64,000 nucleotides of DNA from Parvibaculaceae bacterium Mf 1.05b.01. GTDB taxonomy: Bacteria > Pseudomonadota > Alphaproteobacteria > Parvibaculales > Parvibaculaceae. Below, one piece after another: positions 1-64,000 of this stretch. Under the pieces are notes generated by a model. The model did not search any database and was not told where the DNA came from. It saw only the letters and a program-made list of their open reading frames with translations. Positions within the stretch are counted from its first letter, which is position 1; each line of letters starts with the position of its first letter. Location of the stretch: assembly GCA_000509225.1 (NCBI GenBank), contig BAOK01000001.1:868001-932000 (forward strand), given 5' to 3'. Both the position numbers and the translations under genes were made by a program.

Positions 1-482
1 CTCAGTTGGACGAAACAGTATCGGGATTTGCGGAGCGATCTGGGGCATCTTCAGCGGCCACCTTCTCTCAGCCTAGCGATGTTGTTCTGGACCTGCCGGA
101 TGACATTGTATTTCCAAGTGAATTCGTGCGGGATCTGGTGGAGACAGCAACTACGGGCAAGTCGCTTATGAGTGCATCCGTTTTTGAAGGTGCGGAGACG
201 GACCACTATTTCCTGGTCAGCTCCTTTATCGGTAAGCCGAGCAGAGCGGACACAGATGCTGTTGCCAAAGAGGGTGTGGGCATGGACCTTGAGGGTGCGT
301 CTTCCTGGCCGGTTCAGGTAAGCTATTTTTTGCCGCATGAGCATGAAGGTGTTCCCGACTACCAGGTCTCCTATCGATTGTTCGAGAATGGTGTCTCTTC
401 GAATATGCGCCTGGACTATGGCGACATCGTCATTGATGGCACCTTGACGGACCTTACCTATCTCGTTCCCGATCCCTGTTAG
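1..482 (+). CDS. EipB-like (DUF1849) envelope protein, C-terminal part
   Basis: The reading frame is open to the left edge, so this is the 3' part of a longer gene. The nearest possible start, a TTG at base 6, is probably internal. The end of the protein has a pattern I associate with the DUF1849/EipB family: a beta-rich segment with PDYQVSYRLFENGVSS and then LDYGDIVIDGTLTDL close to the C terminus. EipB is a periplasmic beta-spiral protein needed for envelope integrity in Brucella. The signal peptide and first half would lie outside the window. The family call rests on recalled motifs, not on an alignment. The stop lies 3 bases from the convergent DNA polymerase IV gene. Confidence 0.6.
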   Translation, partial: QLDETVSGFAERSGASSAATFSQPSDVVLDLPDDIVFPSEFVRDLVETATTGKSLMSASVFEGAETDHYFLVSSFIGKPSRADTDAVAKEGVGMDLEGASSWPVQVSYFLPHEHEGVPDYQVSYRLFENGVSSNMRLDYGDIVIDGTLTDLTYLVPDPC

Positions 483-485
483 GGA

Positions 486-1754
486 CTAGCGTTTGAGCCC
501 GCGTCCCTTTTTGATGGCGTCCTCGCCGAATTTTGCGCGGACGCTATCCATGGCGCGTTCTGCGTCTGCGCGACGGGTCGCGCCTGGATTGAGAAGGTCG
601 GCTGGGTCTGCCAGATCTGCATCTGTCAGTGACGACATTCCGATCCCCATAAGACGAAATGGTGTGCCATCAGCTTCGGGCTCCAGCAGCGGAAGCGCCG
701 TCTCATAAAGGACATCTGCAAGAAGTGTTGGGTTGGGAAGTGTTTGGCTGCGGGTCCGTGATTTGAAGCTTGCTGTTTTCAGCTTCAGCGTTACTGTTTT
801 TCCGGCAATCTCGGCTTTCTTGGCGCGTTTGGCGACCCTCTCGCATAAGGGCCAGAGTTTGCGCTTTAGCTCTTCGACGTCTGAAATATCATCAAAGAAG
901 GTGGTCTCCGCGGAAATGCTCTTCGCGGCGCCATGCGGCTTGATCCGCCGACTGTCCTGGCAGTTGGAGAGTTGCCACAGGCGACGCCCCATCGACCCGT
1001 AGCGCGCCATCAACGCGCTTTCTTCATATTGCCGCAAATGACGGACGAGCGTGATGCCGTCCTTCTTCAGTTTCGCGTTAAAGGCTTTGCCGACGCCCCA
1101 GATGATCGAAACAGGCTTGTCGCCCAGAAAATCCATGGCTTCTTCTTCGCCAATGATCGAGAAGCCCCGCGGTTTGTTGAGGTCTGATGCGACTTTAGCG
1201 AGGAACTTGTTGAAGCTCAGGCCGACGGAGACTGTGATCCCAATTTCCTCTTCGATACGGTTCACAAGGCGCAGCATTGTCAGCGCAGGTGGGGCATGGT
1301 GCAGGCGCTCGGTGCCACTTAAGTCCATGAATGCTTCATCGATGGATAGTGGTTCGACCAGTGGCGTGAGCTCACGCATTAACGCACGGACCTCACCTCC
1401 TGCTTTTGCGTATTTTTCCATATTCGGTTTTACGACTACGGCGTCCGGGCAGGCCTTCAGTGCTTTGAACATGGGCATTGCCGAGCCCACACCACGGATA
1501 CGTGCAATGTAACAGGCGGTGCTGACGACTCCGCGTTTCCCGCCTCCGATAATGACTGGTTTGTCTTTCAGGTCTGGATTGTCGCGCTTTTCTACCGCAG
1601 CGTAGAAAGCGTCGCAGTCCAGATGGGCAATGCTGAGCTCGTGAAGCTCTGGATGGTGTAATACTCTCGGGCGTCTGCAGGCTGGACACCTGTTTTTATC
1701 CTTAGGGACAGGCTCAAGGCAGTCCCGGCAATATCCATGGGTGGGCCGGGCCAT
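486..1754 (-). CDS. dinB: DNA polymerase IV with N-terminal Cys4 motif
   Basis: Y-family translesion polymerase. After about 35 residues comes the core, with [17 protein letters not shown] (catalytic Asp and steric-gate region) and [11 protein letters not shown] (the SIDE acidic pair), then the little-finger domain. The N terminus adds CRDC...CPAC, a pair of CxxC motifs that could bind one zinc. I recall such an extension in other alphaproteobacterial Pol IV proteins, but not in the E. coli enzyme. The chosen ATG begins MARPTHGY, 1 base after the ROK kinase stop codon. Reading further upstream would run through the kinase gene in another frame. The tight junction suggests co-transcription and translational coupling. 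No LexA box was recognised close by. Confidence 0.93.
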
Positions 1755-1755
1755 A

Positions 1756-2664
1756 TCAGTGGGCCTCTGTGTCGGGCCAGAGCCAGGCAGCGCCCCGGAC
1801 ACCGCTTGAGTCCCCATGCGCGTTTGGCACCAGCTCCGTAACAACGGTGTCTGAGAAGACGTGTGCACCCCATTTTTCGGGGACGAGCGTATAGAGCTCG
1901 CCTATGGCTGAGAGCCCGCCGCCAAGCACGATCACATTTGGATCAAGGATGTTGATCACACCGGCAAGCGAGCGGGCAAGCCGGTCTGTATAAAGCTCGA
2001 TAAGCGCTCGCGCGTCTTCTCGACCTGATTGTGCCGCTTTGGCTATTTCCAGCGCACTGAGGCCCGATAGGTTTTTGGATCTTGCTTGCTGTTCCAACGA
2101 CGGACCCGATAGCCAGGTTTCGATACACCCTGTTTTGCCGCAATAGCATTTGGGGCCAGGGAACTCAGTGCTCTCAGGCCAGGGGAGGGCGTTGTGGCCC
2201 CATTCGCCTGCAATGGCATTTGGACCTGAGACCGTTTTCCCATTGATCACCACGCCACCACCAACGCCTGTTCCGAGGATGACCCCGAATACTGATGTGT
2301 GGCCGGCACCAGCGCCATCAGCGGCCTCTGAAAGAGCGAAGCAGTCTGCGTCATTTGCGAGGCGCACCGGCCTCTTCATTGCCGCTTCGAGATCTTTGTC
2401 GAAGGGCTTGCCAATCAGCCAGGTGGAGTTCGCATTTTTGATGAGGTCCGTTGCAGGAGACACGGTGCCGGGAATGCCTATGCCGACGGGTAGCGACCGC
2501 GGCGCATCACGACTGACATCATCGATAAGGTCACGGATCGCTAACACGGTTTGTCCGTAGTCTCCGCGCGGGGTTGCGATGCGTTTGCGCTCGACGATGT
2601 TGCCATCACGATCCATCAAGATGGCTTCGATTTTCGTCCCGCCCAGGTCCACCCCAAGTCGCAT
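1756..2664 (-). CDS. ROK-family sugar kinase (fructokinase/glucokinase-like)
   Basis: Cytosolic ATP-dependent hexose kinase of 302 residues. It begins with [11 protein letters not shown], the phosphate-binding ROK motif, and has GTGVGGGVV in the middle. It also carries the ROK zinc site GHNALPW plus [15 protein letters not shown]. This arrangement fits the Mak/fructokinase group, but the sugar cannot be decided from sequence. The start has a strong AGGAGG about 9 bases upstream. The gene lies downstream of a HAD protein (12-base gap) and directly abuts dinB. No sugar transporter is adjacent, so its physiological substrate is unknown. Confidence 0.88.
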
Positions 2665-2676
2665 ATCCGGTTCCTC

Positions 2677-3354
2677 CTAGAACCCGTGCGCGGCAAGTTC
2701 TGCTTCCATAAAGGCCTGTGCGTCAGGCCAATGGCTTGAATGGAAGTGGCTGTGCTCTGAAGGGGGCAGAAGTTTCGCGAGCCGCTTGTCGGCGATGAAA
2801 TGCAGTCGACGGCTCTCGTGATGGGACTCAGCAACGGATTTCAGATTATGCGGGATGTCATCCAGGAAGAAGACGGGAGCTGTGAAAGCGTCGGCAATGT
2901 GGCTCACTGCCGGGCCTTTGAGACCCTTGTTGGCGATGACGGGATAATTCATGCCCTGGCGTGCGAGACTTTCCGCCCTGGCATCCCTCTGCGCTGTTGG
3001 CACATTGGTCAAGACGATGATCTGAGCGCGGTTGGATAAGGCATTTAGTGCATCGGCGGCATGGTCGACTGCTGTTAGGTTTCCTGCTTCAGCCTTGAAA
3101 AACCCGGAGAGAAGGTCTGGAGTTTCCTCAGCGGGAACTGGTTCACCGGTGCCTTTGCGTTTGATGTTGCCAGACAGAGCGAATGTCTGGAGGTCGAGCC
3201 ACATGTCCTGGCCGTCAAGATAACGCTCAAGGCCTGCCACAAACTGCAGCAGGACCTCATCAGCGTCAGAAATGATGAGCGGCTGTGCCGGGTCCAGCTG
3301 GAGCGTGTTGAGGGCGTCGCGGACGCCTGTATCGAGTTCAGATGGGCCGCTCAT
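2677..3354 (-). CDS. HAD-superfamily hydrolase
   Basis: A 225-residue protein with haloacid-dehalogenase motifs in order: DADEV (motif I, DxD), IIVLTN (motif II), a lysine in VIANKGLKGPA (motif III) and VFFLDD (motif IV). The last two Asp would bind Mg. An insert of roughly 90 residues between motifs I and II is the likely cap. The substrate is unknown. The start codon overlaps the DUF3572 stop by 4 bases, so the two are probably translated together. The next gene, the ROK kinase, is 12 bases downstream, suggesting a DUF3572-HAD-ROK-dinB operon. Confidence 0.75.
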   Translation of the reverse strand: MSGPSELDTGVRDALNTLQLDPAQPLIISDADEVLLQFVAGLERYLDGQDMWLDLQTFALSGNIKRKGTGEPVPAEETPDLLSGFFKAEAGNLTAVDHAADALNALSNRAQIIVLTNVPTAQRDARAESLARQGMNYPVIANKGLKGPAVSHIADAFTAPVFFLDDIPHNLKSVAESHHESRRLHFIADKRLAKLLPPSEHSHFHSSHWPDAQAFMEAELAAHGF

Positions 3355-3641
3355 GTCCAGTGTACCTCTTCACCACCCGGCAAGGACCGTCGAGCGAGGC
3401 CTGGCATCTCAGGTTCGATGCTGGCCGCTTCGCAGAATGCCAGAAGGCCGGCTTCATCGCTCATGAGGAAATCAAGGACGCCGCCCAGGAGGGCTGGGTC
3501 TGTGGCCTGCGTCTTCAGTTCGTCGACCGCAAGGCCTGTTTGGGCGAGAAATGCGCCCAAAAGGTCGTCGTCTGCAGCGATATGGGTGAGGGCTTGAAGG
3601 GCAACCGCTTCAGCGATCTCGGAGGACAGGGGTGTGTGCAT
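3351..3641 (-). CDS. DUF3572 family protein
   Basis: Small, mostly helical 96-residue protein. The segment from EIAEAVALQALTHIA to LLGGVLDFLMSDEAGLLAFCEA matches what I recall of the alphaproteobacterial DUF3572 family, including the usual length. No biochemical function is known. It is the first gene of the minus-strand unit that continues into the HAD protein. Its promoter should lie in the 204 bases shared with the divergent divK. The ribosome-binding site is weak (A-rich). Confidence 0.8.
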   Translation of the reverse strand: MHTPLSSEIAEAVALQALTHIAADDDLLGAFLAQTGLAVDELKTQATDPALLGGVLDFLMSDEAGLLAFCEAASIEPEMPGLARRSLPGGEEVHWT

Positions 3642-3845
3642 TTTCTTTTTGAAACCAAATATTTATGAAGTGCTGGTCAAGTAAGGATATTGGCGGATAT
3701 CCCCCAAATCTTAAAGGATTGGTTAAGGATATTGAGGTCTGATGGAAGACTGAAAAGTCGGTCATTTTGTGTCACAAGCTGCCTCCGCCCGGCAGCGCTG
3801 CTGATCCTAGCAGGTAGAGTATGGGGTGTTGGAGTTATGAAAGCG

Positions 3846-4211
3846 ATGTCGAAAACGGTTCTTATCGTTGAAGACAATGAGCTCAATATGAAGCTCTTTC
3901 ACGATCTTCTTGATGCGCATGGATATCAGACCCTTCAGACGAAGGATGGTATTGAAGCGCTGGAAATCGCACGTTCCAACCATCCTGACCTGATTCTGAT
4001 GGACATCCAACTGCCGGAAGTCTCTGGCCTTGAAGTCACGAAGTGGATCAAGGAAGACGATAATCTGCGGGAAATCCCTGTTGTTGCCGTTACCGCGTTT
4101 GCGATGAAGGGTGACGAAGAGAAGATCCGGGAAGGTGGATGTGAGGCATATATTGCGAAGCCGATCTCGGTGACGCAGTTCCTGGAAACGGTACAACGTT
4201 TTTTGGGGTAA
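3846..4211 (+). CDS. divK: Cell-cycle response regulator DivK
   Basis: Single-domain receiver of 121 residues. [18 protein letters not shown] contains the acidic pocket, Asp53 in LMDIQLPE is the phosphoacceptor, TAFAMKG holds the conserved Thr, and K in IAKPIS completes the active site. From memory, similarity to Caulobacter DivK is very high across the whole length. In that system DivK is phosphorylated by DivJ, dephosphorylated by PleC, and controls CckA-CtrA through DivL. An in-frame ATG at 3837 (adding MKA) sits only 2 bases after a GGAG, so 3846 is preferred, though its spacing is long. The PleD gene starts 3 bases after the stop. Confidence 0.95.
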
Positions 4212-4214
4212 GTC

Positions 4215-5582
4215 GTGACCGCCCGAGTTCTCATTGTTGATGATATTCCAGCCAATCTGAAGCTCTTAGACGCTAAGCTGACGGCTGAGTATTTCGATGT
4301 CATTCAGGCACCGGATGGGCCGACGGCAATTGAGATGGCGCAGAGCGAGCAGCCAGACATTGTCTTGCTTGATGTGATGATGCCGGGCATGGACGGTTAT
4401 GAAGTCTGTGAGCGACTGAAGCAGCTTCCTGAAACGCACCATATTCCTATCGTCATGGTGACGGCACTCGATCAGCAATCCGACAGGGTTAAGGGTCTGG
4501 AGAGCGGCGCAGACGATTTTTTGACCAAACCGATCAACGATATTGCGCTGTTTGCGAGGGTGAAAAGCCTTGTCCGCCTGAAAACCCTGACAGATGAGCT
4601 CCGCATGCGCGAGTCAACGGGTCAGCGGATTGGTGGGATAGATTCAACGAACAATGAACTGCCAAGTGACATTGGTGGACGTTGCCTTGTGGTTGATGAC
4701 CGCGAACGCCAGCGCGCCCGGTTGTGCGAAATGCTGAGCGAGCAGCACGAGGTTACCGTAGCAGAGAGCTCGGCTGACCTCATGGAACGCGCTGCCACCG
4801 ACGAATTTGATCTTGTCCTGATTTCCCTGTCGCTGAAGGAAGAGGATGGCCTTCGCCTTTGTTCGCAGATGCGGTCTCTGGATGCGACACGCCAAACACC
4901 TATTCTTGCCATGGTAGAAGAAGGCGACATGGATAAGCTGGTTCGTGCCTTGGACATGGGCGTGAACGATTATTTGATGCGACCGGTTGAGCGTAACGAG
5001 CTGATGGCTCGCTGTCGCACACAGTTGCGCCGCAAACGCTACCAGGACCAGCTCAAGGACAATTTCCAGCGCAGTCTTGAAATGGCTTTCACGGATTCGT
5101 TGACGGGTCTCTACAATCGCCGATACATGACAAACCACCTAACAACGCTGGTGGAAGAGGGTGCTCATAGCGGCAAACCCCTCTCGCTCATGTTGCTGGA
5201 CATCGACTATTTCAAAGCGGTGAATGACACTTATGGCCATGGTGCTGGCGATGAGGTCCTGAAGGAATTTGGCAGCCGGATTTCTGACAATGTGCGGGGG
5301 ATCGACCTTGCATGTCGTTTAGGTGGCGAAGAATTTGTGGTGGTTATGCCCGACACTGATGCTGATACCGCCATCGCTATTGCTGAGCGTCTGCGCTCCC
5401 GTGTGGCGGAGCGGGCGTTTAAGACGGAAGTTGAGCAGGCCATTGAGGTAACGGTGAGCATTGGTCTTGCTGGGGCTATCTGGCCCTATGACAGCGCGGA
5501 GGCGCTTCTCGAACGGGCTGACCAGGCGCTCTATAAGGCAAAACGGGATGGTCGAAACCGCGTAAATACCGAAGCGGCTTGA
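4215..5582 (+). CDS. pleD: Diguanylate cyclase response regulator PleD
   Basis: A 455-residue REC-REC-GGDEF protein that makes cyclic di-GMP. The first receiver carries Asp53 in VLLDVMMPG. The second receiver (about residues 150-270) has no Asp at the matching position (FDLVLISLS), as in the adaptor domain of Caulobacter PleD. The cyclase domain (about 285-455) has the active signature GGEEF at 370-374. The inhibitory I-site RGID is at 361-364, so product inhibition should be intact. Translation starts at GTG with only 3 bases after divK, so the two regulators are co-expressed. In Caulobacter PleD drives the swarmer-to-stalked transition. Confidence 0.95.
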   Translation: MTARVLIVDDIPANLKLLDAKLTAEYFDVIQAPDGPTAIEMAQSEQPDIVLLDVMMPGMDGYEVCERLKQLPETHHIPIVMVTALDQQSDRVKGLESGADDFLTKPINDIALFARVKSLVRLKTLTDELRMRESTGQRIGGIDSTNNELPSDIGGRCLVVDDRERQRARLCEMLSEQHEVTVAESSADLMERAATDEFDLVLISLSLKEEDGLRLCSQMRSLDATRQTPILAMVEEGDMDKLVRALDMGVNDYLMRPVERNELMARCRTQLRRKRYQDQLKDNFQRSLEMAFTDSLTGLYNRRYMTNHLTTLVEEGAHSGKPLSLMLLDIDYFKAVNDTYGHGAGDEVLKEFGSRISDNVRGIDLACRLGGEEFVVVMPDTDADTAIAIAERLRSRVAERAFKTEVEQAIEVTVSIGLAGAIWPYDSAEALLERADQALYKAKRDGRNRVNTEAA

Positions 5583-5958
5583 GGTCTATCCCTCATCGTG
5601 GCTTATGTGAAATACCGTTTTAGGTCAGTCTCTTAGGCAAAAACCCTCAGTGTTAACCTTAATTTTTTATTATAATCCAATGCCTTAGGGCTGGGTGCTC
5701 CACCGATTCTTCATGTTCGGTAAGGGGTGTGCTATAGTTTCTTTTCACCATAGTGTGACGGTTGGGGGCCGCAAAAACTGGCATGCTCTGCGTAAGGCAA
5801 GCTGGGGGCTTCCTCTGACGATATAGTTTGTTCTCGCGTGTGCCTGGGTCCGCCGCATCTCCTGGGTCCGCGGGATCGGCCGATCGGGGCGTGGTAGGAG
5901 TGGCCTCCTCTGTTACGTCACGTGTTCGATCGGCCACCCTTTTTCCTACATTTCGCGA
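5583..5958. other. Intergenic interval with dense dyads
   Basis: 376 bases between pleD and the convergent HAD gene. It starts AT-rich, with a TATAAT-like stretch near 5669-5674. It then becomes GC-rich with a perfect 12-base palindrome GATCGGCCGATC at 5874-5885, a related CGATCGG at 5927-5933, and two copies of CCTGGGTCCGC (5843 and 5861) 18 bases apart. A minus-strand frame with a GTG start at 5937 could encode 92 residues, but its composition is unlike a normal protein. I recognise no known RNA. A small RNA or transcription-termination region is possible. Confidence 0.4.
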
Positions 5959-6621
5959 CTAAAGTGTCGGGCGAAGATGCGCATGCACCTCGCTCATGTC
6001 GTTGCAGATGAGATGGCAGATTTCTGCGATCTCGTTCGCTGGCTGCTTGAGGGAGGGGATCATGATAGGGATTGTGCCTGCGCCGTGGGCGGAGCGGATG
6101 CCGGCTTCTGTATCTTCCAGTGCGATACAGCGCTCAGGAGCAACCGAGAGGGCTGCAGCTGCCTTCTGGAAGGGTTCTGGGTGTGGTTTCCCCTGGTCCA
6201 CATCATCTCTGGTAATGACGTGACTGAAAAAGCCTCGGAGGCCTGCTGTCGAAAGGTAAGCCTCAGCACTTTTGCGTGTTGCCGATGTTGCGACTGCCAT
6301 AGGTGTTCGTTGCACTTTGAGGTCTTCGAGCAAGTTCAAGACACCAGGCATGACCGGCACATGGTGTTGCAGTCGATCGTTCAAGCGAGACCTATACTCG
6401 GTTGCAAAGACGTCCAGCTTGAAACCGGCGCCGAAGGCACCTTGCACCAGCTGGTGGCAATCAATTGTCGGACGGCCAAGCATTTGATGCCACAGATCCT
6501 GTGTGATCTCGAAACCCTGCTGCTTGGCTGCGCGTACCCATTCCTCCAGGTAGGCGCTTTCGGTATCGATGAGGGTGCCATCCATGTCGAACAGCACGGC
6601 GTCGAATGAGGCGAGTTTCAT
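5959..6621 (-). CDS. HAD phosphatase, beta-phosphoglucomutase-like
   Basis: A 220-residue HAD hydrolase. FDMDGTLIDTE is motif I with the nucleophile Asp followed by an acid-base Asp, VATSAT is motif II, and DQGKPHPEPF carries the motif III Lys. CIALEDTEAGIRSAHGAG is the motif IV signature typical of the beta-PGM/phosphoglycolate-type subfamily with a helical cap. It probably dephosphorylates a small phosphometabolite. The substrate is not predictable. It is separated from the upstream rpmG by a good terminator, so it has its own promoter or depends on read-through. Confidence 0.87.
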   Translation of the reverse strand: MKLASFDAVLFDMDGTLIDTESAYLEEWVRAAKQQGFEITQDLWHQMLGRPTIDCHQLVQGAFGAGFKLDVFATEYRSRLNDRLQHHVPVMPGVLNLLEDLKVQRTPMAVATSATRKSAEAYLSTAGLRGFFSHVITRDDVDQGKPHPEPFQKAAAALSVAPERCIALEDTEAGIRSAHGAGTIPIMIPSLKQPANEIAEICHLICNDMSEVHAHLRPTL

Positions 6622-6649
6622 TGGTCAAAGCCTCTGAATGCCAGAAAAT

Positions 6650-6684
6650 GGGCAAAAGAAAAGGCAGGCGCGATGGCCTGCCTT
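6650..6684 (-). terminator. Rho-independent terminator of rpmG
   Basis: On the minus strand a GC-rich stem with arms AAGGCAGGC and GCCTGCCTT (6661-6684) and a 6-base loop is followed by a T-rich run (TTCTTTT). It begins 36 bases after the rpmG stop. Confidence 0.8.
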
Positions 6685-6719
6685 GTTCCTTGTGTCGGCC
6701 TTTGAAAGGCCGGCCAAAA

Positions 6720-6887
6720 TCATTTGATTTTGGTTTCCTTGAATTCAACGTGCTTGCGGACGACTGGGTCGTATTTTTTAACGACCATCTTCTCCGTCAT
6801 GGTCCGCGCGTTTTTCTTGGCTACGTAGTAGAAGCCTGTGCCAGCTGTGCTTTCCAGCTTGATCTTGATCGTGGTTGGCTTCGCCAT
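6720..6887 (-). CDS. rpmG: 50S ribosomal protein L33
   Basis: A 55-residue protein beginning [21 protein letters not shown] and ending VEFKETKIK. This is the L33 fold with the conserved YYVAKKN and [11 protein letters not shown] segments. It lacks the CxxC pairs, so it is the zinc-independent type. Length is normal for proteobacterial L33. A promoter-like pair lies about 65 bases upstream and a strong terminator follows, so it is probably monocistronic. Its closeness to divK-pleD is shared with Caulobacter. Confidence 0.96.
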
Positions 6888-6950
6888 CACCAAATCCTCA
6901 AATAAAACAGGCGCTTGGGTAGATTCCCGCGCCCTTGAAAAAGTTGCCGC

Positions 6951-6978
6951 AGACTAACCAGCGGAGCGGAGAAGTCAA
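6951..6978 (-). promoter_or_regulatory. Candidate rpmG promoter
   Basis: On the minus strand TTGACT (6978-6973) and TAGTCT (6956-6951) are separated by 16 bases, a plausible sigma-70 type pair placed about 64 bases before the rpmG start. This rests on pattern only. Confidence 0.4.
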
Positions 6979-6985
6979 GGGGCCG

Positions 6986-7001
6986 AAAACCGGCCGGTTT
7001 T
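6986..7001 (-). terminator. Palindrome after the MFS gene, possible terminator
   Basis: AAAACCGGCCGGTTTT is a perfect 16-base palindrome starting 7 bases after the MFS stop. It can fold as a 6-bp stem with a GGCC loop and ends in four T on the minus strand. It may also bind a protein. Confidence 0.4.
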
Positions 7002-7007
7002 GAACGC

Positions 7008-8198
7008 TTATTCCAGCTTTTCTGCGGATTTCCCGCCTGACCAGCGCCAGCCCACAATGAGCAGATATGCGCCGCATATGGCGGCCATGGCGATGGCAAG
7101 GCCATGGGGGTCCCAGATGTCCATTGCACCACCGGCAATCGGCGGCCCGAAAAGGGCACCGGTGGAATACATCAGGACAAAGGCTGCGTTCGCTGCGGCC
7201 AGATCAGCCCCCTTAAAACGTTCCCCTAAAAGGGCCAAGCCGACTGTGTACATGCCTACCACGACTCCACCAAACACGAACAAGGCAGGGAAGAAGATGA
7301 AAACTGATTGCGAAATAATCGGTAGAAGGGCTGTCCCTGCAAAGCCAAAGCCTGCACAGATCAACAGGACCGTACGCCGGTCAAACCGATCAGAAGCCAT
7401 GCCGATTGGAATGTTAAAAAGCATGTTCCCCGCCACAAAAACACCTAACACGGCGATGGCAATCTCTTCCGTCATGCCTACGCGAATGGCGTAGAGCGGC
7501 AACATGTTCATCATGTTGGTTTCAGTGGCACCATAGACGAGGCCTGCCAGCGTTGCGGCAGGGGCGACTGTTAGAAAGGCCAATAACCCTCGGCTGGGTT
7601 TCTCATTCACTTGGGGCGCGAGTGCGCGGGCATAGAGTATGGGTAGTCCAGCAATCAATGTCAGCGCGCTTATGGTCAGAAAGGGTGCGACACCGTCCTT
7701 CCCGATTAGCCATAAGGTCACAGGGCCAAGGAGAAACCCACCGGAAAGGACGGTCGAGTAGATTCCCATCAACATGCCACGCTTGCGATCTTCAGCGAGT
7801 TGGTTGATCCAGAATTCGCTGACCACAAAGAGGCCGGTGAGTGCGAGCCCGTTTACGAAACGTAGCGGGAACCAAGCCCAGACATTGTTAAAGACAAAAT
7901 ACAGGGGCATGCAGGTGGCCGAAACAATGATGCAAACCAGCAAGAAAGTACCCGTTGAGACCCGGCGGAGGAGCGGCGAGATAAACGGTGTTGCTACCAA
8001 GGTTGCCAGGGCAGGCATTGCAGTGTTGAGACCGATTAGCGAGCTGGACACGCCCTGTTCGTTGAGAAGCAAGGCAAGCAGAGGAATGGAAACACCAAGG
8101 CCAATGCCAACAGAGGTGATGCAGGCGATGACCGCGGCAAGGCTGATGGTCCGTTCGCGCGGTGTCAGCTCTTTCGCCATGTCAGCAATGTCAGCCAT
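7008..8198 (-). CDS. MFS transporter, drug/sugar-type
   Basis: A 396-residue inner-membrane protein with about 12 hydrophobic helices, a normal length for MFS_1. The loop between helices 2 and 3 (SPLLRRVSTG) and the central IPIGMASDRFDRRTVLL segment match the repeated MFS loop signature (G-x-x-x-D-R-x-x-R-R). The substrate is unknown, and the sequence resembles YcaD/YfcJ-type exporters only in a general way. An AGGAAAG ribosome-binding site sits before the ATG. It lies 11 bases after the NUDIX gene on the same strand, so it probably belongs to the same transcript. Confidence 0.85.
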   Translation of the reverse strand: MADIADMAKELTPRERTISLAAVIACITSVGIGLGVSIPLLALLLNEQGVSSSLIGLNTAMPALATLVATPFISPLLRRVSTGTFLLVCIIVSATCMPLYFVFNNVWAWFPLRFVNGLALTGLFVVSEFWINQLAEDRKRGMLMGIYSTVLSGGFLLGPVTLWLIGKDGVAPFLTISALTLIAGLPILYARALAPQVNEKPSRGLLAFLTVAPAATLAGLVYGATETNMMNMLPLYAIRVGMTEEIAIAVLGVFVAGNMLFNIPIGMASDRFDRRTVLLICAGFGFAGTALLPIISQSVFIFFPALFVFGGVVVGMYTVGLALLGERFKGADLAAANAAFVLMYSTGALFGPPIAGGAMDIWDPHGLAIAMAAICGAYLLIVGWRWSGGKSAEKLE

Positions 8199-8209
8199 TC
8201 GCTTTCCTG

Positions 8210-8893
8210 CTATCCGGCCTTGGGTTCTAACACCCGTGGTTTTTCGTTCAGATAACAGTAAAGCGGTGGCAGCGCCCGGGGATTACCTTCTGCAGAATTT
8301 TTTAGTTCTGTGAGCACAAATTCCGTGACGTCGATAATCGGCAGTTTCAGTGCTTCTGACAGCGGATACCAATCAATCTCATCCAATTCTCCACTCCCTT
8401 TTAACGTGCCTGTCAGGGCGGAAGCATCGGCCCTGAAGAAGCGTGCATGAAAGCGAATGGGGCTAACGGTTGGTGTGATGGCACGAGCCATAAAGGATAC
8501 ATGATGGAGTGCGGGCGCCAGCCCCATGTCACGGAACTGCCCCCAAGTCTCACCAGTGGCTGGACCAATGTCACCCTTGTCGGCGAGCAGCATGCCAGTC
8601 TCTTCAAAGGTTTCTCTGACAGCGGCCATTGCAAGCGCAAGGGTTTTGGTCTTTGAGGCCCCGGTGTGCCCAAGGCTTTGATCGCCAGGCAAAGCGGTTG
8701 CAGGAAGAGCCTCATGGTCGTGCGGGTCCAGCTTACCGCCTGGAAACACAAAGGCGTCTGGGATGAAGCTCATTTTTGCGTGGCGCTTGCCCATCAGGAT
8801 GCGCGGCTCCGGGCCTGTCTCATCGACAAGAACAAGAGAGGCGGCATCGCGAGGTTTTACCGCCTTGCCCGTATTTGGTTTGGCCAGATTCAT
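8210..8893 (-). CDS. NUDIX hydrolase, NUDT7/NUDT19-like (copy 2)
   Basis: A 227-residue NUDIX protein. FPGGKLD precedes AAVRETFEETGMLL, which supplies the REx2EE core that binds Mg. Between the Gly and this core there is an inserted stretch, as in the NUDT7/NUDT19 group that cleaves acyl-CoA or related diphosphates. That subgroup assignment is inference. Its start overlaps the stop of the preceding NUDIX gene by 4 bases (ATGA). The two proteins share the layout VLVDETGPEPRILMGKRH / IIVRRDAAKPRILMGKRA and probably arose by tandem duplication. Confidence 0.87.
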   Translation of the reverse strand: MNLAKPNTGKAVKPRDAASLVLVDETGPEPRILMGKRHAKMSFIPDAFVFPGGKLDPHDHEALPATALPGDQSLGHTGASKTKTLALAMAAVRETFEETGMLLADKGDIGPATGETWGQFRDMGLAPALHHVSFMARAITPTVSPIRFHARFFRADASALTGTLKGSGELDEIDWYPLSEALKLPIIDVTEFVLTELKNSAEGNPRALPPLYCYLNEKPRVLEPKAG

Positions 8894-9669
8894 AGAGTGT
8901 CTCTGACAGGGTTGGCACCACGAAAATGAACGAAGGGGACGGGTCGTTTTGCTTGCGCAGGTTTTGGCAGCTCCAACCGTTCCTGCATTTCGCCTAAGAT
9001 CATTCGAGTGATGTTGGGAAGGTCCAGGTCAAAGGCGTCGCCGATCTCCAGCCAATGGAGCTCCAGAAGCTCACCTGACGCGCGGTCGGTATCGTGGAGA
9101 TCGCCACGGATCTGATCTGCATCGATCATGAAGAAGCGTGTGTCGAAACGGCGATTGCGATAGGGCGGTGTAATCGCGCGCGCGATGAAGTCGACAGCTG
9201 TCAGGTCGGGAGCGACATGCTCGTTGTAATAGGCCTGCCATTCTGGATTGCGCGTCTGGAAAGGCTCACTCACCTTTTTGCCAATGACGAGACCTGTCTC
9301 CTCGAATGTTTCTCTGATCGCCGCCATTGCAAGGCCGCGGGCTTTGTTGGGACTGGGGGTGCCCCGCATACGGTCAAGCAAACGGCGTTCAACAGGTGCG
9401 CGCAAACCTTTATGTGCTTTCACCCGGCTGTCCGCGGCATCCATTCTACCGCCTGGAAAGACGAATTTGTTGGGCATGAATTTGTGACCAGCGGCGCGTT
9501 TCCCCATGAGGATGCGTGGCTTTGCTGCGTCACGGCGAACGATGATGAGTGTCGCTGCTTCTTTCGGACGGACGGCCGGTGTTTTGTCCTGCCGGTACTC
9601 CTGGTTGCGCGCCTCTTTTGGGTCAAATGCGCCCGTTGCTGTTTTTTTGCTTTTTTTGTTGGTCGCCAT
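8890..9669 (-). CDS. NUDIX hydrolase, NUDT7/NUDT19-like (copy 1)
   Basis: A 259-residue protein, first of a tandem pair. It has a basic N terminus (MATNKKSKKTA), PRILMGKRAAGHKF, FPGGRMD, and the NUDIX core AAIRETFEETGLVIG separated from FPGG by an insert. The ATG at 9669 is preceded by GGAG at a good distance. An in-frame GTG at 9681 would place this site inside the gene and is rejected. It is likely a cytosolic nucleoside-diphosphate-linked hydrolase acting on CoA-type or nucleotide substrates. The position after DUF983 and rnr is conserved in many alphaproteobacteria, where usually one such gene is present. Confidence 0.87.
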   Translation of the reverse strand: MATNKKSKKTATGAFDPKEARNQEYRQDKTPAVRPKEAATLIIVRRDAAKPRILMGKRAAGHKFMPNKFVFPGGRMDAADSRVKAHKGLRAPVERRLLDRMRGTPSPNKARGLAMAAIRETFEETGLVIGKKVSEPFQTRNPEWQAYYNEHVAPDLTAVDFIARAITPPYRNRRFDTRFFMIDADQIRGDLHDTDRASGELLELHWLEIGDAFDLDLPNITRMILGEMQERLELPKPAQAKRPVPFVHFRGANPVRDTL

Positions 9670-9785
9670 GACATTCTCCACACGTGAAAAAGGCGCGACC
9701 GGCGGTCACGCCCTTCTCGTCAATGTGCCTTTTGCGCCTGAGTCTGTCCAGATAGGTGTGAGACCCCAGCGGAACGCTACGTTTG

Positions 9786-10181
9786 CTAGTCTTCGTGGCC
9801 GCCAAAGCCGTGCATTCTCACTGCCCATTGCATGCCAACCACAGCCCCCTTGGTGATGGGCAGGATGGTGAGTGTGAGCGCTAATGTCAGCGGGCCCCAA
9901 ATGGCAGCGTGGATCCAGGCGTCTGGTCGATAGGCTAACTCGATCCAGAGCATGGCCGGGACCACGATATGACCAACGATGAAGATCGTGAAATAGGGAG
10001 GCGCATCATCCGCGCGATGGTGGTGCAGTTCTTCACCGCATTGACCGCAATTGTCGGCAACTTTCAGATATTTCCGAAAAACCTGACCTTCGCCGCAAGA
10101 TGGGCACTTGAATGCGGCGCCTCTGCGGATGGACTGCCAGACTGGACGATGTTCGTCTGCTGTACCTGCAATGCTTGTCAT
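9786..10181 (-). CDS. DUF983 membrane protein with zinc-ribbon motif
   Basis: A 131-residue protein with an N-terminal four-cysteine motif, CPSCGEG then CGQCGEEL, probably binding zinc. It then has a DDAPPYFTIFIVGH segment and two hydrophobic helices. This is the DUF983 family layout. Family members occur near rnr or cytochrome oxidase genes, but their role is unknown. A GGAGAAAG ribosome-binding site precedes the ATG. The gap to rnr is 97 bases and to the NUDIX pair 116 bases, on the same strand. Confidence 0.88.
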   Translation of the reverse strand: MTSIAGTADEHRPVWQSIRRGAAFKCPSCGEGQVFRKYLKVADNCGQCGEELHHHRADDAPPYFTIFIVGHIVVPAMLWIELAYRPDAWIHAAIWGPLTLALTLTILPITKGAVVGMQWAVRMHGFGGHED

Positions 10182-10278
10182 GGGCTTTCTCCGACCGACC
10201 GTGGAGACGATAACATGATGTTCTTAAAGGGTTTTGCACATGTGGCAGGGTGACGCGCGGTAATCCATACCTTGAACT

Positions 10279-12615
10279 CTATTTTTTCCCGCGGGACCGC
10301 GCGTTTCGTCCGCCGCTGCGTTTATAAGGCTTCTTGCCACCACCCGGTCGCCCGCCATTTTTTCCACGGCGTCTGCCTTTTCCTTCTGTCCCGCCTTCAA
10401 GCATGGTGAAGCGCAGGCCCCCGGTCACGGGTGTGGCTTCCTCCAGGCGTACGCGGACGGGATCCCCCATCCTGTAACGGGTGCCGGTTCGCTCTCCGAT
10501 GAGAGCGTGGGCGCCTTCATCATGGTGGTAGTAGTCGTTGTCGAGGGTGGCAATGGGGATGAGCCCGTCGGCGCCTGTGTCGCTCAGCCGGATGAACAGG
10601 CCAAATCGCGTTACGCCCGAAATGCGGCCTGCAAATTCCGCCCCGATCTGTTTTTCCAGATAGGACGCGATGTAGCGGTCGTTGGAATCACGCTCGGCGA
10701 CCATGGAACGACGTTCGGTCTGCGAGATATGTTCAGCGGTTTGAGACATCAGTTTTATGTCATCGTCGCTCAAGCCATCCTCACCAAGTTTGAGGCCACT
10801 GATGAGGCTGCGATGAACGATGAGGTCAGCGTACCGCCGGATGGGCGATGTGAAGTGGGCGTAGCGCCGGAGGTTCAGTCCGAAGTGCCCTAGATTGTCT
10901 GGTGAGTAGATCGCTTGGGCCTGGCTGCGCAGCACAACGTCGCTCACCATCTGGGCGTATTCAGTGTCCTTCACCTTCGCGAGGATTTGATTGAACTGGG
11001 CGGGTTTCATCACCGCGCCCTTGGCCACCTTCATGTCCAATGTCTCAAGGAACTCAGATAAAGCCATGAGCTTTTCGCGGCTGGGTGCATCGTGAATGCG
11101 GTAAATGAGCGGAGACTTTTTTGCTTCAAGAGATTCAGCGGCGCAGACATTTGCCTGGATCATGCATTCTTCAATGACCCGCATGGACTCAAACTTATCA
11201 GCGATTTTAATCTCACTGATTTTGCCGACTTCCCGGTCGATCAAGATCTTATGCTCTGGCAGATCAAGGGCCAGTGGACCGCGCTTGTCTCGGGCTTTCG
11301 ACATGGCCTGATAGGCCTGCCAAAGCGGTTCGATTACTTTGCTTTGAAGATGTTCAAAACGTGGCTCTGGATTGCCCTCAAATGCTGCTTGAGCCTCTGC
11401 GTAAGAAAGCTTTGCCGCAGAGCACATGATGCCCCGCAGGAACTTGTGGCTCTTTTTCTGGCCGTTTTTGTCGAACACCATACGCACAGCAAGGCAGGGT
11501 CGGTCTTCGCCTTCGCGCAGGGAACACAGATCGTTCGAGATGCGTTCCGGCAGCATGGGTACCACACGGTCTGGGAAGTAGGTCGAGTTACCGCGCTTCA
11601 GTGCTTCTTTGTCGAGGAGTCCACCGCTCTCCACATAGTGCGATACATCGGCGATCGCCACGTAGACAATCCAGCCACCTTCGTTTTTTGGATCGTCGTC
11701 GGGAAGGGCGGCAACCGCATCGTCGTGATCGCGGGCGTCTGGTGGATCGATGGTGATGAGAGGTACGTCGCGCAGGTCGTCGCGGGCTTTGCTCAGTTGC
11801 ACCGGTTTTGCTGCATCTGCGGCTGCGATGACAGTGTCTGGGAAAGCGTCAGGAATGCCATGCGCATGAATGGCGATCAGGCTGATGGAGCGTTGTTCAT
11901 CCCCGCGGCCGTAGGTTTCCTTGACCTTTGCGCGCCGTGGAGCGTAGCGGGGACCAGGCATGGCTTCTACCAGGACAAGATCACCTTCTTTCGCCTCACC
12001 GATGTGGGGGCGGGTGACTTCGTATTCGTTCCGGGCCTTTTTGTCGACAGGAACAATGCGGCCGCCGGTTGGGGTCTTGCGGAAGATGCCGAGGAAGTTT
12101 TCGTTGCCTTTGCCGATACGGCGAATGACGCGTGCTTCGTAAGGATAGTCGGCAGGTCCTTCTTCGCCTGTCTTTGTGATGCGGGCTAAGACACGATCGC
12201 CAACACCTGCAGGTGCGCCGCGCTGTCGGTCATTGGCATCACCTGGGACAATGACGATTTGTGGGATCGGGGCATCTTCTGACCAATTGTTTGGTGTTGC
12301 AATGAGCTCGCCATCCTGGTCGCGTTTGGTGATGTCGATCACCGCGACAGGGGGCATCTCTCCTGGCTTTGCAAGTGACTTGCCTTCTTCCTTTTTGAGT
12401 AGGCCTTCTTGGGTCAGCTCTTTGAGAATACGTTTCAGGCCAATGCGTTGGGAGCCTGAAATGCCAAAGGCCTTGGCGATTTCGCGTTTGCCAACCTTGC
12501 CCGGCGACTCCGTGACGAAAGCCATGATCTGGTCGCGGGTTGGAAGCGTGACGTCGGGCTTTTTGGGCTTGCGATCCCGCTTCTTTTTGGTGGGTGGCTT
12601 TTTGGGTGTGGCCAA
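10279..12615 (-). CDS. rnr: Ribonuclease R
   Basis: A 778-residue 3'-5' exoribonuclease that degrades structured RNA and works with tmRNA/SmpB. It has a basic N terminus, a winged-helix segment, a cold-shock region and the RNB catalytic domain with IDPPDARDHDDAVAA (metal-binding Asp cluster). FTSPIRRYADLIVHR is its second signature. An S1 domain follows near residues 660-745, then a Gly/Arg/Lys-rich tail. No ATG fits the N terminus, so translation probably starts at TTG, 5 bases after the topA stop with only a weak Shine-Dalgarno. It likely depends on coupling to topA. Confidence 0.95.
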   Translation of the reverse strand: MATPKKPPTKKKRDRKPKKPDVTLPTRDQIMAFVTESPGKVGKREIAKAFGISGSQRIGLKRILKELTQEGLLKKEEGKSLAKPGEMPPVAVIDITKRDQDGELIATPNNWSEDAPIPQIVIVPGDANDRQRGAPAGVGDRVLARITKTGEEGPADYPYEARVIRRIGKGNENFLGIFRKTPTGGRIVPVDKKARNEYEVTRPHIGEAKEGDLVLVEAMPGPRYAPRRAKVKETYGRGDEQRSISLIAIHAHGIPDAFPDTVIAAADAAKPVQLSKARDDLRDVPLITIDPPDARDHDDAVAALPDDDPKNEGGWIVYVAIADVSHYVESGGLLDKEALKRGNSTYFPDRVVPMLPERISNDLCSLREGEDRPCLAVRMVFDKNGQKKSHKFLRGIMCSAAKLSYAEAQAAFEGNPEPRFEHLQSKVIEPLWQAYQAMSKARDKRGPLALDLPEHKILIDREVGKISEIKIADKFESMRVIEECMIQANVCAAESLEAKKSPLIYRIHDAPSREKLMALSEFLETLDMKVAKGAVMKPAQFNQILAKVKDTEYAQMVSDVVLRSQAQAIYSPDNLGHFGLNLRRYAHFTSPIRRYADLIVHRSLISGLKLGEDGLSDDDIKLMSQTAEHISQTERRSMVAERDSNDRYIASYLEKQIGAEFAGRISGVTRFGLFIRLSDTGADGLIPIATLDNDYYHHDEGAHALIGERTGTRYRMGDPVRVRLEEATPVTGGLRFTMLEGGTEGKGRRRGKNGGRPGGGKKPYKRSGGRNARSRGKK

Positions 12616-12620
12616 GGCGG

Positions 12621-15311
12621 TTAATCCGTCGCCTCGGCCGTCTCATCACTCTCTGCATCTTTTTTGGCCGCCTTTTTTGGTGCTGCTTTTTTCTTAGCGG
12701 CAGTTTTCTTCTTGGCGGTTTTCTTCTTTGCAGCTTTCTTTTTAGCTGTCTTCTTCTTCGCGACCTTTTTCTTCGCAGTCTTTTTCTTAGCTGCGTTCTT
12801 TTTCGCAGGACCCTTGGCAGCCCGTTCAGCGATTAGCCGAACTGCTTCTTCCATGGTTACGTCTTCAGGTTTTGCGCCACGCGGCAGGGTTGCGTTGATT
12901 TTGTCATGCTTCACATAGGGTCCGAAGCGACCGTTCAAAACATTCACAGGACCGCCAAATTCCGGGTGTTCGCCCAGTTCTTTGAGCGGTGGGGCGGCCT
13001 GACGCCGGCCAGGATTTGCCTTCTTTTCAGCAATTGCGGCGACTGCGCGGTTCAACCCAACAGTGAAGACTTCGTCGGGTGTGTCCAGGTTTGCATAGGT
13101 CTTGTTGTGGAGCACGAAGGGACCATAACGGCCAAGACCGGCTGTGATCATCTCACCGTCTTCCGGGTGCGGCCCGACTTCGCGTGGCAATGATAGAAGC
13201 TGTAATGCTTTTTCCAGATCAACGTCTTCCAATGCCCAGGTCTTGGGAATGCCCGCGCGTTTTGGCTTTTCGTCTTCTTCGATCGGGTCCATGTGGATGT
13301 AGGGGCCAAAGCGACCGTTCTTCAGTTCCACGTCTTTGCCCGTGTCCGGGTGGGTTCCCAGAATACGGTCGGCGGCTGCAGGGTCCCCATCCATGCCCTT
13401 GGTCAGCTGGCGGGTGAACTTGCATTCGGGGTAATTGGAACAGCCCACAAAGGCACCGAAGCGCCCAACTTTAAGCGAGAGCTCGCCGCCTTCACAGGAC
13501 GGACATCCGCGACGCGGGCTGCCATCTTCCTTTTCGGGGAAGACGTGAGGCTCAAGAACTTCATTCAGACGATCAAGGACCTGGGTGATGCGCAGATCTG
13601 CTGTGCCTTCTACATGGGCAGTAAAACCGTCCCAGAATTCACGCAGCACATCTTTCCAGTTAAGTTCCCCGGCTGAGATCTTGTCGAGTTTCTCCTCAAG
13701 GTCGGCGGTGAAGCCAAATTCCACATATTGGGTAAAGAAGCTCTCCAGGAAGGCTGTAACGAGACGGCCTTTGTCATCCGGGATGAAGCGTTTCTTGTCG
13801 AGCTGGACGTAGCCGCGATCCTGAAGCACGCCGAGAATGCTCGCATAGGTCGATGGGCGGCCTATGCTGAGCTCTTCCATCCGTTTAACGAGGGAGGCTT
13901 CGGAGAAACGGGGAGGCGGCTCAGTGAAATGCTGGTTGGCACGGGCTTCTTTTGTGCCGAGACGGTCCCCAGAGGCGACTTTCGGCAGACGACCGTCTTC
14001 TTCACTCTCGTCTTTGTCGTCTGTGCCTTCCTGGTAAAGTTTGAGAAAGCCATCAAAGACGATGACGGAGCCGCTTGCGCGCAGACCTAGAGTTTTGTCC
14101 TCAGAGGCCATCTCAATGGTCGTGCGCTCCATACGCACACTTTCCATCTGGCTGGCCAGAGTCCTGTTCCAAACAAGCTCATAGAGCCGTTTCTCGTCAT
14201 TGTTCAGCAGTGCTTTGACGTGGCCAGGAAGGCGCGACAGATCCGTTGGGCGGATCGCTTCGTGGGCTTCCTGCGCGTTCTTGGCTTTGGTTTTGTATTC
14301 CCGTGCTTTGTCAGGCAGATAGGCTTCGCCAAACTCGTTGGTGATCACGGTGCGGGCCTGGGCAATCGCTTCTTCAGCGATCTGCACACCATCTGTCCGC
14401 ATATAAGTGATGAGACCTGTGGTCTCGCCGTCAATCTCGATGCCTTCATAAAGGCGCTGGGCGACCTGCATGGTGCGACTGGCAGAGAAGCCTAGCTTCC
14501 GTGATGCTTCCTGCTGAATGGTTGACGTCGTGAAGGGTGCAGGCGGGTTGCGTCTGGCTGGTTTACTTTCAACGGACTGGATGGAAAAAGGTTCAACCGC
14601 GACACGTGCGCGGACGGCTTCTGCTGCTTTTTCGTTGGGCAGGTCGAACTTGTCGAGACGTTCGCCGTTGTGAGACACAAGACGGGCGACAAACTCATCG
14701 CCGCTGCCGGTCGTCATATCTGCTTCAACTGTCCAGTATTCCTGGGCATTGAACGCTTCAATTTCGAGCTCTCTATCGCATATCAGGCGCAGAGCGACGG
14801 ATTGCACACGGCCTGCGGAGCGGCTGCCGGGCAGTTTGCGCCACAAAACCGGCGAGAGTGTAAAGCCTACGAGATAGTCGAGCGCCCGGCGGGCGAGATA
14901 AGCATCAATCAGCTGCGTGTCGAGCTCGCGAGGGCTGTCCATGGCGGCGAGCACAGCGCGTTTTGTGATGGCGTTGAAAACCACTCGCTCAACAGGTTTG
15001 TCGCCAAGCGCCTTCTTTTTCTTCAGCACCTCAAGAACATGCCAGGAGATAGCTTCCCCTTCGCGGTCCGGGTCAGTCGCCAGGATCAGTTTGTCGGCGC
15101 CTTTAACGGCCTTTGCGATGTCATTTAGGCGTTTGGCGGACTTTGCGTCTGCATCCCAGGCCATGGAAAAATCTTCGTCCGGCTTGACGGACCCATCCTT
15201 CGACGGCAGGTCGCGTACATGGCCATAGGAGGCAAGAACGGTGAAGTTTTTACCCAGATACTTGTTGATCGTTTTCGCCTTTGAAGGCGATTCAACAATG
15301 ACAACGTCCAT
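12621..15311 (-). CDS. topA: DNA topoisomerase I with lysine-rich tail
   Basis: Type IA topoisomerase of 896 residues that relaxes negative supercoils. It begins MDVVIVESPSKAKTI (Toprim), has DPDREGEAISWH for Mg binding and the active Tyr in GLITYMRTDG. The C terminus has one intact zinc finger (CPSCEGG...CSNYPEC). Three short repeats of the NGRFGPYI type follow, and then a tail of about 60 residues rich in AKKK repeats. The tail resembles histone H1-like proteins and should bind DNA non-specifically. ATG 15311 is chosen over the upstream in-frame TTG at 15323. rnr follows after 5 bases. Confidence 0.96.
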   Translation of the reverse strand: MDVVIVESPSKAKTINKYLGKNFTVLASYGHVRDLPSKDGSVKPDEDFSMAWDADAKSAKRLNDIAKAVKGADKLILATDPDREGEAISWHVLEVLKKKKALGDKPVERVVFNAITKRAVLAAMDSPRELDTQLIDAYLARRALDYLVGFTLSPVLWRKLPGSRSAGRVQSVALRLICDRELEIEAFNAQEYWTVEADMTTGSGDEFVARLVSHNGERLDKFDLPNEKAAEAVRARVAVEPFSIQSVESKPARRNPPAPFTTSTIQQEASRKLGFSASRTMQVAQRLYEGIEIDGETTGLITYMRTDGVQIAEEAIAQARTVITNEFGEAYLPDKAREYKTKAKNAQEAHEAIRPTDLSRLPGHVKALLNNDEKRLYELVWNRTLASQMESVRMERTTIEMASEDKTLGLRASGSVIVFDGFLKLYQEGTDDKDESEEDGRLPKVASGDRLGTKEARANQHFTEPPPRFSEASLVKRMEELSIGRPSTYASILGVLQDRGYVQLDKKRFIPDDKGRLVTAFLESFFTQYVEFGFTADLEEKLDKISAGELNWKDVLREFWDGFTAHVEGTADLRITQVLDRLNEVLEPHVFPEKEDGSPRRGCPSCEGGELSLKVGRFGAFVGCSNYPECKFTRQLTKGMDGDPAAADRILGTHPDTGKDVELKNGRFGPYIHMDPIEEDEKPKRAGIPKTWALEDVDLEKALQLLSLPREVGPHPEDGEMITAGLGRYGPFVLHNKTYANLDTPDEVFTVGLNRAVAAIAEKKANPGRRQAAPPLKELGEHPEFGGPVNVLNGRFGPYVKHDKINATLPRGAKPEDVTMEEAVRLIAERAAKGPAKKNAAKKKTAKKKVAKKKTAKKKAAKKKTAKKKTAAKKKAAPKKAAKKDAESDETAEATD

Positions 15312-15626
15312 TGATGGTCCCAAAATTCCACGGGTTGAAAGTGCAAAAACCGCCCATTCTCTGCCGTTTTCTGAAATAGCGACAAATATGGGGCTGATCT
15401 CACGTCGGCTGGAACATGGTGAAAACGTTGCTGCCTGTCAAATAGCGCTTCATCGTGTCCCCTTCTTGGTGTCAGTGCGTGTGCATGGAACAAGCCCTGA
15501 AAGAGGAATTGGCGTTTATCGTAAAACGGGTATTGCTTTATATCTGCAACTATAGGTAAATAGTTTCGGAATCCGGATTTTACTCATAGTCCGATTCTCC
15601 TGATGCTTAGGAGTAAGGTATCTTTG

Positions 15627-15887
15627 ATGAGTGTGCGGAAAGTGGAAGCATTGAAGACAAAACAGGCCAACAAAAAGTCTTCACTGCAGGAAGATGAGTT
15701 GGCGGCTTATGCATTCGATATGCTGCAATCTCTCCGTGAAACCTGTTCAGACGATAGGCATCGGTTTCTGTCCTACCTTGTCGGCATGGCGGCCGAAGAG
15801 GCTCAGCGTTTGGCTGAGGGCCTCCCAAGCGCAGCCGCTCAATTTGCAAAAGAACCTGCTGGCACTTCCGTTTCAAAAAAGCACTGA
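15627..15887 (+). CDS. Small hypothetical protein
   Basis: An 86-residue predicted cytosolic protein starting MSVRKVEALKTKQANKKSS, then a helical, mildly acidic stretch ELAAYAFDMLQSLRETC...FLSYLVGMAAEEAQRLAEG. I recognise no family. A GTAAGG element lies 8 bases before the ATG. An in-frame ATG at 15603 is possible but has no such site. The gene sits alone on the plus strand between topA (divergent) and dprA (convergent, 13-base gap). The amphipathic pattern supports real coding, but confidence is moderate. Confidence 0.5.
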   Translation: MSVRKVEALKTKQANKKSSLQEDELAAYAFDMLQSLRETCSDDRHRFLSYLVGMAAEEAQRLAEGLPSAAAQFAKEPAGTSVSKKH

Positions 15888-15900
15888 TATTTGAAGAGCT

Positions 15901-17031
15901 TCAATCCGATCTCTCAGTTTCTTGTTCGAGAAGAGAGACAAGCTGACCATTGTCTCTAACCAGCTTTCCTGCGAGATCGATCTCCAGTAGCAGCGCTATC
16001 ACCGTTCTGGTTGGCAAGCCTGAGAGGCGGATGAGGTCGTCTTGTTCTACAGGTGTCGGACCCAGAAGAGACAGTAGCTGGTCTCGCTCTGACTTCGTTG
16101 GCTCAGGCGGCGGGGTTGGAGGGCTGGCATACGGCATCTCGTCTCCTTCAGAAAAGAGGGGTGGTGGCGATTGTTCCAACCACTGCATGACGTCCTCGGC
16201 GCTTTCCACGAGGGTGGCTCCCTGTTTGATGAGCCGATTGCCCCCTTTGGCACGGGGATCCAACGGTGAGCCCGGCACGACCATGACCTCCCGATTTTGT
16301 TCCAATGCAAACCGAGCGGTGATGAGCGATCCGGATCTCAGTGCCGCCTCCACGACGATCACACCACGAGACAGGCCGGCAATGATCCTGTTCCGCCGCG
16401 GGAAGTGGCGCCCCTGAGGCTTTGTGCCGGGCGGCATTTCGCTGATCAGAACACCTTGCTCTTTGATTTGTTCGTAGAGGTCGAGGTTTTCTTGCGGGTA
16501 CACAATGTCGATACCACCCGCGACAACCGCGATGGTGCCGGTTGTGAGGGTTGCTTTGTGCGCAGCAGCGTCAATGCCGCGGGCAAGACCGGATGTAATG
16601 ACATAGCCGGATTCACCCAGATCGCGGGAGAGATCAGCAGCCATGCGGAGGCCTGCCGCGGAGGCACTGCGTGAGCCAACGATTGCTAGGCTTGGTTTCT
16701 CCAGAAGGTGAAGAGCTCCAATTGCCGCGATCACCGGCGGGGGTGGATCTGCTTGAGACAGGAGCGAGGGATAGGATTTTTCGCCGACAAATAGCAGGTG
16801 CGCGCCCACCTTGTGCGCGTCGTTCATTTCCTGTTTCGCTTGGGTCGCGCTCGCGATCTTAATCGCTCGCTTCCGACCCCCGCGCTTAGCCAGCTCCGGG
16901 AGAGCGACCAAAGCATCGCTGGCTGAGCCAAACTGTTCCAGAAGATCCCTAAAGGTGACGGGACCGACATTCTCACTTCGGATCAGTCTAAGGCGATCCA
17001 ATCGTTCCTGATCAGAAAGAGTTGCGGGCAT
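15901..17031 (-). CDS. dprA: DNA-processing protein DprA
   Basis: A 376-residue protein of the DprA/Smf family, which loads RecA on incoming single-stranded DNA during transformation. The Rossmann core shows AIVGSRSASAAGLRMA, SGLARGIDAAAHKATL, and PRRNRIIAGLSRGVIVVEAALRSGSLITA, all strong family motifs. An N-terminal helical region and a C-terminal winged-helix-like domain (VEQDDLIRLSGLPTRTVIALLLEIDLAGKL) complete the usual length. It lies in the conserved order plsY-dprA-topA, 39 bases after plsY. Confidence 0.95.
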   Translation of the reverse strand: MPATLSDQERLDRLRLIRSENVGPVTFRDLLEQFGSASDALVALPELAKRGGRKRAIKIASATQAKQEMNDAHKVGAHLLFVGEKSYPSLLSQADPPPPVIAAIGALHLLEKPSLAIVGSRSASAAGLRMAADLSRDLGESGYVITSGLARGIDAAAHKATLTTGTIAVVAGGIDIVYPQENLDLYEQIKEQGVLISEMPPGTKPQGRHFPRRNRIIAGLSRGVIVVEAALRSGSLITARFALEQNREVMVVPGSPLDPRAKGGNRLIKQGATLVESAEDVMQWLEQSPPPLFSEGDEMPYASPPTPPPEPTKSERDQLLSLLGPTPVEQDDLIRLSGLPTRTVIALLLEIDLAGKLVRDNGQLVSLLEQETERSD

Positions 17032-17070
17032 CCGGCCTCCAGGGCTCTACGCCCTGGCACCAACAAAGGT

Positions 17071-17691
17071 TTAGGCGTCGTCTTTTTGTCCAATACGCGG
17101 CTCAGTGCCGCTGAGCAGACGCTGGATGTTCTCCCGGTGGGCATAAAAGACCAGGATCACCAGCAATACACTCAATTCGACCATCTGCCACTGGTCGACC
17201 CACACAAAGTAAACTGGTGATAGCAGTGAAGCAACCAGCGCCGACAAAGAAGACATGCGGAAAATGAGAGCGACAACCAGCCAGGTTGCGCAAAAGAGCA
17301 GGCCAACAGGCCAGGCCAGGGCCAACAAAATGCCGATATAGGTCGAGATGCCTTTGCCGCCCTTAAATCTCAACCAGACCGGGAAAAGATGGCCCACTAG
17401 AGCGCCGAAGGCAGCGATAACGGCCAAATCCGGTCCGAATTGCCTGGCGAGCAGGACGGCTGCAGCACCTTTGGCCATGTCGCCCAGAAACGTGCCGCCT
17501 GCGACCCACTTATTGCCTGTCCTCAGAGCGTTGGTCGCGCCGATATTCCCTGACCCAATATCGCGAATGTCCCCGAGACCTGCAAAGCGCGTGATGATCA
17601 AGCCGAATGGGATTGACCCCAACAGGTAACCGACCGCCAATGCGGCGGCATAGTAGGGCATTGCCGCAGACCAACTGATGGGATCAGGCAT
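17071..17691 (-). CDS. plsY: Glycerol-3-phosphate acyltransferase PlsY
   Basis: A 206-residue inner-membrane enzyme that transfers acyl groups from acyl-phosphate to glycerol-3-phosphate. It carries the three PlsY motifs: GSIPFGLIITR and the following GSGNIGATNALRTG, GHLFPVWLRFKGGKGIST, and AHRENIQRLLSGTEPRIG at the C terminus. Five or so hydrophobic helices are visible. ATG 17691 is chosen because a GGAGGG lies about 9 bases upstream. A GTG at 17697 overlaps the pyrC' stop but would be too close to that site. Confidence 0.95.
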   Translation of the reverse strand: MPDPISWSAAMPYYAAALAVGYLLGSIPFGLIITRFAGLGDIRDIGSGNIGATNALRTGNKWVAGGTFLGDMAKGAAAVLLARQFGPDLAVIAAFGALVGHLFPVWLRFKGGKGISTYIGILLALAWPVGLLFCATWLVVALIFRMSSLSALVASLLSPVYFVWVDQWQMVELSVLLVILVFYAHRENIQRLLSGTEPRIGQKDDA

Positions 17692-17693
17692 AA

Positions 17694-18989
17694 TCACTTC
17701 CCTCCGGAAACGTGCACTTCTTTTCCACCTACGATCGTGCGAATGGCGCGACCTTGCAAGCGGCGTTCATCGTATGGGGTGTTTTTAGATTTTGACTTCA
17801 GCTTTTCCGGATCGAGCACCCAGGGAACATTCATATCAATCAAGGTTAGATCTGCCGGACTTCCTTTGGTGAGGTGTCCGGATTTCAGTCCCAAGAGCGA
17901 TGCGGGGCTGGTTGTCAGTGCTTCAATGGCGCGCTCGAGCGCCAGAGTGCCCCCATGAACCAATGAGAGCGTCGCAGGCAGCAGTGTTTCGAGACCGACG
18001 GCCCCATAAGCCGCTTGGGCGAAGGGCAGGCGCTTGGTTTCTGGGTCCTGTGGGTCATGGCTGGAAACAATGACGTCAATGGTTCCATCAGCGACGCCTT
18101 CCACAACCGCCAGCCGGTCGTCTTCGTGCCGAAGCGGCGGAGAGAGTTTCATGAAGCTGCGATAACTTGCTACATCATTCTCGTTCAACGTGAGGTGCGG
18201 CGCAGAGACGCCACAGGTCACAGGAAGACCATTTTGTTTTGCACGCCGGATGATATCCACAGAGGCTTTGCAGGTCACCTGGGCAACGTGATAGCGGGCA
18301 CCGGTGAGTTCAACCAGGCGAAGGTCCCGCTCGATCATAATGGTCTCGGCAGCTGAGGGCCTGCCCGTGAGGCCGAGGCGGCTAGCAAGTTCTCCTTCGT
18401 TCATTACGCCACCGGCGGCAAGATCCCGGTCTTCGGCATGCTGAACGATAAGCGCATCAAAGAAGTGCGCGTAAGAGAGTGCGCGGCGCATGACAAGAGG
18501 ATCTGAAAGTGGCTTGTCACCGTCGGTAAACGCCACAGCGCCCGCGTCTTTTAGGAGGCCGATCTCGGTCATTTGCTCGCCTGCACAACCTCGCGTCAAG
18601 GCGGCCATGGGATGCACATTCACAATGGCTGTATCTCTGGCTCGGCGCTCAATAAAATCGACCAGTGCGACATCGTCGATGACAGGGTCGGTATTAGGCA
18701 TCACAATGATGGTGGTAATGCCGCCTGCCGCTGCCGACTGACTGGCGCTGCCCAGCGTTTCGCGAAATTCGGTGCCTGGTTCTCCCGTGAACACGCGCAT
18801 GTCGATGAGGCCAGGGGTAAGAAGTTTGCCCCCGCAATCAACGGTCTCCATGTCTTGCGGGACGCCGCCGGAGAAGAGCGATGCACCGAGGTCAGCAATC
18901 TTGCCATCTTCAACCAAAAGCGCGCCTGTCTCATCGAGACCATTGGCAGGGTCAAAGAGCCGGGCATTGGTGTAGGCGGTGCGGTTCAT
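17694..18989 (-). CDS. Non-catalytic dihydroorotase-like PyrC'
   Basis: A 431-residue protein of the dihydroorotase fold in operon with pyrB (4-base overlap). Metal ligands of active enzymes are missing. The HxH of the usual IDxHVHLREPG is R65-V-F67 in [12 protein letters not shown], and the Arg that binds substrate is Gly. The later HxS motif reads AQVTC, and the DHAP motif reads [12 protein letters not shown] is retained. The same loss defines Pseudomonas PyrC', which has no dihydroorotase activity but is needed to assemble active aspartate transcarbamoylase with PyrB. By analogy this is a structural subunit. An active dihydroorotase should be encoded elsewhere. Confidence 0.88.
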
Positions 18990-19966
18990 GCGCCATACCC
19001 TGCTGGTTGCTCATTTGGCAGGTTGCGGGCGAGGGCATCAAGCGCTGCCATGCGGACTGCAACACCCATCTCCACCTGTTCGCGAATGACGGAACGATTG
19101 ATGTCGTCTGCAACCGCGCTGTCGATCTCTACGCCGCGGTTCATGGGGCCGGGATGCATGATCAAGGCATCAGGCTTTGCGACTTTGAGTTTTTCATAGT
19201 CCAGCCCGAAATAGCGGAAATATTCCCGCACTGAGGGCACGAAGGAACCATGCATGCGCTCCAATTGAAGGCGGAGCATCATAACAATGTCGACATCCTT
19301 TAACCCCTCGGTCATGTCGTTGAACACCTCGACGCCAAGACGTTCAATACCAATAGGCAAAAGTGTTTTCGGTGCGATGACCCGCACCCGTGCGCCCATA
19401 ATGTTGAGAAGAAGAATGTTTGAGCGAGCCACGCGGCTGTGAAGAATGTCGCCGCAGATCGCCACGGTCATGCCTTCCAGGCGGCCTTTGCGGCGCCGGA
19501 TGGTGAGCGCATCCAAAAGCGCCTGCGTTGGATGTTCGTGGCTGCCATCGCCTGCATTGAGAACAGAACACCCGACTTTCTGGGAAAGCAATTCCACCGC
19601 GCCGCTGTCTCCGTGGCGAACAACGATCAGATCCGGATGCATGGCATTCAGCGTCGTCGCAGTGTCAATCAGAGTCTCGCCCTTTTTAATAGAGGACGAA
19701 CTGACCGACATGTTCATGACATCGGCGCCTAAGCGCTTGCCTGCCAACTCGAACGAGCTTTGCGTTCTGGTGGAGGCTTCAAAGAAAAGATTGATCTGGG
19801 TGCGGCCCCGTAGCACGTCGCCCTTTTTGTTGATCTGCCGGTTTTGATCGACATATCCATCAGCAAGATCGAGAAGGGACGTGATGTCAGCTTGGGAAAG
19901 GCCTTCGATACCGATCAAATGCCGGTGTGGGAAGAGCGGTGTTGGGTTTGCGTCCGAGCTGGTCAT
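18986..19966 (-). CDS. pyrB: Aspartate carbamoyltransferase catalytic subunit
   Basis: A 326-residue enzyme of pyrimidine synthesis that makes N-carbamoyl-aspartate. It has the carbamoyl-phosphate site [20 protein letters not shown], the SSSSIKKGE loop, VVRHGDSGA, and [15 protein letters not shown] for aspartate binding. [12 protein letters not shown] lies near the C terminus. No pyrI regulatory gene is adjacent. Instead it overlaps the degenerate pyrC' gene by 4 bases, the arrangement of class A transcarbamoylases. The leader (19967-20064) shows no clear attenuator. Confidence 0.96.
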
Positions 19967-20064
19967 TAAAGCTGCATCTTATAGGAGTGGGGCGGGTTTC
20001 ACGCAAGTATTGAATGAGGTTTGCCGCAGAAACGCTCGCTTTAGATCGTTTCAGGATTAATGGA

Positions 20065-20100
20065 ATCAGAATTCACCCCAAGGCCTGGGTGAATTCTGAT
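20065..20100. repeat. Perfect hairpin between AEC transporter and pyrB
   Basis: A 14-bp perfect stem (arms 20065-20078 and 20087-20100, containing GAATTCACCC and GGGTGAATTC) with an 8-base loop. It is not followed by a T run on either strand, so it does not look like a simple terminator. It may be a member of a dispersed intergenic palindrome family, or a binding site. Confidence 0.6.
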
Positions 20101-20130
20101 GTACATCGTTTGGTCAAAACCTGAAAAGCT

Positions 20131-21045
20131 CTAGGTAAACAGATAAAGCATGAGAGGCATGGTGAAGGCCGCCAGAATGGTGGAGCCGGTTATGAGGCTT
20201 GCCATAAGCGTCGCATCACCGCCCAATTGTCTGGCAAGGATGTAGGACGACGTGGCCCCAGGAACGGTACCGCAAAGAAGGATCACAAGTCGCGGCAGAC
20301 CTTCTATCTCGAACACCCAGCACCAGCCCAGCATCAGCAATGGCATGACGATGAGTTTCAGTGCGCTCGTGAGAAGGACAATGCCCTTTGACTCATAGGC
20401 ATGGTCCAATCTCAGGCCCGCACCGATAGCGAGCAGGCCGAGCGTGAGGGCTGCTTGCCCCAGTATGTCTGCAGTGGGGGCTAGCGGGCCTGGCAAGCGT
20501 AATCCGGTAATGTTCAAAAAGATGCCAGCTGCGCAGGCGAGGATGAGAGGATTTTTGGAGAGCAGACGTAGCACCGTTCCAATGCCCGCCGGTTCGTCGC
20601 CTGCATAGCGTGTCAGAATCGTTACAGAGAGCACATTTACGGTTGGAACGAGCGTCGCAAAGGCAACTGCTGCGAGGGTGACACCTTGTGGGCCAAAGAG
20701 CTGTGCGATTGCAGCCAGTGCGACAAAGCCGTTCCACCGTGCGGCACCTTGAAACACACTTGAGAATTGAGGACCGGTGAGGTTGGACGTTGCGCGCAGC
20801 ACCATCAGTAATCCAACCATGGAAAAGAGACCCGCCCACAATGCGTAGGCCATAGGCCAGACATCAAAGGTAGAGAGGTCTGCGGTTGCAAGCGTATGAA
20901 GCAGGAGCGCTGGGAAAAAGATGTAGTAAGTGAGGCGGTCGAGAGGCTGCCAAAGGCCTTCGCCAGGAAAGTCAAAGCGCTTGATCGCTGCGCCGAGCGC
21001 AATCACCAGAAAAACTGGGATCAGGGAATTGAGGGTGGCAATCAT
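20131..21045 (-). CDS. AEC-family transporter (auxin efflux carrier-like)
   Basis: A 304-residue integral membrane protein with about 10 hydrophobic helices in two halves. Typical AEC features are an N-terminal NSLIPVFLVIALGAAIKRFDF and, in the second half, NPLILACAAGIFLNITGLRLPGPL. The C-terminal GTVPGATSSYILARQLGGDATLMASLITGSTILA is a further match. Members export small organic acids or similar anions, but the substrate here is unknown. The start overlaps the ruvX stop by 4 bases, so expression is probably coupled to ruvX. Confidence 0.88.
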   Translation of the reverse strand: MIATLNSLIPVFLVIALGAAIKRFDFPGEGLWQPLDRLTYYIFFPALLLHTLATADLSTFDVWPMAYALWAGLFSMVGLLMVLRATSNLTGPQFSSVFQGAARWNGFVALAAIAQLFGPQGVTLAAVAFATLVPTVNVLSVTILTRYAGDEPAGIGTVLRLLSKNPLILACAAGIFLNITGLRLPGPLAPTADILGQAALTLGLLAIGAGLRLDHAYESKGIVLLTSALKLIVMPLLMLGWCWVFEIEGLPRLVILLCGTVPGATSSYILARQLGGDATLMASLITGSTILAAFTMPLMLYLFT

Positions 21046-21512
21046 GACATGGACCGCAATCGCTCGAGAACACCCTGTAGGATGAAGGAGGCGGCCATCT
21101 TGTCGACAACCTCAGCGCGTTTTTTACGGCTTGTATCAGCCTCAAGAAGGGTTCTGGTGACGGCGACAGTCGACAGGCGTTCATCCCAGAAGAAGATGGG
21201 GATGTCTATTTTGGGAGACAGGTTTCGGGCAAAGGTTCGCGTGGATTGCACGCGCGGCCCTTCAGATCCGTCCATATTGAGGGGGAGGCCTAGAATGATG
21301 GCGCCAGCGTCGATTTCGGTGATGATCTCAACCAGGCGTTCTGCATCTTGATTGAATTTTGTGCGTTTGATGGTCTCTCGGGGGGCAGCGACAGTCCAGA
21401 GCGGGTCTGAGGTCGCAATTCCGATGGTTTTTGACCCAAGATCGAGTCCGACCAGGGGCTTTCCGGCTGCGCGCTCTTTCAGAGCGTCTATTTCTACGAT
21501 GTCGGCTGCCAT
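21042..21512 (-). CDS. ruvX: Holliday junction resolvase-like YqgF/RuvX
   Basis: A 156-residue RNase H-fold protein. GLDLGSKTIGIATSD carries the first catalytic Asp, GLPLNMDGSEGPR the substrate motif, and FWDERLSTVAVTRTLLE the conserved DERxS(T) motif. Members are proposed to act in pre-16S rRNA end processing. It is usually adjacent to gatC in alphaproteobacteria, as here, where gatCAB is divergent with 198 bases between the starts. Confidence 0.93.
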   Translation of the reverse strand: MAADIVEIDALKERAAGKPLVGLDLGSKTIGIATSDPLWTVAAPRETIKRTKFNQDAERLVEIITEIDAGAIILGLPLNMDGSEGPRVQSTRTFARNLSPKIDIPIFFWDERLSTVAVTRTLLEADTSRKKRAEVVDKMAASFILQGVLERLRSMS

Positions 21513-21710
21513 GGGATGAGGTTTCTAGTGGAATATGCTGCTCACGGCAAACCGGTGCCTCTATTGTCCTTTGCTGGGGGTGCACTTGTTGCGAGGGTCG
21601 GGGTGGTCTGATATTTTCCGCGCCAAATCAGGGTGTCAAAACAGGGTTTCACAGAGGCTCTGTGGCAAATTTCTGCCAATTGACCCCCCAATTTCAGAAA
21701 AGAGAGGCCT

Positions 21711-21998
21711 ATGTCGGTCGACGAAAACACAGTCCGGCGCATCGCAAAGCTCGCCCGCATTGCAGTGACGGAAGAAGAACTGGCGCCACTTTCCAAAGAC
21801 CTCTCCACCATTCTCGATTGGGTGGAGCAGTTGGGAGAGGTCGACACAGATCATGTGCCGCCTATGACCAGCGTCGTGGAAATGGAAATCAAGATGCGCA
21901 AAGACATTGTGCGCCATGACAATCTTCAGAAACAGGTGACGCAAAATGCGCCGCAATCTGAAGATGGCTTCTTCACTGTGCCAAAAGTTATTGAGTAG
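21711..21998 (+). CDS. gatC: Asp/Glu-tRNA amidotransferase subunit C
   Basis: A 95-residue GatC that bridges GatA and GatB. It begins MSVDENTVRRIAKLARIAVTEEE, and the middle contains ILDWVEQLGEVDTDHVPPMTSV, the typical GatC core. A purine-rich AGAGAGG stands just before the ATG. gatA follows after 9 bases. The complex converts misacylated Glu-tRNA(Gln) and/or Asp-tRNA(Asn) to the correct amidated forms. Confidence 0.95.
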   Translation: MSVDENTVRRIAKLARIAVTEEELAPLSKDLSTILDWVEQLGEVDTDHVPPMTSVVEMEIKMRKDIVRHDNLQKQVTQNAPQSEDGFFTVPKVIE

Positions 21999-22007
21999 GG
22001 CGCCGAC

Positions 22008-23489
22008 ATGACCGAACTGACAAAACTCACGCTTGCTGAGGCACGTGCCAAGCTTGCTGCCAAAGAAATCACCTCCGTTGAGCTGACAGAAGCGCATCTT
22101 GTTGCTGCGAAAGCCTCCGACAAGCTCAACGCCTACGTCACGCTGACACCCGATGTGGCGCTCAAGATGGCTGCTGCGTCCGACGCACGGATTGAAAAAG
22201 GTGAAGCGGGCCCGCTTGAGGGTATTCCTTTGGGCGTCAAAGATCTTTTCTGCACCGATGGTGTGCGGACAACCGCCTGCAGCAACATTCTTGACGATTT
22301 TACACCGACATATGAGTCGACCGTGACAGCCAACCTCTGGGCAGACGGTGCGGTGATGCTTGGCAAACTCAACAATGATGAGTTTGCAATGGGTTCATCC
22401 AATGAAACCAGTCGCTTTGGCCCTTGTATCAATCCTTGGAAAGCATCCGACAGCGACGCTGACCTTGTACCGGGTGGGTCTTCAGGTGGCTCTTCTACCG
22501 CTGTAGCTTCGCACCTGGCACTTGGTGCCACTGCGACCGATACAGGCGGGTCTATTCGCCAACCGGCATCTTTCACTGGGACCGTTGGCATGAAGCCGAC
22601 TTACGGGCGGTGCTCGCGGTGGGGGACTGTGGCGTTCGCATCGTCTCTCGATCAAGCCGGGCCCATCACCCGCACAGTACGCGATGCAGCAATCATGCTG
22701 AAAAGCATGGCGGGGCATGATGAGAAAGACACAACCAGCGTTGACATTGAGGTGCCGGATTACGAAGCAGCGCTCACGGGTGACATTCGTGGCCTGAAAA
22801 TAGGCATTCCAAAAGAATATCGTGTCGAGGGTATGTCGGATGAGATTGAGAAGCTCTGGACACAGGGCATCGACTGGCTGAAGAGCGCCGGCGCAGAAAT
22901 CGTGGATGTCAGTCTGCCACATACGAAATATGCGCTTCCGGCCTACTACATTGTGGCTCCGGCGGAGGCGTCGTCGAACCTCGCCAGGTATGATGGTGTG
23001 CGCTACGGCCTTCGGGTTCAAGGTGACGACATTACGGACATGTATGAAAAAACCCGGGCTGAAGGGTTTGGCGACGAAGTGCGCCGCCGTGTCCTGATCG
23101 GCACCTATGTGCTTTCTGCGGGCTATTATGATGCCTACTATATTAAGGCGCAGAAGATCCGCACCTTGATCGCGCAGGACTTCAAACAGGCTTACAAGAA
23201 GATAGACCTTCTTTTGACGCCTACAGCACCGTCGCCAGCGTTCGCTATCGGCGAAAAGGTGGATGACCCGCTCTCAATGTATTTGAACGATGTGTTCACT
23301 GTGCCTGTGAATCTCGCCGGGCTTCCCGGGATTTCCCTGCCAGCGGGCCTGAGCTCAAATGGGTTGCCGCTTGGCCTTCAGCTGATCGGGCGCACGTTTG
23401 ATGAAGACACCCTGTTGCGCGCTGCCGACGTCCTCGAAGAGGCTGCCGGATTTAGTGCTGAACCTTCCAAATGGTGGACAGAAGCATGA
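22008..23489 (+). CDS. gatA: Asp/Glu-tRNA amidotransferase subunit A
   Basis: A 493-residue amidase-signature enzyme that releases ammonia from glutamine for transfer to the tRNA-bound residue. The catalytic Lys is K78 in PLGVKDLF. The Ser pair is in the [18 protein letters not shown] stretch, followed by [15 protein letters not shown]. Length is normal. The stop codon overlaps the gatB start (ATGA). Confidence 0.96.
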
Positions 23490-24946
23490 GTGAGAACAAA
23501 AACCTCATTGAAGGAGCAACCGGTTTCTGGGAAATCGTGATGGGGCTCGAAATTCATGCGCAGGTCGCATCGAATGCGAAGCTCTTTTCTGGTGCACCCA
23601 CCGAATTTGGTGCCGAGCAAAACAGCCAGGTAAGCCTGGTGGATGCAGCGCTGCCGGGCATGTTGCCGGTTATCAATGAAGAATGTGTGCAACAGGCGGT
23701 GCGTACCGGCCTTGGCCTTGGTGCAGAAATTCATTTGCGGTCTGTTTTTGACCGCAAGAACTATTTCTATCCGGATCTGCCACAGGGCTATCAGATTTCG
23801 CAGTTCAAAGACCCGATTGTCGGCGAAGGGGAAATCGAAATTGACCTGAAAGACGGTTCTGTAAAGCGTGTGGGCATTGAACGGCTGCATCTGGAGCAGG
23901 ATGCCGGCAAAAGTGTTCATGATCAGCACCCGTCGATGAGCTTTGTTGACCTTAATCGCTCTGGTGTTGCGCTGATGGAGATCGTTTCCAAACCAGATAT
24001 GCGCTGCGCGGAAGAAGCACAGGCCTATGTCAAGAAGATCCGGTCGATCTTGCGTTATCTGGGCACTTGTGATGGCAACATGGAAGAAGGATCTCTGCGT
24101 GCGGACGTGAATGTGTCTGTTCGACGTCCGGGAGAAGATTTGGGCACGCGTTGTGAGATCAAGAACGTCAATTCCATCCGTTTTATCGGCCAGGCAATAG
24201 AATATGAGGCCCGCAGGCAGATTGATGTGCTTGAAGATGGCGGATCAATCGACCAGGAAACCCGTTTGTTTGACCCGCGTGCGGGCGAAACGCGGTCCAT
24301 GCGCTCGAAAGAAGAAGCGCATGACTACCGTTATTTCCCTGATCCCGATCTTTTGCCTTTGGTGATCAAGCAAGAGTTGGTCGACAAGCTTCGCGCAGAG
24401 TTGCCAGAGCTTCCAGACGAAAAGAAAGCACGTTTCGTTCGTGAATATAGTCTGTCTCCTTACGATGCCGGTGTTCTTGTCTCGGAAAAAGCGTCGTGTG
24501 ATTTCTTCGAAGCAGTTGCCGATGGACGTGACGCAAAGCTTGCGGCGAACTGGGTGACGGGTGAGTTTTTTGGAGCGCTCAACAAAGCTGGTTTGCAAAT
24601 TGAAAGCTCTCCGGTGAGTGCAAAACAGCTTGGCGATCTGATTAATCTGATCTCTGACGACACCATCTCCGGGCGAATCGCTAAGGAAGTTTTTGAGATA
24701 ATGTTCGAAACAGGCGATGATCCAGCGAAAATCGTCGAAGAAAAGGGATTGCAGCAAGTAACTGATTTAGGTGCGATTGAAGCAGCTATTGATGAAATTA
24801 TTGCGGCTAACCCCGACAAGGTTGCACAGGCAAAAGAGAAGCCGAAAATGGCAGGCTGGTTTGTCGGACAAGTCATGAAATCCACTGGTGGTAAGGCAAA
24901 TCCAAAATCCGTGAACGAACTATTGGCTAAAAAACTAGGTCTGTAG
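23486..24946 (+). CDS. gatB: Asp/Glu-tRNA amidotransferase subunit B
   Basis: A 486-residue GatB that activates the misacylated tRNA by phosphorylation and carries the tRNA-binding tail. [14 protein letters not shown] opens the kinase-like domain, followed by GCDG-type [10 protein letters not shown] and [26 protein letters not shown]. The C-terminal GatB/YqeY domain ends [18 protein letters not shown] 23486 overlaps the gatA stop by 4 bases. An earlier in-frame ATG at 23471 lies inside gatA and is less likely. Confidence 0.95.
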
Positions 24947-25180
24947 TTCGCGCACGGACGACCGAATTCGTTTGTTGCGATCAACCTTTTATCAATACTT
25001 TCTCGGACATGTTGTGTTCGGCGGGCTTTGTTTGCATTAAGCAAAGTGTTGCCTGCTTGAGTTCAAGTGCTCATAGTATTTGTGTTTAGCGTCCTGCATT
25101 TCGAGGGGGCGCGTTAGTGTGCGTTTTATGACTCAAGTTTCGTCGTTGTAGAAAACGGCACATCAGGAACGAGGACGAAT

Positions 25181-25597
25181 ATGGCTACGAGACCTAAAGC
25201 GAAGAAAAAGGCTGCGCCTAAACGCAAAGCCGCGAAGAAAAAAGTTGCCAAGAAGAAGGCAGCTCCTAAGCGGAAAGCCGCGAAGAAGAAAGTCGCAAAG
25301 AAAAAAGCAGCTCCTAAGCGGAAAGCCGCGAAGAAGAAAGTTGCTAAGAAGAAAACTGCCAAGAAGAAAGTCGCTAAGAAGAAAACTGCCAAGAAGAAGG
25401 CAGCTCCTAAGCGCAAGGCAGCTAAGAAGAAAACTGCCAAGAAGAAAGTCGCTAAGAAGAAAACTGCTAAAAAGAAAGCAGCTCCTAAGCGCAAGGCAGC
25501 TAAGAAGAAAGTCGCTAAGAAGAAAACTGCCAAGAAGAAGGCAGCTCCTAAGCGCAAAGCCGCTAAGCGGAAAGCACCAGCTCGTAAGAGACGGTAA
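25181..25597 (+). CDS. Histone H1-like lysine/alanine repeat protein
   Basis: A 138-residue protein built almost only of Lys, Ala, Val, Thr, Pro and Arg. The units are AAKKKVAKKK, TAKKK and AAPKRK repeated to the end, finishing with PARKRR. It resembles the Hc1/Hc2-type bacterial histone-like proteins and the basic tails of bacterial H1 homologues, so nucleoid binding is a reasonable inference. There is no globular domain. GAGG lies 6 bases before the ATG. The long hydrophobic frame on the opposite strand is an artefact of reversed Lys codons. A 9-bp hairpin follows 7 bases after the stop. Confidence 0.82.
   Translation: MATRPKAKKKAAPKRKAAKKKVAKKKAAPKRKAAKKKVAKKKAAPKRKAAKKKVAKKKTAKKKVAKKKTAKKKAAPKRKAAKKKTAKKKVAKKKTAKKKAAPKRKAAKKKVAKKKTAKKKAAPKRKAAKRKAPARKRR
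25191..25590 (+). repeat. Tandem DNA repeats inside the histone-like gene
   Basis: Degenerate tandem units of 15-45 bases built from AAGAAGAAA, GCTCCTAAGCG and GCTAAGAAGAAA. Several longer blocks, such as the one starting at 25334, recur almost unchanged near 25430 and 25500. Such repeats can change copy number by slippage in multiples of three. Confidence 0.85.
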
Positions 25598-25604
25598 AAA
25601 CCTG

Positions 25605-25630
25605 AATTGGCGGGCTCTGGTCCGCCAATT
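25605..25630 (+). terminator. Hairpin after the histone-like gene
   Basis: Arms AATTGGCGG and CCGCCAATT form a perfect 9-bp stem with an 8-base loop, 7 bases after the stop. No strong T run follows, so it is a weak terminator or an mRNA 3'-end stabiliser. Confidence 0.55.
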
Positions 25631-25915
25631 GGCATCTAACGGTGCGCACGCTGACTGCGTTGAGGGTACCTTTTGCTTCCGGGGGGATGCAGTAGGAGCC
25701 CAGGGGCATATTGATCCAGGCTTTTTGGCTGATCATATGCCTTTCCGCAGTTTGCGTGCCGCCGTTTTTGTTTTTGAACTGCGGTAATGCGCCGTTCTGG
25801 ACCCGAACCTCTCATACACCATGTCTTTAAACGCCGGATTTGGCGGTTTTTCTTCGCCAACTGGCCGTGATAGCCTGTCTAGCCGGGTGGTATTGTGAAT
25901 TGATGGGGAAGAGTA

Positions 25916-26266
25916 ATGCGTTTTAGTGGATTTGCCGCTGTGTTGGCACTCGCAACGATTGTGTCTACGCCGACCTGGTCAGCTGATCGTGTTACCGGGA
26001 CAGGAACAATCATCGAGAACCAGACCTTTGGGTCCGTCAAGCATTGGGGCCGGTCACTGTCTGTCCGTGATCAAGGAACGATCATCCGCGTGATGGGCGG
26101 AACCTATGGTTTTCAGATCCGAGACGAGAACGACAATGTCGTCGGCGACTTTTTGTTTCCAGAGGATGCGGTCGGATTTGATCTCCAGGCTGGTGATTAC
26201 AAGATTTTTCCGCTTACCTGCAAAACACACCTTCACCATCACGTTGAAGTGACCGTCGAGTACTAA
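25916..26266 (+). CDS. Small secreted hypothetical protein
   Basis: A 116-residue protein with a clear signal peptide (MRFSGFAAVLALATIVSTPTWSA, cleavage probable after WSA). The mature part of about 93 residues is beta-rich, with GTGTIIENQTFGSV and QDNxVG-like turns. It ends in HLHHHVEVTVEY, and the His cluster and the only mature Cys (LTCKTHLHHH) could bind metal, but this is speculation. I recognise no family. It has its own upstream region (25631-25915, nothing else recognised there) and is followed 89 bases later by a GST gene. Confidence 0.65.
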   Translation: MRFSGFAAVLALATIVSTPTWSADRVTGTGTIIENQTFGSVKHWGRSLSVRDQGTIIRVMGGTYGFQIRDENDNVVGDFLFPEDAVGFDLQAGDYKIFPLTCKTHLHHHVEVTVEY

Positions 26267-26355
26267 GTCTGCTCGCAATCCTCCATCTGCCTCCCTATAT
26301 GCTGTGCTGAATTTCAGCACGGTGTCCTGTGCTTGTTGCCAATAGGAGGCTGGGT

Positions 26356-26994
26356 TTGATTGATTTTTATACATGGACGACACCGAACGGGCGCAAGATC
26401 TCGGTGATGCTTGAAGAATGTGGACTTGAATACACGACACATGCTGTGAACCTTCAGAAGGAGGAACAATTCAAGCCAGAGTTTTTGGCGATTGCGCCCA
26501 ATAATAAGATCCCAGCGATCGTCGATCACGATGCACCTGGCGGACCTGTTTCGATTTTTGAATCTGGCGCGATCCTGCTGCACCTTGCCGAAAAGTCCGG
26601 TAAGTTTTTGCCAGCAAGTGGGCCGGAGCGGGCAAAGGTGCTCGAATGGTTGTTCTGGCAGATGGGCGGTATTGGTCCAATCATGGGGCAGGCGGGTCAC
26701 TTCACAACGCAGGCGCCCGAACAGGTGCCGTACGCTATTGATCGCTTTATTTCTGAGTCTGCCCGTCTGATCAAAGTGCTCGACACGCAGTTGAGTAAAA
26801 CAGAATTCATGGCAGGTGAGTATTCGATCGCTGACATGGCGACCTACCCGTGGGTGATCCTTGGGTTTGATCTGATTAAGTCGGCGAAGCCCGATGTGAT
26901 CGGCGAGGGCGAGAATGTTGCTCGTTGGATCAGGATGATTGGTGAGCGTCCGGCCGTGATTAAGGGCATGGCGGTTCCAGAAGTGGCCTCCTAA
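26356..26994 (+). CDS. Glutathione S-transferase, YfcG/nu-like
   Basis: A 212-residue cytosolic GST. The N-terminal thioredoxin-like domain (IDFYTWTTPNGRKISVMLEECGL...NNKIPAIVD) ends in the glutathione-binding FESGAILLHLAEKSG. The C-terminal helical domain has MAGEYSIADMATYPWV with the N-capping box. TPNG-K(V)-type openings are typical of the YfcG/GstB group, which often has disulfide-bond reductase activity. Translation starts at TTG, because a perfect AGGAGG sits 6 bases upstream and no ATG fits. Confidence 0.9.
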   Translation: MIDFYTWTTPNGRKISVMLEECGLEYTTHAVNLQKEEQFKPEFLAIAPNNKIPAIVDHDAPGGPVSIFESGAILLHLAEKSGKFLPASGPERAKVLEWLFWQMGGIGPIMGQAGHFTTQAPEQVPYAIDRFISESARLIKVLDTQLSKTEFMAGEYSIADMATYPWVILGFDLIKSAKPDVIGEGENVARWIRMIGERPAVIKGMAVPEVAS

Positions 26995-27028
26995 GCCAAA
27001 AAAATTCAATTTGACATAGTTTTGAAAG

Positions 27029-27057
27029 CGGCGGGCGCGGAAACACGCCGTTTTTTT
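27029..27057 (+). terminator. Rho-independent terminator after GST
   Basis: A hairpin with outer arms CGGCG and CGCCG is followed by seven T, 35 bases after the GST stop. Confidence 0.75.
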
Positions 27058-27186
27058 GTGTTTTGCGTTAACCAAATTTTCAGTGGCCAGATGATTTCCT
27101 ACTCCTATGCAAGGAGGAGCCTTGCGGTTGGAGGATGCGCACACGGTGAGTTGGAGTTTACGTGCGCCACACTGGAGGACAGCGAG

Positions 27187-27456
27187 ATGGCCCGTCGGGA
27201 TATCGATCAGCTGGAAAAATGTGAGCTAGCAGCAGAAGCAGGTGCCCCAGAGGCGCTTTATAGCCTTGGTCTTATTTATGCGACCGGCAAAGGCGTCGAT
27301 GTTGATTTCGTCAATGCGCATAAGTGGTTCAACTTAGCCGCGATGCGAGGCAGCCATGCTGCACGCGACAGTCGCTCTGATGTAGCGCTGGAAATGGATG
27401 CGTCGCAGATTTCTGAAGCACAGCGCCTGGCTCGCGAGTGGCTTTCGAGCCGGTAA
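27187..27456 (+). CDS. Small Sel1-repeat protein
   Basis: An 89-residue protein containing one full Sel1/TPR-like unit: APEALYSLGLIYATGKGVDVDFVNAHKWFNLAAMRGSHAA. Before it there is a charged lead (MARRDIDQLEKCELAAEAG) and after it an incomplete helix. Sel1 repeats mediate protein-protein contacts. Here the protein is too short to form a solenoid alone, so it probably acts as a small adaptor or dimerises. GGAGG stands upstream of the ATG. The longer upstream in-frame extension crosses a terminator and is rejected. Confidence 0.8.
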   Translation: MARRDIDQLEKCELAAEAGAPEALYSLGLIYATGKGVDVDFVNAHKWFNLAAMRGSHAARDSRSDVALEMDASQISEAQRLAREWLSSR

Positions 27457-27492
27457 TCCGGTTTTTCCACAAGCCATTGAAACTATTGTGTG

Positions 27493-27527
27493 AAACCCGC
27501 GCGAGCCTATGTTCGCCTGCGGGTTTT
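27493..27527 (+). terminator. Rho-independent terminator after Sel1 gene
   Basis: Arms AAACCCGC and GCGGGTTT with an inner GCGAG/TTCGC pairing end in GGGTTTTG, 36 bases after the Sel1 stop. Confidence 0.75.
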
Positions 27528-27633
27528 GTCCTATTTGCCTTCTGTCTTTCAGGCCAGAAACCTCACGTGACAGGTCATGCCGAAGCGCTTATGTTGCAGC
27601 GCAAACCAAGACTAATAAGGATGATGCCCCCGC

Positions 27634-28494
27634 ATGACCGACGCTGTTGAAGATCTTATTTCCCTTCTGGACCTGGAGCAGATTGAGCTCAACCTTTACC
27701 GAGGGCACAGTCCAGAGACGAGTTGGCAGCGCGTGTTTGGCGGGCAGGTGATTGGTCAGGCCCTGATGGCGGCCTATAAGACAGTCGATGAAGGCCGCAT
27801 CTGCCACTCTCTTCATGCCTATTTTATCCGTCCCGGTGATCCCAAAGTGCCAATTCTCTATGAGGTCGATCGCGCACGCGATGGACGGAGTTTCACGACG
27901 CGTCGTGTGGTTGCGATCCAGCATGGGAAACAGATTTTCAATCTGGCCGCGTCCTTCCAAGTTGAGGAAAAAGGGTTCGAGCATCAGCTGAACATGCCCG
28001 ATGTGCCGGCGCCGGAAGACCTTCCGACGGAGCGGGAGCGTCGCGAAGCGATCATAGATAAATTGCCGGAGGCAGTTCGCACACACTTCACGCGCCCGCG
28101 TCCGATTGAGATGCGCGCTGTTGATCCACAGCAATATATTGACCCAGAGCCCGCTGATCCTGAATTCAAAGTCTGGTTCCGGGCGACAAGCCCGATGCCT
28201 GAGGACATTGCCATGCAGCAATGTGTACTCGCCTATGCCTCAGACATGACCTTGCTTGATACCTGCATTCGTCCGCACGGGGTGAGCTGGATGTCCGGCA
28301 AACTGCAGTCCGCAAGCCTGGACCACGCCATGTGGTTCCACCACCCATTCCAGACGAATGACTGGATGCTCTACGATCAGGACAGCCCGAATGCTGTTGG
28401 TGCGCGTGGCTTCAATCGTGGAAGCATCTATACCCGCGAAGGTCTGCTTGTGGCGTCTGTCGCACAGGAAGGGCTTATCCGCTATCGCGGATAA
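27634..28494 (+). CDS. tesB: Acyl-CoA thioesterase II
   Basis: A 286-residue double hot-dog thioesterase that hydrolyses medium- and long-chain acyl-CoA. It has WQRVFGGQVIGQALMAAYKTV near the N terminus, LHAYFIRPGDP, and SFTTRRVVAIQHGKQIFNLAASFQ. In the second half are ASDMTLLDTCIRPHG (catalytic Asp and Thr region) and SLDHAMWFHHPFQTNDWMLYDQDSPNA. The length matches E. coli TesB (286 residues). It is convergent with the flavin monooxygenase gene 12 bases downstream. Confidence 0.95.
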   Translation: MTDAVEDLISLLDLEQIELNLYRGHSPETSWQRVFGGQVIGQALMAAYKTVDEGRICHSLHAYFIRPGDPKVPILYEVDRARDGRSFTTRRVVAIQHGKQIFNLAASFQVEEKGFEHQLNMPDVPAPEDLPTERERREAIIDKLPEAVRTHFTRPRPIEMRAVDPQQYIDPEPADPEFKVWFRATSPMPEDIAMQQCVLAYASDMTLLDTCIRPHGVSWMSGKLQSASLDHAMWFHHPFQTNDWMLYDQDSPNAVGARGFNRGSIYTREGLLVASVAQEGLIRYRG

Positions 28495-28506
28495 GCTCAG
28501 TCCTCC

Positions 28507-29982
28507 TCAACCAATCAGTTCGTAGTCGGCCATCTCAACATTGGCTGTAGCCGCCGCATAGGCGCGTGTATGGCTTGACCAGTTTTGCGTGATACGTCCA
28601 TCGGCATTTTTGTACCAGGACGCGCAGTGCGGGTCGGCCCAGACAGTTCCCGACAGATCTTTCTGGATCTCATCGTTGAACCGGTTCTGTGCAGCCCGGC
28701 TCGGCATTAGGGCCTTTGCACCAGACTCTTCAAGTGCTTTCAAAGCTTTGATGGTGTAGGCGACCTGGTGCTCCAACATGAAGGTGATGGTGTTATGGCC
28801 CAGATTGGTGTTGGGACCATACAGAACAAACAGGTTCGGGAAGCCGGTCGCAGTGACCCCCAGATATGCTTCTGGGCTGTCTTCCCAAAGTTCATTGAGG
28901 TTTTGTCCGTTCTGACCGGTCACCTCCATGGACCAGCGCCATCCGGTGGTCTCAAATCCGGTTGCATAGATCAGCACGTCGAAGTCATGTTGCACGCCAT
29001 CAGCTGTTTCGACTCCGTTGCCGTTGATCCTACTGATGCCGTTTGTCTCCAGCTCCACATGATCCAACATCAAGGTTGGATAGAAGTCGTCACAGATCAG
29101 GATGCGTTTGCAGCCGATGGGGTAATCAGGTAGCAGTTTTTTACGAAGCTCAGCGTCAGGGATTTGGTTTTCCAGCTGGTCTGTCGCCAGGCGGGTGAAG
29201 GCCGCTCGTCCTTCTGGTGTCCATTCAAACGCTTTCCAGAAAAAATGGTCTGCATTGTCATACAGCAGCTGGCGATTTCGTTTTCCCATATCCATGGCGA
29301 GTTCAAGATCGGTCATCATCAACGCCTTGGTTTCGTCGCTGATCTCTTGGTCATTGCGCGGGATGACCCAATTTGGCGTGCGTTGAAAAACCGTCATATG
29401 CGCAGCTTCTTTTGCCACTTCCGGGATGAGCTGCACCGCACTCGCGGCGGAGCCGATGACGCCAACACGTTTGCCCTTCAACGAAACATTCGGATCCCAA
29501 CGGGCTGAATGCATTGAGGGAACTTTGAATGTGTCGCGACCCTCAATGTCGGGGTAGGCGGGGCGATTGAGCTGGCCCATGCCAGCAATCACCGCATCAG
29601 CTTCATATTCCACACCGGTTTCGGTTGTGAGCGTCCAGGTGTTGCTGGTTTCGTTCCAAACAGCACTTGCCATGCCATCGCCAAGCTTCATATGGCTGAC
29701 AAGCTGATGGTTCTCAACGATGCTCTCTGCATATGCCTGCACTTCTGCGGCTCTTGGAAAGAGGTGCGTCCAGCCCGGGTTCGGAGCAAAGGAAAACTCA
29801 TAAAGTGCGACCGGCGTGTCGCAGCAGCAGCCGGGATATTTGTTTTCGTGCCAGACGCCACCGACCTTCTGGTTTCTGTCAAAAACCATGAAATCGTCGA
29901 TGCCCGCTTCCTTCAGCTTCACTGCGGCGGCTACACCGCCCAGTCCCGCGCCGACCACTGCCACGCGTATCTTTGTTGTCAT
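28507..29982 (-). CDS. Class B flavin monooxygenase (Baeyer-Villiger-like)
   Basis: A 491-residue FAD/NADPH monooxygenase. VVGAGLGGVAAAVKLKEAG binds FAD and GVIGSAASAVQLIPEVA binds NADPH. Between them FKVPSMHSARWDP occupies the position of the FxGxxxHxxxW fingerprint, with Val in place of Gly. YPGCCCDTPVALYEFSF and ATGFETTGWRWS also fit the BVMO-like group. It likely oxygenates ketones or similar substrates using O2. A GGGAGGAC lies just before the ATG. The long N-terminal extension in the same frame is untranslated. The gene is divergent from aldehyde dehydrogenase (237 bases), with an inverted repeat between. Confidence 0.87.
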   Translation of the reverse strand: MTTKIRVAVVGAGLGGVAAAVKLKEAGIDDFMVFDRNQKVGGVWHENKYPGCCCDTPVALYEFSFAPNPGWTHLFPRAAEVQAYAESIVENHQLVSHMKLGDGMASAVWNETSNTWTLTTETGVEYEADAVIAGMGQLNRPAYPDIEGRDTFKVPSMHSARWDPNVSLKGKRVGVIGSAASAVQLIPEVAKEAAHMTVFQRTPNWVIPRNDQEISDETKALMMTDLELAMDMGKRNRQLLYDNADHFFWKAFEWTPEGRAAFTRLATDQLENQIPDAELRKKLLPDYPIGCKRILICDDFYPTLMLDHVELETNGISRINGNGVETADGVQHDFDVLIYATGFETTGWRWSMEVTGQNGQNLNELWEDSPEAYLGVTATGFPNLFVLYGPNTNLGHNTITFMLEHQVAYTIKALKALEESGAKALMPSRAAQNRFNDEIQKDLSGTVWADPHCASWYKNADGRITQNWSSHTRAYAAATANVEMADYELIG

Positions 29983-30073
29983 CCTGTCCTCCCAAACGAA
30001 ATGCTTTTCATAAAGTGTATCTATGTTCGCGGGTAAGAACAGCCATTCTATTGTGGGGTCTTTGGTGATTTCG

Positions 30074-30091
30074 GTGTTCATCCTTGAACAC
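30074..30091. promoter_or_regulatory. Inverted repeat, possible operator
   Basis: GTGTTC-N6-GAACAC is a perfect dyad in the divergent region between the flavin monooxygenase (start 29982) and aldehyde dehydrogenase (start 30220). No regulator gene is adjacent, so its binding protein is unknown. Confidence 0.4.
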
Positions 30092-30219
30092 GCTACGTCA
30101 ACTTGAATGCCATAGGGCGAATGTCGTTGAAATAGACGGAGTGAAGTGGAAAGCTCCGGGCAAAGGACATGTCTGCATTGTGAGCAGACCGAAAAACGTC
30201 CGCCTAAGGGAGATGCGAA

Positions 30220-31623
30220 ATGAGTGAATTCAAACTTTTGATCAATGGCGACCTGGTTGACGGCGACATGGAAATGGATGTCCTGAATCCGGCAACGGAG
30301 GAAACAGTTGCCACATGCGCCCGTGCGTCGGAGGCACAACTTGAAAGTGCCATTGCCGCTGCAAAAACAGCTTTTCCATCCTGGTCCGCAACGAGCATCG
30401 ATGACCGCAAGAAGGCTATCAACGCTATTGCTGATGCGATTGAGGCAAATGGCGAAGAACTGGCGCGCCTCCTGACGCAGGAGCAAGGGAAGCCGCTCGC
30501 AGATGCAACGGGCGAAGTCTTCGGGACCGCCGCTTTTTTCCGCTACTTCACATCACTCGATCTGCCGGTGAAGGTGCTTGATGATAGCGAAGGACGCCGC
30601 GTAGAAGCCCATAGAAAGCCTCTCGGCGTTATTGGGGCCATTGTGCCGTGGAACTTCCCGATGATCCTTATGGCCTTTAAATTGCCGCCTGCGCTGCTCG
30701 CTGGGAACACTGTTGTGCTGAAACCAGCACCAACCACACCACTGACAAGTTTGAAACTAGGTGAACTGATCAAGGACATTCTTCCGGCAGGTGTTGTGAA
30801 CATCATTGCGGATGCCAATGATCTCGGCGCGCCTCTGACGGCTCACCCGGATGTGCGGAAGATCTCCTTTACGGGATCAACGGCGACGGGTGCCAAAGTC
30901 ATGGCCGGTGCTGCTGGGCTTCTCAAGCGCATTACGCTGGAACTGGGTGGCAATGATGCCGGCATTGTCCTTGGCGATGTTAATCCGAAAGAAACGGCAC
31001 CGAAGCTCTTTGACAGCGCATTCCAGAATAGCGGGCAGGTGTGTATCGCCATGAAGCGGCTTTACGTACATGAGTCTATTTATGACGAGATGTGCGATGA
31101 GCTTGCGACAATAGCCGACAATGCCATCATTGGTGATGGGCTGGAGCAGGGCACACAGCTCGGGCCGCTTCAGAACAAGATGCAGTTCGAAAAAGTACAG
31201 GAACTCATCAAGGCTGCAGGCGAGGACGGCAAGATCATCGCAGGGGGCGATGTGCCCGATAAGCCTGGCTACTTCATCCGACCAACGATTGTTCGTGATG
31301 TTGCTGAGGGTTCGCGCATTGTGGATGAAGAGCAGTTCGGTCCTGTATTGCCTGTCATCAAATATGCTGACGTGGATGATGCGATTGACCGCGCAAATGC
31401 TTCCGAATATGGCCTTGGCGGTTCTATCTGGTCGGCGGACGCCGACAAGGCCTATGCGCTGGCTGACAAGATGGAGTCTGGGACTGTGTGGGTGAACAAG
31501 CACGCTGAACTGGATCCTGCCATTCCATTTGGTGGTGCAGGCATGTCGGGCTTGGGAAGTGAGCTTGGCGAAGAAGGTCTTGAAGAGTTTACTCAACTCA
31601 AGATCATCAATATCGCCCGCTAA
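30220..31623 (+). CDS. NAD(P)-dependent aldehyde dehydrogenase
   Basis: A 467-residue ALDH that oxidises an aldehyde to the acid. GVIGAIVPWNFPMILMAFKLPPALLAGN is the Rossmann entry, FTGSTATGAKVM binds cofactor, and LELGGNDAGIVL carries the general base Glu. FQNSGQVCIAMKRLYV carries the catalytic Cys. The C terminus has EEQFGPVLPVI and GGAGMSGLGSELGEEGLEEFTQLK. The exact aldehyde is unknown. Pairing with the divergent monooxygenase suggests consecutive steps of one degradation route. A GGGAG site precedes the ATG and a strong terminator follows. Confidence 0.92.
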   Translation: MSEFKLLINGDLVDGDMEMDVLNPATEETVATCARASEAQLESAIAAAKTAFPSWSATSIDDRKKAINAIADAIEANGEELARLLTQEQGKPLADATGEVFGTAAFFRYFTSLDLPVKVLDDSEGRRVEAHRKPLGVIGAIVPWNFPMILMAFKLPPALLAGNTVVLKPAPTTPLTSLKLGELIKDILPAGVVNIIADANDLGAPLTAHPDVRKISFTGSTATGAKVMAGAAGLLKRITLELGGNDAGIVLGDVNPKETAPKLFDSAFQNSGQVCIAMKRLYVHESIYDEMCDELATIADNAIIGDGLEQGTQLGPLQNKMQFEKVQELIKAAGEDGKIIAGGDVPDKPGYFIRPTIVRDVAEGSRIVDEEQFGPVLPVIKYADVDDAIDRANASEYGLGGSIWSADADKAYALADKMESGTVWVNKHAELDPAIPFGGAGMSGLGSELGEEGLEEFTQLKIINIAR

Positions 31624-31642
31624 AGGCGCGCTGGAACAAAAG

Positions 31643-31679
31643 AAACCCGGCCTTGCGAAATTGCAGGGCCGGGTTTTTT
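31643..31679 (+). terminator. Rho-independent terminator after aldehyde dehydrogenase
   Basis: Arms AAACCCGGCC and GGCCGGGTTT with a 14-base loop are followed by T residues. The position between convergent genes lets it serve both strands. Confidence 0.9.
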
Positions 31680-31696
31680 GCTTTTCGGTATTTGCC

Positions 31697-32068
31697 TTAG
31701 GCGTTGCTTTTCATCATTTGGGCAGAAGCCACGAGCATCAGTGTCAACACCGCTTCGACTACAATGAAAACAGTGGCGAATTCAGCGCCGTGAATGGCCC
31801 AGGCGAGCGTACGAAAAACCGCCGCGCCGCCGAGGATAAGTGCCGCGCCATAGGCCCATGTGGCGTTCTGCTTCCAGGCGGCTAGGAACGCCATAACGGA
31901 GCAGGCAAAGAAAAACGCTGCGAAATCGCCAGCCTGGGTGCTGCGGCCGATGCCGTCGAGCAGGGGCATGCCGAGACTTTCGGCAGCGGCGGCCGGGTTT
32001 GTGATCCACATGAATGCGTTGATGCCCATCGCAAGCCCGGGCAGGGCAGCCAGAATACGTGCCAACAT
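31697..32068 (-). CDS. Small four-helix membrane protein, DUF4345-like
   Basis: A 123-residue protein with four hydrophobic segments (about 1-22, 45-65, 70-92 and 96-118). Its layout, SLGMPLLDGIGRSTQAGDFAAFFFACSVMAF after the first helix, resembles the DUF4345 protein encoded at 39904, which has GLGLEPSGRSGAIEIRAQYGGFF at the same place. The two may be distant paralogues. No function is known for this type. A GGGGG tract is the only candidate ribosome-binding site. Confidence 0.65.
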   Translation of the reverse strand: MLARILAALPGLAMGINAFMWITNPAAAAESLGMPLLDGIGRSTQAGDFAAFFFACSVMAFLAAWKQNATWAYGAALILGGAAVFRTLAWAIHGAEFATVFIVVEAVLTLMLVASAQMMKSNA

Positions 32069-32189
32069 AGATTTACCCCCATTTTTTGGTGGGCGCAGTG
32101 TGACCCGATTCCGCGGCGGATAGAACTTGAATGTGTGGCGGTCGGGATTCTGGGCCTCAATCTGACACTGAAAACGGTGAAATAGGCTC

Positions 32190-32218
32190 TTGAATCATAA
32201 GGGCTTGTGCGGCATACA
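32190..32218 (+). promoter_or_regulatory. Promoter of tRNA-Ser
   Basis: TTGAAT and CATACA are separated by 17 bases and end 7 bases before the mature tRNA. Confidence 0.5.
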
Positions 32219-32225
32219 CGGCGGT

Positions 32226-32316
32226 GGAGAGGTGGCCGAGTGGCTGAAGGCGCTCCCCTGCTAAGGGAGTATACGTTAATCGCGTATCGAGGGTTCGAAT
32301 CCCTTCCTCTCCGCCA
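32226..32316 (+). tRNA. tRNA-Ser (anticodon GCU)
   Basis: A cloverleaf with acceptor arms GGAGAGG and CCTCTCC, discriminator G and encoded CCA. The D arm contains GCCGAGTGGCTGAAGGC. The anticodon loop CTGCTAA is closed by a CTCCC/GGGAG stem and reads AGC/AGU codons. The variable arm is long, as in class II serine tRNAs, and the T arm contains GGTTCGAATCC. Confidence 0.97.
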
Positions 32317-32351
32317 TTTCCCTTACAACCTGCCGAGATGATGTGTGTTTA

Positions 32352-33254
32352 CTAGTGAAGGAGACCGGTGGCGTGCGCGATGTCCTTAGATGCCGCGAAG
32401 TCGTGGGATGGGACGATGACAAGGTCCGGCAACTGTTCCTTCAACCCCCTTACTTTGGCATAGGACCTTCGAAGTTCGGCGGCGTCGCCGGTGCCAGGCG
32501 TGATGTTCTTTTCCAAAAGCCCCGCCTCATAGGTCAGGTCGCCTACAAGTAGGATTGGTGACCAACCTTCGCGGCGAATGAGCATTGAAAGCGACCCTGG
32601 TGTGTGTCCAGGTGTTGGCAGCAGGACCATCGACCCGTCACCGGCAACATCGAATACGCCGTCGAACATGTGCAGGAGCGGGTCGTCGCTGTGTTGAAAC
32701 TGAATCGGGTGCCATTGGGCTCCAGGTATTTCGATATGGTCCCGTAAAACCCATTCCCGTTCTGGGTGCGGTAGTGAGAGTTGTGCCCATTCTCTGTCGC
32801 TGACAAGCAAACCTGCTTGCGGAATTTGATCAATGCCCCCCACATGGTCGAAATGAAGGTGCGAAATCACCGCAGTTTTGATCTCACTGGGATTAAAGCC
32901 AGCGTCGGTCACCACCTTGTCGAGTCTGCTCTCGCGCATCGGATGAAATCGAAAGATGCGCCGTAGCAGGAAGCGGCCAATGGGACTTGAAATGTAGGTG
33001 GGGTCGAATGTGATCTTTGGGTCGAGCCCAGTATCAAAAAGGAAAATCCCATTTCGGTGCTCAATCAGAAAATAATTGATCGGCAGCTTTACCCAGCTGC
33101 GAGAAAGCAATGCCCACATGGTTCGTGGCATCCACGTCCCATAGCGGTGTTCTTTGTGTTGTTCTGCAGACCCTGAACTCAGAACATGCACGGACTTGAT
33201 TGCCAGGCGGATATCTCCGACGTTCTGATCTCTGGTATCTGGGTTCGGGTCCAT
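32352..33254 (-). CDS. Metallo-beta-lactamase-fold lactonase-like hydrolase
   Basis: A 300-residue MBL-fold protein with SHLHFDHVGG (HxHxDH, binding two metals), LPTPGHTPGSLSML, GDLTYEA and a final VPSHD. The order and spacing match the N-acyl-homoserine-lactone lactonase/AttM-like group of metallohydrolases, so lactone opening is possible. The substrate is not proven. A GGAGG lies 7 bases before the ATG. It is the first gene downstream of tRNA-Ser on the opposite strand and is about 130 bases downstream of the DLH gene's 3' end, on the same strand. Confidence 0.85.
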   Translation of the reverse strand: MDPNPDTRDQNVGDIRLAIKSVHVLSSGSAEQHKEHRYGTWMPRTMWALLSRSWVKLPINYFLIEHRNGIFLFDTGLDPKITFDPTYISSPIGRFLLRRIFRFHPMRESRLDKVVTDAGFNPSEIKTAVISHLHFDHVGGIDQIPQAGLLVSDREWAQLSLPHPEREWVLRDHIEIPGAQWHPIQFQHSDDPLLHMFDGVFDVAGDGSMVLLPTPGHTPGSLSMLIRREGWSPILLVGDLTYEAGLLEKNITPGTGDAAELRRSYAKVRGLKEQLPDLVIVPSHDFAASKDIAHATGLLH

Positions 33255-33386
33255 CTCATCACCTCCACGGAAGCAATTATGTCGCCTCTCCGTCGATCCG
33301 ACAGGCTCTCGGCGAGCGGATCTTCAAAGCATACCAAGGACAGGTTGAAACGCATTGATGGGTATCAAATGGGTTCGAGACACAGG

Positions 33387-34247
33387 TTAGGCGAGGGCGC
33401 CTTCAAAAAGTGCGAGCATGCGGGCCCAGGCGCGTTCCGCCTGCGCCTCGTTGTAGACGCGGCTGTCGGGTGGGCACCACCCATGGAGTGCGCCTTCATA
33501 GACTTCAATCTCAGCCTTGAGGCCCGCACTGTCGAAAGCATCGCGCAGCGCTGTTTTGGCTTCCGGTTGTTTTTCGTCGTCATTCTCGGCGATGGCGAAG
33601 AGGAAGTCCGCTTTCATCTCGGGCACGCGCAGGTGGGGGCTGCCGGGATCACTCGTCACCAGTCGCCCGCCGTGGAATGACGCGCCTGCGCCGATGCGGT
33701 CGGGAAGGGTCGCCGCCGTCAGCATGGTGAAGGGGCCACCCATGCAATATCCCGTCGTGCCGATTTTCTTGGACGTATCGGTGGCTTCCTGAGCGTCCAG
33801 AAAACTCACAAATGCTGTTGCATCGGTGATGACAGTTTGTGCAGACAGGGCGAGCGCCATAGGAAGCACATGGTTCCGGGTTTCTTCGTCCTGAAAGCTT
33901 GCGCCTTCGCCGACGACAGGAGATTTGGCTTCACGGTAATAGGGATTGATCACCAGCACTGCATAGCCAGCCTCTGCAAGTCGTTTTCCCATCTGCCGGA
34001 AGGCGGGGCGCAGACCCAAAATGTCTGGCCAGATGAGGATGCCAGGATGTGTTCCTGAAGAAGGATGCACGAAATAGGCATCTGCCTCTCCATCGGGCGT
34101 TGCGATTGTCACGTCAGACTCCGTGACGTCCGCTGCATTCGCCGCACGGGGGAGGGTTGCCATCAGCACCGCCGCGCCGCCTGTGATGCCTACCTGACGC
34201 CGTGAGAGGTACACGTCATTGTCTTTTACGGTCTCTTCGTCACACAT
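33387..34247 (-). CDS. Dienelactone hydrolase family protein with Tat signal
   Basis: A 286-residue alpha/beta hydrolase. The N terminus has a twin-arginine motif, SRRQVGITGGAAVLMATLPRAANA, pointing to Tat export to the periplasm. The catalytic nucleophile is Cys in TTGYCMGGPF (DLH type), with a later Asp and the His of ALHGWC. FVHPSSGTHPGILIWPDILGLRP matches DLH proteins. It probably hydrolyses lactones or esters. A clear AGGAGG precedes the ATG. It is divergent from DUF1330 (199 bases between, nothing recognised). Confidence 0.88.
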   Translation of the reverse strand: MCDEETVKDNDVYLSRRQVGITGGAAVLMATLPRAANAADVTESDVTIATPDGEADAYFVHPSSGTHPGILIWPDILGLRPAFRQMGKRLAEAGYAVLVINPYYREAKSPVVGEGASFQDEETRNHVLPMALALSAQTVITDATAFVSFLDAQEATDTSKKIGTTGYCMGGPFTMLTAATLPDRIGAGASFHGGRLVTSDPGSPHLRVPEMKADFLFAIAENDDEKQPEAKTALRDAFDSAGLKAEIEVYEGALHGWCPPDSRVYNEAQAERAWARMLALFEGALA

Positions 34248-34446
34248 GGGGGCCTCCTGACAGATAAGCTGTTGGACTGATCATTGTTTTTGCACCAAAG
34301 CTTATCGGGCTGACCGGGCTCTGCAATCACATTCGTATTCTGACTCGTTTTTGTGGGGGCACATTCATGTGAACGGATAGCGCGTTGCTTTTGGTTAAGC
34401 CGGTATCAATAGTGGGGAAGGCAATTTACCAGGGGAGGAGTGAATA

Positions 34447-34848
34447 ATGGGGCAAGTGAACAAGGACAAAGCGGCGCTCGCTGCCATGGCCACCGGCGAT
34501 CTGGACGAGCCCGTGGTGATGCTCAACTTGCTCCGATACCGGCAGACAGCGGGTGACGGTGCGGGTGTCGACGGGCTCACCGGTCGGGAGGCCTACGAAG
34601 TCTATGGCAAGGCATTCGCGAAACTTCATCCGCGTTTCGGGGGTGAACCGGTTTGGATGGGCCGGGCGCTGAACTCCATTATTGGTGATGAAACGTGGGA
34701 TGTGGTGATACTGGTGCGCTATCCTGCGCGGAGGCAGTTTGTCGACATGACGCGCGATCCCGACTATCTGGCGATCGCGCCCATCCGCGCTGCGGCTCTT
34801 GCAGACAGTCGGCTGGTCGAAATGAGCCAGCTTTTGCCAAAAAACTAA
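34447..34848 (+). CDS. DUF1330 family protein
   Basis: A 133-residue predicted ferredoxin-like (dimeric alpha/beta barrel) protein. LDEPVVMLNLLRYR near the start and WDVVILVRYPARRQFVDMTRDPDYLAIAPIRAAALADSRL at the end match the DUF1330 pattern. Related small proteins occur in degradation clusters, but no reaction is established. The ATG follows a strong GGGGAGGAG. It may be expressed independently, because the following GST gene begins 146 bases later with its own operator-like repeats. Confidence 0.82.
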   Translation: MGQVNKDKAALAAMATGDLDEPVVMLNLLRYRQTAGDGAGVDGLTGREAYEVYGKAFAKLHPRFGGEPVWMGRALNSIIGDETWDVVILVRYPARRQFVDMTRDPDYLAIAPIRAAALADSRLVEMSQLLPKN

Positions 34849-34912
34849 TCTTTGCAGGGGGTTACGGCGCCCAGTTGTCTGTCGGGTTCGCCTGTTTATT
34901 GCTGAATCAAAA

Positions 34913-34980
34913 TTATTCGATTGACAAGTGAAGGTGGTTGCTGTTCAAGTGACCAGCGAATTGGTTATTCGTTTGAATAA
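34913..34980 (+). promoter_or_regulatory. Two related boxes upstream of the GST-TetR operon
   Basis: TTATTC-GTTT-GAATAA (34965-34980) is a perfect inverted repeat ending 14 bases before the GST start. A half-copy, TTATTCGATTGAC, starts at 34913, exactly 52 bases upstream (about five helical turns), and includes a TTGACA element. They are candidate sites for the TetR regulator encoded at 35810. Confidence 0.45.
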
Positions 34981-34994
34981 GTTTGAGGAAGCTG

Positions 34995-35810
34995 ATGCTG
35001 ACCCTGTTTCACAATGCGGTATCCACCTGCTCACAAAAGGTGCGCTGGATCCTGTCCGAAAAGAATATGGACTTCACGTCCCGCGAGATCGACCTGTTGG
35101 CAGGAGAGCAGCACGCGGATTGGTACATCAAAATCCATCCTGATCACATGGTGCCCGCACTCGTGCATGATGAGACCATCATTCGTGAGTCCTCGCTGAT
35201 TATGATGTACCTGGACCAGATCGGTGACGGGGAACGGTTTATCCCGGACAATCCCCTTGAAGCGCACCAGATGCGTTCCTGGCTTCATCTGATTGATCAC
35301 ACGATCCACGCAGAGGCAGCGGTCGTCACCTTTTCTCTAGGGCCACGAAACCTTATCAACGCGCAGCCTGCTGATGTTCGGGAAGCAGCGATATCCAACA
35401 TCGTTGACCCTATTGCGCGCGCACAAAGAAGAAGCGTGCTTGATCTTGGCGTGATGGCACCCGAATTCAAACGTGCCGTTGAGCGCTTCATCAAGATGCT
35501 GACCGAAATAGAGGCCCAGCTCCAACGCACCCCGTGGCTTGCTGGACCAAAACTGAGTATCGCTGATGGCGCGGTTCTGCCCTACGTGCTTCGTCTTGAG
35601 CACCTTGGACTCGACACCATCATCACGCCTTACCCCGCCGTTGCCGCCTGGCTGTCGAGCATGAAGCAGCGCCCAAGTTTCGCGAACGCCGTTGGGCAAT
35701 GGATCCCCGAGGAAGTCCTCGCTTTCATGAAGCAGATGGCAGCAGATGACCAGGAAGCTATCCAGAACCTTCTCGACGAGATCGGCAACACAATGAAGGA
35801 GGCATCCTGA
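34995..35810 (+). CDS. Glutathione S-transferase family protein
   Basis: A 271-residue GST, longer than average. The N-terminal domain MLTLFHNAVSTCSQKVRWILSEKNMDF has an SxCSQKVR motif typical of the beta/zeta-like or tetrachlorohydroquinone dehalogenase type, and ESSLIMMYLDQI completes the GSH site. The helical domain has WLAGPKLSIADGAVLPYVLRLEHLG. ATG 34995 has GAGGA 5 bases upstream. A TTG at 34983 is less likely. It overlaps the TetR gene by 1 base and precedes an aromatic hydroxylase, suggesting a role in detoxifying the same substrate. Confidence 0.87.
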   Translation: MLTLFHNAVSTCSQKVRWILSEKNMDFTSREIDLLAGEQHADWYIKIHPDHMVPALVHDETIIRESSLIMMYLDQIGDGERFIPDNPLEAHQMRSWLHLIDHTIHAEAAVVTFSLGPRNLINAQPADVREAAISNIVDPIARAQRRSVLDLGVMAPEFKRAVERFIKMLTEIEAQLQRTPWLAGPKLSIADGAVLPYVLRLEHLGLDTIITPYPAVAAWLSSMKQRPSFANAVGQWIPEEVLAFMKQMAADDQEAIQNLLDEIGNTMKEAS

Positions 35811-36460
35811 TGGTTCGTGATCATTCAAAAGCGAAAAATGCCAAGGTGGAAAAGTCCAAGGGGACAAGCCGTTCCAAAAAACGGGAGGAGACGTCCGCAC
35901 GCATTGTGCAGGCCGCCCGGCAATCTTTCGCCAAACGCGGCTTTCACGGCACCAGCACCCGCGATATTGCCAGCGAGGCTGGGACCAATCAGGGGTTGAT
36001 CACCTACCATTTCGGAACAAAAGACGCGCTATGGCGCGCGGCCGCAGACAATCTGTTTGAAGAGATTGGCGGACGGTTGTTTGATCGTCTTGGCCATCGG
36101 CAGTTGACTGATGAGCGGGAGAATGCCCGTGAGTCGATCCGCGAATTCGTCCGCTTCTCTGCTGAACATCCAGAATTCTTCTGGCTCATGGTTGATGAGG
36201 GGAAGAATGCCGATGAACGGCTCGACTGGCTGATCACGACGCATCTGCGCCCGCGCTTCGAGGTGCTTGCAGACTATATGCTCAATGAACTCGGATATTC
36301 ACAGACGGAATTGCCCCATGTGTACTACACGCTTGCGGGTGCTGCTTCGCTGATCTTCGCTGTAGCACCGGAGTGTCGGCAACTCACCGGAGTCGATCCT
36401 CTCAAACAGGAAATCGTTGAGCGCCACGCGGATTTCGTCGCGCGGCTGCTCATTGCCTGA
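35810..36460 (+). CDS. TetR-family transcriptional regulator
   Basis: A 216-residue repressor-like protein. After a very basic lead of about 25 residues, the helix-turn-helix domain reads ARIVQAARQSFAKRGFHGTSTRDIASEAGTNQGLITYHFGTKDALWRAAAD. The C-terminal ligand domain has AEHPEFFWLMVDEG. It starts on the last base of the GST stop (TGATG) and is followed 42 bases later by the hydroxylase gene. An autoregulated GST-tetR-hydroxylase operon is likely, with operator candidates at 34913-34980. Confidence 0.9.
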   Translation: MVRDHSKAKNAKVEKSKGTSRSKKREETSARIVQAARQSFAKRGFHGTSTRDIASEAGTNQGLITYHFGTKDALWRAAADNLFEEIGGRLFDRLGHRQLTDERENARESIREFVRFSAEHPEFFWLMVDEGKNADERLDWLITTHLRPRFEVLADYMLNELGYSQTELPHVYYTLAGAASLIFAVAPECRQLTGVDPLKQEIVERHADFVARLLIA

Positions 36461-36502
36461 TGGGTGCCCGACCAGACGACAGCAAGGAATAGGAAATCAA
36501 TC

Positions 36503-38284
36503 ATGAAGACCGTAGAAACAGACGTCTTGATCGTTGGTGCCGGACCTGCGGGCCTGACAGCTGCAAGCCTGCTTGCCCGGTCCGGCGTCAACGCGCTGAC
36601 ACTGACCAAATATGGGACTGCCAACGCACCGCGGGCCCACATTACCAATCAGCGCGCCGTGGAAGTTTTAAGAGATCTCGGCGTTGAGAAAGAAGCTCAG
36701 GCAAACGCAACACCCCATCACCTTATGGGCAAACAGGTATTTGCGACCACATTTGCAGGCAGAGAACTGTCGCGAATGATGACGTGGGGCACAGGCGATG
36801 ATCGGATCGGCGATTACCGCGCTGCAAGCCCATCTGAAATGTGCAACATCGCGCAGAACGTCTTGGAACCGATCATGCTCAGCCGTGCTCTGGAGCTGGG
36901 CGCCGATATCCGTCAAAACCACGAAGTTCGTTCGGTTAAGGACATGGGCGACTTTGTCGAAGCGCATATTGTGCCCAGAGACGGGTCGCCCGAATTCAGG
37001 GTCAAGGCGCGCTACGCGATCGGGTGCGATGGGTCGCGCACTGTTGTGGGTACCGATGGTGATTTTGAGTTTGAGGGCGTAACCGGTATACGCGACGCAG
37101 TTACCGTTTGGATCGAGGCAGACCTCACCAAATATACAGCCCACCGGTCTGGCGCTTTGTTTGTCACGCTCACACCTGGAAGCCGCGACTCGCTGGCTGT
37201 GTGGACATGCGTCAAACCCTGGACAGAGTGGAGCACCATCCTTCTGCGAGGCAACGAGGACCATTACGATTTTGATGAGAAAACAATCATCGAGAGTGTG
37301 CGCGCTTCTATCGGCGATGACAGTATTGAGTTTTCAATCCGCAAGACGAGTTCATGGCAATTCAACCACGTAGTTGCCTCAAACTACCAACGCGGCCGCC
37401 TCTTCATTGCCGGTGATGCAGCACACCGCCACCCGCCAGCAAATGGCCTGGGCAGCAACACGTCGATCCAGGACAGTTACAATCTGGCCTGGAAACTTGC
37501 TCTTGTGGTCAAAGGACATGCGGGGGAAGAATTGCTGCACAGCTACAATGAGGAGCGTCAACCAGTCGGCCGGCGGATCATCGACCGGGCGATCCAAAGC
37601 GTCATGGAGATGGTGGAATGGTTTAACGTTTTCGGTTTTGGGACGGAGACGAGTTGGGACGAAGCCAACCAAAAAATCGACGAAATTTTCGGTGCTGACG
37701 GAGGGCCGCAGCGGCAGAAGATTTTCGATGCTCTGAAGTTGCAGAACGGACAATTCAACGCTCATGGTGTTGAACTTGGCCAGCACTATGAATCCGACGC
37801 AGTCGTCAGCGACGGGTCAACCGCGAAGGCGGATGATCGGAAGTCCGATCTGGTTTACGAGCCAACAACGATACCTGGAAACCCAGTTCCGCATGCTTGG
37901 CTGGACGTGGCGGGCGAAGACACGTCAACGCTTGATCTGTGCGGCTATGATCAGTTCACGCTGATAACCGGTGCGGACGGAAGCAAATGGATTGACGCCG
38001 TGAACAAACTGGCCTCTGAACTTGGCGTCAAGATGGAAGCTGTGCAGGTTTCTCTCGGCCTTCCGACAAACGACGTCTATGGGCGCTGGACCGAACTCAG
38101 AGAAGTCGGCGACGACGGCTGTGTTCTGGTGCGCCCGGATCGTATCGTTGCCTGGCGATCAATGAGTCTTGGCGATGCACCGGAGGCTGCTTTGCGGGAT
38201 GCCCTGGGGCGTATCCTGAAATCCGGTCAAGCCAGTGGCGTGACGGACCCAACCCCGCTCAAAGAGGCAGCCGCCATTTCTTAA
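36503..38284 (+). CDS. FAD aromatic hydroxylase, PheA/TfdB-like
   Basis: A 593-residue group A flavoprotein monooxygenase. TDVLIVGAGPAGLTAASLLARSG binds FAD. CDGSRTVV sits mid-protein, and GDAAHRHPPANGLGSNTSIQDSYNLAWKLALVVKG is the second FAD/NADPH motif. The C-terminal thioredoxin-like domain ends in VLVRPDRIVAWRS. This composition matches phenol 2-monooxygenase and 2,4-dichlorophenol 6-monooxygenase. The probable reaction is ring hydroxylation of a phenol with NADPH. ATG 36503 starts the normal N terminus. No ring-cleavage gene is next to it in this window. Confidence 0.9.
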   Translation: MKTVETDVLIVGAGPAGLTAASLLARSGVNALTLTKYGTANAPRAHITNQRAVEVLRDLGVEKEAQANATPHHLMGKQVFATTFAGRELSRMMTWGTGDDRIGDYRAASPSEMCNIAQNVLEPIMLSRALELGADIRQNHEVRSVKDMGDFVEAHIVPRDGSPEFRVKARYAIGCDGSRTVVGTDGDFEFEGVTGIRDAVTVWIEADLTKYTAHRSGALFVTLTPGSRDSLAVWTCVKPWTEWSTILLRGNEDHYDFDEKTIIESVRASIGDDSIEFSIRKTSSWQFNHVVASNYQRGRLFIAGDAAHRHPPANGLGSNTSIQDSYNLAWKLALVVKGHAGEELLHSYNEERQPVGRRIIDRAIQSVMEMVEWFNVFGFGTETSWDEANQKIDEIFGADGGPQRQKIFDALKLQNGQFNAHGVELGQHYESDAVVSDGSTAKADDRKSDLVYEPTTIPGNPVPHAWLDVAGEDTSTLDLCGYDQFTLITGADGSKWIDAVNKLASELGVKMEAVQVSLGLPTNDVYGRWTELREVGDDGCVLVRPDRIVAWRSMSLGDAPEAALRDALGRILKSGQASGVTDPTPLKEAAAIS

Positions 38285-38306
38285 CGAGGAATGTCTGTTA
38301 AGGGCG

Positions 38307-38909
38307 TTAGTGTTTCTGCAGCGCGCGGATCATCAAAGTCAATGTTGCTTTTGCCTCCGTAAGCGCCTGATCGGGCGTGTCGGATAAGGCAACGGCGTGG
38401 GCGGCTTCTGTGACCGCACCGAGCAGTATCTGGGCGGTGACTTCTGCTGAGGTTGCTTTGGTGCTCTTGCCGGGGAGGGACCCAAGCGTTTGCATCATAA
38501 GGCCAAAAGCATATTTGGCTTCGATGGCCCGCCACTCGGCTAATCCTACCACTGCCGGTGCCTCGCGAAAGACGATGCGTTGGATCTCGGGGCGCATGCT
38601 TATCTCGAGCGTTTTCAACGCGCCCCATTCAAGCGCGTCCCATCCAGTGGTACCGGGCGGAGTGGTGGACGTCACCTCATCCAGTATTACCTGTTCCAGA
38701 TGCTCAGCGACGGCCGTGAAGAGTTCTTTCTTGGCGCCGAAGTGATGATAGATAGCGCCGGTCGTCACCTTTGCCTTTTTGACAATGTCGGAGAGGGACG
38801 CCTTGGCATAGCCGTCTCTCGTAAAGACCATCTGGGCTGCGGAAATGATGCGTGTCCGGGTCCGCGTGCTTTGTTCAACCTTGGTGGGCATTCTTTCAAC
38901 GATTGTCAT
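38307..38909 (-). CDS. TetR-family transcriptional regulator
   Basis: A 200-residue TetR protein with TRTRIISAAQMVFTRDGYAKASLSDIVKKAKVTTGAIYHHFGAKKELFTAVAEHLEQ as DNA-binding domain and a variable C-terminal half. The start is uncertain. ATG 38909 or 38891 both leave a leader downstream of the predicted promoter. The longer frame start at 38978 lies inside the operator and is rejected. It is divergent from the alpha/beta hydrolase. The palindrome at 38971-38990 covers both promoters and is the obvious target of this regulator. Confidence 0.88.
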   Translation of the reverse strand: MTIVERMPTKVEQSTRTRTRIISAAQMVFTRDGYAKASLSDIVKKAKVTTGAIYHHFGAKKELFTAVAEHLEQVILDEVTSTTPPGTTGWDALEWGALKTLEISMRPEIQRIVFREAPAVVGLAEWRAIEAKYAFGLMMQTLGSLPGKSTKATSAEVTAQILLGAVTEAAHAVALSDTPDQALTEAKATLTLMIRALQKH

Positions 38910-38966
38910 TGGTTCTGCTGCTGTTGTGGCATGAGTCGCCGGTTTCCGGGAGTTTTTCGAACACAC

Positions 38967-39000
38967 TTGACATAACATAACTATGTTATGTATTTGTCAA
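38967..39000. promoter_or_regulatory. Overlapping divergent promoters with TetR-type operator
   Basis: The dyad CATAACATA-AC-TATGTTATG (38971-38990) has perfect 9-base arms. It is flanked by TTGACA on each strand (38967-38972 forward; 39000-38995 reverse). The reverse promoter has TGTTAT after 17 bases. The forward one has TATTTG after 18. A dimer bound here would block both the tetR gene and the hydrolase gene. Confidence 0.75.
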
Positions 39001-39048
39001 TCAGACAAACAAGTCGTTTGAGCGACAGACAGATAGGAGATGACGGGC

Positions 39049-39900
39049 ATGGAAGACCTTCAGACTAAACACCAAAGCACTACCTTTGGTGAGATTGCCT
39101 ACAGGGAATGCGGTGCAGGAAAACCGGCTGTATTCGTTCACGGACTGGGATTGAGTTCCCATTTCTGGCGACATCAGTTTGCCGCGCTGGCGGGTCAAAG
39201 GCGGTGTATCGCGCCAGATCTGATGGCACATGGAGAAACCCAGATCGCCGCAGATCAGGATGTCAGCTTCCATGTGCAGGCGGACATGATCCTGGAATTG
39301 CTCGACAAGCTGGAGATTGAACAGTTTGACCTTGTTGGGAATGACAGTGGTGGCGCGATTGCTCAATTGATGGCTGTCAAAGCCCCTGAACGGATTCGCT
39401 CCTTGGTCCTGACCAATTGCGACGTTCAGAACAATTGGCCACCAGTGGCGCTGGGTGAAATTCGGGAAGCGGCCCGGTCAGGGGTGCTTGCTGCGCAGTT
39501 CAGTAATTTTGCCAAAGAACCGGATCTTTTCAGGGCTGATGGAAGCATTGCTGAACTGGTCTACGAAGATCGCAATAGTGCCACGGATGAAAACCTTCAG
39601 CGATATCTTGGCCCGCTGGTGGATGATGTTGATAGAAGGGCTGCCTTTGATCGCTATGTCGGACATCAAGACCATGCGCAGCTAACAAATGTCGAAGCGA
39701 ATCTCAGGAAGCTTGAGGCTCCAGCGTTGATTGTTTGGGGGACAGACGATGTGTTCTTCCCCACCAAATGGGCCTACTGGCTGCAGGGAACGCTTCCAAA
39801 TGCCCGTGAGGTGGTGGAGCTCGAAGGAGCCAAACTCTTCTTCCCGGAGGAGCGGGCTGACGCATTGAACCTCCATATCTCCGAATTCTGGAGTGTTTGA
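39049..39900 (+). CDS. Alpha/beta hydrolase, dehalogenase-like with missing His
   Basis: A 283-residue protein of the haloalkane dehalogenase/epoxide hydrolase branch. HGLGLSSHFWR is the oxyanion loop. The nucleophile elbow VGNDSGG has Asp99 rather than Ser, and WGTDDVFFP holds the acidic residue. Where related enzymes have the catalytic His (GGHFxxEE), this one reads GAKLFFPEE (260-268), so the His is absent. It may be inactive as a hydrolase or use another base. I recall other proteins with LFFPEERP here, so it may be a distinct subgroup. ATG 39049 has AGGAG at good spacing. The DUF4345 gene follows after 3 bases. Confidence 0.82.
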   Translation: MEDLQTKHQSTTFGEIAYRECGAGKPAVFVHGLGLSSHFWRHQFAALAGQRRCIAPDLMAHGETQIAADQDVSFHVQADMILELLDKLEIEQFDLVGNDSGGAIAQLMAVKAPERIRSLVLTNCDVQNNWPPVALGEIREAARSGVLAAQFSNFAKEPDLFRADGSIAELVYEDRNSATDENLQRYLGPLVDDVDRRAAFDRYVGHQDHAQLTNVEANLRKLEAPALIVWGTDDVFFPTKWAYWLQGTLPNAREVVELEGAKLFFPEERADALNLHISEFWSV

Positions 39901-39903
39901 CCC

Positions 39904-40296
39904 ATGGCACCCATTGTCATCAATCCCATTTTGGTCACCTTTGGACTGTTCTTCGCCTACACCGCTATCGTGAGTTTTCGAACGCCTGTTCCGTTTGCGC
40001 GTGGGCTGGGTCTTGAACCAAGCGGACGATCTGGAGCGATCGAAATCCGCGCTCAATATGGTGGGTTCTTTGCGGCAGCAGGGCTTGCGCAGTTTGCCGT
40101 ATTCGGTGGTTTGATTTCGGCATCGGCTGCGCTTTTTGTTGGCCTGGTCATCTTTGGCGGTCTCATCGCAGGACGGGGTGCCGCCTTTTTCGTCGGTGAC
40201 AAGGATGAGAAGCTGCTGCCTATCATCTCAGCGCTCTATTGGATTGATGGTGCTGGGTTTGTTGCTGCAGTCATCGGTCTCTTCCTTATCCCCTAG
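39904..40296 (+). CDS. DUF4345 family membrane protein
   Basis: A 130-residue protein with four hydrophobic helices. The sequence PVPFARGLGLEPSGRSGAIEIRAQYGGFFAAAGLAQFAVFG after helix 1 is the DUF4345 core. Function unknown. The ATG is 3 bases after the hydrolase stop with a GGAG overlapping the end of that gene, so both are under the operator at 38971. A strong hairpin follows 9 bases after its stop. Confidence 0.8.
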   Translation: MAPIVINPILVTFGLFFAYTAIVSFRTPVPFARGLGLEPSGRSGAIEIRAQYGGFFAAAGLAQFAVFGGLISASAALFVGLVIFGGLIAGRGAAFFVGDKDEKLLPIISALYWIDGAGFVAAVIGLFLIP

Positions 40297-40305
40297 GAAG
40301 AAGCT

Positions 40306-40345
40306 CCCGGCCAGACGCTCCCCTGATCACGCCCGTCTGGCCGGG
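40306..40345 (+). terminator. Strong hairpin after DUF4345
   Basis: Arms CCCGGCCAGACG and CGTCTGGCCGGG form a perfect 12-bp GC-rich stem with a 16-base loop. There is no clear T run, so termination may be partial. Confidence 0.65.
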
Positions 40346-40406
40346 ATGTGATTTCCAGTTGATCATTAGAGTAGGCACGCTCTCACAATCTATTGTGGAG
40401 GTGCCC

Positions 40407-41273
40407 ATGTCCCTGTTCTCTGTCCGTTTTCGGTCTTCTGATTTTGTACGTCTCGCAGCCGCGGGGCTTGCCTTGTTCAGCCTGAGTGGCTTTCGAAGCT
40501 TTGAAGCGAACTTCGCACCAGATTCAGACCTTTGGTCACGCTGGGAAGTACATAACCCTCAAAGCACAGATGTGATCGATGTTTCAGCCTGGAATGAGAT
40601 TCTTGCCACCTATGTGAGACCAGACGGTGAGGGACTCAACCGGTTTTCCTACGCTTCTGTGTCCGCTGGAGACAGACAGAAGCTCAAGCAGTTTATTGCG
40701 GCGCAAACCGCACTACCTGTCAGTGATTATTCGCGCCCGGCACAGAAGGCCTATTGGATCAATCTCTACAATGCCGTGACAGTAGACGTCGTAATTGACG
40801 CTTACCCGGTGGAGAGTATTCGCGACATTGATATTTCGCCTGGCCTGTTTGCGGACGGTCCATGGGGCAAAGACCTTGTCACCGTTGAAGGACAGGATCT
40901 GACCCTCAATGATATTGAACACCGTATCCTGCGACCCATCTGGAAAGATGCCCGTATTCACTATGCGGTGAATTGCGCGTCTGTTGGCTGCCCCAATTTG
41001 CAGTCAGAGGGCTTCACTGCGTCGAACATGGAAGACCTGCTTGATGCAGGAGCTCGTGCCTATGTGAACAGTCCGCGTGGCGTTTCTATCTCAGAGGGGC
41101 GCGTTACCATCTCAAGCATCTATGACTGGTTTTTTGAGGACTTCGGTGTCTCAGAGGAAGATGTGTTGGAGCATCTGCTTGCCTATGCAGATGAAGAGCT
41201 TGCTGCCGAACTTCGGTCCATAGGGGCATTGCATGACACCGCGTATGACTGGTCTTTGAATGATGTTCAGTAG
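40407..41273 (+). CDS. DUF547 family exported protein
   Basis: A 288-residue protein. An N-terminal hydrophobic segment (FVRLAAAGLALFSLSGF) acts as signal peptide or anchor. The DUF547 core runs from WNEILATYVRPDGEGLNRFSYASV through AYWINLYNAVTVDVVIDAYP to the NCASVGCPNL motif and WFFEDFGVSEEDVLEHLLAYA. The fold is thought to be related to papain/transglutaminase-like proteins, with Cys and His conserved, but no activity is established. GGAGG precedes the ATG at 5 bases. It is convergent with the glycosyltransferase gene. Confidence 0.87.
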   Translation: MSLFSVRFRSSDFVRLAAAGLALFSLSGFRSFEANFAPDSDLWSRWEVHNPQSTDVIDVSAWNEILATYVRPDGEGLNRFSYASVSAGDRQKLKQFIAAQTALPVSDYSRPAQKAYWINLYNAVTVDVVIDAYPVESIRDIDISPGLFADGPWGKDLVTVEGQDLTLNDIEHRILRPIWKDARIHYAVNCASVGCPNLQSEGFTASNMEDLLDAGARAYVNSPRGVSISEGRVTISSIYDWFFEDFGVSEEDVLEHLLAYADEELAAELRSIGALHDTAYDWSLNDVQ

Positions 41274-41282
41274 GTTTGGCTT

Positions 41283-42002
41283 TTAGCGGGCAGAGGTACG
41301 ACGCCGTTTGGTGTCATAGACCCATCCGAGTGCCCGTGTTGAAAGGCCGATATAGTAGAGGCCGTGCAGGACACACCAGCCAGCAAAGATTGCCACGGGA
41401 TGTCGGTTTTTGAAGCGCCGTGAGGAGGTGATGACGGGGTCGTCGTCTATACAAACTGTTCCACCGAGACGTTCCATTTTCCGGCTCAGGTCAAAATCCT
41501 CCATCACGGCGTAGGGCATGATGCCACCGAGGTCCTGATATACCGAGCGTCTTAGAAAGATCACGGAGTCTCCATAGTAGAGGCCTTTGCTTCGGAACCA
41601 GGCGTAGAAATTGTTCAGCCAGGATGCGAAGTCACTTTCGCCATCAAATAATATTCTGAAATTGCCGCCGATCTTTGCATTGTCGGCAAGTTCTTTGTCA
41701 ATTGCGGTGAACGCAGTCTCGGGCAAGTGGGTGTCCGCGTGCAGGAAGATGATGACGTCACCGCCAGCGACTTCGCCCCCGGCCTTTAGCTGCTGGCCTC
41801 TGCCTGGCTCAGTTGACATGTGGACACTGGCACCGGCGGCCCTTGCTAAATCAGGCGTGCCATCTGTGCTCGCGCTATCGACCACGATGATCTCTGCGTC
41901 TTTGTTAAGACGGCGGACATGGGAAATCCTGTCGGCGATCTGATGGGCTTCATTCAGTGTCGGAATGATTACGGAGAAAGAGTGGATAAAGGTGTTAGTC
42001 AT
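41283..42002 (-). CDS. Family 2 glycosyltransferase, TIGR04283-like
   Basis: A 239-residue GT-A enzyme. FSVIIPTLNEAHQIADRISHVR opens the nucleotide-sugar fold, EIIVVDSASTDGTPDLARAAGA follows, and IIFLHADTHLP contains the DxD-like metal site. AVMEDFDLSRKMERLGG is the acceptor-side ED motif. It has no transmembrane region of its own apart from a weak C-terminal one. The TIGR04283 group is found near DUF547 genes and selenodomain or arsenosugar clusters. The sugar donor is unknown. Its start overlaps the end of DUF3047 by 8 bases, so they are co-translated. Confidence 0.85.
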   Translation of the reverse strand: MTNTFIHSFSVIIPTLNEAHQIADRISHVRRLNKDAEIIVVDSASTDGTPDLARAAGASVHMSTEPGRGQQLKAGGEVAGGDVIIFLHADTHLPETAFTAIDKELADNAKIGGNFRILFDGESDFASWLNNFYAWFRSKGLYYGDSVIFLRRSVYQDLGGIMPYAVMEDFDLSRKMERLGGTVCIDDDPVITSSRRFKNRHPVAIFAGWCVLHGLYYIGLSTRALGWVYDTKRRRTSAR

Positions 42003-42660
42003 TGGCGAACCTCAGATCCGCAATGCGGCCTTCTCTATATCCACCAAGATCGTCGCTGTCGCCGGAAATGGCGATATGACTGGGTTGTGGCGCTTCTTTG
42101 CCAAACGCGTTGCGAAAGTCTTCTCGGAAGTCGATGGTTTCCTGCGTCCACTCGCCTGTCGCGCTTGCTTCGGTCTGCAGGACAATAAGGGCGCCTTGCC
42201 CTTCCGTGAGATGTGGGTTGGGCATCGTTCTTGGATGTGTGGCTGAGCCCCCCCAGGTGTAGGTAAGAGCGTTTCCGACCTCTGGATACCCAAACAGTTC
42301 CGCAAGCCCACCAAAGAGGGAGCTTTGATTGTTCTGTTCCGGGAACCAGAGATGTACAGCGATGGGGCGATCATCGGCACCAACCTGCATCGGATCGCTG
42401 GGAGGGCCCATTGCGTCCACCCGCCAGCGCCAAGTGAGTGTGTCTCCTGTGGTATCGAGTTCTTTGTATCTGAAGGCGACGGAGTTCTCTGAAATCACGC
42501 TGAGCGAACCGTCTGATTTTACTTCAAACTGGGTTTTGGCCTGACCTGGGACCCCAATGGTCTCCCAACTATTGTCAGAGACATTCAGGGTGTTTGCTTG
42601 CGCGGTGCCCGCCAGAAGGAGCGACAGGCATCCGGCCAGTGTCATGCGTTGGGTCATCAT
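41995..42660 (-). CDS. DUF3047 family exported protein
   Basis: A 221-residue protein with a signal peptide (MMTQRMTLAGCLSLLLAGTAQA). The mature part has LTWRWRVDAMGP...DDRPIAVHLWFPEQ, then NALTYTWGGSATHPRTMPNPH. The C-terminal ETIDFREDFRNAFGKEAPQPSHIAISGDSDDLGG matches DUF3047 well. It is probably a periplasmic beta-sandwich protein, possibly carbohydrate-binding. It overlaps the glycosyltransferase gene. Two start codons (42660 and 42657) are adjacent. Confidence 0.85.
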   Translation of the reverse strand: MMTQRMTLAGCLSLLLAGTAQANTLNVSDNSWETIGVPGQAKTQFEVKSDGSLSVISENSVAFRYKELDTTGDTLTWRWRVDAMGPPSDPMQVGADDRPIAVHLWFPEQNNQSSLFGGLAELFGYPEVGNALTYTWGGSATHPRTMPNPHLTEGQGALIVLQTEASATGEWTQETIDFREDFRNAFGKEAPQPSHIAISGDSDDLGGYREGRIADLRFAND

Positions 42661-42854
42661 CTATCCAAGACAGGTATCTCTGTCTTGAGGATGACGGATG
42701 CAATTTACAGCTGCAATTCAAAGTCCGTCACAGCTGGTTTATTGGGCGTGAGCGCAACGCCCGTCCTAAGCCATTGCCAGAGGCCAGTTAGGTGAGCGTG
42801 AATGGGTCACCATGGTGTCGGGCAAAGTCGATCCACCACTTCCGCCTGCTGCCG
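42661..42854. other. Intergenic stretch with small dyads
   Basis: 194 bases between the DUF3047 start and the C45 stop on the minus strand. It has a 6-bp hairpin GGGCGT/ACGCCC near 42744-42763 and a CACCATGGTG palindrome near 42810. I see no gene and no clear promoter motif. Confidence 0.4.
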
Positions 42855-43901
42855 TTATTCTGCTGCCGCCCGTTGGGGGTGAAGTTCCACACGTTCGAGC
42901 AGCCCGGATGCATCATTGCCCAACCGGATGTCCATATTGCGTGCTGCGAGGTCCATGGTGAGGGTGCAGACGGTACCCATATTGCCCAGAGGGTCCCGTG
43001 GGCGATAGGTCTGGCAAATTGAATTGCCGGGGTTCTCTGTATCCGACAACATGCGGGTCATGGTCTGTCGATCTCGCGCTTCTGTTGCCTTGGCCAAGGT
43101 ATAGGCGCGGTCGAGACGAAGCGTGGAGTTTTCCAGAACGTGCGGCAGCGAAAACATCTCTGGATCCAGATAATGGTTGGTGTGGGCGATCACATCACCC
43201 GGATCATCCACTTCGATTTGTTCTGTCGCGGCAAATTCCATGTCAAATCGGTTGCCTTTTTCATCAGCGACCAGAATGTTTGCAGACCGCCCGGGACCTG
43301 CGCGGTTGATCGTTTCTCTGACAGCGTCGATGGAAGGACATTCCAGAATTGACCGAAGAAGAATGTGAATCGGCACGCCATTGGTCGGACGGTTGATGTG
43401 GAGAAAGTTGAAACAGACACCAACACCGGCGTCATTCAATCCGATTTTCCCAAGGATGCCAGGTTCCGTCATCATGAGGATCGACGGCCCATCGGTTCGA
43501 TCAATTCGGGCAAGGGCGATGAGCGGTTCGAGTCGTTCTTCCCAGTCCCAATTCTGGCCGAGGAGCGGGGTGCCGCCAAAATGCATGACCGTGCATTCTG
43601 TGGCAGGCACAAAGGAGAGGAACTCGCTTCTTGCGTTTAAGGCATAGATCCAGAGCGGGTTAACATTGGCCGCGTCTGCGATCGCTTCGATTTCTGTTCC
43701 GTAGTCTGGCTCAAAGTCGTTGATGACGGATTTGAAATGAGCGGCGATGTCGAATATCTCGCCTTCGGGACGTCCGAAAAAGGAACCATAAACCTCAATC
43801 ATGCGATGGATGCGCTCTTTAAGAGCGGTTCCATGTTGCGCGCCGCGTTCGGCGGGACCGCCAGAAAGTGTGATGAGTGGCAGTCCGCCAATAGTGGTCA
43901 T
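42855..43901 (-). CDS. C45 autoproteolytic acyltransferase/hydrolase
   Basis: A 348-residue Ntn-hydrolase related to acyl-CoA:6-aminopenicillanate acyltransferase. GGPAERGAQHGTALKERI is the family start. The expected autocleavage site lies before Cys103 in ATECTVMHFGG, which would become the nucleophile, followed by LLGQNWDWEE. VAHTNHYLDP-type segments follow. Such enzymes hydrolyse or transfer acyl groups on amides, and the substrate here is open. GGAGG precedes ATG 43901. The GST gene diverges 57 bases away. Confidence 0.87.
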   Translation of the reverse strand: MTTIGGLPLITLSGGPAERGAQHGTALKERIHRMIEVYGSFFGRPEGEIFDIAAHFKSVINDFEPDYGTEIEAIADAANVNPLWIYALNARSEFLSFVPATECTVMHFGGTPLLGQNWDWEERLEPLIALARIDRTDGPSILMMTEPGILGKIGLNDAGVGVCFNFLHINRPTNGVPIHILLRSILECPSIDAVRETINRAGPGRSANILVADEKGNRFDMEFAATEQIEVDDPGDVIAHTNHYLDPEMFSLPHVLENSTLRLDRAYTLAKATEARDRQTMTRMLSDTENPGNSICQTYRPRDPLGNMGTVCTLTMDLAARNMDIRLGNDASGLLERVELHPQRAAAE

Positions 43902-43958
43902 GGTTTTCCTCCTGCTTTGGACCTTCAGAATAGGCGGGTTTTGGTCCATGATTCAAAA

Positions 43959-44609
43959 ATGGCGGAAATAAAGGGGTTAAGCTTGTCGGGGATCACGATT
44001 TTTACGGCAGAGATTTCGACCTTTGGACGGATCGTTGCCATGGTGGCGATTGAGAAGGGACTTGAATGGACGCTGGTCCCAACGGACTCATCGTCGGCTG
44101 AACACATCGCGCGGCACCCTTTTGGGAAGACGCCTGCGGTGGAAGTGAACGGGCATCTCCTGATCGAGAGTGACGCGATCTGTCGGTATTTGGATGACGT
44201 GTTTGATGGGGCCTCGCTCATACCTGATGACGCGCTGGAGCAGGCGGAGATGACCAAGTGGATGGGTTTTGTTCAGGCCTATATGTTTCCGACAACCGAG
44301 TTTGGCTTGGTCATGCCCCGGCTAATCGCGCCGTTGATGGGGCGTCCGGTTGATGAGACACGTGTAGAAAAGGCGCTGCCCACCATCCAATATCAGTTGG
44401 GGTTGCTCGAAGCAGCCTTGGACGGGCGCACCTTTATTGCGTCAGATCATCTAACCCTCGCTGATATCTACCTGTTTTGCACCTGGATGGCCGTGGCGCA
44501 TACAGATGAGGGCAAAGTGATGCTTCATCACTCCCCGAACGTGACCAGGTGGATGTCCTATCTGGGCAGCAGAGAAAGTGCACGCAGAACGGCATGGCCT
44601 GAAGGTTAA
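43959..44609 (+). CDS. Glutathione S-transferase family protein
   Basis: A 216-residue GST. GITIFTAEISTFGRIVAMVAIEKGLEWTLV and TPAVEVNGHLLIESDAICRYLDDVF form the thioredoxin-like domain with the ES glutathione motif. The helical domain has TFIASDHLTLADIYLFCTW. It is divergent from the C45 enzyme (57 bases). The region before the ATG has no good Shine-Dalgarno, so the start is the weakest point of the call. The next gene, first of the zinc-related set, starts 64 bases after the stop. Confidence 0.85.
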   Translation: MAEIKGLSLSGITIFTAEISTFGRIVAMVAIEKGLEWTLVPTDSSSAEHIARHPFGKTPAVEVNGHLLIESDAICRYLDDVFDGASLIPDDALEQAEMTKWMGFVQAYMFPTTEFGLVMPRLIAPLMGRPVDETRVEKALPTIQYQLGLLEAALDGRTFIASDHLTLADIYLFCTWMAVAHTDEGKVMLHHSPNVTRWMSYLGSRESARRTAWPEG

Positions 44610-44673
44610 GTCTGGCATTTCGGCGATTTTTCGAGTTCAATGTGCGGGTTCATTTCTTAAAATAGGGCCTTTT

Positions 44674-45045
44674 GTGTCGAAGCCGTTTTCCATTGGATTG
44701 GCCCTGCTATTTGTTGGGCTTCAGATTGCGTCCCTCTATCACGGGGCGACATACGGTTTTGCATCCCACAGTCACGCTCCCAAAGCTCTTATCGCGTTTG
44801 ATACGCCTGTCTTTGACGTGTTTGGATATAACGTGCCTGAGGCTCCAGATAAGCGTTTCCCTGAGCGCTTTTGCGATCTGGACATGTATTGCGACAAGCT
44901 GGACAAGCTGGCGTTTGCACCCACCATTCTCGGCGATGCGCCGGGCTTTGATTTGAATGTTTATCAACCGAGCCTTGCTGCGCTCCGTAGCGCCGAGTGG
45001 CAGAAAGCTGTTGCCAGAGGACCTCCATCTTTTCTCTCACCCTGA
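44674..45045 (+). CDS. Small membrane protein heading the zrg-like operon
   Basis: About 123 residues from a GTG start, with one hydrophobic helix (FSIGLALLFVGLQIASLYHGATYGF) and then HSHAP and a Cys pair in FCDLDMYCDKLDKL. I recognise no named family. Small proteins with one helix, His and Cys occur beside DUF2796 genes, so this could be an accessory metal-handling protein. An in-frame ATG at 44578 overlaps the GST gene and would add 32 residues. The true start is uncertain. Confidence 0.5.
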   Translation: MSKPFSIGLALLFVGLQIASLYHGATYGFASHSHAPKALIAFDTPVFDVFGYNVPEAPDKRFPERFCDLDMYCDKLDKLAFAPTILGDAPGFDLNVYQPSLAALRSAEWQKAVARGPPSFLSP

Positions 45046-45087
45046 ATTTTATGATCAGCGCCCAAAACGGGCGAAATGGAGAAAAGT

Positions 45088-45726
45088 ATGTCTATCCTTT
45101 CAAAGAAGGGGCGCATTGACCGGCGTCCAAAAAACTATTCTGGTGCGGTTGTTGCGGCTATCGGGACTTGCCTTATCGCGACGTCCGGCTTCGCGGCTTC
45201 CCATGGCGACCATGACCACGATCATGATGCAGAGAAGCGTCACGCCGAGTCGCATGAGCATGGTGCGGCTGAGCTGGCCATTGCCTTGGACGGCAATCAG
45301 CTCATTGCTGAATTCACGTCGCCTGGTATGAATATTGTCGGGTTCGAGCATGAAGCGAGGGATGCCGACGAAATTGCAGCGGTAAAGGCGGCTGTTGAAA
45401 AGCTTGGAATGGGCGCGGAGCTGATTGAACTCAAAGGGGCAGGCTGCTCTCTCTCGGAGGCCGATGTTGAGGCAGAGGGGCTGCTCGCCGAAGTTCACGA
45501 AGGTGACCATCACGAAGGTGACCATCATGAAGATGATGAGACACATGCTGAATTCGAAGCGAAGTACAGTTTTGATTGCACAGCACCTGGTCGGCTCTCC
45601 GGGGTTTCAGTCGGCTTTTTCGAACAATGGCCAGGTATCGAGGAAATCAAAGTGGTCTTCTTGAGCGATGACCATCAGATTTCCGCTGAGCTCACCGGAG
45701 CCAATCCGGCGTTTGAGGCAAAATAG
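45088..45726 (+). CDS. His-rich periplasmic DUF2796 protein (ZrgA-like)
   Basis: A 212-residue exported protein. A hydrophobic signal (AVVAAIGTCLIATSGFA) is followed by a His/Asp cluster, SHGDHDHDHDAEKRHAESHEHG. The DUF2796 core is AAELAIALDGNQLIAEFTSPGMNIVGFEHEA, with a second cluster HEGDHHEGDHHEDDETH inserted and the pair SFDCTAPGRL. DUF2796 protein ZrgA of Vibrio cholerae works with an ABC system in zinc uptake. Zinc capture is therefore inferred. ATG 45088 has GGAG 7 bases before it. The ATPase starts directly after its stop. Confidence 0.85.
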   Translation: MSILSKKGRIDRRPKNYSGAVVAAIGTCLIATSGFAASHGDHDHDHDAEKRHAESHEHGAAELAIALDGNQLIAEFTSPGMNIVGFEHEARDADEIAAVKAAVEKLGMGAELIELKGAGCSLSEADVEAEGLLAEVHEGDHHEGDHHEDDETHAEFEAKYSFDCTAPGRLSGVSVGFFEQWPGIEEIKVVFLSDDHQISAELTGANPAFEAK

Positions 45727-46467
45727 ATGGATGCTGGTCGAGCAGAGGCGAGTCAAAAGACAGCCGACAGCGCAGTGGTTATCAATGACCTCCTGTTTTC
45801 GTGGGATGACAACGATACGCCCTTGCTCGACATCGCGGCACTAAGCATTGACCGTGGAGAACGCGTGTTCCTCCACGGACCCAGCGGCAGCGGCAAGAGT
45901 ACCTTGCTTGGTCTGCTTGGCGGTGTTCTTTTGCCTGGGGCTGGCGGTCTGAGTGTTTTGGGGCAGGATCTCGCAAGCCTTAGTGGTCGTGCACGCGATC
46001 GCTTCCGGGCGGATCATCTCGGCATCATTTTTCAGATGTTTAATCTCCTGCCCTATCTCTCGGTGAGGGACAATGTGGCTTTATCCTGCCGCTTTTCGAG
46101 TGCACGCGCCGCGCGGGCTGAGGAGGCAGGGGGTGTTGGATCTGAAACTAACCGGCTTCTCAAGAACCTTGGACTGCCGGACGTGGCGATGGAACGTCCG
46201 GTGACTGATTTGAGCGTCGGGCAGCAGCAGCGCGTTGCCGTGGCGCGTGCTCTGATTGGCCAGCCAGAGCTCATTATCGCCGATGAGCCGACATCTGCCC
46301 TCGATGCAGATCATCGAAACATCTTCATCGATCTGTTATCCGCGGAGTGTTCTGCGAGCGGTGCGACCCTGGTTTTTGTCAGCCACGACCTGTCCTTGGC
46401 CAAGACCTTTGATCGGATAGTGGCGCTCACCGAGATTAACCGGGCCGACATGAAGGAGGCCGTCTGA
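45727..46467 (+). CDS. ABC transporter ATPase (ZrgB/LolD/MacB-type)
   Basis: A 246-residue nucleotide-binding protein. Walker A is GPSGSGKSTLLGLLGG (51-66), signature LSVGQQQRVAVARAL and Walker B LIIADEPTSALDADH. The Q-loop is FQMFNLLPYLSV, and the H-loop His is in VSHDLSLA. The order matches the LolD/MacB (MacB-ABC) branch that pairs with FtsX-like permeases, such as the one encoded immediately downstream (1-base overlap of stop and start). It probably energises zinc or ligand movement across the inner membrane. Confidence 0.92.
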   Translation: MDAGRAEASQKTADSAVVINDLLFSWDDNDTPLLDIAALSIDRGERVFLHGPSGSGKSTLLGLLGGVLLPGAGGLSVLGQDLASLSGRARDRFRADHLGIIFQMFNLLPYLSVRDNVALSCRFSSARAARAEEAGGVGSETNRLLKNLGLPDVAMERPVTDLSVGQQQRVAVARALIGQPELIIADEPTSALDADHRNIFIDLLSAECSASGATLVFVSHDLSLAKTFDRIVALTEINRADMKEAV

Positions 46468-47738
46468 TGCCCCTGTCCGCCCTTTTGCTCATCGCCTATC
46501 GCAGCGTTGTGAACCGACGCGTCACAGCGTTGCTGACGGTGTTTTCGATCGCCCTCAGTGTCACTTTGTTTCTGGGTGTTGAAAAGATCCGATCCGGCGC
46601 CCAAACAGGGTTTTCCAATACCGTTTCGGGGACCGACCTGATCGTGGGCGCTCGCAGCGGCGCACTCAACCTCTTGCTTTATTCCGTCTTCCGGATTGGT
46701 GATGCCACCAACAATGTGACCTGGGAGAGCTATGAAGATATCGCCTCCCGGCCAGAAATCGCCTGGGCGGTGCCCATTTCTCTTGGCGATAGTCATCGTG
46801 GTTTTCGGGTGATGGGCACGACGGCGGCCTATTTTGATCACTACCGAACCGGCGACAAACAGAACCTGCAGTTTGCTGCAGGACAGCGGTTCGAAGACAT
46901 ATTTGATGTGGTTCTGGGGTCGGATGTCGCATCAGAACTCGCCTATGGGCTTGGCGAGGAAATTGTCATTGCCCACGGTATTGGGTCAGTCAGTTTTGCC
47001 AAACATGACAATCTTCCCTTTCGGGTTGTGGGTATTCTGGAGAGGACGGGTACGCCTGTTGACCGAACCGTCCATGTCAAACTTGAAGGGATTGAGGCCA
47101 TCCATCTAGGCTGGTCGGGCGGGGCGGCTCCCATAGGCAGCCGGGCACCCAGCGCCACTGATGTCCGTGCAGCGGATCTCGATCCAACGTCGGTGACGGC
47201 GGTGTTCCTGGGGCTGAACAGCCGAATTGCCATTCTCACGCTTCAAAGGGACATCAACACTTATAATGAAGAAGCTCTGATGGCGATCATCCCCGGTGTG
47301 GCCTTGACCCAGCTTTGGGACGTGGTGGGTGTGGCTGAATTGGCTTTGAGTGCAATCGCGACTTTCGTGATTTTGACGGGTCTTCTCGGACTTATGACAA
47401 ATGTGCTTACCAGCCTCAATGAACGCCGTCGGGAGATGGCAATTCTGCGGTCGGTTGGGGCAGGGGCGAGACATGTTGCTCTCCTGCTCATAAGTGAATC
47501 CGCATTTCTCGCCAGTGCAGGTGCCTTATTGGGGCTTTGCCTGGTACAGATCCTGCTCGCGGCGGCAGGACCGATTATAGTTGAGGCAACGGGGGTCTTT
47601 GTCGGTGGTCTCAGTGTTACCTCATTTGATCTTATAACTGTGGGTGCTGTGATAGGCTTTGCGGCGGTCCTCGCCGGCTTCCCAGCATGGCGGGCTTACC
47701 GTCAGTCCCTGTCAGACGGACTGACCATCCGCGTCTAA
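46467..47738 (+). CDS. ABC transporter permease, FtsX/MacB-like
   Basis: A 423-residue inner-membrane subunit. One N-terminal helix (LTVFSIALSVTLFLGV) precedes a large periplasmic domain (about residues 40-280). Three more helices follow, with FtsX-type signature TNVLTSLNERRREMAILRSVGAGARHVALLLISE. Two-component MacB-type systems usually act on periplasmic substrates. In the Zrg arrangement this is the permease. Stop of the ATPase and start of this gene overlap in TGATG-like order. Confidence 0.9.
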   Translation: MPLSALLLIAYRSVVNRRVTALLTVFSIALSVTLFLGVEKIRSGAQTGFSNTVSGTDLIVGARSGALNLLLYSVFRIGDATNNVTWESYEDIASRPEIAWAVPISLGDSHRGFRVMGTTAAYFDHYRTGDKQNLQFAAGQRFEDIFDVVLGSDVASELAYGLGEEIVIAHGIGSVSFAKHDNLPFRVVGILERTGTPVDRTVHVKLEGIEAIHLGWSGGAAPIGSRAPSATDVRAADLDPTSVTAVFLGLNSRIAILTLQRDINTYNEEALMAIIPGVALTQLWDVVGVAELALSAIATFVILTGLLGLMTNVLTSLNERRREMAILRSVGAGARHVALLLISESAFLASAGALLGLCLVQILLAAAGPIIVEATGVFVGGLSVTSFDLITVGAVIGFAAVLAGFPAWRAYRQSLSDGLTIRV

Positions 47739-47749
47739 GGAGCGATGTT

Positions 47750-48343
47750 ATGAAGTTGCTATTGGCTGTTTTTGTGGCTCTTGGCTTTAGCTCGGTCGGG
47801 TCTTTTGTATCAGCCGCAGAGCCTGAGGTGATCTATTGGGAGGATCTCATGCCTCCTGAAGGCTTAAAGGCGCTGGAGGAGGCCTATGCTGCCGCCGCGG
47901 CAGCAGCCGAGCCGCTTGGTGAAGTGGACCAGGCGCAGTCTGATATCTCGGACTTGCCAGAAGATGGTGACATTGTTCTCGGCGCTGACCCGGATGATCC
48001 GACAGGTAGCAAACCGCCAGCCACACAATTTGGAACCTTTGACGTGGTGGAAGAGCTCAATGGGAAAACCATCCGTATCCCTGGGTTTATGGTGCCGTTT
48101 GATATTAATCAGATGAATGAAGTTACCGAATTCCTGTTGGTTCCCTATTTCGGTGCCTGTATCCATGTGCCTCCGCCGCCGCCCAATCAGATTGTCTACG
48201 TGACGGCCGAAGACGCCGTTCCGTTTGGTTGGGAACCCGTATGGCTTGAAGGTGTTCTGGAGACCAAGACCCACATGAACCAGCTTGGCAGTGCGGCATA
48301 TACGCTTAACTTGACCAAAATGGAGCCATATGCAGATGGCTAA
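47750..48343 (+). CDS. DUF3299 exported protein (ZrgE-like)
   Basis: A 197-residue protein with signal peptide (MKLLLAVFVALGFSSVGSFVSA). EPEVIYWEDLMPPEG opens the mature part, then KTIRIPGFMVPFD, FLLVPYFGACIHVPPPPPNQIVYV and a final WLEGVLETKTHMN. These are the DUF3299 hallmarks, with Cys and His in the GACIH motif a likely metal site. The same family is part of the V. cholerae zrg cluster. An AAGGAG site is well placed. No terminator was recognised behind it. Confidence 0.88.
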   Translation: MKLLLAVFVALGFSSVGSFVSAAEPEVIYWEDLMPPEGLKALEEAYAAAAAAAEPLGEVDQAQSDISDLPEDGDIVLGADPDDPTGSKPPATQFGTFDVVEELNGKTIRIPGFMVPFDINQMNEVTEFLLVPYFGACIHVPPPPPNQIVYVTAEDAVPFGWEPVWLEGVLETKTHMNQLGSAAYTLNLTKMEPYADG

Positions 48344-48449
48344 TAACCAAAGTTCTAGCTTTTTCAGTGGGTTGGCGGTCGAACCTTAATAAAATATTGA
48401 GTCCATTTCCCTAGTCTCTGCGCAGTAAATGCATGGAAGGCAGGCGGCG

Positions 48450-49202
48450 ATGGACGCTCCATTGGCTGTAGGAAAGGGAAGGATTGGGGCGCTGGTGCAC
48501 CGTTTGGTTGTGCCGGGAGAGCGCGCCTGTTTGCCTGGACCTGCCTGGGCGCTTGGTATTTATACCGTGACCTTGGTGCCGGTGCTCTTATTGCTGACTG
48601 CTGCCTGGTTTCAGCCATTTGTGCCCATTGGCGAGCTGATGCGCGATAGTTTGCTTGTAGCGGAAGTCTCGGATGATTGCTGCCATATCTATTATGGCGC
48701 GATCTCCAACATAGGTGTGTTGTTGTGGGCAGCTGCAACAGCAATTCTGTTTTTCACCGCACTTGTTGTCGCACTGATCGGCGGGCTGGAACACCGTCAT
48801 TCCATTGTTCAATTTTCCCTGGCAGGCTTTCTTACGATGCTTCTGTGCATCGATGATTTCTTCCTCGTGCACGATATTATTCTGCCAAAACTTGGCTACT
48901 CCGAAACGCTTGCCTACATGGTCTATGCGTCTTTCGCGGCCCTCTATGTATGGTATGCGCGGGCTGAATTTCTTGCCGCGCGGTGGCTGATGTTTCTGCT
49001 CAGCGTGGGGAGCCTCGCGCTTAGTGTGAAGATCGATGTCTTCATGAACTACGACAACGACCTCCGTCTTTTCATCGAAGACGGCGCGAAACTGATCGGC
49101 ATTGCAGCCTGGCTCAGTTTTCATGCAGAAGCGGCAGCGTGCACCATACAGCGGTTAGGTGATGTGGGCAGAACGCCAGCAGATCGGCGTCAATTCACAT
49201 GA
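48450..49202 (+). CDS. Six-helix membrane protein of unknown function
   Basis: A 250-residue polytopic protein with six hydrophobic segments (about 35-55, 85-112, 121-135, 152-170, 178-195 and 212-230). Acidic and His residues lie at helix ends: SDDCCH (74-79), IDDFFLVHD (134-142), KID (194-196), DG (211-212) and H225. This spacing suggests a buried metal or proton site, but I do not recognise a family with known activity. ATG 48450 follows GGAAGGCAGG better than the in-frame ATG at 48429. The stop overlaps the ATP-grasp start by 4 bases. Confidence 0.7.
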   Translation: MDAPLAVGKGRIGALVHRLVVPGERACLPGPAWALGIYTVTLVPVLLLLTAAWFQPFVPIGELMRDSLLVAEVSDDCCHIYYGAISNIGVLLWAAATAILFFTALVVALIGGLEHRHSIVQFSLAGFLTMLLCIDDFFLVHDIILPKLGYSETLAYMVYASFAALYVWYARAEFLAARWLMFLLSVGSLALSVKIDVFMNYDNDLRLFIEDGAKLIGIAAWLSFHAEAAACTIQRLGDVGRTPADRRQFT

Positions 49203-50509
49203 TATCAGTCGCGACCAAACTTTTTTCTGACGTTAAAGACAGCCGGCCTTCGATCCTTTTACTGGGGAACTATCGGCCTGCGCTTGCGGTAGCGCGCGTG
49301 CTCCGGGAAGCTGGATATCGGATCGTTATGGGCAAGCGCGGCGGGGAGGGTTTTTGCGAATATTCCCGCTTTATCGAAGAGGCCTGGGACCACCCGCCGG
49401 TCGAGATAGATGTTGTTGGATTGCAGGTAGCCCTTACGAAATTTCTTTCCGAACGGGAGGATATCCAATTCGTTCTGCCGATTAGCGAACCGTTTGTGAT
49501 GTTCTTTGCGGAGCGCATGCCGAAATTACCGGGTGGTGCGACACTCGTGTCGCCAAGGGCAGACCTTGTGAAGACCTGCGCGGACAAGGTCACGATGCTT
49601 TATACCGCTGTTGAGGAAGACGTGCCTGTTTTGCCATGCGCTGTTCTTGTCGCAAACAGCGACAATGCCGCGCTGGGCCGAGAGGTGGGCCTCCCCATCG
49701 TTGCGAGGCCCTTGTCACCGGGCGCCAAATTCAACGAGAAGAAGGCGGTTATTATTGACAGCTGGCCTGACTATGAACAGTTCATTTCCGACTGGTGCAA
49801 ACCGGACTTTCCAATTCTCATTCAGCGTCAAGCCGTTGGCCCACGGGTCAACGTGTTCTTTACGGCCCGTAACGGTAAGCTGATCAACAATCTTCAAACA
49901 TATATACGCCGAACCGATTCATTGGATGGAACGGGGTATGCCGTTGATGGGGTGACTGTCGCGACATCTGCGCCGCTTTTAGAGGATTGCGAGAAGCTGG
50001 CAAAGGCACTCGACTATACAGGCATCGGCCTTGCACAATTTATCGTTGACCCCAAAACGGGTGAGAGATGCTTTTTGGAGCTTAATCCCCGGATCGCAGG
50101 CAGCCAGGCGATCACAGAGCAAATGGGTTTTGAGATGAGCCGCATCGCCATTGATCTTGCGCTTGGGCTTGACCCTGAGCCGCCCAAACGGGTGCGGGGA
50201 ATTCGGTCTGGTTTCAGATATGCCTGGGTCTATGGGGACATTAGAGGCTTAAGGTTTGCGTTGAAGCGAGGAGAGATCGGCTTTGGCGGAGCAGTGCGTT
50301 GGGCGCTAAAAACTTTTTGGACTGCGCTGTGGGCTGACCATCATATGACTTGGGCGATACATGATCCGGCTCCAAGTTTAATGTTGTTTGCGCGGCAATT
50401 GTTCCCATCACTTGAACGGCTTTCAGGGACCTCTGTTAAGGAGGGGCCGTCGCATGAGGTCGACCTCCCAGAGATGGCGGGTGAGGATCCTCCAGCGAGG
50501 GGAATATGA
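49199..50509 (+). CDS. ATP-grasp ligase-like protein
   Basis: A 436-residue protein. SILLLGNYRPALAVARVLREAGYRIVMG is the N-terminal pre-ATP-grasp fold. KVTMLYTAVEEDVPVLP and GLPIVARPLSPGAKFN lie in the ATP lid, and YTGIGLAQFIVDPKTGERCFLELNPRIAGS gives the Mg-binding ExNPR motif. Related carboxylate-amine ligases join a carboxyl group to an amine or thiol. A C-terminal extension of about 90 residues (from VRGIRSGFRYAWVYGD) is unique and partly hydrophobic. It is coupled by ATGA overlaps to a membrane protein and a flippase. Confidence 0.85.
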   Translation: MISVATKLFSDVKDSRPSILLLGNYRPALAVARVLREAGYRIVMGKRGGEGFCEYSRFIEEAWDHPPVEIDVVGLQVALTKFLSEREDIQFVLPISEPFVMFFAERMPKLPGGATLVSPRADLVKTCADKVTMLYTAVEEDVPVLPCAVLVANSDNAALGREVGLPIVARPLSPGAKFNEKKAVIIDSWPDYEQFISDWCKPDFPILIQRQAVGPRVNVFFTARNGKLINNLQTYIRRTDSLDGTGYAVDGVTVATSAPLLEDCEKLAKALDYTGIGLAQFIVDPKTGERCFLELNPRIAGSQAITEQMGFEMSRIAIDLALGLDPEPPKRVRGIRSGFRYAWVYGDIRGLRFALKRGEIGFGGAVRWALKTFWTALWADHHMTWAIHDPAPSLMLFARQLFPSLERLSGTSVKEGPSHEVDLPEMAGEDPPARGI

Positions 50510-51834
50510 AACGCAACCCAACCGTTTCGGATTTTCTCAAGACATCGAGCTTTTTGATGCTGGCCCGTATTGGGGGTACGGGGCTCGGGTTTCTTATTCA
50601 GCTCGCCTTGGTTCGGCTCATGGCCCCGACGGACTACGGCATTTATGTCGTTGCTCTGTCGTTGGCTGCGGTGCTCTCGATTTTTTGCGCATTTGGACTG
50701 CCGTCGGTGACTGCCCGATTTGTTGCGGGCTATCAGGAGGCCGGTGACAAAGCACGGATCGCGGGCTTCATTCGGAATGCAAAACACCATATCGCGATGA
50801 CGGCGTTCGTTTTCGGACTGATTGGACTTGTTTTTTTGTGGAGCGGGCTTATAGACAGAGAGTACCAGATACCTTTGATGCTTGCCTGCGTTATGGCACC
50901 GGCGCTCGCCGCCATGCGGTTCGGGGGTGCTTTGTCGAACACAGCGCGCAGGTTCTATCTGACCTACCTTCCAGACGTGACCTTCAGACCGCTTCTTCTG
51001 GTTGGTGGCCTTCTTGGGATCTACGTCCTCGCAGTTCCAATGACCACCACCAATGTTCTGTTGGTTCATCTTGTGGTGGCAATGGCAGCCTCGTGTTTGC
51101 TCTGGTTTGTTTTGCGGCCACGTCGTCAATTCCGATTGGGAGGTGTTCAACCCGTTTCAGAACACAAAGCCTGGCGTCAGGCTGCGACGCCGATGATATT
51201 TGTCACGTTGCTCACATCCCTTTTGGCTGACATTGATGTTTTGTTGTTAAGTACACTCCTTCCGGCCGAACAGGTGGGCATCTTCAGCGTTTGCTTGAGG
51301 ATCATGTTGTTAGTTGAGTTCGGCATCCAGACAGTCTTTCAGATGAGCATGCCGGATTTCGCAGAGGCACAAGCCCGCAACGAAACCCTTCTGATGCATG
51401 CTGCGATGCGGCGCGCTCAGCATGCGACACTTGCGTTTACACTGTTAGCTTTCTGCGGCGTGGCGGTATTCGGTGAAGGGATCCTTCTGCTGTTTGGGGA
51501 AAGGTTTACGGTCGGTGCTGATGCACTTGTGTTTTTGATCGGTGGACAGGTTCTCCGGTCACTTGTCGGCCCGGTTACGCAGGTGCTAACGGTTGTTGGC
51601 GCCCAAATGCGCAGCCTTATGAGCTACGGAATTGCGCTTTTGGTTTTGATTGCTGGCAATGCCTTTTTTGTTCCGCTGATCGGCGTTGAAGGGGCTGCTG
51701 CTGTTCTTTCATTCTCTATGGTGCTTGGCGCGCTGCTGCAGGCTCAGGCCGTCTTGCAGAAGACGGGGCATTCAGTGCTGAGTACGCTTTTCTCGCTACC
51801 AGTCACTCAGGAACAATTGGCAGACAGTCGCTAA
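50506..51834 (+). CDS. Wzx/MATE-like polysaccharide flippase
   Basis: A 442-residue integral membrane protein with about 12-14 helices. VSDFLKTSSFLMLARIGGTGLGFLIQLALVRLMAPTDYGIYVVALSLAAVLSIF at the N terminus is typical of polysaccharide biosynthesis (Wzx) flippases. Such proteins move lipid-linked sugars or similar amphiphiles outward across the inner membrane. The start overlaps the ATP-grasp stop by 4 bases, so the product of the ligase may be part of the lipid-linked cargo. No glycosyltransferase is in the unit itself. The nearest one (41283) is 9 kb away. Confidence 0.88.
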   Translation: MKRNPTVSDFLKTSSFLMLARIGGTGLGFLIQLALVRLMAPTDYGIYVVALSLAAVLSIFCAFGLPSVTARFVAGYQEAGDKARIAGFIRNAKHHIAMTAFVFGLIGLVFLWSGLIDREYQIPLMLACVMAPALAAMRFGGALSNTARRFYLTYLPDVTFRPLLLVGGLLGIYVLAVPMTTTNVLLVHLVVAMAASCLLWFVLRPRRQFRLGGVQPVSEHKAWRQAATPMIFVTLLTSLLADIDVLLLSTLLPAEQVGIFSVCLRIMLLVEFGIQTVFQMSMPDFAEAQARNETLLMHAAMRRAQHATLAFTLLAFCGVAVFGEGILLLFGERFTVGADALVFLIGGQVLRSLVGPVTQVLTVVGAQMRSLMSYGIALLVLIAGNAFFVPLIGVEGAAAVLSFSMVLGALLQAQAVLQKTGHSVLSTLFSLPVTQEQLADSR

Positions 51835-51998
51835 GGTCTGGATGAAAACCGGTTCCCTCAGGTTGCGTTTTGATGTCTGGCGCGCATTCCCTCCTGCAAT
51901 TTTTCGGCGCCCCACTGGTTTCCTTTGTCAGCATGGACGGCGGGCGCCAATCTGGTTACGGTTTCTTCAATGATAAGGGCGGGGCCAAAGGGGGAAGC

Positions 51999-52850
51999 AT
52001 GAATAAATGGCAGGTAGGGGATTTCACCGTCACGCGCGTGATTGAAATAGAGGTAGCTGGCGGTACCAAATTTCTTTTGCCGCAGGCAACTCCGGAAGCT
52101 GTCCGTGACTTCAAATGGATGGCGCCGCACTTCATGACGCCGGACGGGCACCTCATCATGAGTGTTCATGCACTGGTCATAGACACAGGTGAGCGCAAGA
52201 TTGTGGTGGATACCTGCATTGGCAATGACAAGGAGCGGGAAATTCCGACCTGGAGTCACTTAGACCTTCCTTTTTTGGATGACCTTCAAAAGGCCGGTTA
52301 TGCGCGTGAGGACATCGACACGGTAATGTGCACGCACCTCCATGTTGATCATGTGGGCTGGAACACAATGCTGGTCGATGACAAGTGGGTGCCGACATTC
52401 CCAAACGCCCGCTACCTGATGGCGGAGAAAGAATTCACCTATTGGCAATCTCAGGAAAGTGACGCGGGCCAGAAAGCTGTGTTTGCGGACTCTGTGAAGC
52501 CGGTGTTCGATGCGGGTCTGGTTGACCTTATCCCGCTAGATCATGAAATTTGCGAAGGTATCTGGCTGGAGCCCACGGTTGGGCACACGCCTGGTCATGT
52601 GAGTGTGCGGCTGAGTTCCAAAGGCGAAGACGCGATCATCACCGGGGATTTCATTCATCATCCCTGTCAGTTGGCGCGGCCTGATTGGTGTGCTGTTGTC
52701 GATTATGATTCAACTCAAAGCGAGGCGACACGGCGTGATGTTTTCGCGCGGTATGCAGATACGCCGATGTTGGTGATAGGAACGCATTTTGCGACGCCGA
52801 CGGCGGGTCATATTAAGAGAGACGGTGATGCCTACCGGTTGGATGTTTAG
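51999..52850 (+). CDS. MBL-fold metallohydrolase, quorum-lactonase-like
   Basis: A 283-residue MBL protein with CTHLHVDHVGWN (HxHxDH), VGHTPGHVSVRLSS, ITGDFIHHP and a final VIGTHFATPTAGHI. It also has MSVHALVIDTGERKIVVDTCIG. The family contains lactonases and esterases. ATG 51999 follows a GGGGAAG. The upstream part of the frame (51870-51998) has no good start. It follows the flippase by 164 bases and precedes another MBL gene by 46 bases. Confidence 0.85.
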   Translation: MNKWQVGDFTVTRVIEIEVAGGTKFLLPQATPEAVRDFKWMAPHFMTPDGHLIMSVHALVIDTGERKIVVDTCIGNDKEREIPTWSHLDLPFLDDLQKAGYAREDIDTVMCTHLHVDHVGWNTMLVDDKWVPTFPNARYLMAEKEFTYWQSQESDAGQKAVFADSVKPVFDAGLVDLIPLDHEICEGIWLEPTVGHTPGHVSVRLSSKGEDAIITGDFIHHPCQLARPDWCAVVDYDSTQSEATRRDVFARYADTPMLVIGTHFATPTAGHIKRDGDAYRLDV

Positions 52851-52896
52851 ACAAAAAGCACAATAAGGAAGACCTGTAGAGGGTGTTGGGGGAGCC

Positions 52897-53919
52897 ATGA
52901 AGTTTGTTCGGATAGGACTTTTTGTGATCGGCGGTATTGCCGTCGTTCTGGGCGTTGTGCTCGCAAGCTTGATGCTGGTGCGCGATGACCTGAGTTCGTT
53001 TGACAGTTATTTCATTGCCTCCGAAGCAATAGCGGATCCGGCGATAACCGTCCGGTATATGGGTAACACCAACCTGCTTATTTCAGATGGGACCACAACG
53101 CTATTGACGGATGGGTGGTTTAGCCGACCGTCAACGAGTGAATTGTTGTTTGGCCAGATTGCTCCAGATATGGACGCGATCTCAGCCGCGATGAGCAAAG
53201 GGGAGATTGGTGAGGTTGCGGCAGTCATTCCTGTTCACAGCCACTACGATCATGCCATGGACTCACCGGAGGTTGCGCGGCGGACCGGCGCTTTGCTTGT
53301 TGGCTCTGAATCGACGGCGAATATCGGTCGAGGATGGGGATTACCAGAAGGCCAGATCCGCATTGTCGGTTCCGAAGAACCGATCCGTTTCGGGGACTTC
53401 ACGGTCACCCTCATCAAGTCTCAGCATTTCCAATTTCCTGATCCTGATATGGCCGCTGCGGCACTTGACGACCCAGTGATCACCGAACCGCTTGTCCCTC
53501 CAGTAAGTGCTCTCGACTATAAGATGGGTGGGGCCTACTCCATCCATGTGGCACATCCTTTGGGAACATTCCTGCTGCAAGGAAGTGCGGGCTATGTGAC
53601 AGGTGCGCTGGATGCGTACCGCGCCGATGTTGTGATCCTTGGCGTCGGTGGTGTTGCTGCGCAGACCAGATCATATCAGCAGGATTATTGGGAACAGATT
53701 GTCCGGGTTCTTCGCCCAGACCGCGTGTTTCCCGTCCATTGGGACAGTCTGACCGATCCGCTTCAGGATAAACCGGTCATGCCGAACATGCTCTGGTCGC
53801 GGGTTTTGGATTTTCAAGCCGAAGCCGGGGTCAATTATGCGCTCGACAATGCGCGTAAGGACGGTATTGATGCCGCGCTCTTTCCCATGTGGGAAGAGAT
53901 CGTTCTGTTCAAACAGTAG
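52897..53919 (+). CDS. Membrane-anchored MBL-fold hydrolase
   Basis: A 340-residue protein with an N-terminal helix (IGLFVIGGIAVVLGVVLASLMLV) that anchors or exports it. The MBL domain has VIPVHSHYDHAMD (HxHxDH), LIKSQH and a final FPVHWDS with a metal-binding His. This layout, with ITVRYMGNTNLLISDGTTTLLTDGWFSRP, resembles UlaG/RomA-like lactonases or zinc-dependent phospholipase D-like proteins. It is unlike the preceding MBL gene, so the pair is not a recent duplication. Confidence 0.82.
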   Translation: MKFVRIGLFVIGGIAVVLGVVLASLMLVRDDLSSFDSYFIASEAIADPAITVRYMGNTNLLISDGTTTLLTDGWFSRPSTSELLFGQIAPDMDAISAAMSKGEIGEVAAVIPVHSHYDHAMDSPEVARRTGALLVGSESTANIGRGWGLPEGQIRIVGSEEPIRFGDFTVTLIKSQHFQFPDPDMAAAALDDPVITEPLVPPVSALDYKMGGAYSIHVAHPLGTFLLQGSAGYVTGALDAYRADVVILGVGGVAAQTRSYQQDYWEQIVRVLRPDRVFPVHWDSLTDPLQDKPVMPNMLWSRVLDFQAEAGVNYALDNARKDGIDAALFPMWEEIVLFKQ

Positions 53920-53925
53920 GGGTTG

Positions 53926-54789
53926 TTAATGCAGCTTCGCCAGGAAAGCGTCGATTGCGTTTGAGACTTCTGGTTCGTCCAGGAAGGGCGCGTGCCCGCG
54001 GTCCTTTGCTGTCACCAATGTTAAGTTGTTATGTTCGGTCGCCATTTTCTCAGCGGTTGTCGTTGATAGCAGGTCTGAGTTTTCTCCCCGTACCAAAAGG
54101 ACGGGGACGTGGGAAAGGGCCTTGAATTCTTTCCACATGGTGGGAATGTTGCCGCGCATGAGCTTTGCCGCGCGGCGGAGGCCTGTACCAATGGCCGCGT
54201 CATAGTCCATTGCGGGCTTGCCGCCTTCGTCGCGAAACGTCATGCGGGCAAAGGCGTGCCATTTTTCACCAGGCATGTTGGGGAAATAGCGCTCATTCAT
54301 TTGTCTGATCGTAATGGCTGCATCTTCCCAGGTCGGCGGGACTTCCATCTTTCCCGCATAGCCCATGATGCGTTCAATGCCGGTCTTGTCGACCTCTGGC
54401 CCAATGTCATTCATCACAACGCCCTTAATCGCTGTGGGACGATGGAGGGCCATGTTCATGGCAACGAGACCACCGCGCGATGTACCGACGATGATCGCAT
54501 GGTTCACACCTGCCGCAGCCATTAGGTCAAGCGTGTCACGCATTTCATTGAGGGGCGTGTAATCGGTCCAGCCTTTGGCATATTCAGATCTTCCGCGCCC
54601 TCTGAAGTCGGGACAGATGACACGGCGGTCATGCGACAGTCTCTCGGCAAGGTCAGCGAAGTCTTTAGAGTTTCTTGTCAGGCCGGGAAGGCAAAGAAGG
54701 GGTGTTTTTGGCGATGCTCGCGAGCCATAGTCTCGTGCATAGAGCTTCAGACCTTCCTGCGAATAGTAGTGAATGTCCTGGAATGTCAT
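53926..54789 (-). CDS. Alpha/beta hydrolase
   Basis: A 287-residue esterase or lipase-like enzyme. CLPGLTRNSKDFADLAERLS is the oxyanion-hole loop and DFRGRGRSEY follows. The nucleophile elbow is GTSRGGLVAMN (Ser), the acid is in VLLVRGENSDLL, and DRGHAPFLDEPE holds His. The enzyme is complete. The substrate is unknown. It is on the minus strand, convergent with the MBL gene and 66 bases downstream of the slt gene stop side, so it may be read with slt. Confidence 0.87.
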   Translation of the reverse strand: MTFQDIHYYSQEGLKLYARDYGSRASPKTPLLCLPGLTRNSKDFADLAERLSHDRRVICPDFRGRGRSEYAKGWTDYTPLNEMRDTLDLMAAAGVNHAIIVGTSRGGLVAMNMALHRPTAIKGVVMNDIGPEVDKTGIERIMGYAGKMEVPPTWEDAAITIRQMNERYFPNMPGEKWHAFARMTFRDEGGKPAMDYDAAIGTGLRRAAKLMRGNIPTMWKEFKALSHVPVLLVRGENSDLLSTTTAEKMATEHNNLTLVTAKDRGHAPFLDEPEVSNAIDAFLAKLH

Positions 54790-54855
54790 GCGCCTGCATC
54801 TCCTAATCGCGTTGTCGCAATCATCGATAGTTCGCGTGACTGCTGCAAGCGTCTT

Positions 54856-57591
54856 TTAGCCGCCGAAGGTGTCATCGGCGATGGGCAACATCGTACCCGG
54901 TTCCTGGGTCGAGGGAGCTGCGGGCTGTCCAATGACTTGTCGGGTTGGCTTGAAATCAGCGGGTGCCCTTGGTGCGTCAATTCCAGGCGGGGGTCGCAGG
55001 GTGATCGGTGCCGTGCTGCGGGCAATCGGCTGAGGCTCGGGAGCGCTCAGTACCGGAGCCTCAGGAGCTGCAGGCGGGATCAATGTAGGCGCAGCTGGTG
55101 TCGTGGCGGTGAGAGCTGGTTGAGCCACCGGTTCTAAGATGGGTGCTGGCGCGGCAACAACAGGTGGGCGATAGCTCGGATCGTCCTCCTCCACCACCGG
55201 CATCATTGCGCCGTCCGTTAGGGTGACGTCGGTAGGTACCTCCAGTGTGGGAGCAGGTGCCGGCGGAGCAGTGACTTGTGGTGCAGGGGTCTCAGGCGCT
55301 GGCTGTAATGGGGCAGGCGGCGGAACGGAGGGGCGTGCCGGATTTGGCGCCGGAATATCACGTCTTGTAGTCGGCAATGCAGCCACAGTGGGAGATGCCG
55401 GGGGAGATGCCGGGACTGCAATCGGAGGAGGCGCTGATGCTGGCGCAGCGAGCGGGGTTAGTTGGGACCGCGGCTTGGGTGTTGTCTGGATAATGGGGGC
55501 GGACCCATCATAGCGCGCGATGTCCTGTTCTATCTTCAGATCAACCGCCCGTCCTTGAAGGCGCGCTCGGTAGACCTGCACATTTTCAATAACGCGCTGC
55601 ACGTAGTTGCGGGTCTCCGTGAACGGGATGTTCTCCATCCAGTCGATGGGATCAACCGCCGGGTCTCGGGGGTCGCCATAGCGCTCAACCCATTGGGACA
55701 CGCGGTGTGCGCCTGCATTGTAGGCCGCGATGGTCATGATGTAGGAGCCAGCAAAATCATCCAGCAAGTCACTCAAATGGGCAGACCCAAGGGTGGCGTT
55801 GTAGCTTGGGTCGTCTGTGAGCCGGGCCCGTTGATAGGGGACGCCGATCTGGCGGGCGACAGCGCGGGCGGTTCTTGGCATGAGCTGCATCAGGCCCCTG
55901 GCCCCAGCGTGACTTATGGCGCGCGGGTTGAATTCGCTTTCCTGACGAGAGAGGCCATAGACCAGCGCCGGTTCAACCGGTTTGCCAACCTGCGTAAAGG
56001 CAGGGAGCACTGCGGTCGGGTAGCTTCGTTCGGGTAATGAAATGCCGCGCCCCGCGGCAATTTTCGCGACCCGTACCGACAGGTTGGGCAGCTCTCGTTC
56101 AACCATCAGGTCTGCCAGGGCAGCAAGGGCTGTTGAATCTTGAAGCGTATTGGCCAGCTCGATGACGAAACTGCGGGCAAGACTGTCCTCGCCAGCTTCA
56201 TTCATGAGCTCGAAGGCACGAACCATGTCATTGGCGGCAAGGACGCCGCTTTGGGCGGCCGTTGGGGAAGGTGCAGTCGGCAGCTGCAGGAGCGCACTGC
56301 CACCGGAAGACAGGCGGGACGTCGCCAGTTGACCATAGAAGGTGGTTGGGTAGCTGCTGGCCTGCCTGTAATAGCCGCGCGCTTCGTCTGTACGACCACG
56401 CGCTTCGGCGGCTCGACCCATCCAATAGGCGCCCCGCGACTTACTGATGGGGGTTGTGACACCTGCTGCCAGGGTCTGGAAGTGGACGAAAGCTCTGTCG
56501 GAATCGTTCAGATATTGAAGCGCGATCCAGCCGGCAAGGAATTCGCCCTCGGCGAAAGCAACACCTCTGTTATGACCGTGACCGGTCGCAAGACCGTAAG
56601 CTTCCTGATAATGACCTTCTTTAAGTGCTTTTCGGGCAAGGATTTTTCGCTCTGTCCATGCCCGATCGGGCCGGGCAATGGAATGAGTGGCAGTGGGGGG
56701 TGTCAGCAGAAGTGGAATGGCCGTCTGCTCCTGGCCGCGTCGCCTTAGATATCGTGCATGATCAAAGAGAAGGCCAGCATCAGCGCGCAAGCTTGTCGGT
56801 ACGCGGGTGACGGCACTTTCAGCGCCACGGGACCTCGACGCCAGTTTCAGGCGCGCATCTGCGAGCGCCCGGGCCTCTGAATTGACGAGCTGGAGCATCC
56901 GGCGCCCGTCAGCAAACCGTTGTTCCCAGATAAGGCGATTGAGACGGTCCTCGTGAGCTTGAGCGGGTAGATGCGCCCCATATTTCTTGAGGATTTCTGC
57001 TTCCCGCGAGCGGGAGAACTGATGCTCTACCCAGGCACGCTGAATCCAGGTAGCCCCATCAACTTGCTGGCCGCTGTTTAGAAGTGCCTCGCCAAGCCGT
57101 ACCTTACCTTCGCCGGTGAGGGGATCACGGGTAGCAAACCAGGCGATGACGTCCGCATCCCGCATTGGATAGTCGGTGAGCGCTTCCTCAGCTCGGCGGG
57201 AGAGGCGGTCCTGCCTTGGCCAGTGAGGGTATTGCTCCTGGAAAGCCACAACCTCAGCGACAGTAGACCCGGTTCCTTCCTTCTGGAAGCGCAGCCAGTT
57301 CAGGATGGCCTGTGCGGTTGGGTCGCTGATCTGTCGGGCGAAGGTGCGGACTTCCATCCACTTGCCTTTTTCCCGGGCATCTAGACCATCCCACAGCGCA
57401 TGACCGTCCGCCTCACTCAACAGATCGGAGGGGGGAGGTGGCGTTGGTTTGGTTAAAGGAATGGGCACGGCGCCAAGCACCGTCGTGCTGAGCGCAAAAG
57501 TGACCGCCAAGCCTAATGCACTGGCTTTCAGACTGGCAAAAGATGGACTCAACTCGCGATACCCCACGTTATGCCCCGACCTCTTCTGCAT
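54856..57591 (-). CDS. slt: Soluble-type lytic murein transglycosylase with Pro/Ala-rich tail
   Basis: A 911-residue periplasmic enzyme that cleaves the glycan strand of peptidoglycan with 1,6-anhydro ends. After an N-terminal signal-like helix (ALGLAVTFALSTTVLGA) comes a long superhelical U-domain. The SLT domain carries YGLSRQESEFNPRAISHAGARGLMQLMP (catalytic Glu) and IAAYNAGAHRVSQWVERYG. The last about 230 residues are a low-complexity Pro/Ala tail. ATG 57591 is chosen. A GTG at 57606 adds five residues. Confidence 0.93.
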   Translation of the reverse strand: MQKRSGHNVGYRELSPSFASLKASALGLAVTFALSTTVLGAVPIPLTKPTPPPPSDLLSEADGHALWDGLDAREKGKWMEVRTFARQISDPTAQAILNWLRFQKEGTGSTVAEVVAFQEQYPHWPRQDRLSRRAEEALTDYPMRDADVIAWFATRDPLTGEGKVRLGEALLNSGQQVDGATWIQRAWVEHQFSRSREAEILKKYGAHLPAQAHEDRLNRLIWEQRFADGRRMLQLVNSEARALADARLKLASRSRGAESAVTRVPTSLRADAGLLFDHARYLRRRGQEQTAIPLLLTPPTATHSIARPDRAWTERKILARKALKEGHYQEAYGLATGHGHNRGVAFAEGEFLAGWIALQYLNDSDRAFVHFQTLAAGVTTPISKSRGAYWMGRAAEARGRTDEARGYYRQASSYPTTFYGQLATSRLSSGGSALLQLPTAPSPTAAQSGVLAANDMVRAFELMNEAGEDSLARSFVIELANTLQDSTALAALADLMVERELPNLSVRVAKIAAGRGISLPERSYPTAVLPAFTQVGKPVEPALVYGLSRQESEFNPRAISHAGARGLMQLMPRTARAVARQIGVPYQRARLTDDPSYNATLGSAHLSDLLDDFAGSYIMTIAAYNAGAHRVSQWVERYGDPRDPAVDPIDWMENIPFTETRNYVQRVIENVQVYRARLQGRAVDLKIEQDIARYDGSAPIIQTTPKPRSQLTPLAAPASAPPPIAVPASPPASPTVAALPTTRRDIPAPNPARPSVPPPAPLQPAPETPAPQVTAPPAPAPTLEVPTDVTLTDGAMMPVVEEDDPSYRPPVVAAPAPILEPVAQPALTATTPAAPTLIPPAAPEAPVLSAPEPQPIARSTAPITLRPPPGIDAPRAPADFKPTRQVIGQPAAPSTQEPGTMLPIADDTFGG

Positions 57592-57606
57592 ATTGGCACT
57601 GGGCAC

Positions 57607-57915
57607 AACCTAACCGGTGCCCGACTCATTTCCATGAAAGCACACTTCATTTTCCTTCCGAAGTCGCCTTTTTTGTGGCGAAAGCTGTCACCGGAATCAG
57701 AAAACGGGGCTTTCCAAGAGAAAGCGTACAATTGTCGGCGGTCACTTGCCAGTAACAGTCGTATGTGGCCTTCAGTCTGGTTAATTTGCCCCGCTAAGCG
57801 CCTCATTCTGTTGCGATTTGACGGGAATTGGCTGTATGGTCCGCGCCTCATACCAAAGCGCTGTTCGGCGAGTTAACCGTCGGCAGCGGATGATGATCAC
57901 TCAGGAGCTAGAGAG
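57607..57915. other. Divergent region between slt and dapA
   Basis: 309 bases. It holds a 6-bp hairpin GGGCAC/GTGCCC with a 10-base loop (57601-57622). A frame of 101 residues on the plus strand looks non-coding. A GGAGCTAGAGAG near the end is the dapA ribosome-binding site. Promoters of both genes must be here, but I see no clear motif. Confidence 0.5.
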
Positions 57916-58788
57916 ATGTTTAAAGGGTCAATTGTCGCGCTTGTCACACCGTTCAAAAACGGTGCGGTCGACAAAGACGCTTTTTCGCGTCTGGTGGAGT
58001 GGCATATCGCAGAAGGAACTCATGGTCTGGTGCCATGTGGGACGACTGGCGAGTCGCCTACCTTGAGTGCAGACGAGCATATGAGCGTCGTGGCGCATTG
58101 TGTTGACGTGACAGCCGGACGCATTCCGGTCATTGCCGGGACTGGTTCTAACAATACGGCAGAAGCGCTTGAATTCACCCAGCATGCGAAGGATGTCGGG
58201 GCTGATGGTGCCCTCATTGTTACGCCTTACTACAACAAGCCAACACAGGCGGGGCTCTATGCCCACTTCAAGGCTATCAATGATGCGGTTGATATTCCGA
58301 TCCTTATCTACAATATCCCGCCACGCAGTGTGATCGACATGAGCGTTGAGACGATGACGGAGCTCTCAAAGCTCAAGAATATCATTGGAGTAAAAGATGC
58401 CACAGCGGACCTATCGCGGGTGAGTTCTCAGCGGCTGGCGATGGGTCCTGATTTTAATCAGCTCTCAGGCGAAGACGCGACAGCGCTTGGTTATATGGCG
58501 CATGGCGGCCATGGCTGTATTTCCGTTGCAGCAAATGTGGCGCCGAAGCTTTGTGCGCAGTTCCAGAGCGCGTGCATGCAAGGAAATTTTGATGCAGCAC
58601 TCGAGCTTCAGGACAAACTGATGCCGCTTCATACGGCACTCTTCCTGGAGGCGAGTCCGGCGCCAGCAAAATATGCGCTTGAGAAACTTGGTATGTGCGG
58701 TAGCGAAATCCGGCTGCCGCTCGTTCCCATTGAACCGTCGACGCGCGATGCCGTCGATGCGGCTCTAAAACATGCGGGGCTGCTTTAG
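57916..58788 (+). CDS. dapA: 4-hydroxy-tetrahydrodipicolinate synthase
   Basis: A 290-residue aldolase that condenses pyruvate and aspartate semialdehyde in lysine/diaminopimelate synthesis. It has [15 protein letters not shown] (substrate motif), [11 protein letters not shown] and [30 protein letters not shown] holds the Schiff-base Lys, and [25 protein letters not shown] follows. Length is normal. The gene is followed by smpB after 12 bases, a conserved alphaproteobacterial pair. Confidence 0.96.
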
Positions 58789-58800
58789 CAGTTAGGACCC

Positions 58801-59298
58801 ATGTCTTCCAAAAGCGGTGGCGCCAAGAAGAGACGCGGTGAAGACGGCAAGAAGATTGTCGCTGACAACCGGAAGGCGCGCTACGACTATTCCATTGATG
58901 ACGTTTTCGAGGCGGGCATCGTGCTGCGCGGTACGGAAGTGAAAGCTTTGCGCGAAGGAAAAGCGAGCCTCGGTGAAGCTTATGCGGAAGTGAAAGAGGG
59001 GGAGGCCTTCCTGGTCAATGCCTTTATCCCGGAATATCTGCAGGCAAACCGCTTCAATCATGAGCCCAAGCGTGTGCGCAAGCTGTTGCTTCATGCTCGC
59101 GAAATCGAAAAGATGGGTGCTGCGGTGCAGCGCAAAGGCATGACGCTCGTCCCACTCAAGATTTACTTCAACGACAAGGGACGTGTGAAAATTGAGCTTG
59201 GTCTGGCGCGAGGCAAGAGGCAAGCTGATAAGCGTCAGACCGAAAAAGACCGTAGCTGGCAGCGCGACAAAGCTCGACTGATGCGGGAAAAAGGCTAA
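58801..59298 (+). CDS. smpB: SsrA-binding protein SmpB
   Basis: A 165-residue tmRNA partner in ribosome rescue. It begins [39 protein letters not shown], has [34 protein letters not shown], and ends in the basic tail [28 protein letters not shown] that reaches the mRNA channel. The N terminus is unusually basic and Gly/Ser rich ([18 protein letters not shown]). The gene follows dapA after 12 bases. RNase R, encoded at 10279, is its functional partner. Confidence 0.96.
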
Positions 59299-59320
59299 TT
59301 CCTCTGGAGGAGAGAGCAGT

Positions 59321-60010
59321 ATGAGTGATGACGATCAGAAATCTGGTGACCCTCAAGGTTTGATTGGTCAGATCAAAGACAAGCTCATTTCGTCTAAACA
59401 GAAGACCGCAGAGCAGGGGCGCCATTTGACGGGCATGCCAGATGCTGAGCGCGCAGATCGTCTGCCACCAGGGCAGCACCGCGTTGACAAGTGGCCGGTG
59501 CTGGATCTTGGCATTCAGCCTGACCTGCCAAAAGAAAGCTGGGAACTTACGATCGATGGGGCGGTTGAAAACCCGGTGTCGTGGAACTGGGACAGCTTCA
59601 TGGCGCAGCCGCAATTCTCGCATGTGTCAGACATCCATTGTGTGACGACCTGGAGCCGGTATGACAACCGTTGGGATGGCGTGTCGGGTGCGCACATACT
59701 AGATGTCGTCAAACCTACAGCTGCTGCAAAGCATCTGATCTTTCATTCGTATGATGGGTACACAACCAACATTCGATTGGAGATGTTCCAAGATGAGGAT
59801 GTTCTGCTGGCCCATTCGTGGGAAGGCGCACCTCTCACTCGAGAGCATGGCGCACCCGTGCGCGTGATCATTCCAAAATGGTATTTCTGGAAGAGTGCGA
59901 AATGGATCAAACGGATCGAGTTTTCAGAAATTGATCAACCGGGTTTCTGGGAAGTGCGCGGTTATAATAATGATGGCGATCCCTGGAAAGAGGATCGCTA
60001 CTCGATGTAA
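59321..60010 (+). CDS. SUOX-like molybdopterin oxidoreductase
   Basis: A 229-residue protein of the sulfite oxidase fold without heme or dimerisation domains. HCVTTWSRYDNRWDGVSGAHI carries the conserved Cys that ligates molybdenum, and SYDGYTTNIRLEMFQDEDVLLAHSWEGAPLTREHGAPVRVIIP continues the domain. A lead of about 40 residues has no Tat signal, so the protein is probably cytosolic, unlike MsrP (YedY). The donor is unknown. GGAGGAGAG precedes the ATG. A sulfatase gene follows after 29 bases. Confidence 0.87.
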   Translation: MSDDDQKSGDPQGLIGQIKDKLISSKQKTAEQGRHLTGMPDAERADRLPPGQHRVDKWPVLDLGIQPDLPKESWELTIDGAVENPVSWNWDSFMAQPQFSHVSDIHCVTTWSRYDNRWDGVSGAHILDVVKPTAAAKHLIFHSYDGYTTNIRLEMFQDEDVLLAHSWEGAPLTREHGAPVRVIIPKWYFWKSAKWIKRIEFSEIDQPGFWEVRGYNNDGDPWKEDRYSM

Positions 60011-60039
60011 CAAGCGTCGAGTTCACGTCTGGGGGGACT

Positions 60040-61518
60040 ATGAACTTTCGAAACTGGGTGGCACTTCTATGCACCCTTGGGGCTCTTCTTGTTTTTCCTG
60101 CTCAGGCGCGGACTGAGAAGCCCAACATTGTCATCATCCTGGCGGATGATCTGGGCTATGGGGATATTGGTGCTTTCGGCGCGACCGACATTGCCACTCC
60201 CCATATTGACGGTCTCGCAGAGCGCGGTATCCGGTTCACCGACTTTTACGCTGCGCATAATGTCTGCAGCCCGTCGCGGGCGTCGCTGTTGACCGGACGC
60301 CATTCCAAACGGATGGGGATCTCTCATGTGTTTCAGGACAGTTCTCCCGATGGCATGCCGCTTGAGGAAGTCACCATCGCAGAGATGCTGAAGGATGAAG
60401 GCTATGCGACCGGTCTTGTCGGTAAGTGGCATCTGGGGTCTCAGGACCGCTACATGCCCTGGAACCAGGGCTTTGACAGCTTCCAGGGTGTTCCCTACAG
60501 CAATGATATGGGGAATTTCTTTTGGTATGATGAGCAGGAGATCGTCTATGAGCCGATTGATCAGGCCTATTTGACCCAGCGCTATACAGAAAAGGCAGTC
60601 GACTTTATTGGTGCAAACAAAGAAGAACCGTTTTTTCTCTATCTTGCTCACAGCATGCCTCATGTTCCGATCTACGCCTCACCAGACTTTCTGGGGACGA
60701 GCGAGCGCGGTCTCTATGGCGACGTGGTTCAAGAGCTGGATTGGAGTGTTGGGCAGGTAGTAAAAGCGCTGGAAGACGCTGGCGTTTTAGAGAATACGCT
60801 TGTGCTTTTCACCAGTGACAATGGGCCTTGGTTGCCCATGGGCAGCCATGGTGGTGAAACAGGCGGCCTGCGGGATGGAAAGGGCACAACGTTTGATGGC
60901 GGACACAAGGTGCCGACTGTCGCCTATCTCGGTGGTGGTGTTTCTGGTGTGACCGTCGCAGCGCCGGTCTCCATGCTTGATCTATTGCCGACGATTGCCA
61001 ATCTCACGGGGGCGACCGTCCCCGGTGATCGGGTGATAGACGGGCGGGATGTCACCGGCGTGTTCACTGGTGAAGATGCTGGAGACCCCATTCCGTATTT
61101 TTACTATGAGGCTTTTAATAGCCAGGTTGATGCCGTGCGCCTCGGAGAGTGGAAGCTTAAGCGCGAGCGGAGCTTTTGGGTGCCAGACCTCATCATGTCG
61201 ACAATCTTGAGATGGGGAGAGTTTTCGCACGAAGAATTGTTGTTCAACCTGGAGAGTGATCCGGGTGAGACTGAAAATGTCATTGATGACAATCCAGACA
61301 TTGCTGAAAAATTGCGGGTGGTTTTGGCTGAGGGGGACCAGATTGAGGCCGATGGTCGGATGCTCGTTATGATAGGGACCGGTGCTGACCGAGCAGGGTA
61401 TGAACGCCTGCTCATCAGTGCCGGTGTTGTTGGCCTTGTTCTTATTAGTGCCTTGCTTGTGATTCTTTTTGGGCTGTGGCGCGGGGGCAAAGGGCTGCTG
61501 CGCAAGGTCTTTCCCTGA
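60040..61518 (+). CDS. Type I sulfatase, membrane-anchored
   Basis: A 492-residue arylsulfatase-like enzyme. A signal peptide (LLCTLGALLVFPAQA) is followed by PNIVIILADDLGYGDIGAFGA (metal Asp pair). HNVCSPSRASLLTGRH has Cys76, which would be converted to formylglycine. The middle carries GKWHLGSQDRYMP and LFTSDNGPW. A helix near the C terminus (LLISAGVVGLVLISALLVILFGLW) anchors it, so it acts on the outer side of the inner membrane. The substrate is a sulfate ester, not identified. A terminator follows 11 bases after the stop. Confidence 0.92.
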   Translation: MNFRNWVALLCTLGALLVFPAQARTEKPNIVIILADDLGYGDIGAFGATDIATPHIDGLAERGIRFTDFYAAHNVCSPSRASLLTGRHSKRMGISHVFQDSSPDGMPLEEVTIAEMLKDEGYATGLVGKWHLGSQDRYMPWNQGFDSFQGVPYSNDMGNFFWYDEQEIVYEPIDQAYLTQRYTEKAVDFIGANKEEPFFLYLAHSMPHVPIYASPDFLGTSERGLYGDVVQELDWSVGQVVKALEDAGVLENTLVLFTSDNGPWLPMGSHGGETGGLRDGKGTTFDGGHKVPTVAYLGGGVSGVTVAAPVSMLDLLPTIANLTGATVPGDRVIDGRDVTGVFTGEDAGDPIPYFYYEAFNSQVDAVRLGEWKLKRERSFWVPDLIMSTILRWGEFSHEELLFNLESDPGETENVIDDNPDIAEKLRVVLAEGDQIEADGRMLVMIGTGADRAGYERLLISAGVVGLVLISALLVILFGLWRGGKGLLRKVFP

Positions 61519-61529
61519 TGTTTGGCTGA

Positions 61530-61562
61530 AAGGCCGCGCTTTGTGGGCGCGGCCTTCCGTTT
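61530..61562 (+). terminator. Rho-independent terminator after sulfatase
   Basis: Arms AAGGCCGCGC and GCGCGGCCTT form a perfect 10-bp stem with a 7-base loop, then a short T-rich stretch (CCGTTTG). It sits between convergent genes. Confidence 0.75.
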
Positions 61563-61564
61563 GA

Positions 61565-62182
61565 TCAGGCTGCTTCGAGAAGACCTTCGGCCTCTAGAGC
61601 AGCTCGGACATGGGGCCGCATGTTCATACGCTCACGGAAAGCAAAAACTTTCTTCCAGGTATTTAGCTCCAACCCTGATGCTTCAACCCAGCGCAGGACA
61701 ACGAACAAGTAGATGTCTGCGACCGAAAGTTTGTTGTCGACAAAATATTCGCGTCCATCACCAAAGGTGGTCTCCAGATATTCGAGATGTTTGATGATGA
61801 GAGCTTGGGCTCTTTCTTTGGCTGCATCGTCGGTACTTGCGGAGAAGAAGGGGCTGAATGATTTGTGGAAATCGGATGCAATGAAGCTCAATCCTTCTTG
61901 AACCCGAGCGCGTGCCATGAGTTCGATCGGCAGCGCCAACTCATGTTCGGGCGTTTGCGATACAAGGTATTGAACCAATGCCGAGCCCTCAGTGAGGATA
62001 TCGCCATTGGCGAACTCCAGAGCAGGCACCCGTGCTTTGGCATTGATCCCTGCATAGGCTGACCCTGTTTCTGTTTGTCCTTTGGAAGGGTCGTATCGTT
62101 CAAGGCTGAACTCCATGCCCAGTTCACGAAGGATAATATGGGTAGCAAGAGAGCAGGATGCGGGAACGTAGTAGAGTTTCAT
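61565..62182 (-). CDS. Glutathione S-transferase, beta-type
   Basis: A 205-residue GST. MKLYYVPASCSLATHIILRELGMEF has the SCSLATHI motif of bacterial beta-class GSTs with the catalytic Cys. KARVPALEFANGDILTEGSALVQYLVSQTPE supplies the GSH binding region, and YFVDNKLSVADIYLFVVLRW the helical domain. ATG 62182 follows AAGGAA at 5-bases distance, and an upstream frame start at 62197 lies on the preceding stop. It is 14 bases downstream of the nitronate monooxygenase gene, in one unit. Confidence 0.92.
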   Translation of the reverse strand: MKLYYVPASCSLATHIILRELGMEFSLERYDPSKGQTETGSAYAGINAKARVPALEFANGDILTEGSALVQYLVSQTPEHELALPIELMARARVQEGLSFIASDFHKSFSPFFSASTDDAAKERAQALIIKHLEYLETTFGDGREYFVDNKLSVADIYLFVVLRWVEASGLELNTWKKVFAFRERMNMRPHVRAALEAEGLLEAA

Positions 62183-62196
62183 GGGGGTTCCTTTCA

Positions 62197-63279
62197 TTAA
62201 GCCGCAGCGGCCTGATTGCTGAGCGAGGTTGATAGGGCGTCCATCAGGGACGCCACATTCCGGTGTTGAAGGTTTGGGGCGGATTGGCCTGCATAGAGGG
62301 ATGTGAGATCGGTTTGGTTCGCGATCATGGATGCTTTCTTAAGAGGCGCGACAAACCAGGCCTGAACAGGGAAGGGCGCGATTTGATTGTCCGGGCGTTC
62401 TAGTTCGTTGATCAATCGGTTGCGGACCCCACGGGCCAGACGGCCGGTATAGGTACGCGTGAGCGTCGTATCGGTGACGGCGGTCTTGTCGAACAACAGG
62501 TCGCGGTGCGCGTCCGTAGTGCCGGATTCCTCGCATGCCAGAAAGGCAGTGCCCAGCTGGGCGGCTGAGGCACCAAGTAGCCGGGCGGCATCAACGCCGC
62601 GCGCATCGACAATGCCGCCAGCGGCGATGATAGGTGTCTCAACTTTTGCGGCGGCGGTTTGCACAAGGGCGCTTGTGCTCATGAGACTATCTTCTGCGCG
62701 TTTAAGAAATGAAGGGCGATGGCCGCCGGCTTCGAAACCGGTGGCGACAATCGCGCTTACGCCTGCCAAATCGAGGGCAACGGCTTCGGCTACACTGGTT
62801 GCGGCACCTACGGTGAGAATGCCGCGCTCCTCACAGGCCCGAAGAATGTCGATGGAGGGAATTCCGAACACAAAACTCAGGACGGGAGGACGCGCCTGCA
62901 GTATGCCCTCCATCTGTTCCTCGAAGGATTCGTGAAACCTAACCGGGCGTTTTGGAAGCTCCAGCCCTAGTTCGTCGTAGTAGGGTTTGAACTGGGTGGC
63001 ATAGGTCTCATAAGCGTGGTCGGAGAGTGAAAGAGCTTCCGGGTCGTGGTCTTCAACCCAAAGGTTCATCGCGAAAGGTTGGCCGGTCTCGCGGGCAATC
63101 GCTTTGGTGGTGCTGATGATCTCGTCAGGCGTCAGGATATGAGCACCAAAGGACCCAAGACCCCCTTTGTTGGACACAGCGCTGGTGAGTTCCACTGTGG
63201 AAATCCCCCCACCAAAGGGCCCTTGAATGACTGGGAGTTTGAGTTGCAAAAGGCTCGTAAGTCGATTGTCGATGGCCAT
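62197..63279 (-). CDS. Nitronate monooxygenase (2-nitropropane dioxygenase-like)
   Basis: A 360-residue FMN enzyme that oxidises alkyl nitronates or propionate-3-nitronate. VIQGPFGGGISTVELTSAVSNKGGLGSFGAHILTPDEI opens the TIM barrel. PFAMNLWV, SFVFGIPS and VGAATSVAEAVALDLAGVSAIVATGFEAGGHR carry the FMN-binding Gly-rich loop. AAGGIVDARGVDAARLLGASAAQLGTAFLACEES is the phosphate site. It is the first gene of the NMO-GST unit, divergent from the HxlR regulator with 121 bases and repeated boxes between. Confidence 0.92.
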   Translation of the reverse strand: MAIDNRLTSLLQLKLPVIQGPFGGGISTVELTSAVSNKGGLGSFGAHILTPDEIISTTKAIARETGQPFAMNLWVEDHDPEALSLSDHAYETYATQFKPYYDELGLELPKRPVRFHESFEEQMEGILQARPPVLSFVFGIPSIDILRACEERGILTVGAATSVAEAVALDLAGVSAIVATGFEAGGHRPSFLKRAEDSLMSTSALVQTAAAKVETPIIAAGGIVDARGVDAARLLGASAAQLGTAFLACEESGTTDAHRDLLFDKTAVTDTTLTRTYTGRLARGVRNRLINELERPDNQIAPFPVQAWFVAPLKKASMIANQTDLTSLYAGQSAPNLQHRNVASLMDALSTSLSNQAAAA

Positions 63280-63329
63280 GTCTGAGGCTCCGCGTTTAAC
63301 TGATTGAGCGGCTCAGATAGGGGTTCGAC

Positions 63330-63390
63330 TTACCAATGTAAATCAGATAACCTTTGGTAACCTCACTTTTGAGTTTCCATTTGGTAACCT
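63330..63390. promoter_or_regulatory. Three TTGGTAA boxes, probable HxlR operator
   Basis: TTACCAA (63330-63336, inverted) faces TTTGGTAACCT (63353-63363), and the latter is repeated exactly at 63380-63390, 27 bases further. They lie in the promoter region between the nitronate monooxygenase and the hxlR-like gene. The arrangement fits a dimeric winged-helix repressor controlling both directions. Confidence 0.6.
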
Positions 63391-63400
63391 GGTTTCACGT

Positions 63401-63751
63401 ATGGCAGTAAAGATCCGAAAGAACAAAGTCGCCCCTCCGCCGGAGAAATGTGCGCTGACAGAATGCATGTCGGTGATCGGGGGGACGTGGACGCCAAATG
63501 TGATCTGGCATTTGGGCGACGGGCCGCGCAGGTTCAGCGAACTTCAGATTGATATTCCGCCGATTTCGGCCAAGGTACTGACGCAGCGCCTGCGACAGCT
63601 TGAGGCAAAAGGTGTGGTCTTGCGTGAAGTGAAGCCGACCTCACCGCCGACAGTTGAGTACTCGTTGACCGAGCTTGGGTGTGAATTGATTCCTGCGATC
63701 CAGGCCATCGTCACGGTAGGAGAAAAGCTCAAGCTTCGCGAGGAAGCTTGA
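63401..63751 (+). CDS. HxlR-family transcriptional regulator
   Basis: A 116-residue winged-helix protein. KCALTECMSVIGGTWTPNVIWHLGDGPRRFSELQIDIPPISAKVLTQRLRQLEAKGVVLREVKPTSPPTVEYSLTELG is the complete HxlR domain. Conserved Cys residues near the N terminus are sometimes redox or quinone sensors in this family, so sensing an electrophile is possible. The start is a few bases from the last TTGGTAA box, suggesting autorepression. It is convergent with the alkyl sulfatase end. Confidence 0.93.
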   Translation: MAVKIRKNKVAPPPEKCALTECMSVIGGTWTPNVIWHLGDGPRRFSELQIDIPPISAKVLTQRLRQLEAKGVVLREVKPTSPPTVEYSLTELGCELIPAIQAIVTVGEKLKLREEA

Positions 63752-63765
63752 GCTCAGTCTTGTTC

Positions 63766-64000
63766 TTAAGGTTCAACGATGTTGAACCAGAAGTCGAACA
63801 CATCAAGCAGACCGAGTAGCTCGGTCAGGGCTTCAGGGCGGCCTGTGATTCTAGCCCCGTCTGCCATGGCTTCCTCGACTGTCTTTTCGCCAAGGGCCAA
63901 TTGAGCGAGCGCGAGGCGTTCAATCTGGATATTCGCGTCAGCGCCAGCTGCTTTCTTGCCGGGCTCGTGATGCAACACCGCGTTTGTCACAGTGACCAGA
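63766..64000 (-). CDS. Alkyl sulfatase C-terminal domain (partial)
   Basis: The frame is open to the right edge, so the gene begins beyond the window. The visible 78 residues read LVTVTNAVLHHEPGKKAAGADANIQIERLALAQLALGEKTVEEAMADGARITGRPEALTELLGLLDVFDFWFNIVEP. This matches the SCP2-like C-terminal domain of the BDS1/SdsA1 alkyl sulfatase family. That enzyme has an MBL catalytic domain and cleaves sulfate from alkyl sulfates such as SDS. The MBL part cannot be seen here. Confidence 0.82.
   Translation of the reverse strand, partial: LVTVTNAVLHHEPGKKAAGADANIQIERLALAQLALGEKTVEEAMADGARITGRPEALTELLGLLDVFDFWFNIVEP

Follow-up and report, generated by a model that had tools for sequence, protein, structure and literature searches.

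A conserved membrane protein, ATP-grasp ligase and Wzx-type flippase trio as a candidate satellite module of a surface-glycan pathway

What does a flippase for lipid-linked products do in a gene unit that holds neither a glycosyltransferase nor a polymerase? The question is raised by three plus-strand genes at positions 48450-51834 of a 64,000-nt window, the whole stretch of alphaproteobacterial DNA that was analyzed. Gene 1 (48450..49202, + strand) encodes a polytopic inner-membrane protein of 250 aa, gene 2 (49199..50509, + strand) an ATP-grasp ligase of 436 aa and gene 3 (50506..51834, + strand) a Wzx-type flippase of 442 aa from the MOP superfamily. The original prediction interpreted them as one unit that could build and export an aminoacylated or peptidyl lipid in an undescribed envelope system. 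We confirmed that the unit lacks a glycosyltransferase and a polymerase.

The predicted gene layout was borne out. ATGA overlaps on the plus strand join the membrane protein gene to the ligase gene (49199..49202) and the ligase gene to the flippase gene (50506..50509). The boundary placed at 48450 is right, because this start of gene 1 is conserved across the genus; an upstream ATG at 48429 is not and was rejected. The intact trio is present in five of the seven genomes of the genus, between the same flanks, preceded by DUF3299/ABC genes and followed by metallo-hydrolase genes (for G004, this context lies at the end of a short contig), and is missing from G005 and G006. G001 and G002 carry an additional enoyl-CoA-hydratase-like gene after the flippase. 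Both overlaps persist in all five trio-bearing genomes, the second being ATGA in G000 to G003 and TGATG, not the four-base ATGA, in G004. Since they have been kept in five genomes despite synonymous sites near saturation across the genus comparison, these stop/start overlaps are not due to chance. All three genes are under purifying selection (dN/dS ~0.05-0.15, host versus G003 and G002). In GC and GC3, the trio resembles the neighboring genes and thus gives no sign of recent import; a foreign origin was rejected, as was an anti-phage defense system, with no PADLOC model matching any of the three proteins. A promoter scan yielded nothing informative. The trio is a real, conserved module, and the view that its genes act as one envelope unit containing a ligase and a lipid-linked-product flippase is supported. 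Two further features of the window were recorded. Upstream of the trio, a single conserved run (45076-48343) encodes a His-rich secreted protein, an ABC ATPase and permease and a DUF3299 protein, a set that looks like metal-related export, and positions 25202-25576 hold tandem lysine/alanine-type repeats with 15-, 48- and 78-base periods, histone-H1-like in one frame.

Gene 2 proved to be an ATP-grasp protein, as predicted, matching PF02786 at 1.4e-9 (38.2 bits versus a cut-off of 19.8) and possessing residues expected to bind nucleotide and metal (K130, K182, Q280, E294, N296 and R298). In a profile alignment, Q280, E294 and N296 align with the Gln, Glu and Asn of both halves of carbamoyl-phosphate synthetase, where these residues are metal ligands; judged by this alignment, the ATP-grasp metal triad of the ligase is intact. 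Gln at position 280 marks a subclade comprising the genus, Robiginitomaculum antarcticum and G117, while more distant relatives have Glu. The domain originally described as an extra C-terminal one is not extra: the extension carries an HDPxP motif, and DPxP recurs in nine of the ten relatives compared, archaeal and Firmicute proteins included, which makes the extension characteristic of the family. The ‘carbamoyl phosphate synthase-like’ NCBIfam models PRK12767 and PRK06849 match the ligase weakly over its ATP-grasp region, and the C-terminal DPxP is common to the relatives, which sit in glycan loci. However, the trio ligase falls far under the curated cut-offs and thus outside either equivalog (36 versus 406 and 31.7 versus 218, respectively), and its subclade has Gln instead of Glu as first metal ligand. 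Weak ligase matches in frames of biotin-carboxylase or carbamoyl-phosphate synthetase size were treated as background, and an AlphaFold2 model of the ligase (pLDDT 40) was too poor for use.

Surface-glycan genes surround nearly every ligase relative with readable surroundings. In R. antarcticum, a convergent relative (27% identity, BLAST) lies beside a membrane-protein/Wzx pair inside a glycan locus, with a PF13480 GNAT, a WecG/TagA/CpsF glycosyltransferase (2.1e-60) and an FkbM methyltransferase as neighbors. In G040, the relative is part of an exosortase-A (XrtA) EPS locus, beside TIGR03098 (759 bits) and TIGR03100 (340 bits) proteins and ~8 kb from a Wzx gene; unlike in such loci, no exosortase-associated genes were seen near the trio. 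The G040 protein is fused to a Wzb-type low-molecular-weight tyrosine phosphatase, and the G740 relative shows the same Wzb-like fusion. These C-terminal fusions, at L140:12623-14602 and L141:5951-7678, occur in two distant alphaproteobacteria. The glycan loci of R. antarcticum and G040 also have in common an alpha/alpha-toroid protein with a weak squalene-cyclase C-terminal match (L029:13531-14739 and L140:14676-15884, 34% identity), which adjoins the ATP-grasp gene in G040. Further afield, relatives lie near flippase, GNAT, deacetylase and nucleotide-sugar dehydrogenase genes (Haloprofundus), adjacent to a GNAT gene (Natronorubrum) and near two GT4 genes and a PIG-L deacetylase gene (Cytobacillus). 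At 20-26% identity, the haloarchaeal and Bacillus-type proteins are remote from the ligase, so their context is supporting rather than orthologous evidence. Surroundings were uninformative for Halocatena and for G117, where the contig ends.

The assignment of gene 3 as a Wzx-type flippase likewise held, with PF01943 above its cut-off (1.1e-12, 48.4 bits versus 28.2) and PF13440 at 1.2e-7. The protein is predicted to move a polyprenyl-linked unit. It resembles flippases of Wzx/Wzy pathways in matching the family over about two-thirds of its length and in grouping, at 97/97 support in our tree, as a related lineage with a clade of EPS-locus Wzx proteins, among them those of sister genera. Unlike them, it is encoded away from genes for a phosphoglycosyltransferase (PGT), glycosyltransferases, Wzy, Wzc and Wza and is translationally coupled to an ATP-grasp ligase. 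The customary but not obligatory Wzx neighbors (PGT, glycosyltransferase and Wzy genes) are absent from the unit and occur in loci elsewhere in the genome. A comparable arrangement appeared in G006, one of the trio-less genus members, where another ATP-grasp gene precedes another Wzx gene with a TTGA overlap (L148:3485-6171, contig G006:C8); the TTG start of this Wzx is a mechanical call, with an ATG four codons downstream. The G006 pair is unrelated to the trio, its ATP-grasp protein being 45% identical to the G740 protein and its Wzx 32% identical to a second host Wzx at C1:278 kb. It has no adjacent glycosyltransferase gene and flanks that are not glycan-like; NeuB/NeuA-like sugar genes lie ~9 kb away. 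The G006 assembly is contaminated and holds a near-identical copy of the Wzx end on a second contig. Because this pair is separate from the trio, the order of ATP-grasp followed by Wzx without adjacent glycosyltransferases seems to have arisen more than once.

With these data, we favor, as a moderately probable reading, that the trio serves a Wzx/Wzy-type surface-glycan pathway as a satellite module for modification and flipping. The closest competitor is the original idea of a self-contained system, with an ATP-grasp enzyme that attaches amino acids to a lipid or to a lipid-linked acceptor, a membrane protein that completes the product and a flippase that carries it out. Amide bonds are what ATP-grasp enzymes make, and both the trio and the G006 pair stand apart from glycosyltransferase genes, the trio also from a polymerase gene, as this proposal would have it. 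We nevertheless regard it as unlikely in view of the glycan genes around the ligase relatives, the grouping of the flippase with EPS-locus proteins and the lack within the unit of its own acyltransferase, carrier protein or PGT. More specifically, a stand-alone envelope pathway that works without any glycosyltransferase appears distinctly unlikely; in it, a new-family membrane enzyme and the ATP-grasp protein would assemble an aminoacyl- or peptidyl-polyprenyl (or lipid) compound for flipping by a Wzx-family protein. Surface-glycan tailoring is the likelier function. A separate system does not follow from the lack of glycosyltransferase genes nearby, since the host has a Wzc/Wza/PGT/Wzy locus without a Wzx gene ~160 kb away. 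That argument of the original prediction is accordingly not supported, as nearly all ligase relatives with readable surroundings sit among glycan genes and host glycan loci lack a local Wzx. An aminoacylated glycan intermediate stays conceivable, and a peptidyl lipid keeps a low probability.

This EPS locus (C2:1069000-1088900, L048) looks complete and encodes a deacetylase, two tandem GNATs, Wzc, Wza, a GT4 glycosyltransferase, a PGT and Wzy, with no Wzx within it. In the kinds of its parts, it is like the Caulobacter holdfast (hfs) system, which has a deacetylase, a GNAT acyltransferase, Wzc, Wza, a PGT and Wzy; we know of no counterpart of the trio among the Caulobacter hfs genes. HfsK and HfsH tailor the Caulobacter holdfast (PMC5362036). 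PGT genes of the host were located at C2:1.079 Mb, in the EPS locus, and at C2:1.801 Mb, in a larger O-antigen-type region. This second region, at C2:1.80-1.83 Mb, has its own Wzy gene, asparagine-synthase-like genes and ABC-transporter-like genes, and no Wzx was seen in it. A PF01943 search of the host genome returned the trio flippase and proteins at C1:414 kb and C1:278 kb, and PF13440 matched these three plus a MurJ-like protein at C1:104 kb, giving four MOP proteins. The C1:278 kb gene, on another contig (L051) and accompanied by a GNAT and a cupin-like gene, is the likely cognate of the C2:1.07 Mb EPS locus.

These loci bring up the possibility that the trio is an ordinary, displaced Wzx with tailoring genes that serves the EPS or the O-antigen-type locus, not an alternative Wzx. 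Neither locus shows a Wzx, and the trio protein is related to EPS-locus Wzx proteins. We nonetheless judge this account improbable. The Wzx found in the EPS locus of sister genera has its best host match in the C1:278 kb protein, not in that of the trio, and proteins of the C1:278 kb type are present throughout the genus. ABC-transporter-like genes are already present in the O-antigen-type region itself, and each of the two loci has a Wzy gene that is found in seven of seven genus members, including G005 and G006, which lack the trio. With a better EPS-locus ortholog at C1:278 kb and both Wzy genes genus-wide, the trio protein is best seen as an additional flippase, with the polymers of these loci as candidate partners. 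R. antarcticum likewise has an extra Wzx: the one linked to its membrane protein is paralogous (33%) to that encoded in the organism's own Wza/Wzc/Wzy/PGT locus. Orthology of the linked protein with the trio Wzx was rejected by the tree, with caution for long branches. Several findings also count against the satellite module reading. Both the O-antigen-type Wzy and the EPS locus are present in all seven genus members, two trio-less ones included, so that neither is tied to the trio as its partner; in addition, sister-genus EPS-locus Wzx proteins are nearest to the C1:278 kb protein and the membrane protein sometimes stands alone.

The predicted lack of a known family for the gene 1 product was upheld, with no match in Pfam, NCBIfam or the PDB. 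Across 11 members aligned, no Pfam or NCBIfam model matched more than one member, the matches being weak, and a profile search of the PDB found no chain. Fourteen positions, start Met included, are invariant in these members down to 20% identity: M1, D66, G83, S86, G89, G126, D135, D136, H141, S192, D196, E210, K214 and G217. The Asp/His cluster noted at the outset is therefore real (D135, D136, H141 and D196, with E210 and K214). The six helices originally proposed are plausible without being firmly shown, as hydropathy gives ~5-6 segments and an AlphaFold2 model from four sequences is of low confidence (pLDDT 64); a Foldseek search of the PDB with this model gave no E value better than 0.5, and no fold was assigned from it. 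The protein represents a conserved, unnamed family without a Pfam entry.

A single-sequence search for members of this family found none outside the genus among 146 relatives. Profile searches were positive for one additional genome, G370, among 337 of the class, and at the level of the phylum (399 genomes) for three with convincing matches, G674, G713 and G477. A G720 match (E = 6.5e-4) was left out of the count because the recovered open reading frame looked unrelated. Other carriers are plasmids of Palleronia, Sinorhizobium and Skermanella as well as R. antarcticum. In R. antarcticum, the membrane protein (35% identity) is joined by ATGA to its Wzx; on the Palleronia plasmid, it adjoins a flippase (PF13440, 1.7e-71) in a Wzz/PGT/glycosyltransferase locus. 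Its neighbor is a family-9 glycosyltransferase in G477 and an ABC exporter in Skermanella, and no glycan-like neighbor was recognized in G674, G713 or Sinorhizobium. Given that the R. antarcticum and trio Wzx proteins are not orthologous, the pairing of membrane protein and Wzx probably has more than one independent origin. The complete trio was found nowhere outside the genus in our searches. The original prediction had named rare co-occurrence in other genomes and a flippase serving a distant polysaccharide locus as findings that would speak against it, and both partly apply: the trio recurs in most genus members with its complete form confined to that one genus, and a polysaccharide locus lying at a distance is available to it as a partner. 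Could the three genes then be unrelated neighbors, with the membrane protein and ligase not acting with the flippase? The restriction to one genus would fit, as would the solo membrane proteins, without trio partners, of G370, G674, G713 and Sinorhizobium. Such chance adjacency is very unlikely, as the overlaps survived near-saturating synonymous divergence, the membrane protein is separately paired with other Wzx proteins in R. antarcticum and Palleronia, and another ATP-grasp protein is paired with another Wzx in G006. It is highly improbable that the membrane protein is a Lipocone/VanZ-type head-group enzyme acting on a polyprenyl-linked intermediate: for that superfamily, an action on head groups of polyprenyl lipids or phospholipids has been proposed, EPS contexts included (PMC12419801), and the membrane protein does have a conserved polar cluster, but none of the 11 members has a relevant Pfam match, hhalign against the single sequence YjdF (DUF2238, Wok family) gives 0.2% probability, and the order and identity of the invariant residues are unlike the described His/Glu/Asp pattern, so that membership (VanZ, DUF2238/Wok) was not supported.

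As a satellite module of a glycan pathway, the trio might work as follows. The cytoplasmic ATP-grasp enzyme would use ATP and Mg to convert a carboxylate into an acyl phosphate and join it to an amine, decorating a glycan repeat unit or precursor, for example by attaching an amino acid to a uronic acid or by acylating an amino sugar. The co-translated Wzx would then flip the modified polyprenyl-linked unit into the periplasm. The membrane protein, with its Asp/His/Glu/Lys cluster in or near the helices, may act on the lipid-linked unit or assist the flippase, and polymerization and export would fall to a Wzy/Wzc/Wza machine encoded elsewhere on the chromosome. Gene coupling, conservation, family assignments, the metal triad and the glycan context of relatives were observed; the substrates, the direction, what the membrane protein does and which locus is the partner are inferred. 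As far as the literature searched shows, the system is also undescribed, as originally proposed. No paper in the open-access literature searched contained both ‘ATP-grasp’ and ‘wzx’, and ‘ATP-grasp’ and ‘exosortase’ co-occurred in one, a lipid review with ATP-grasp in its reference list only; as coverage was limited, this absence is weak evidence.

If the satellite module reading is correct, it would tie a widely scattered, uncharacterized ATP-grasp clade to the tailoring of repeat units just before flipping. It would also suggest that bacteria carry spare Wzx cassettes through which a modified repeat unit enters a shared polymerization and export machine. The membrane protein family, paired with unrelated flippases, offers a lead toward an unknown step in glycan assembly.
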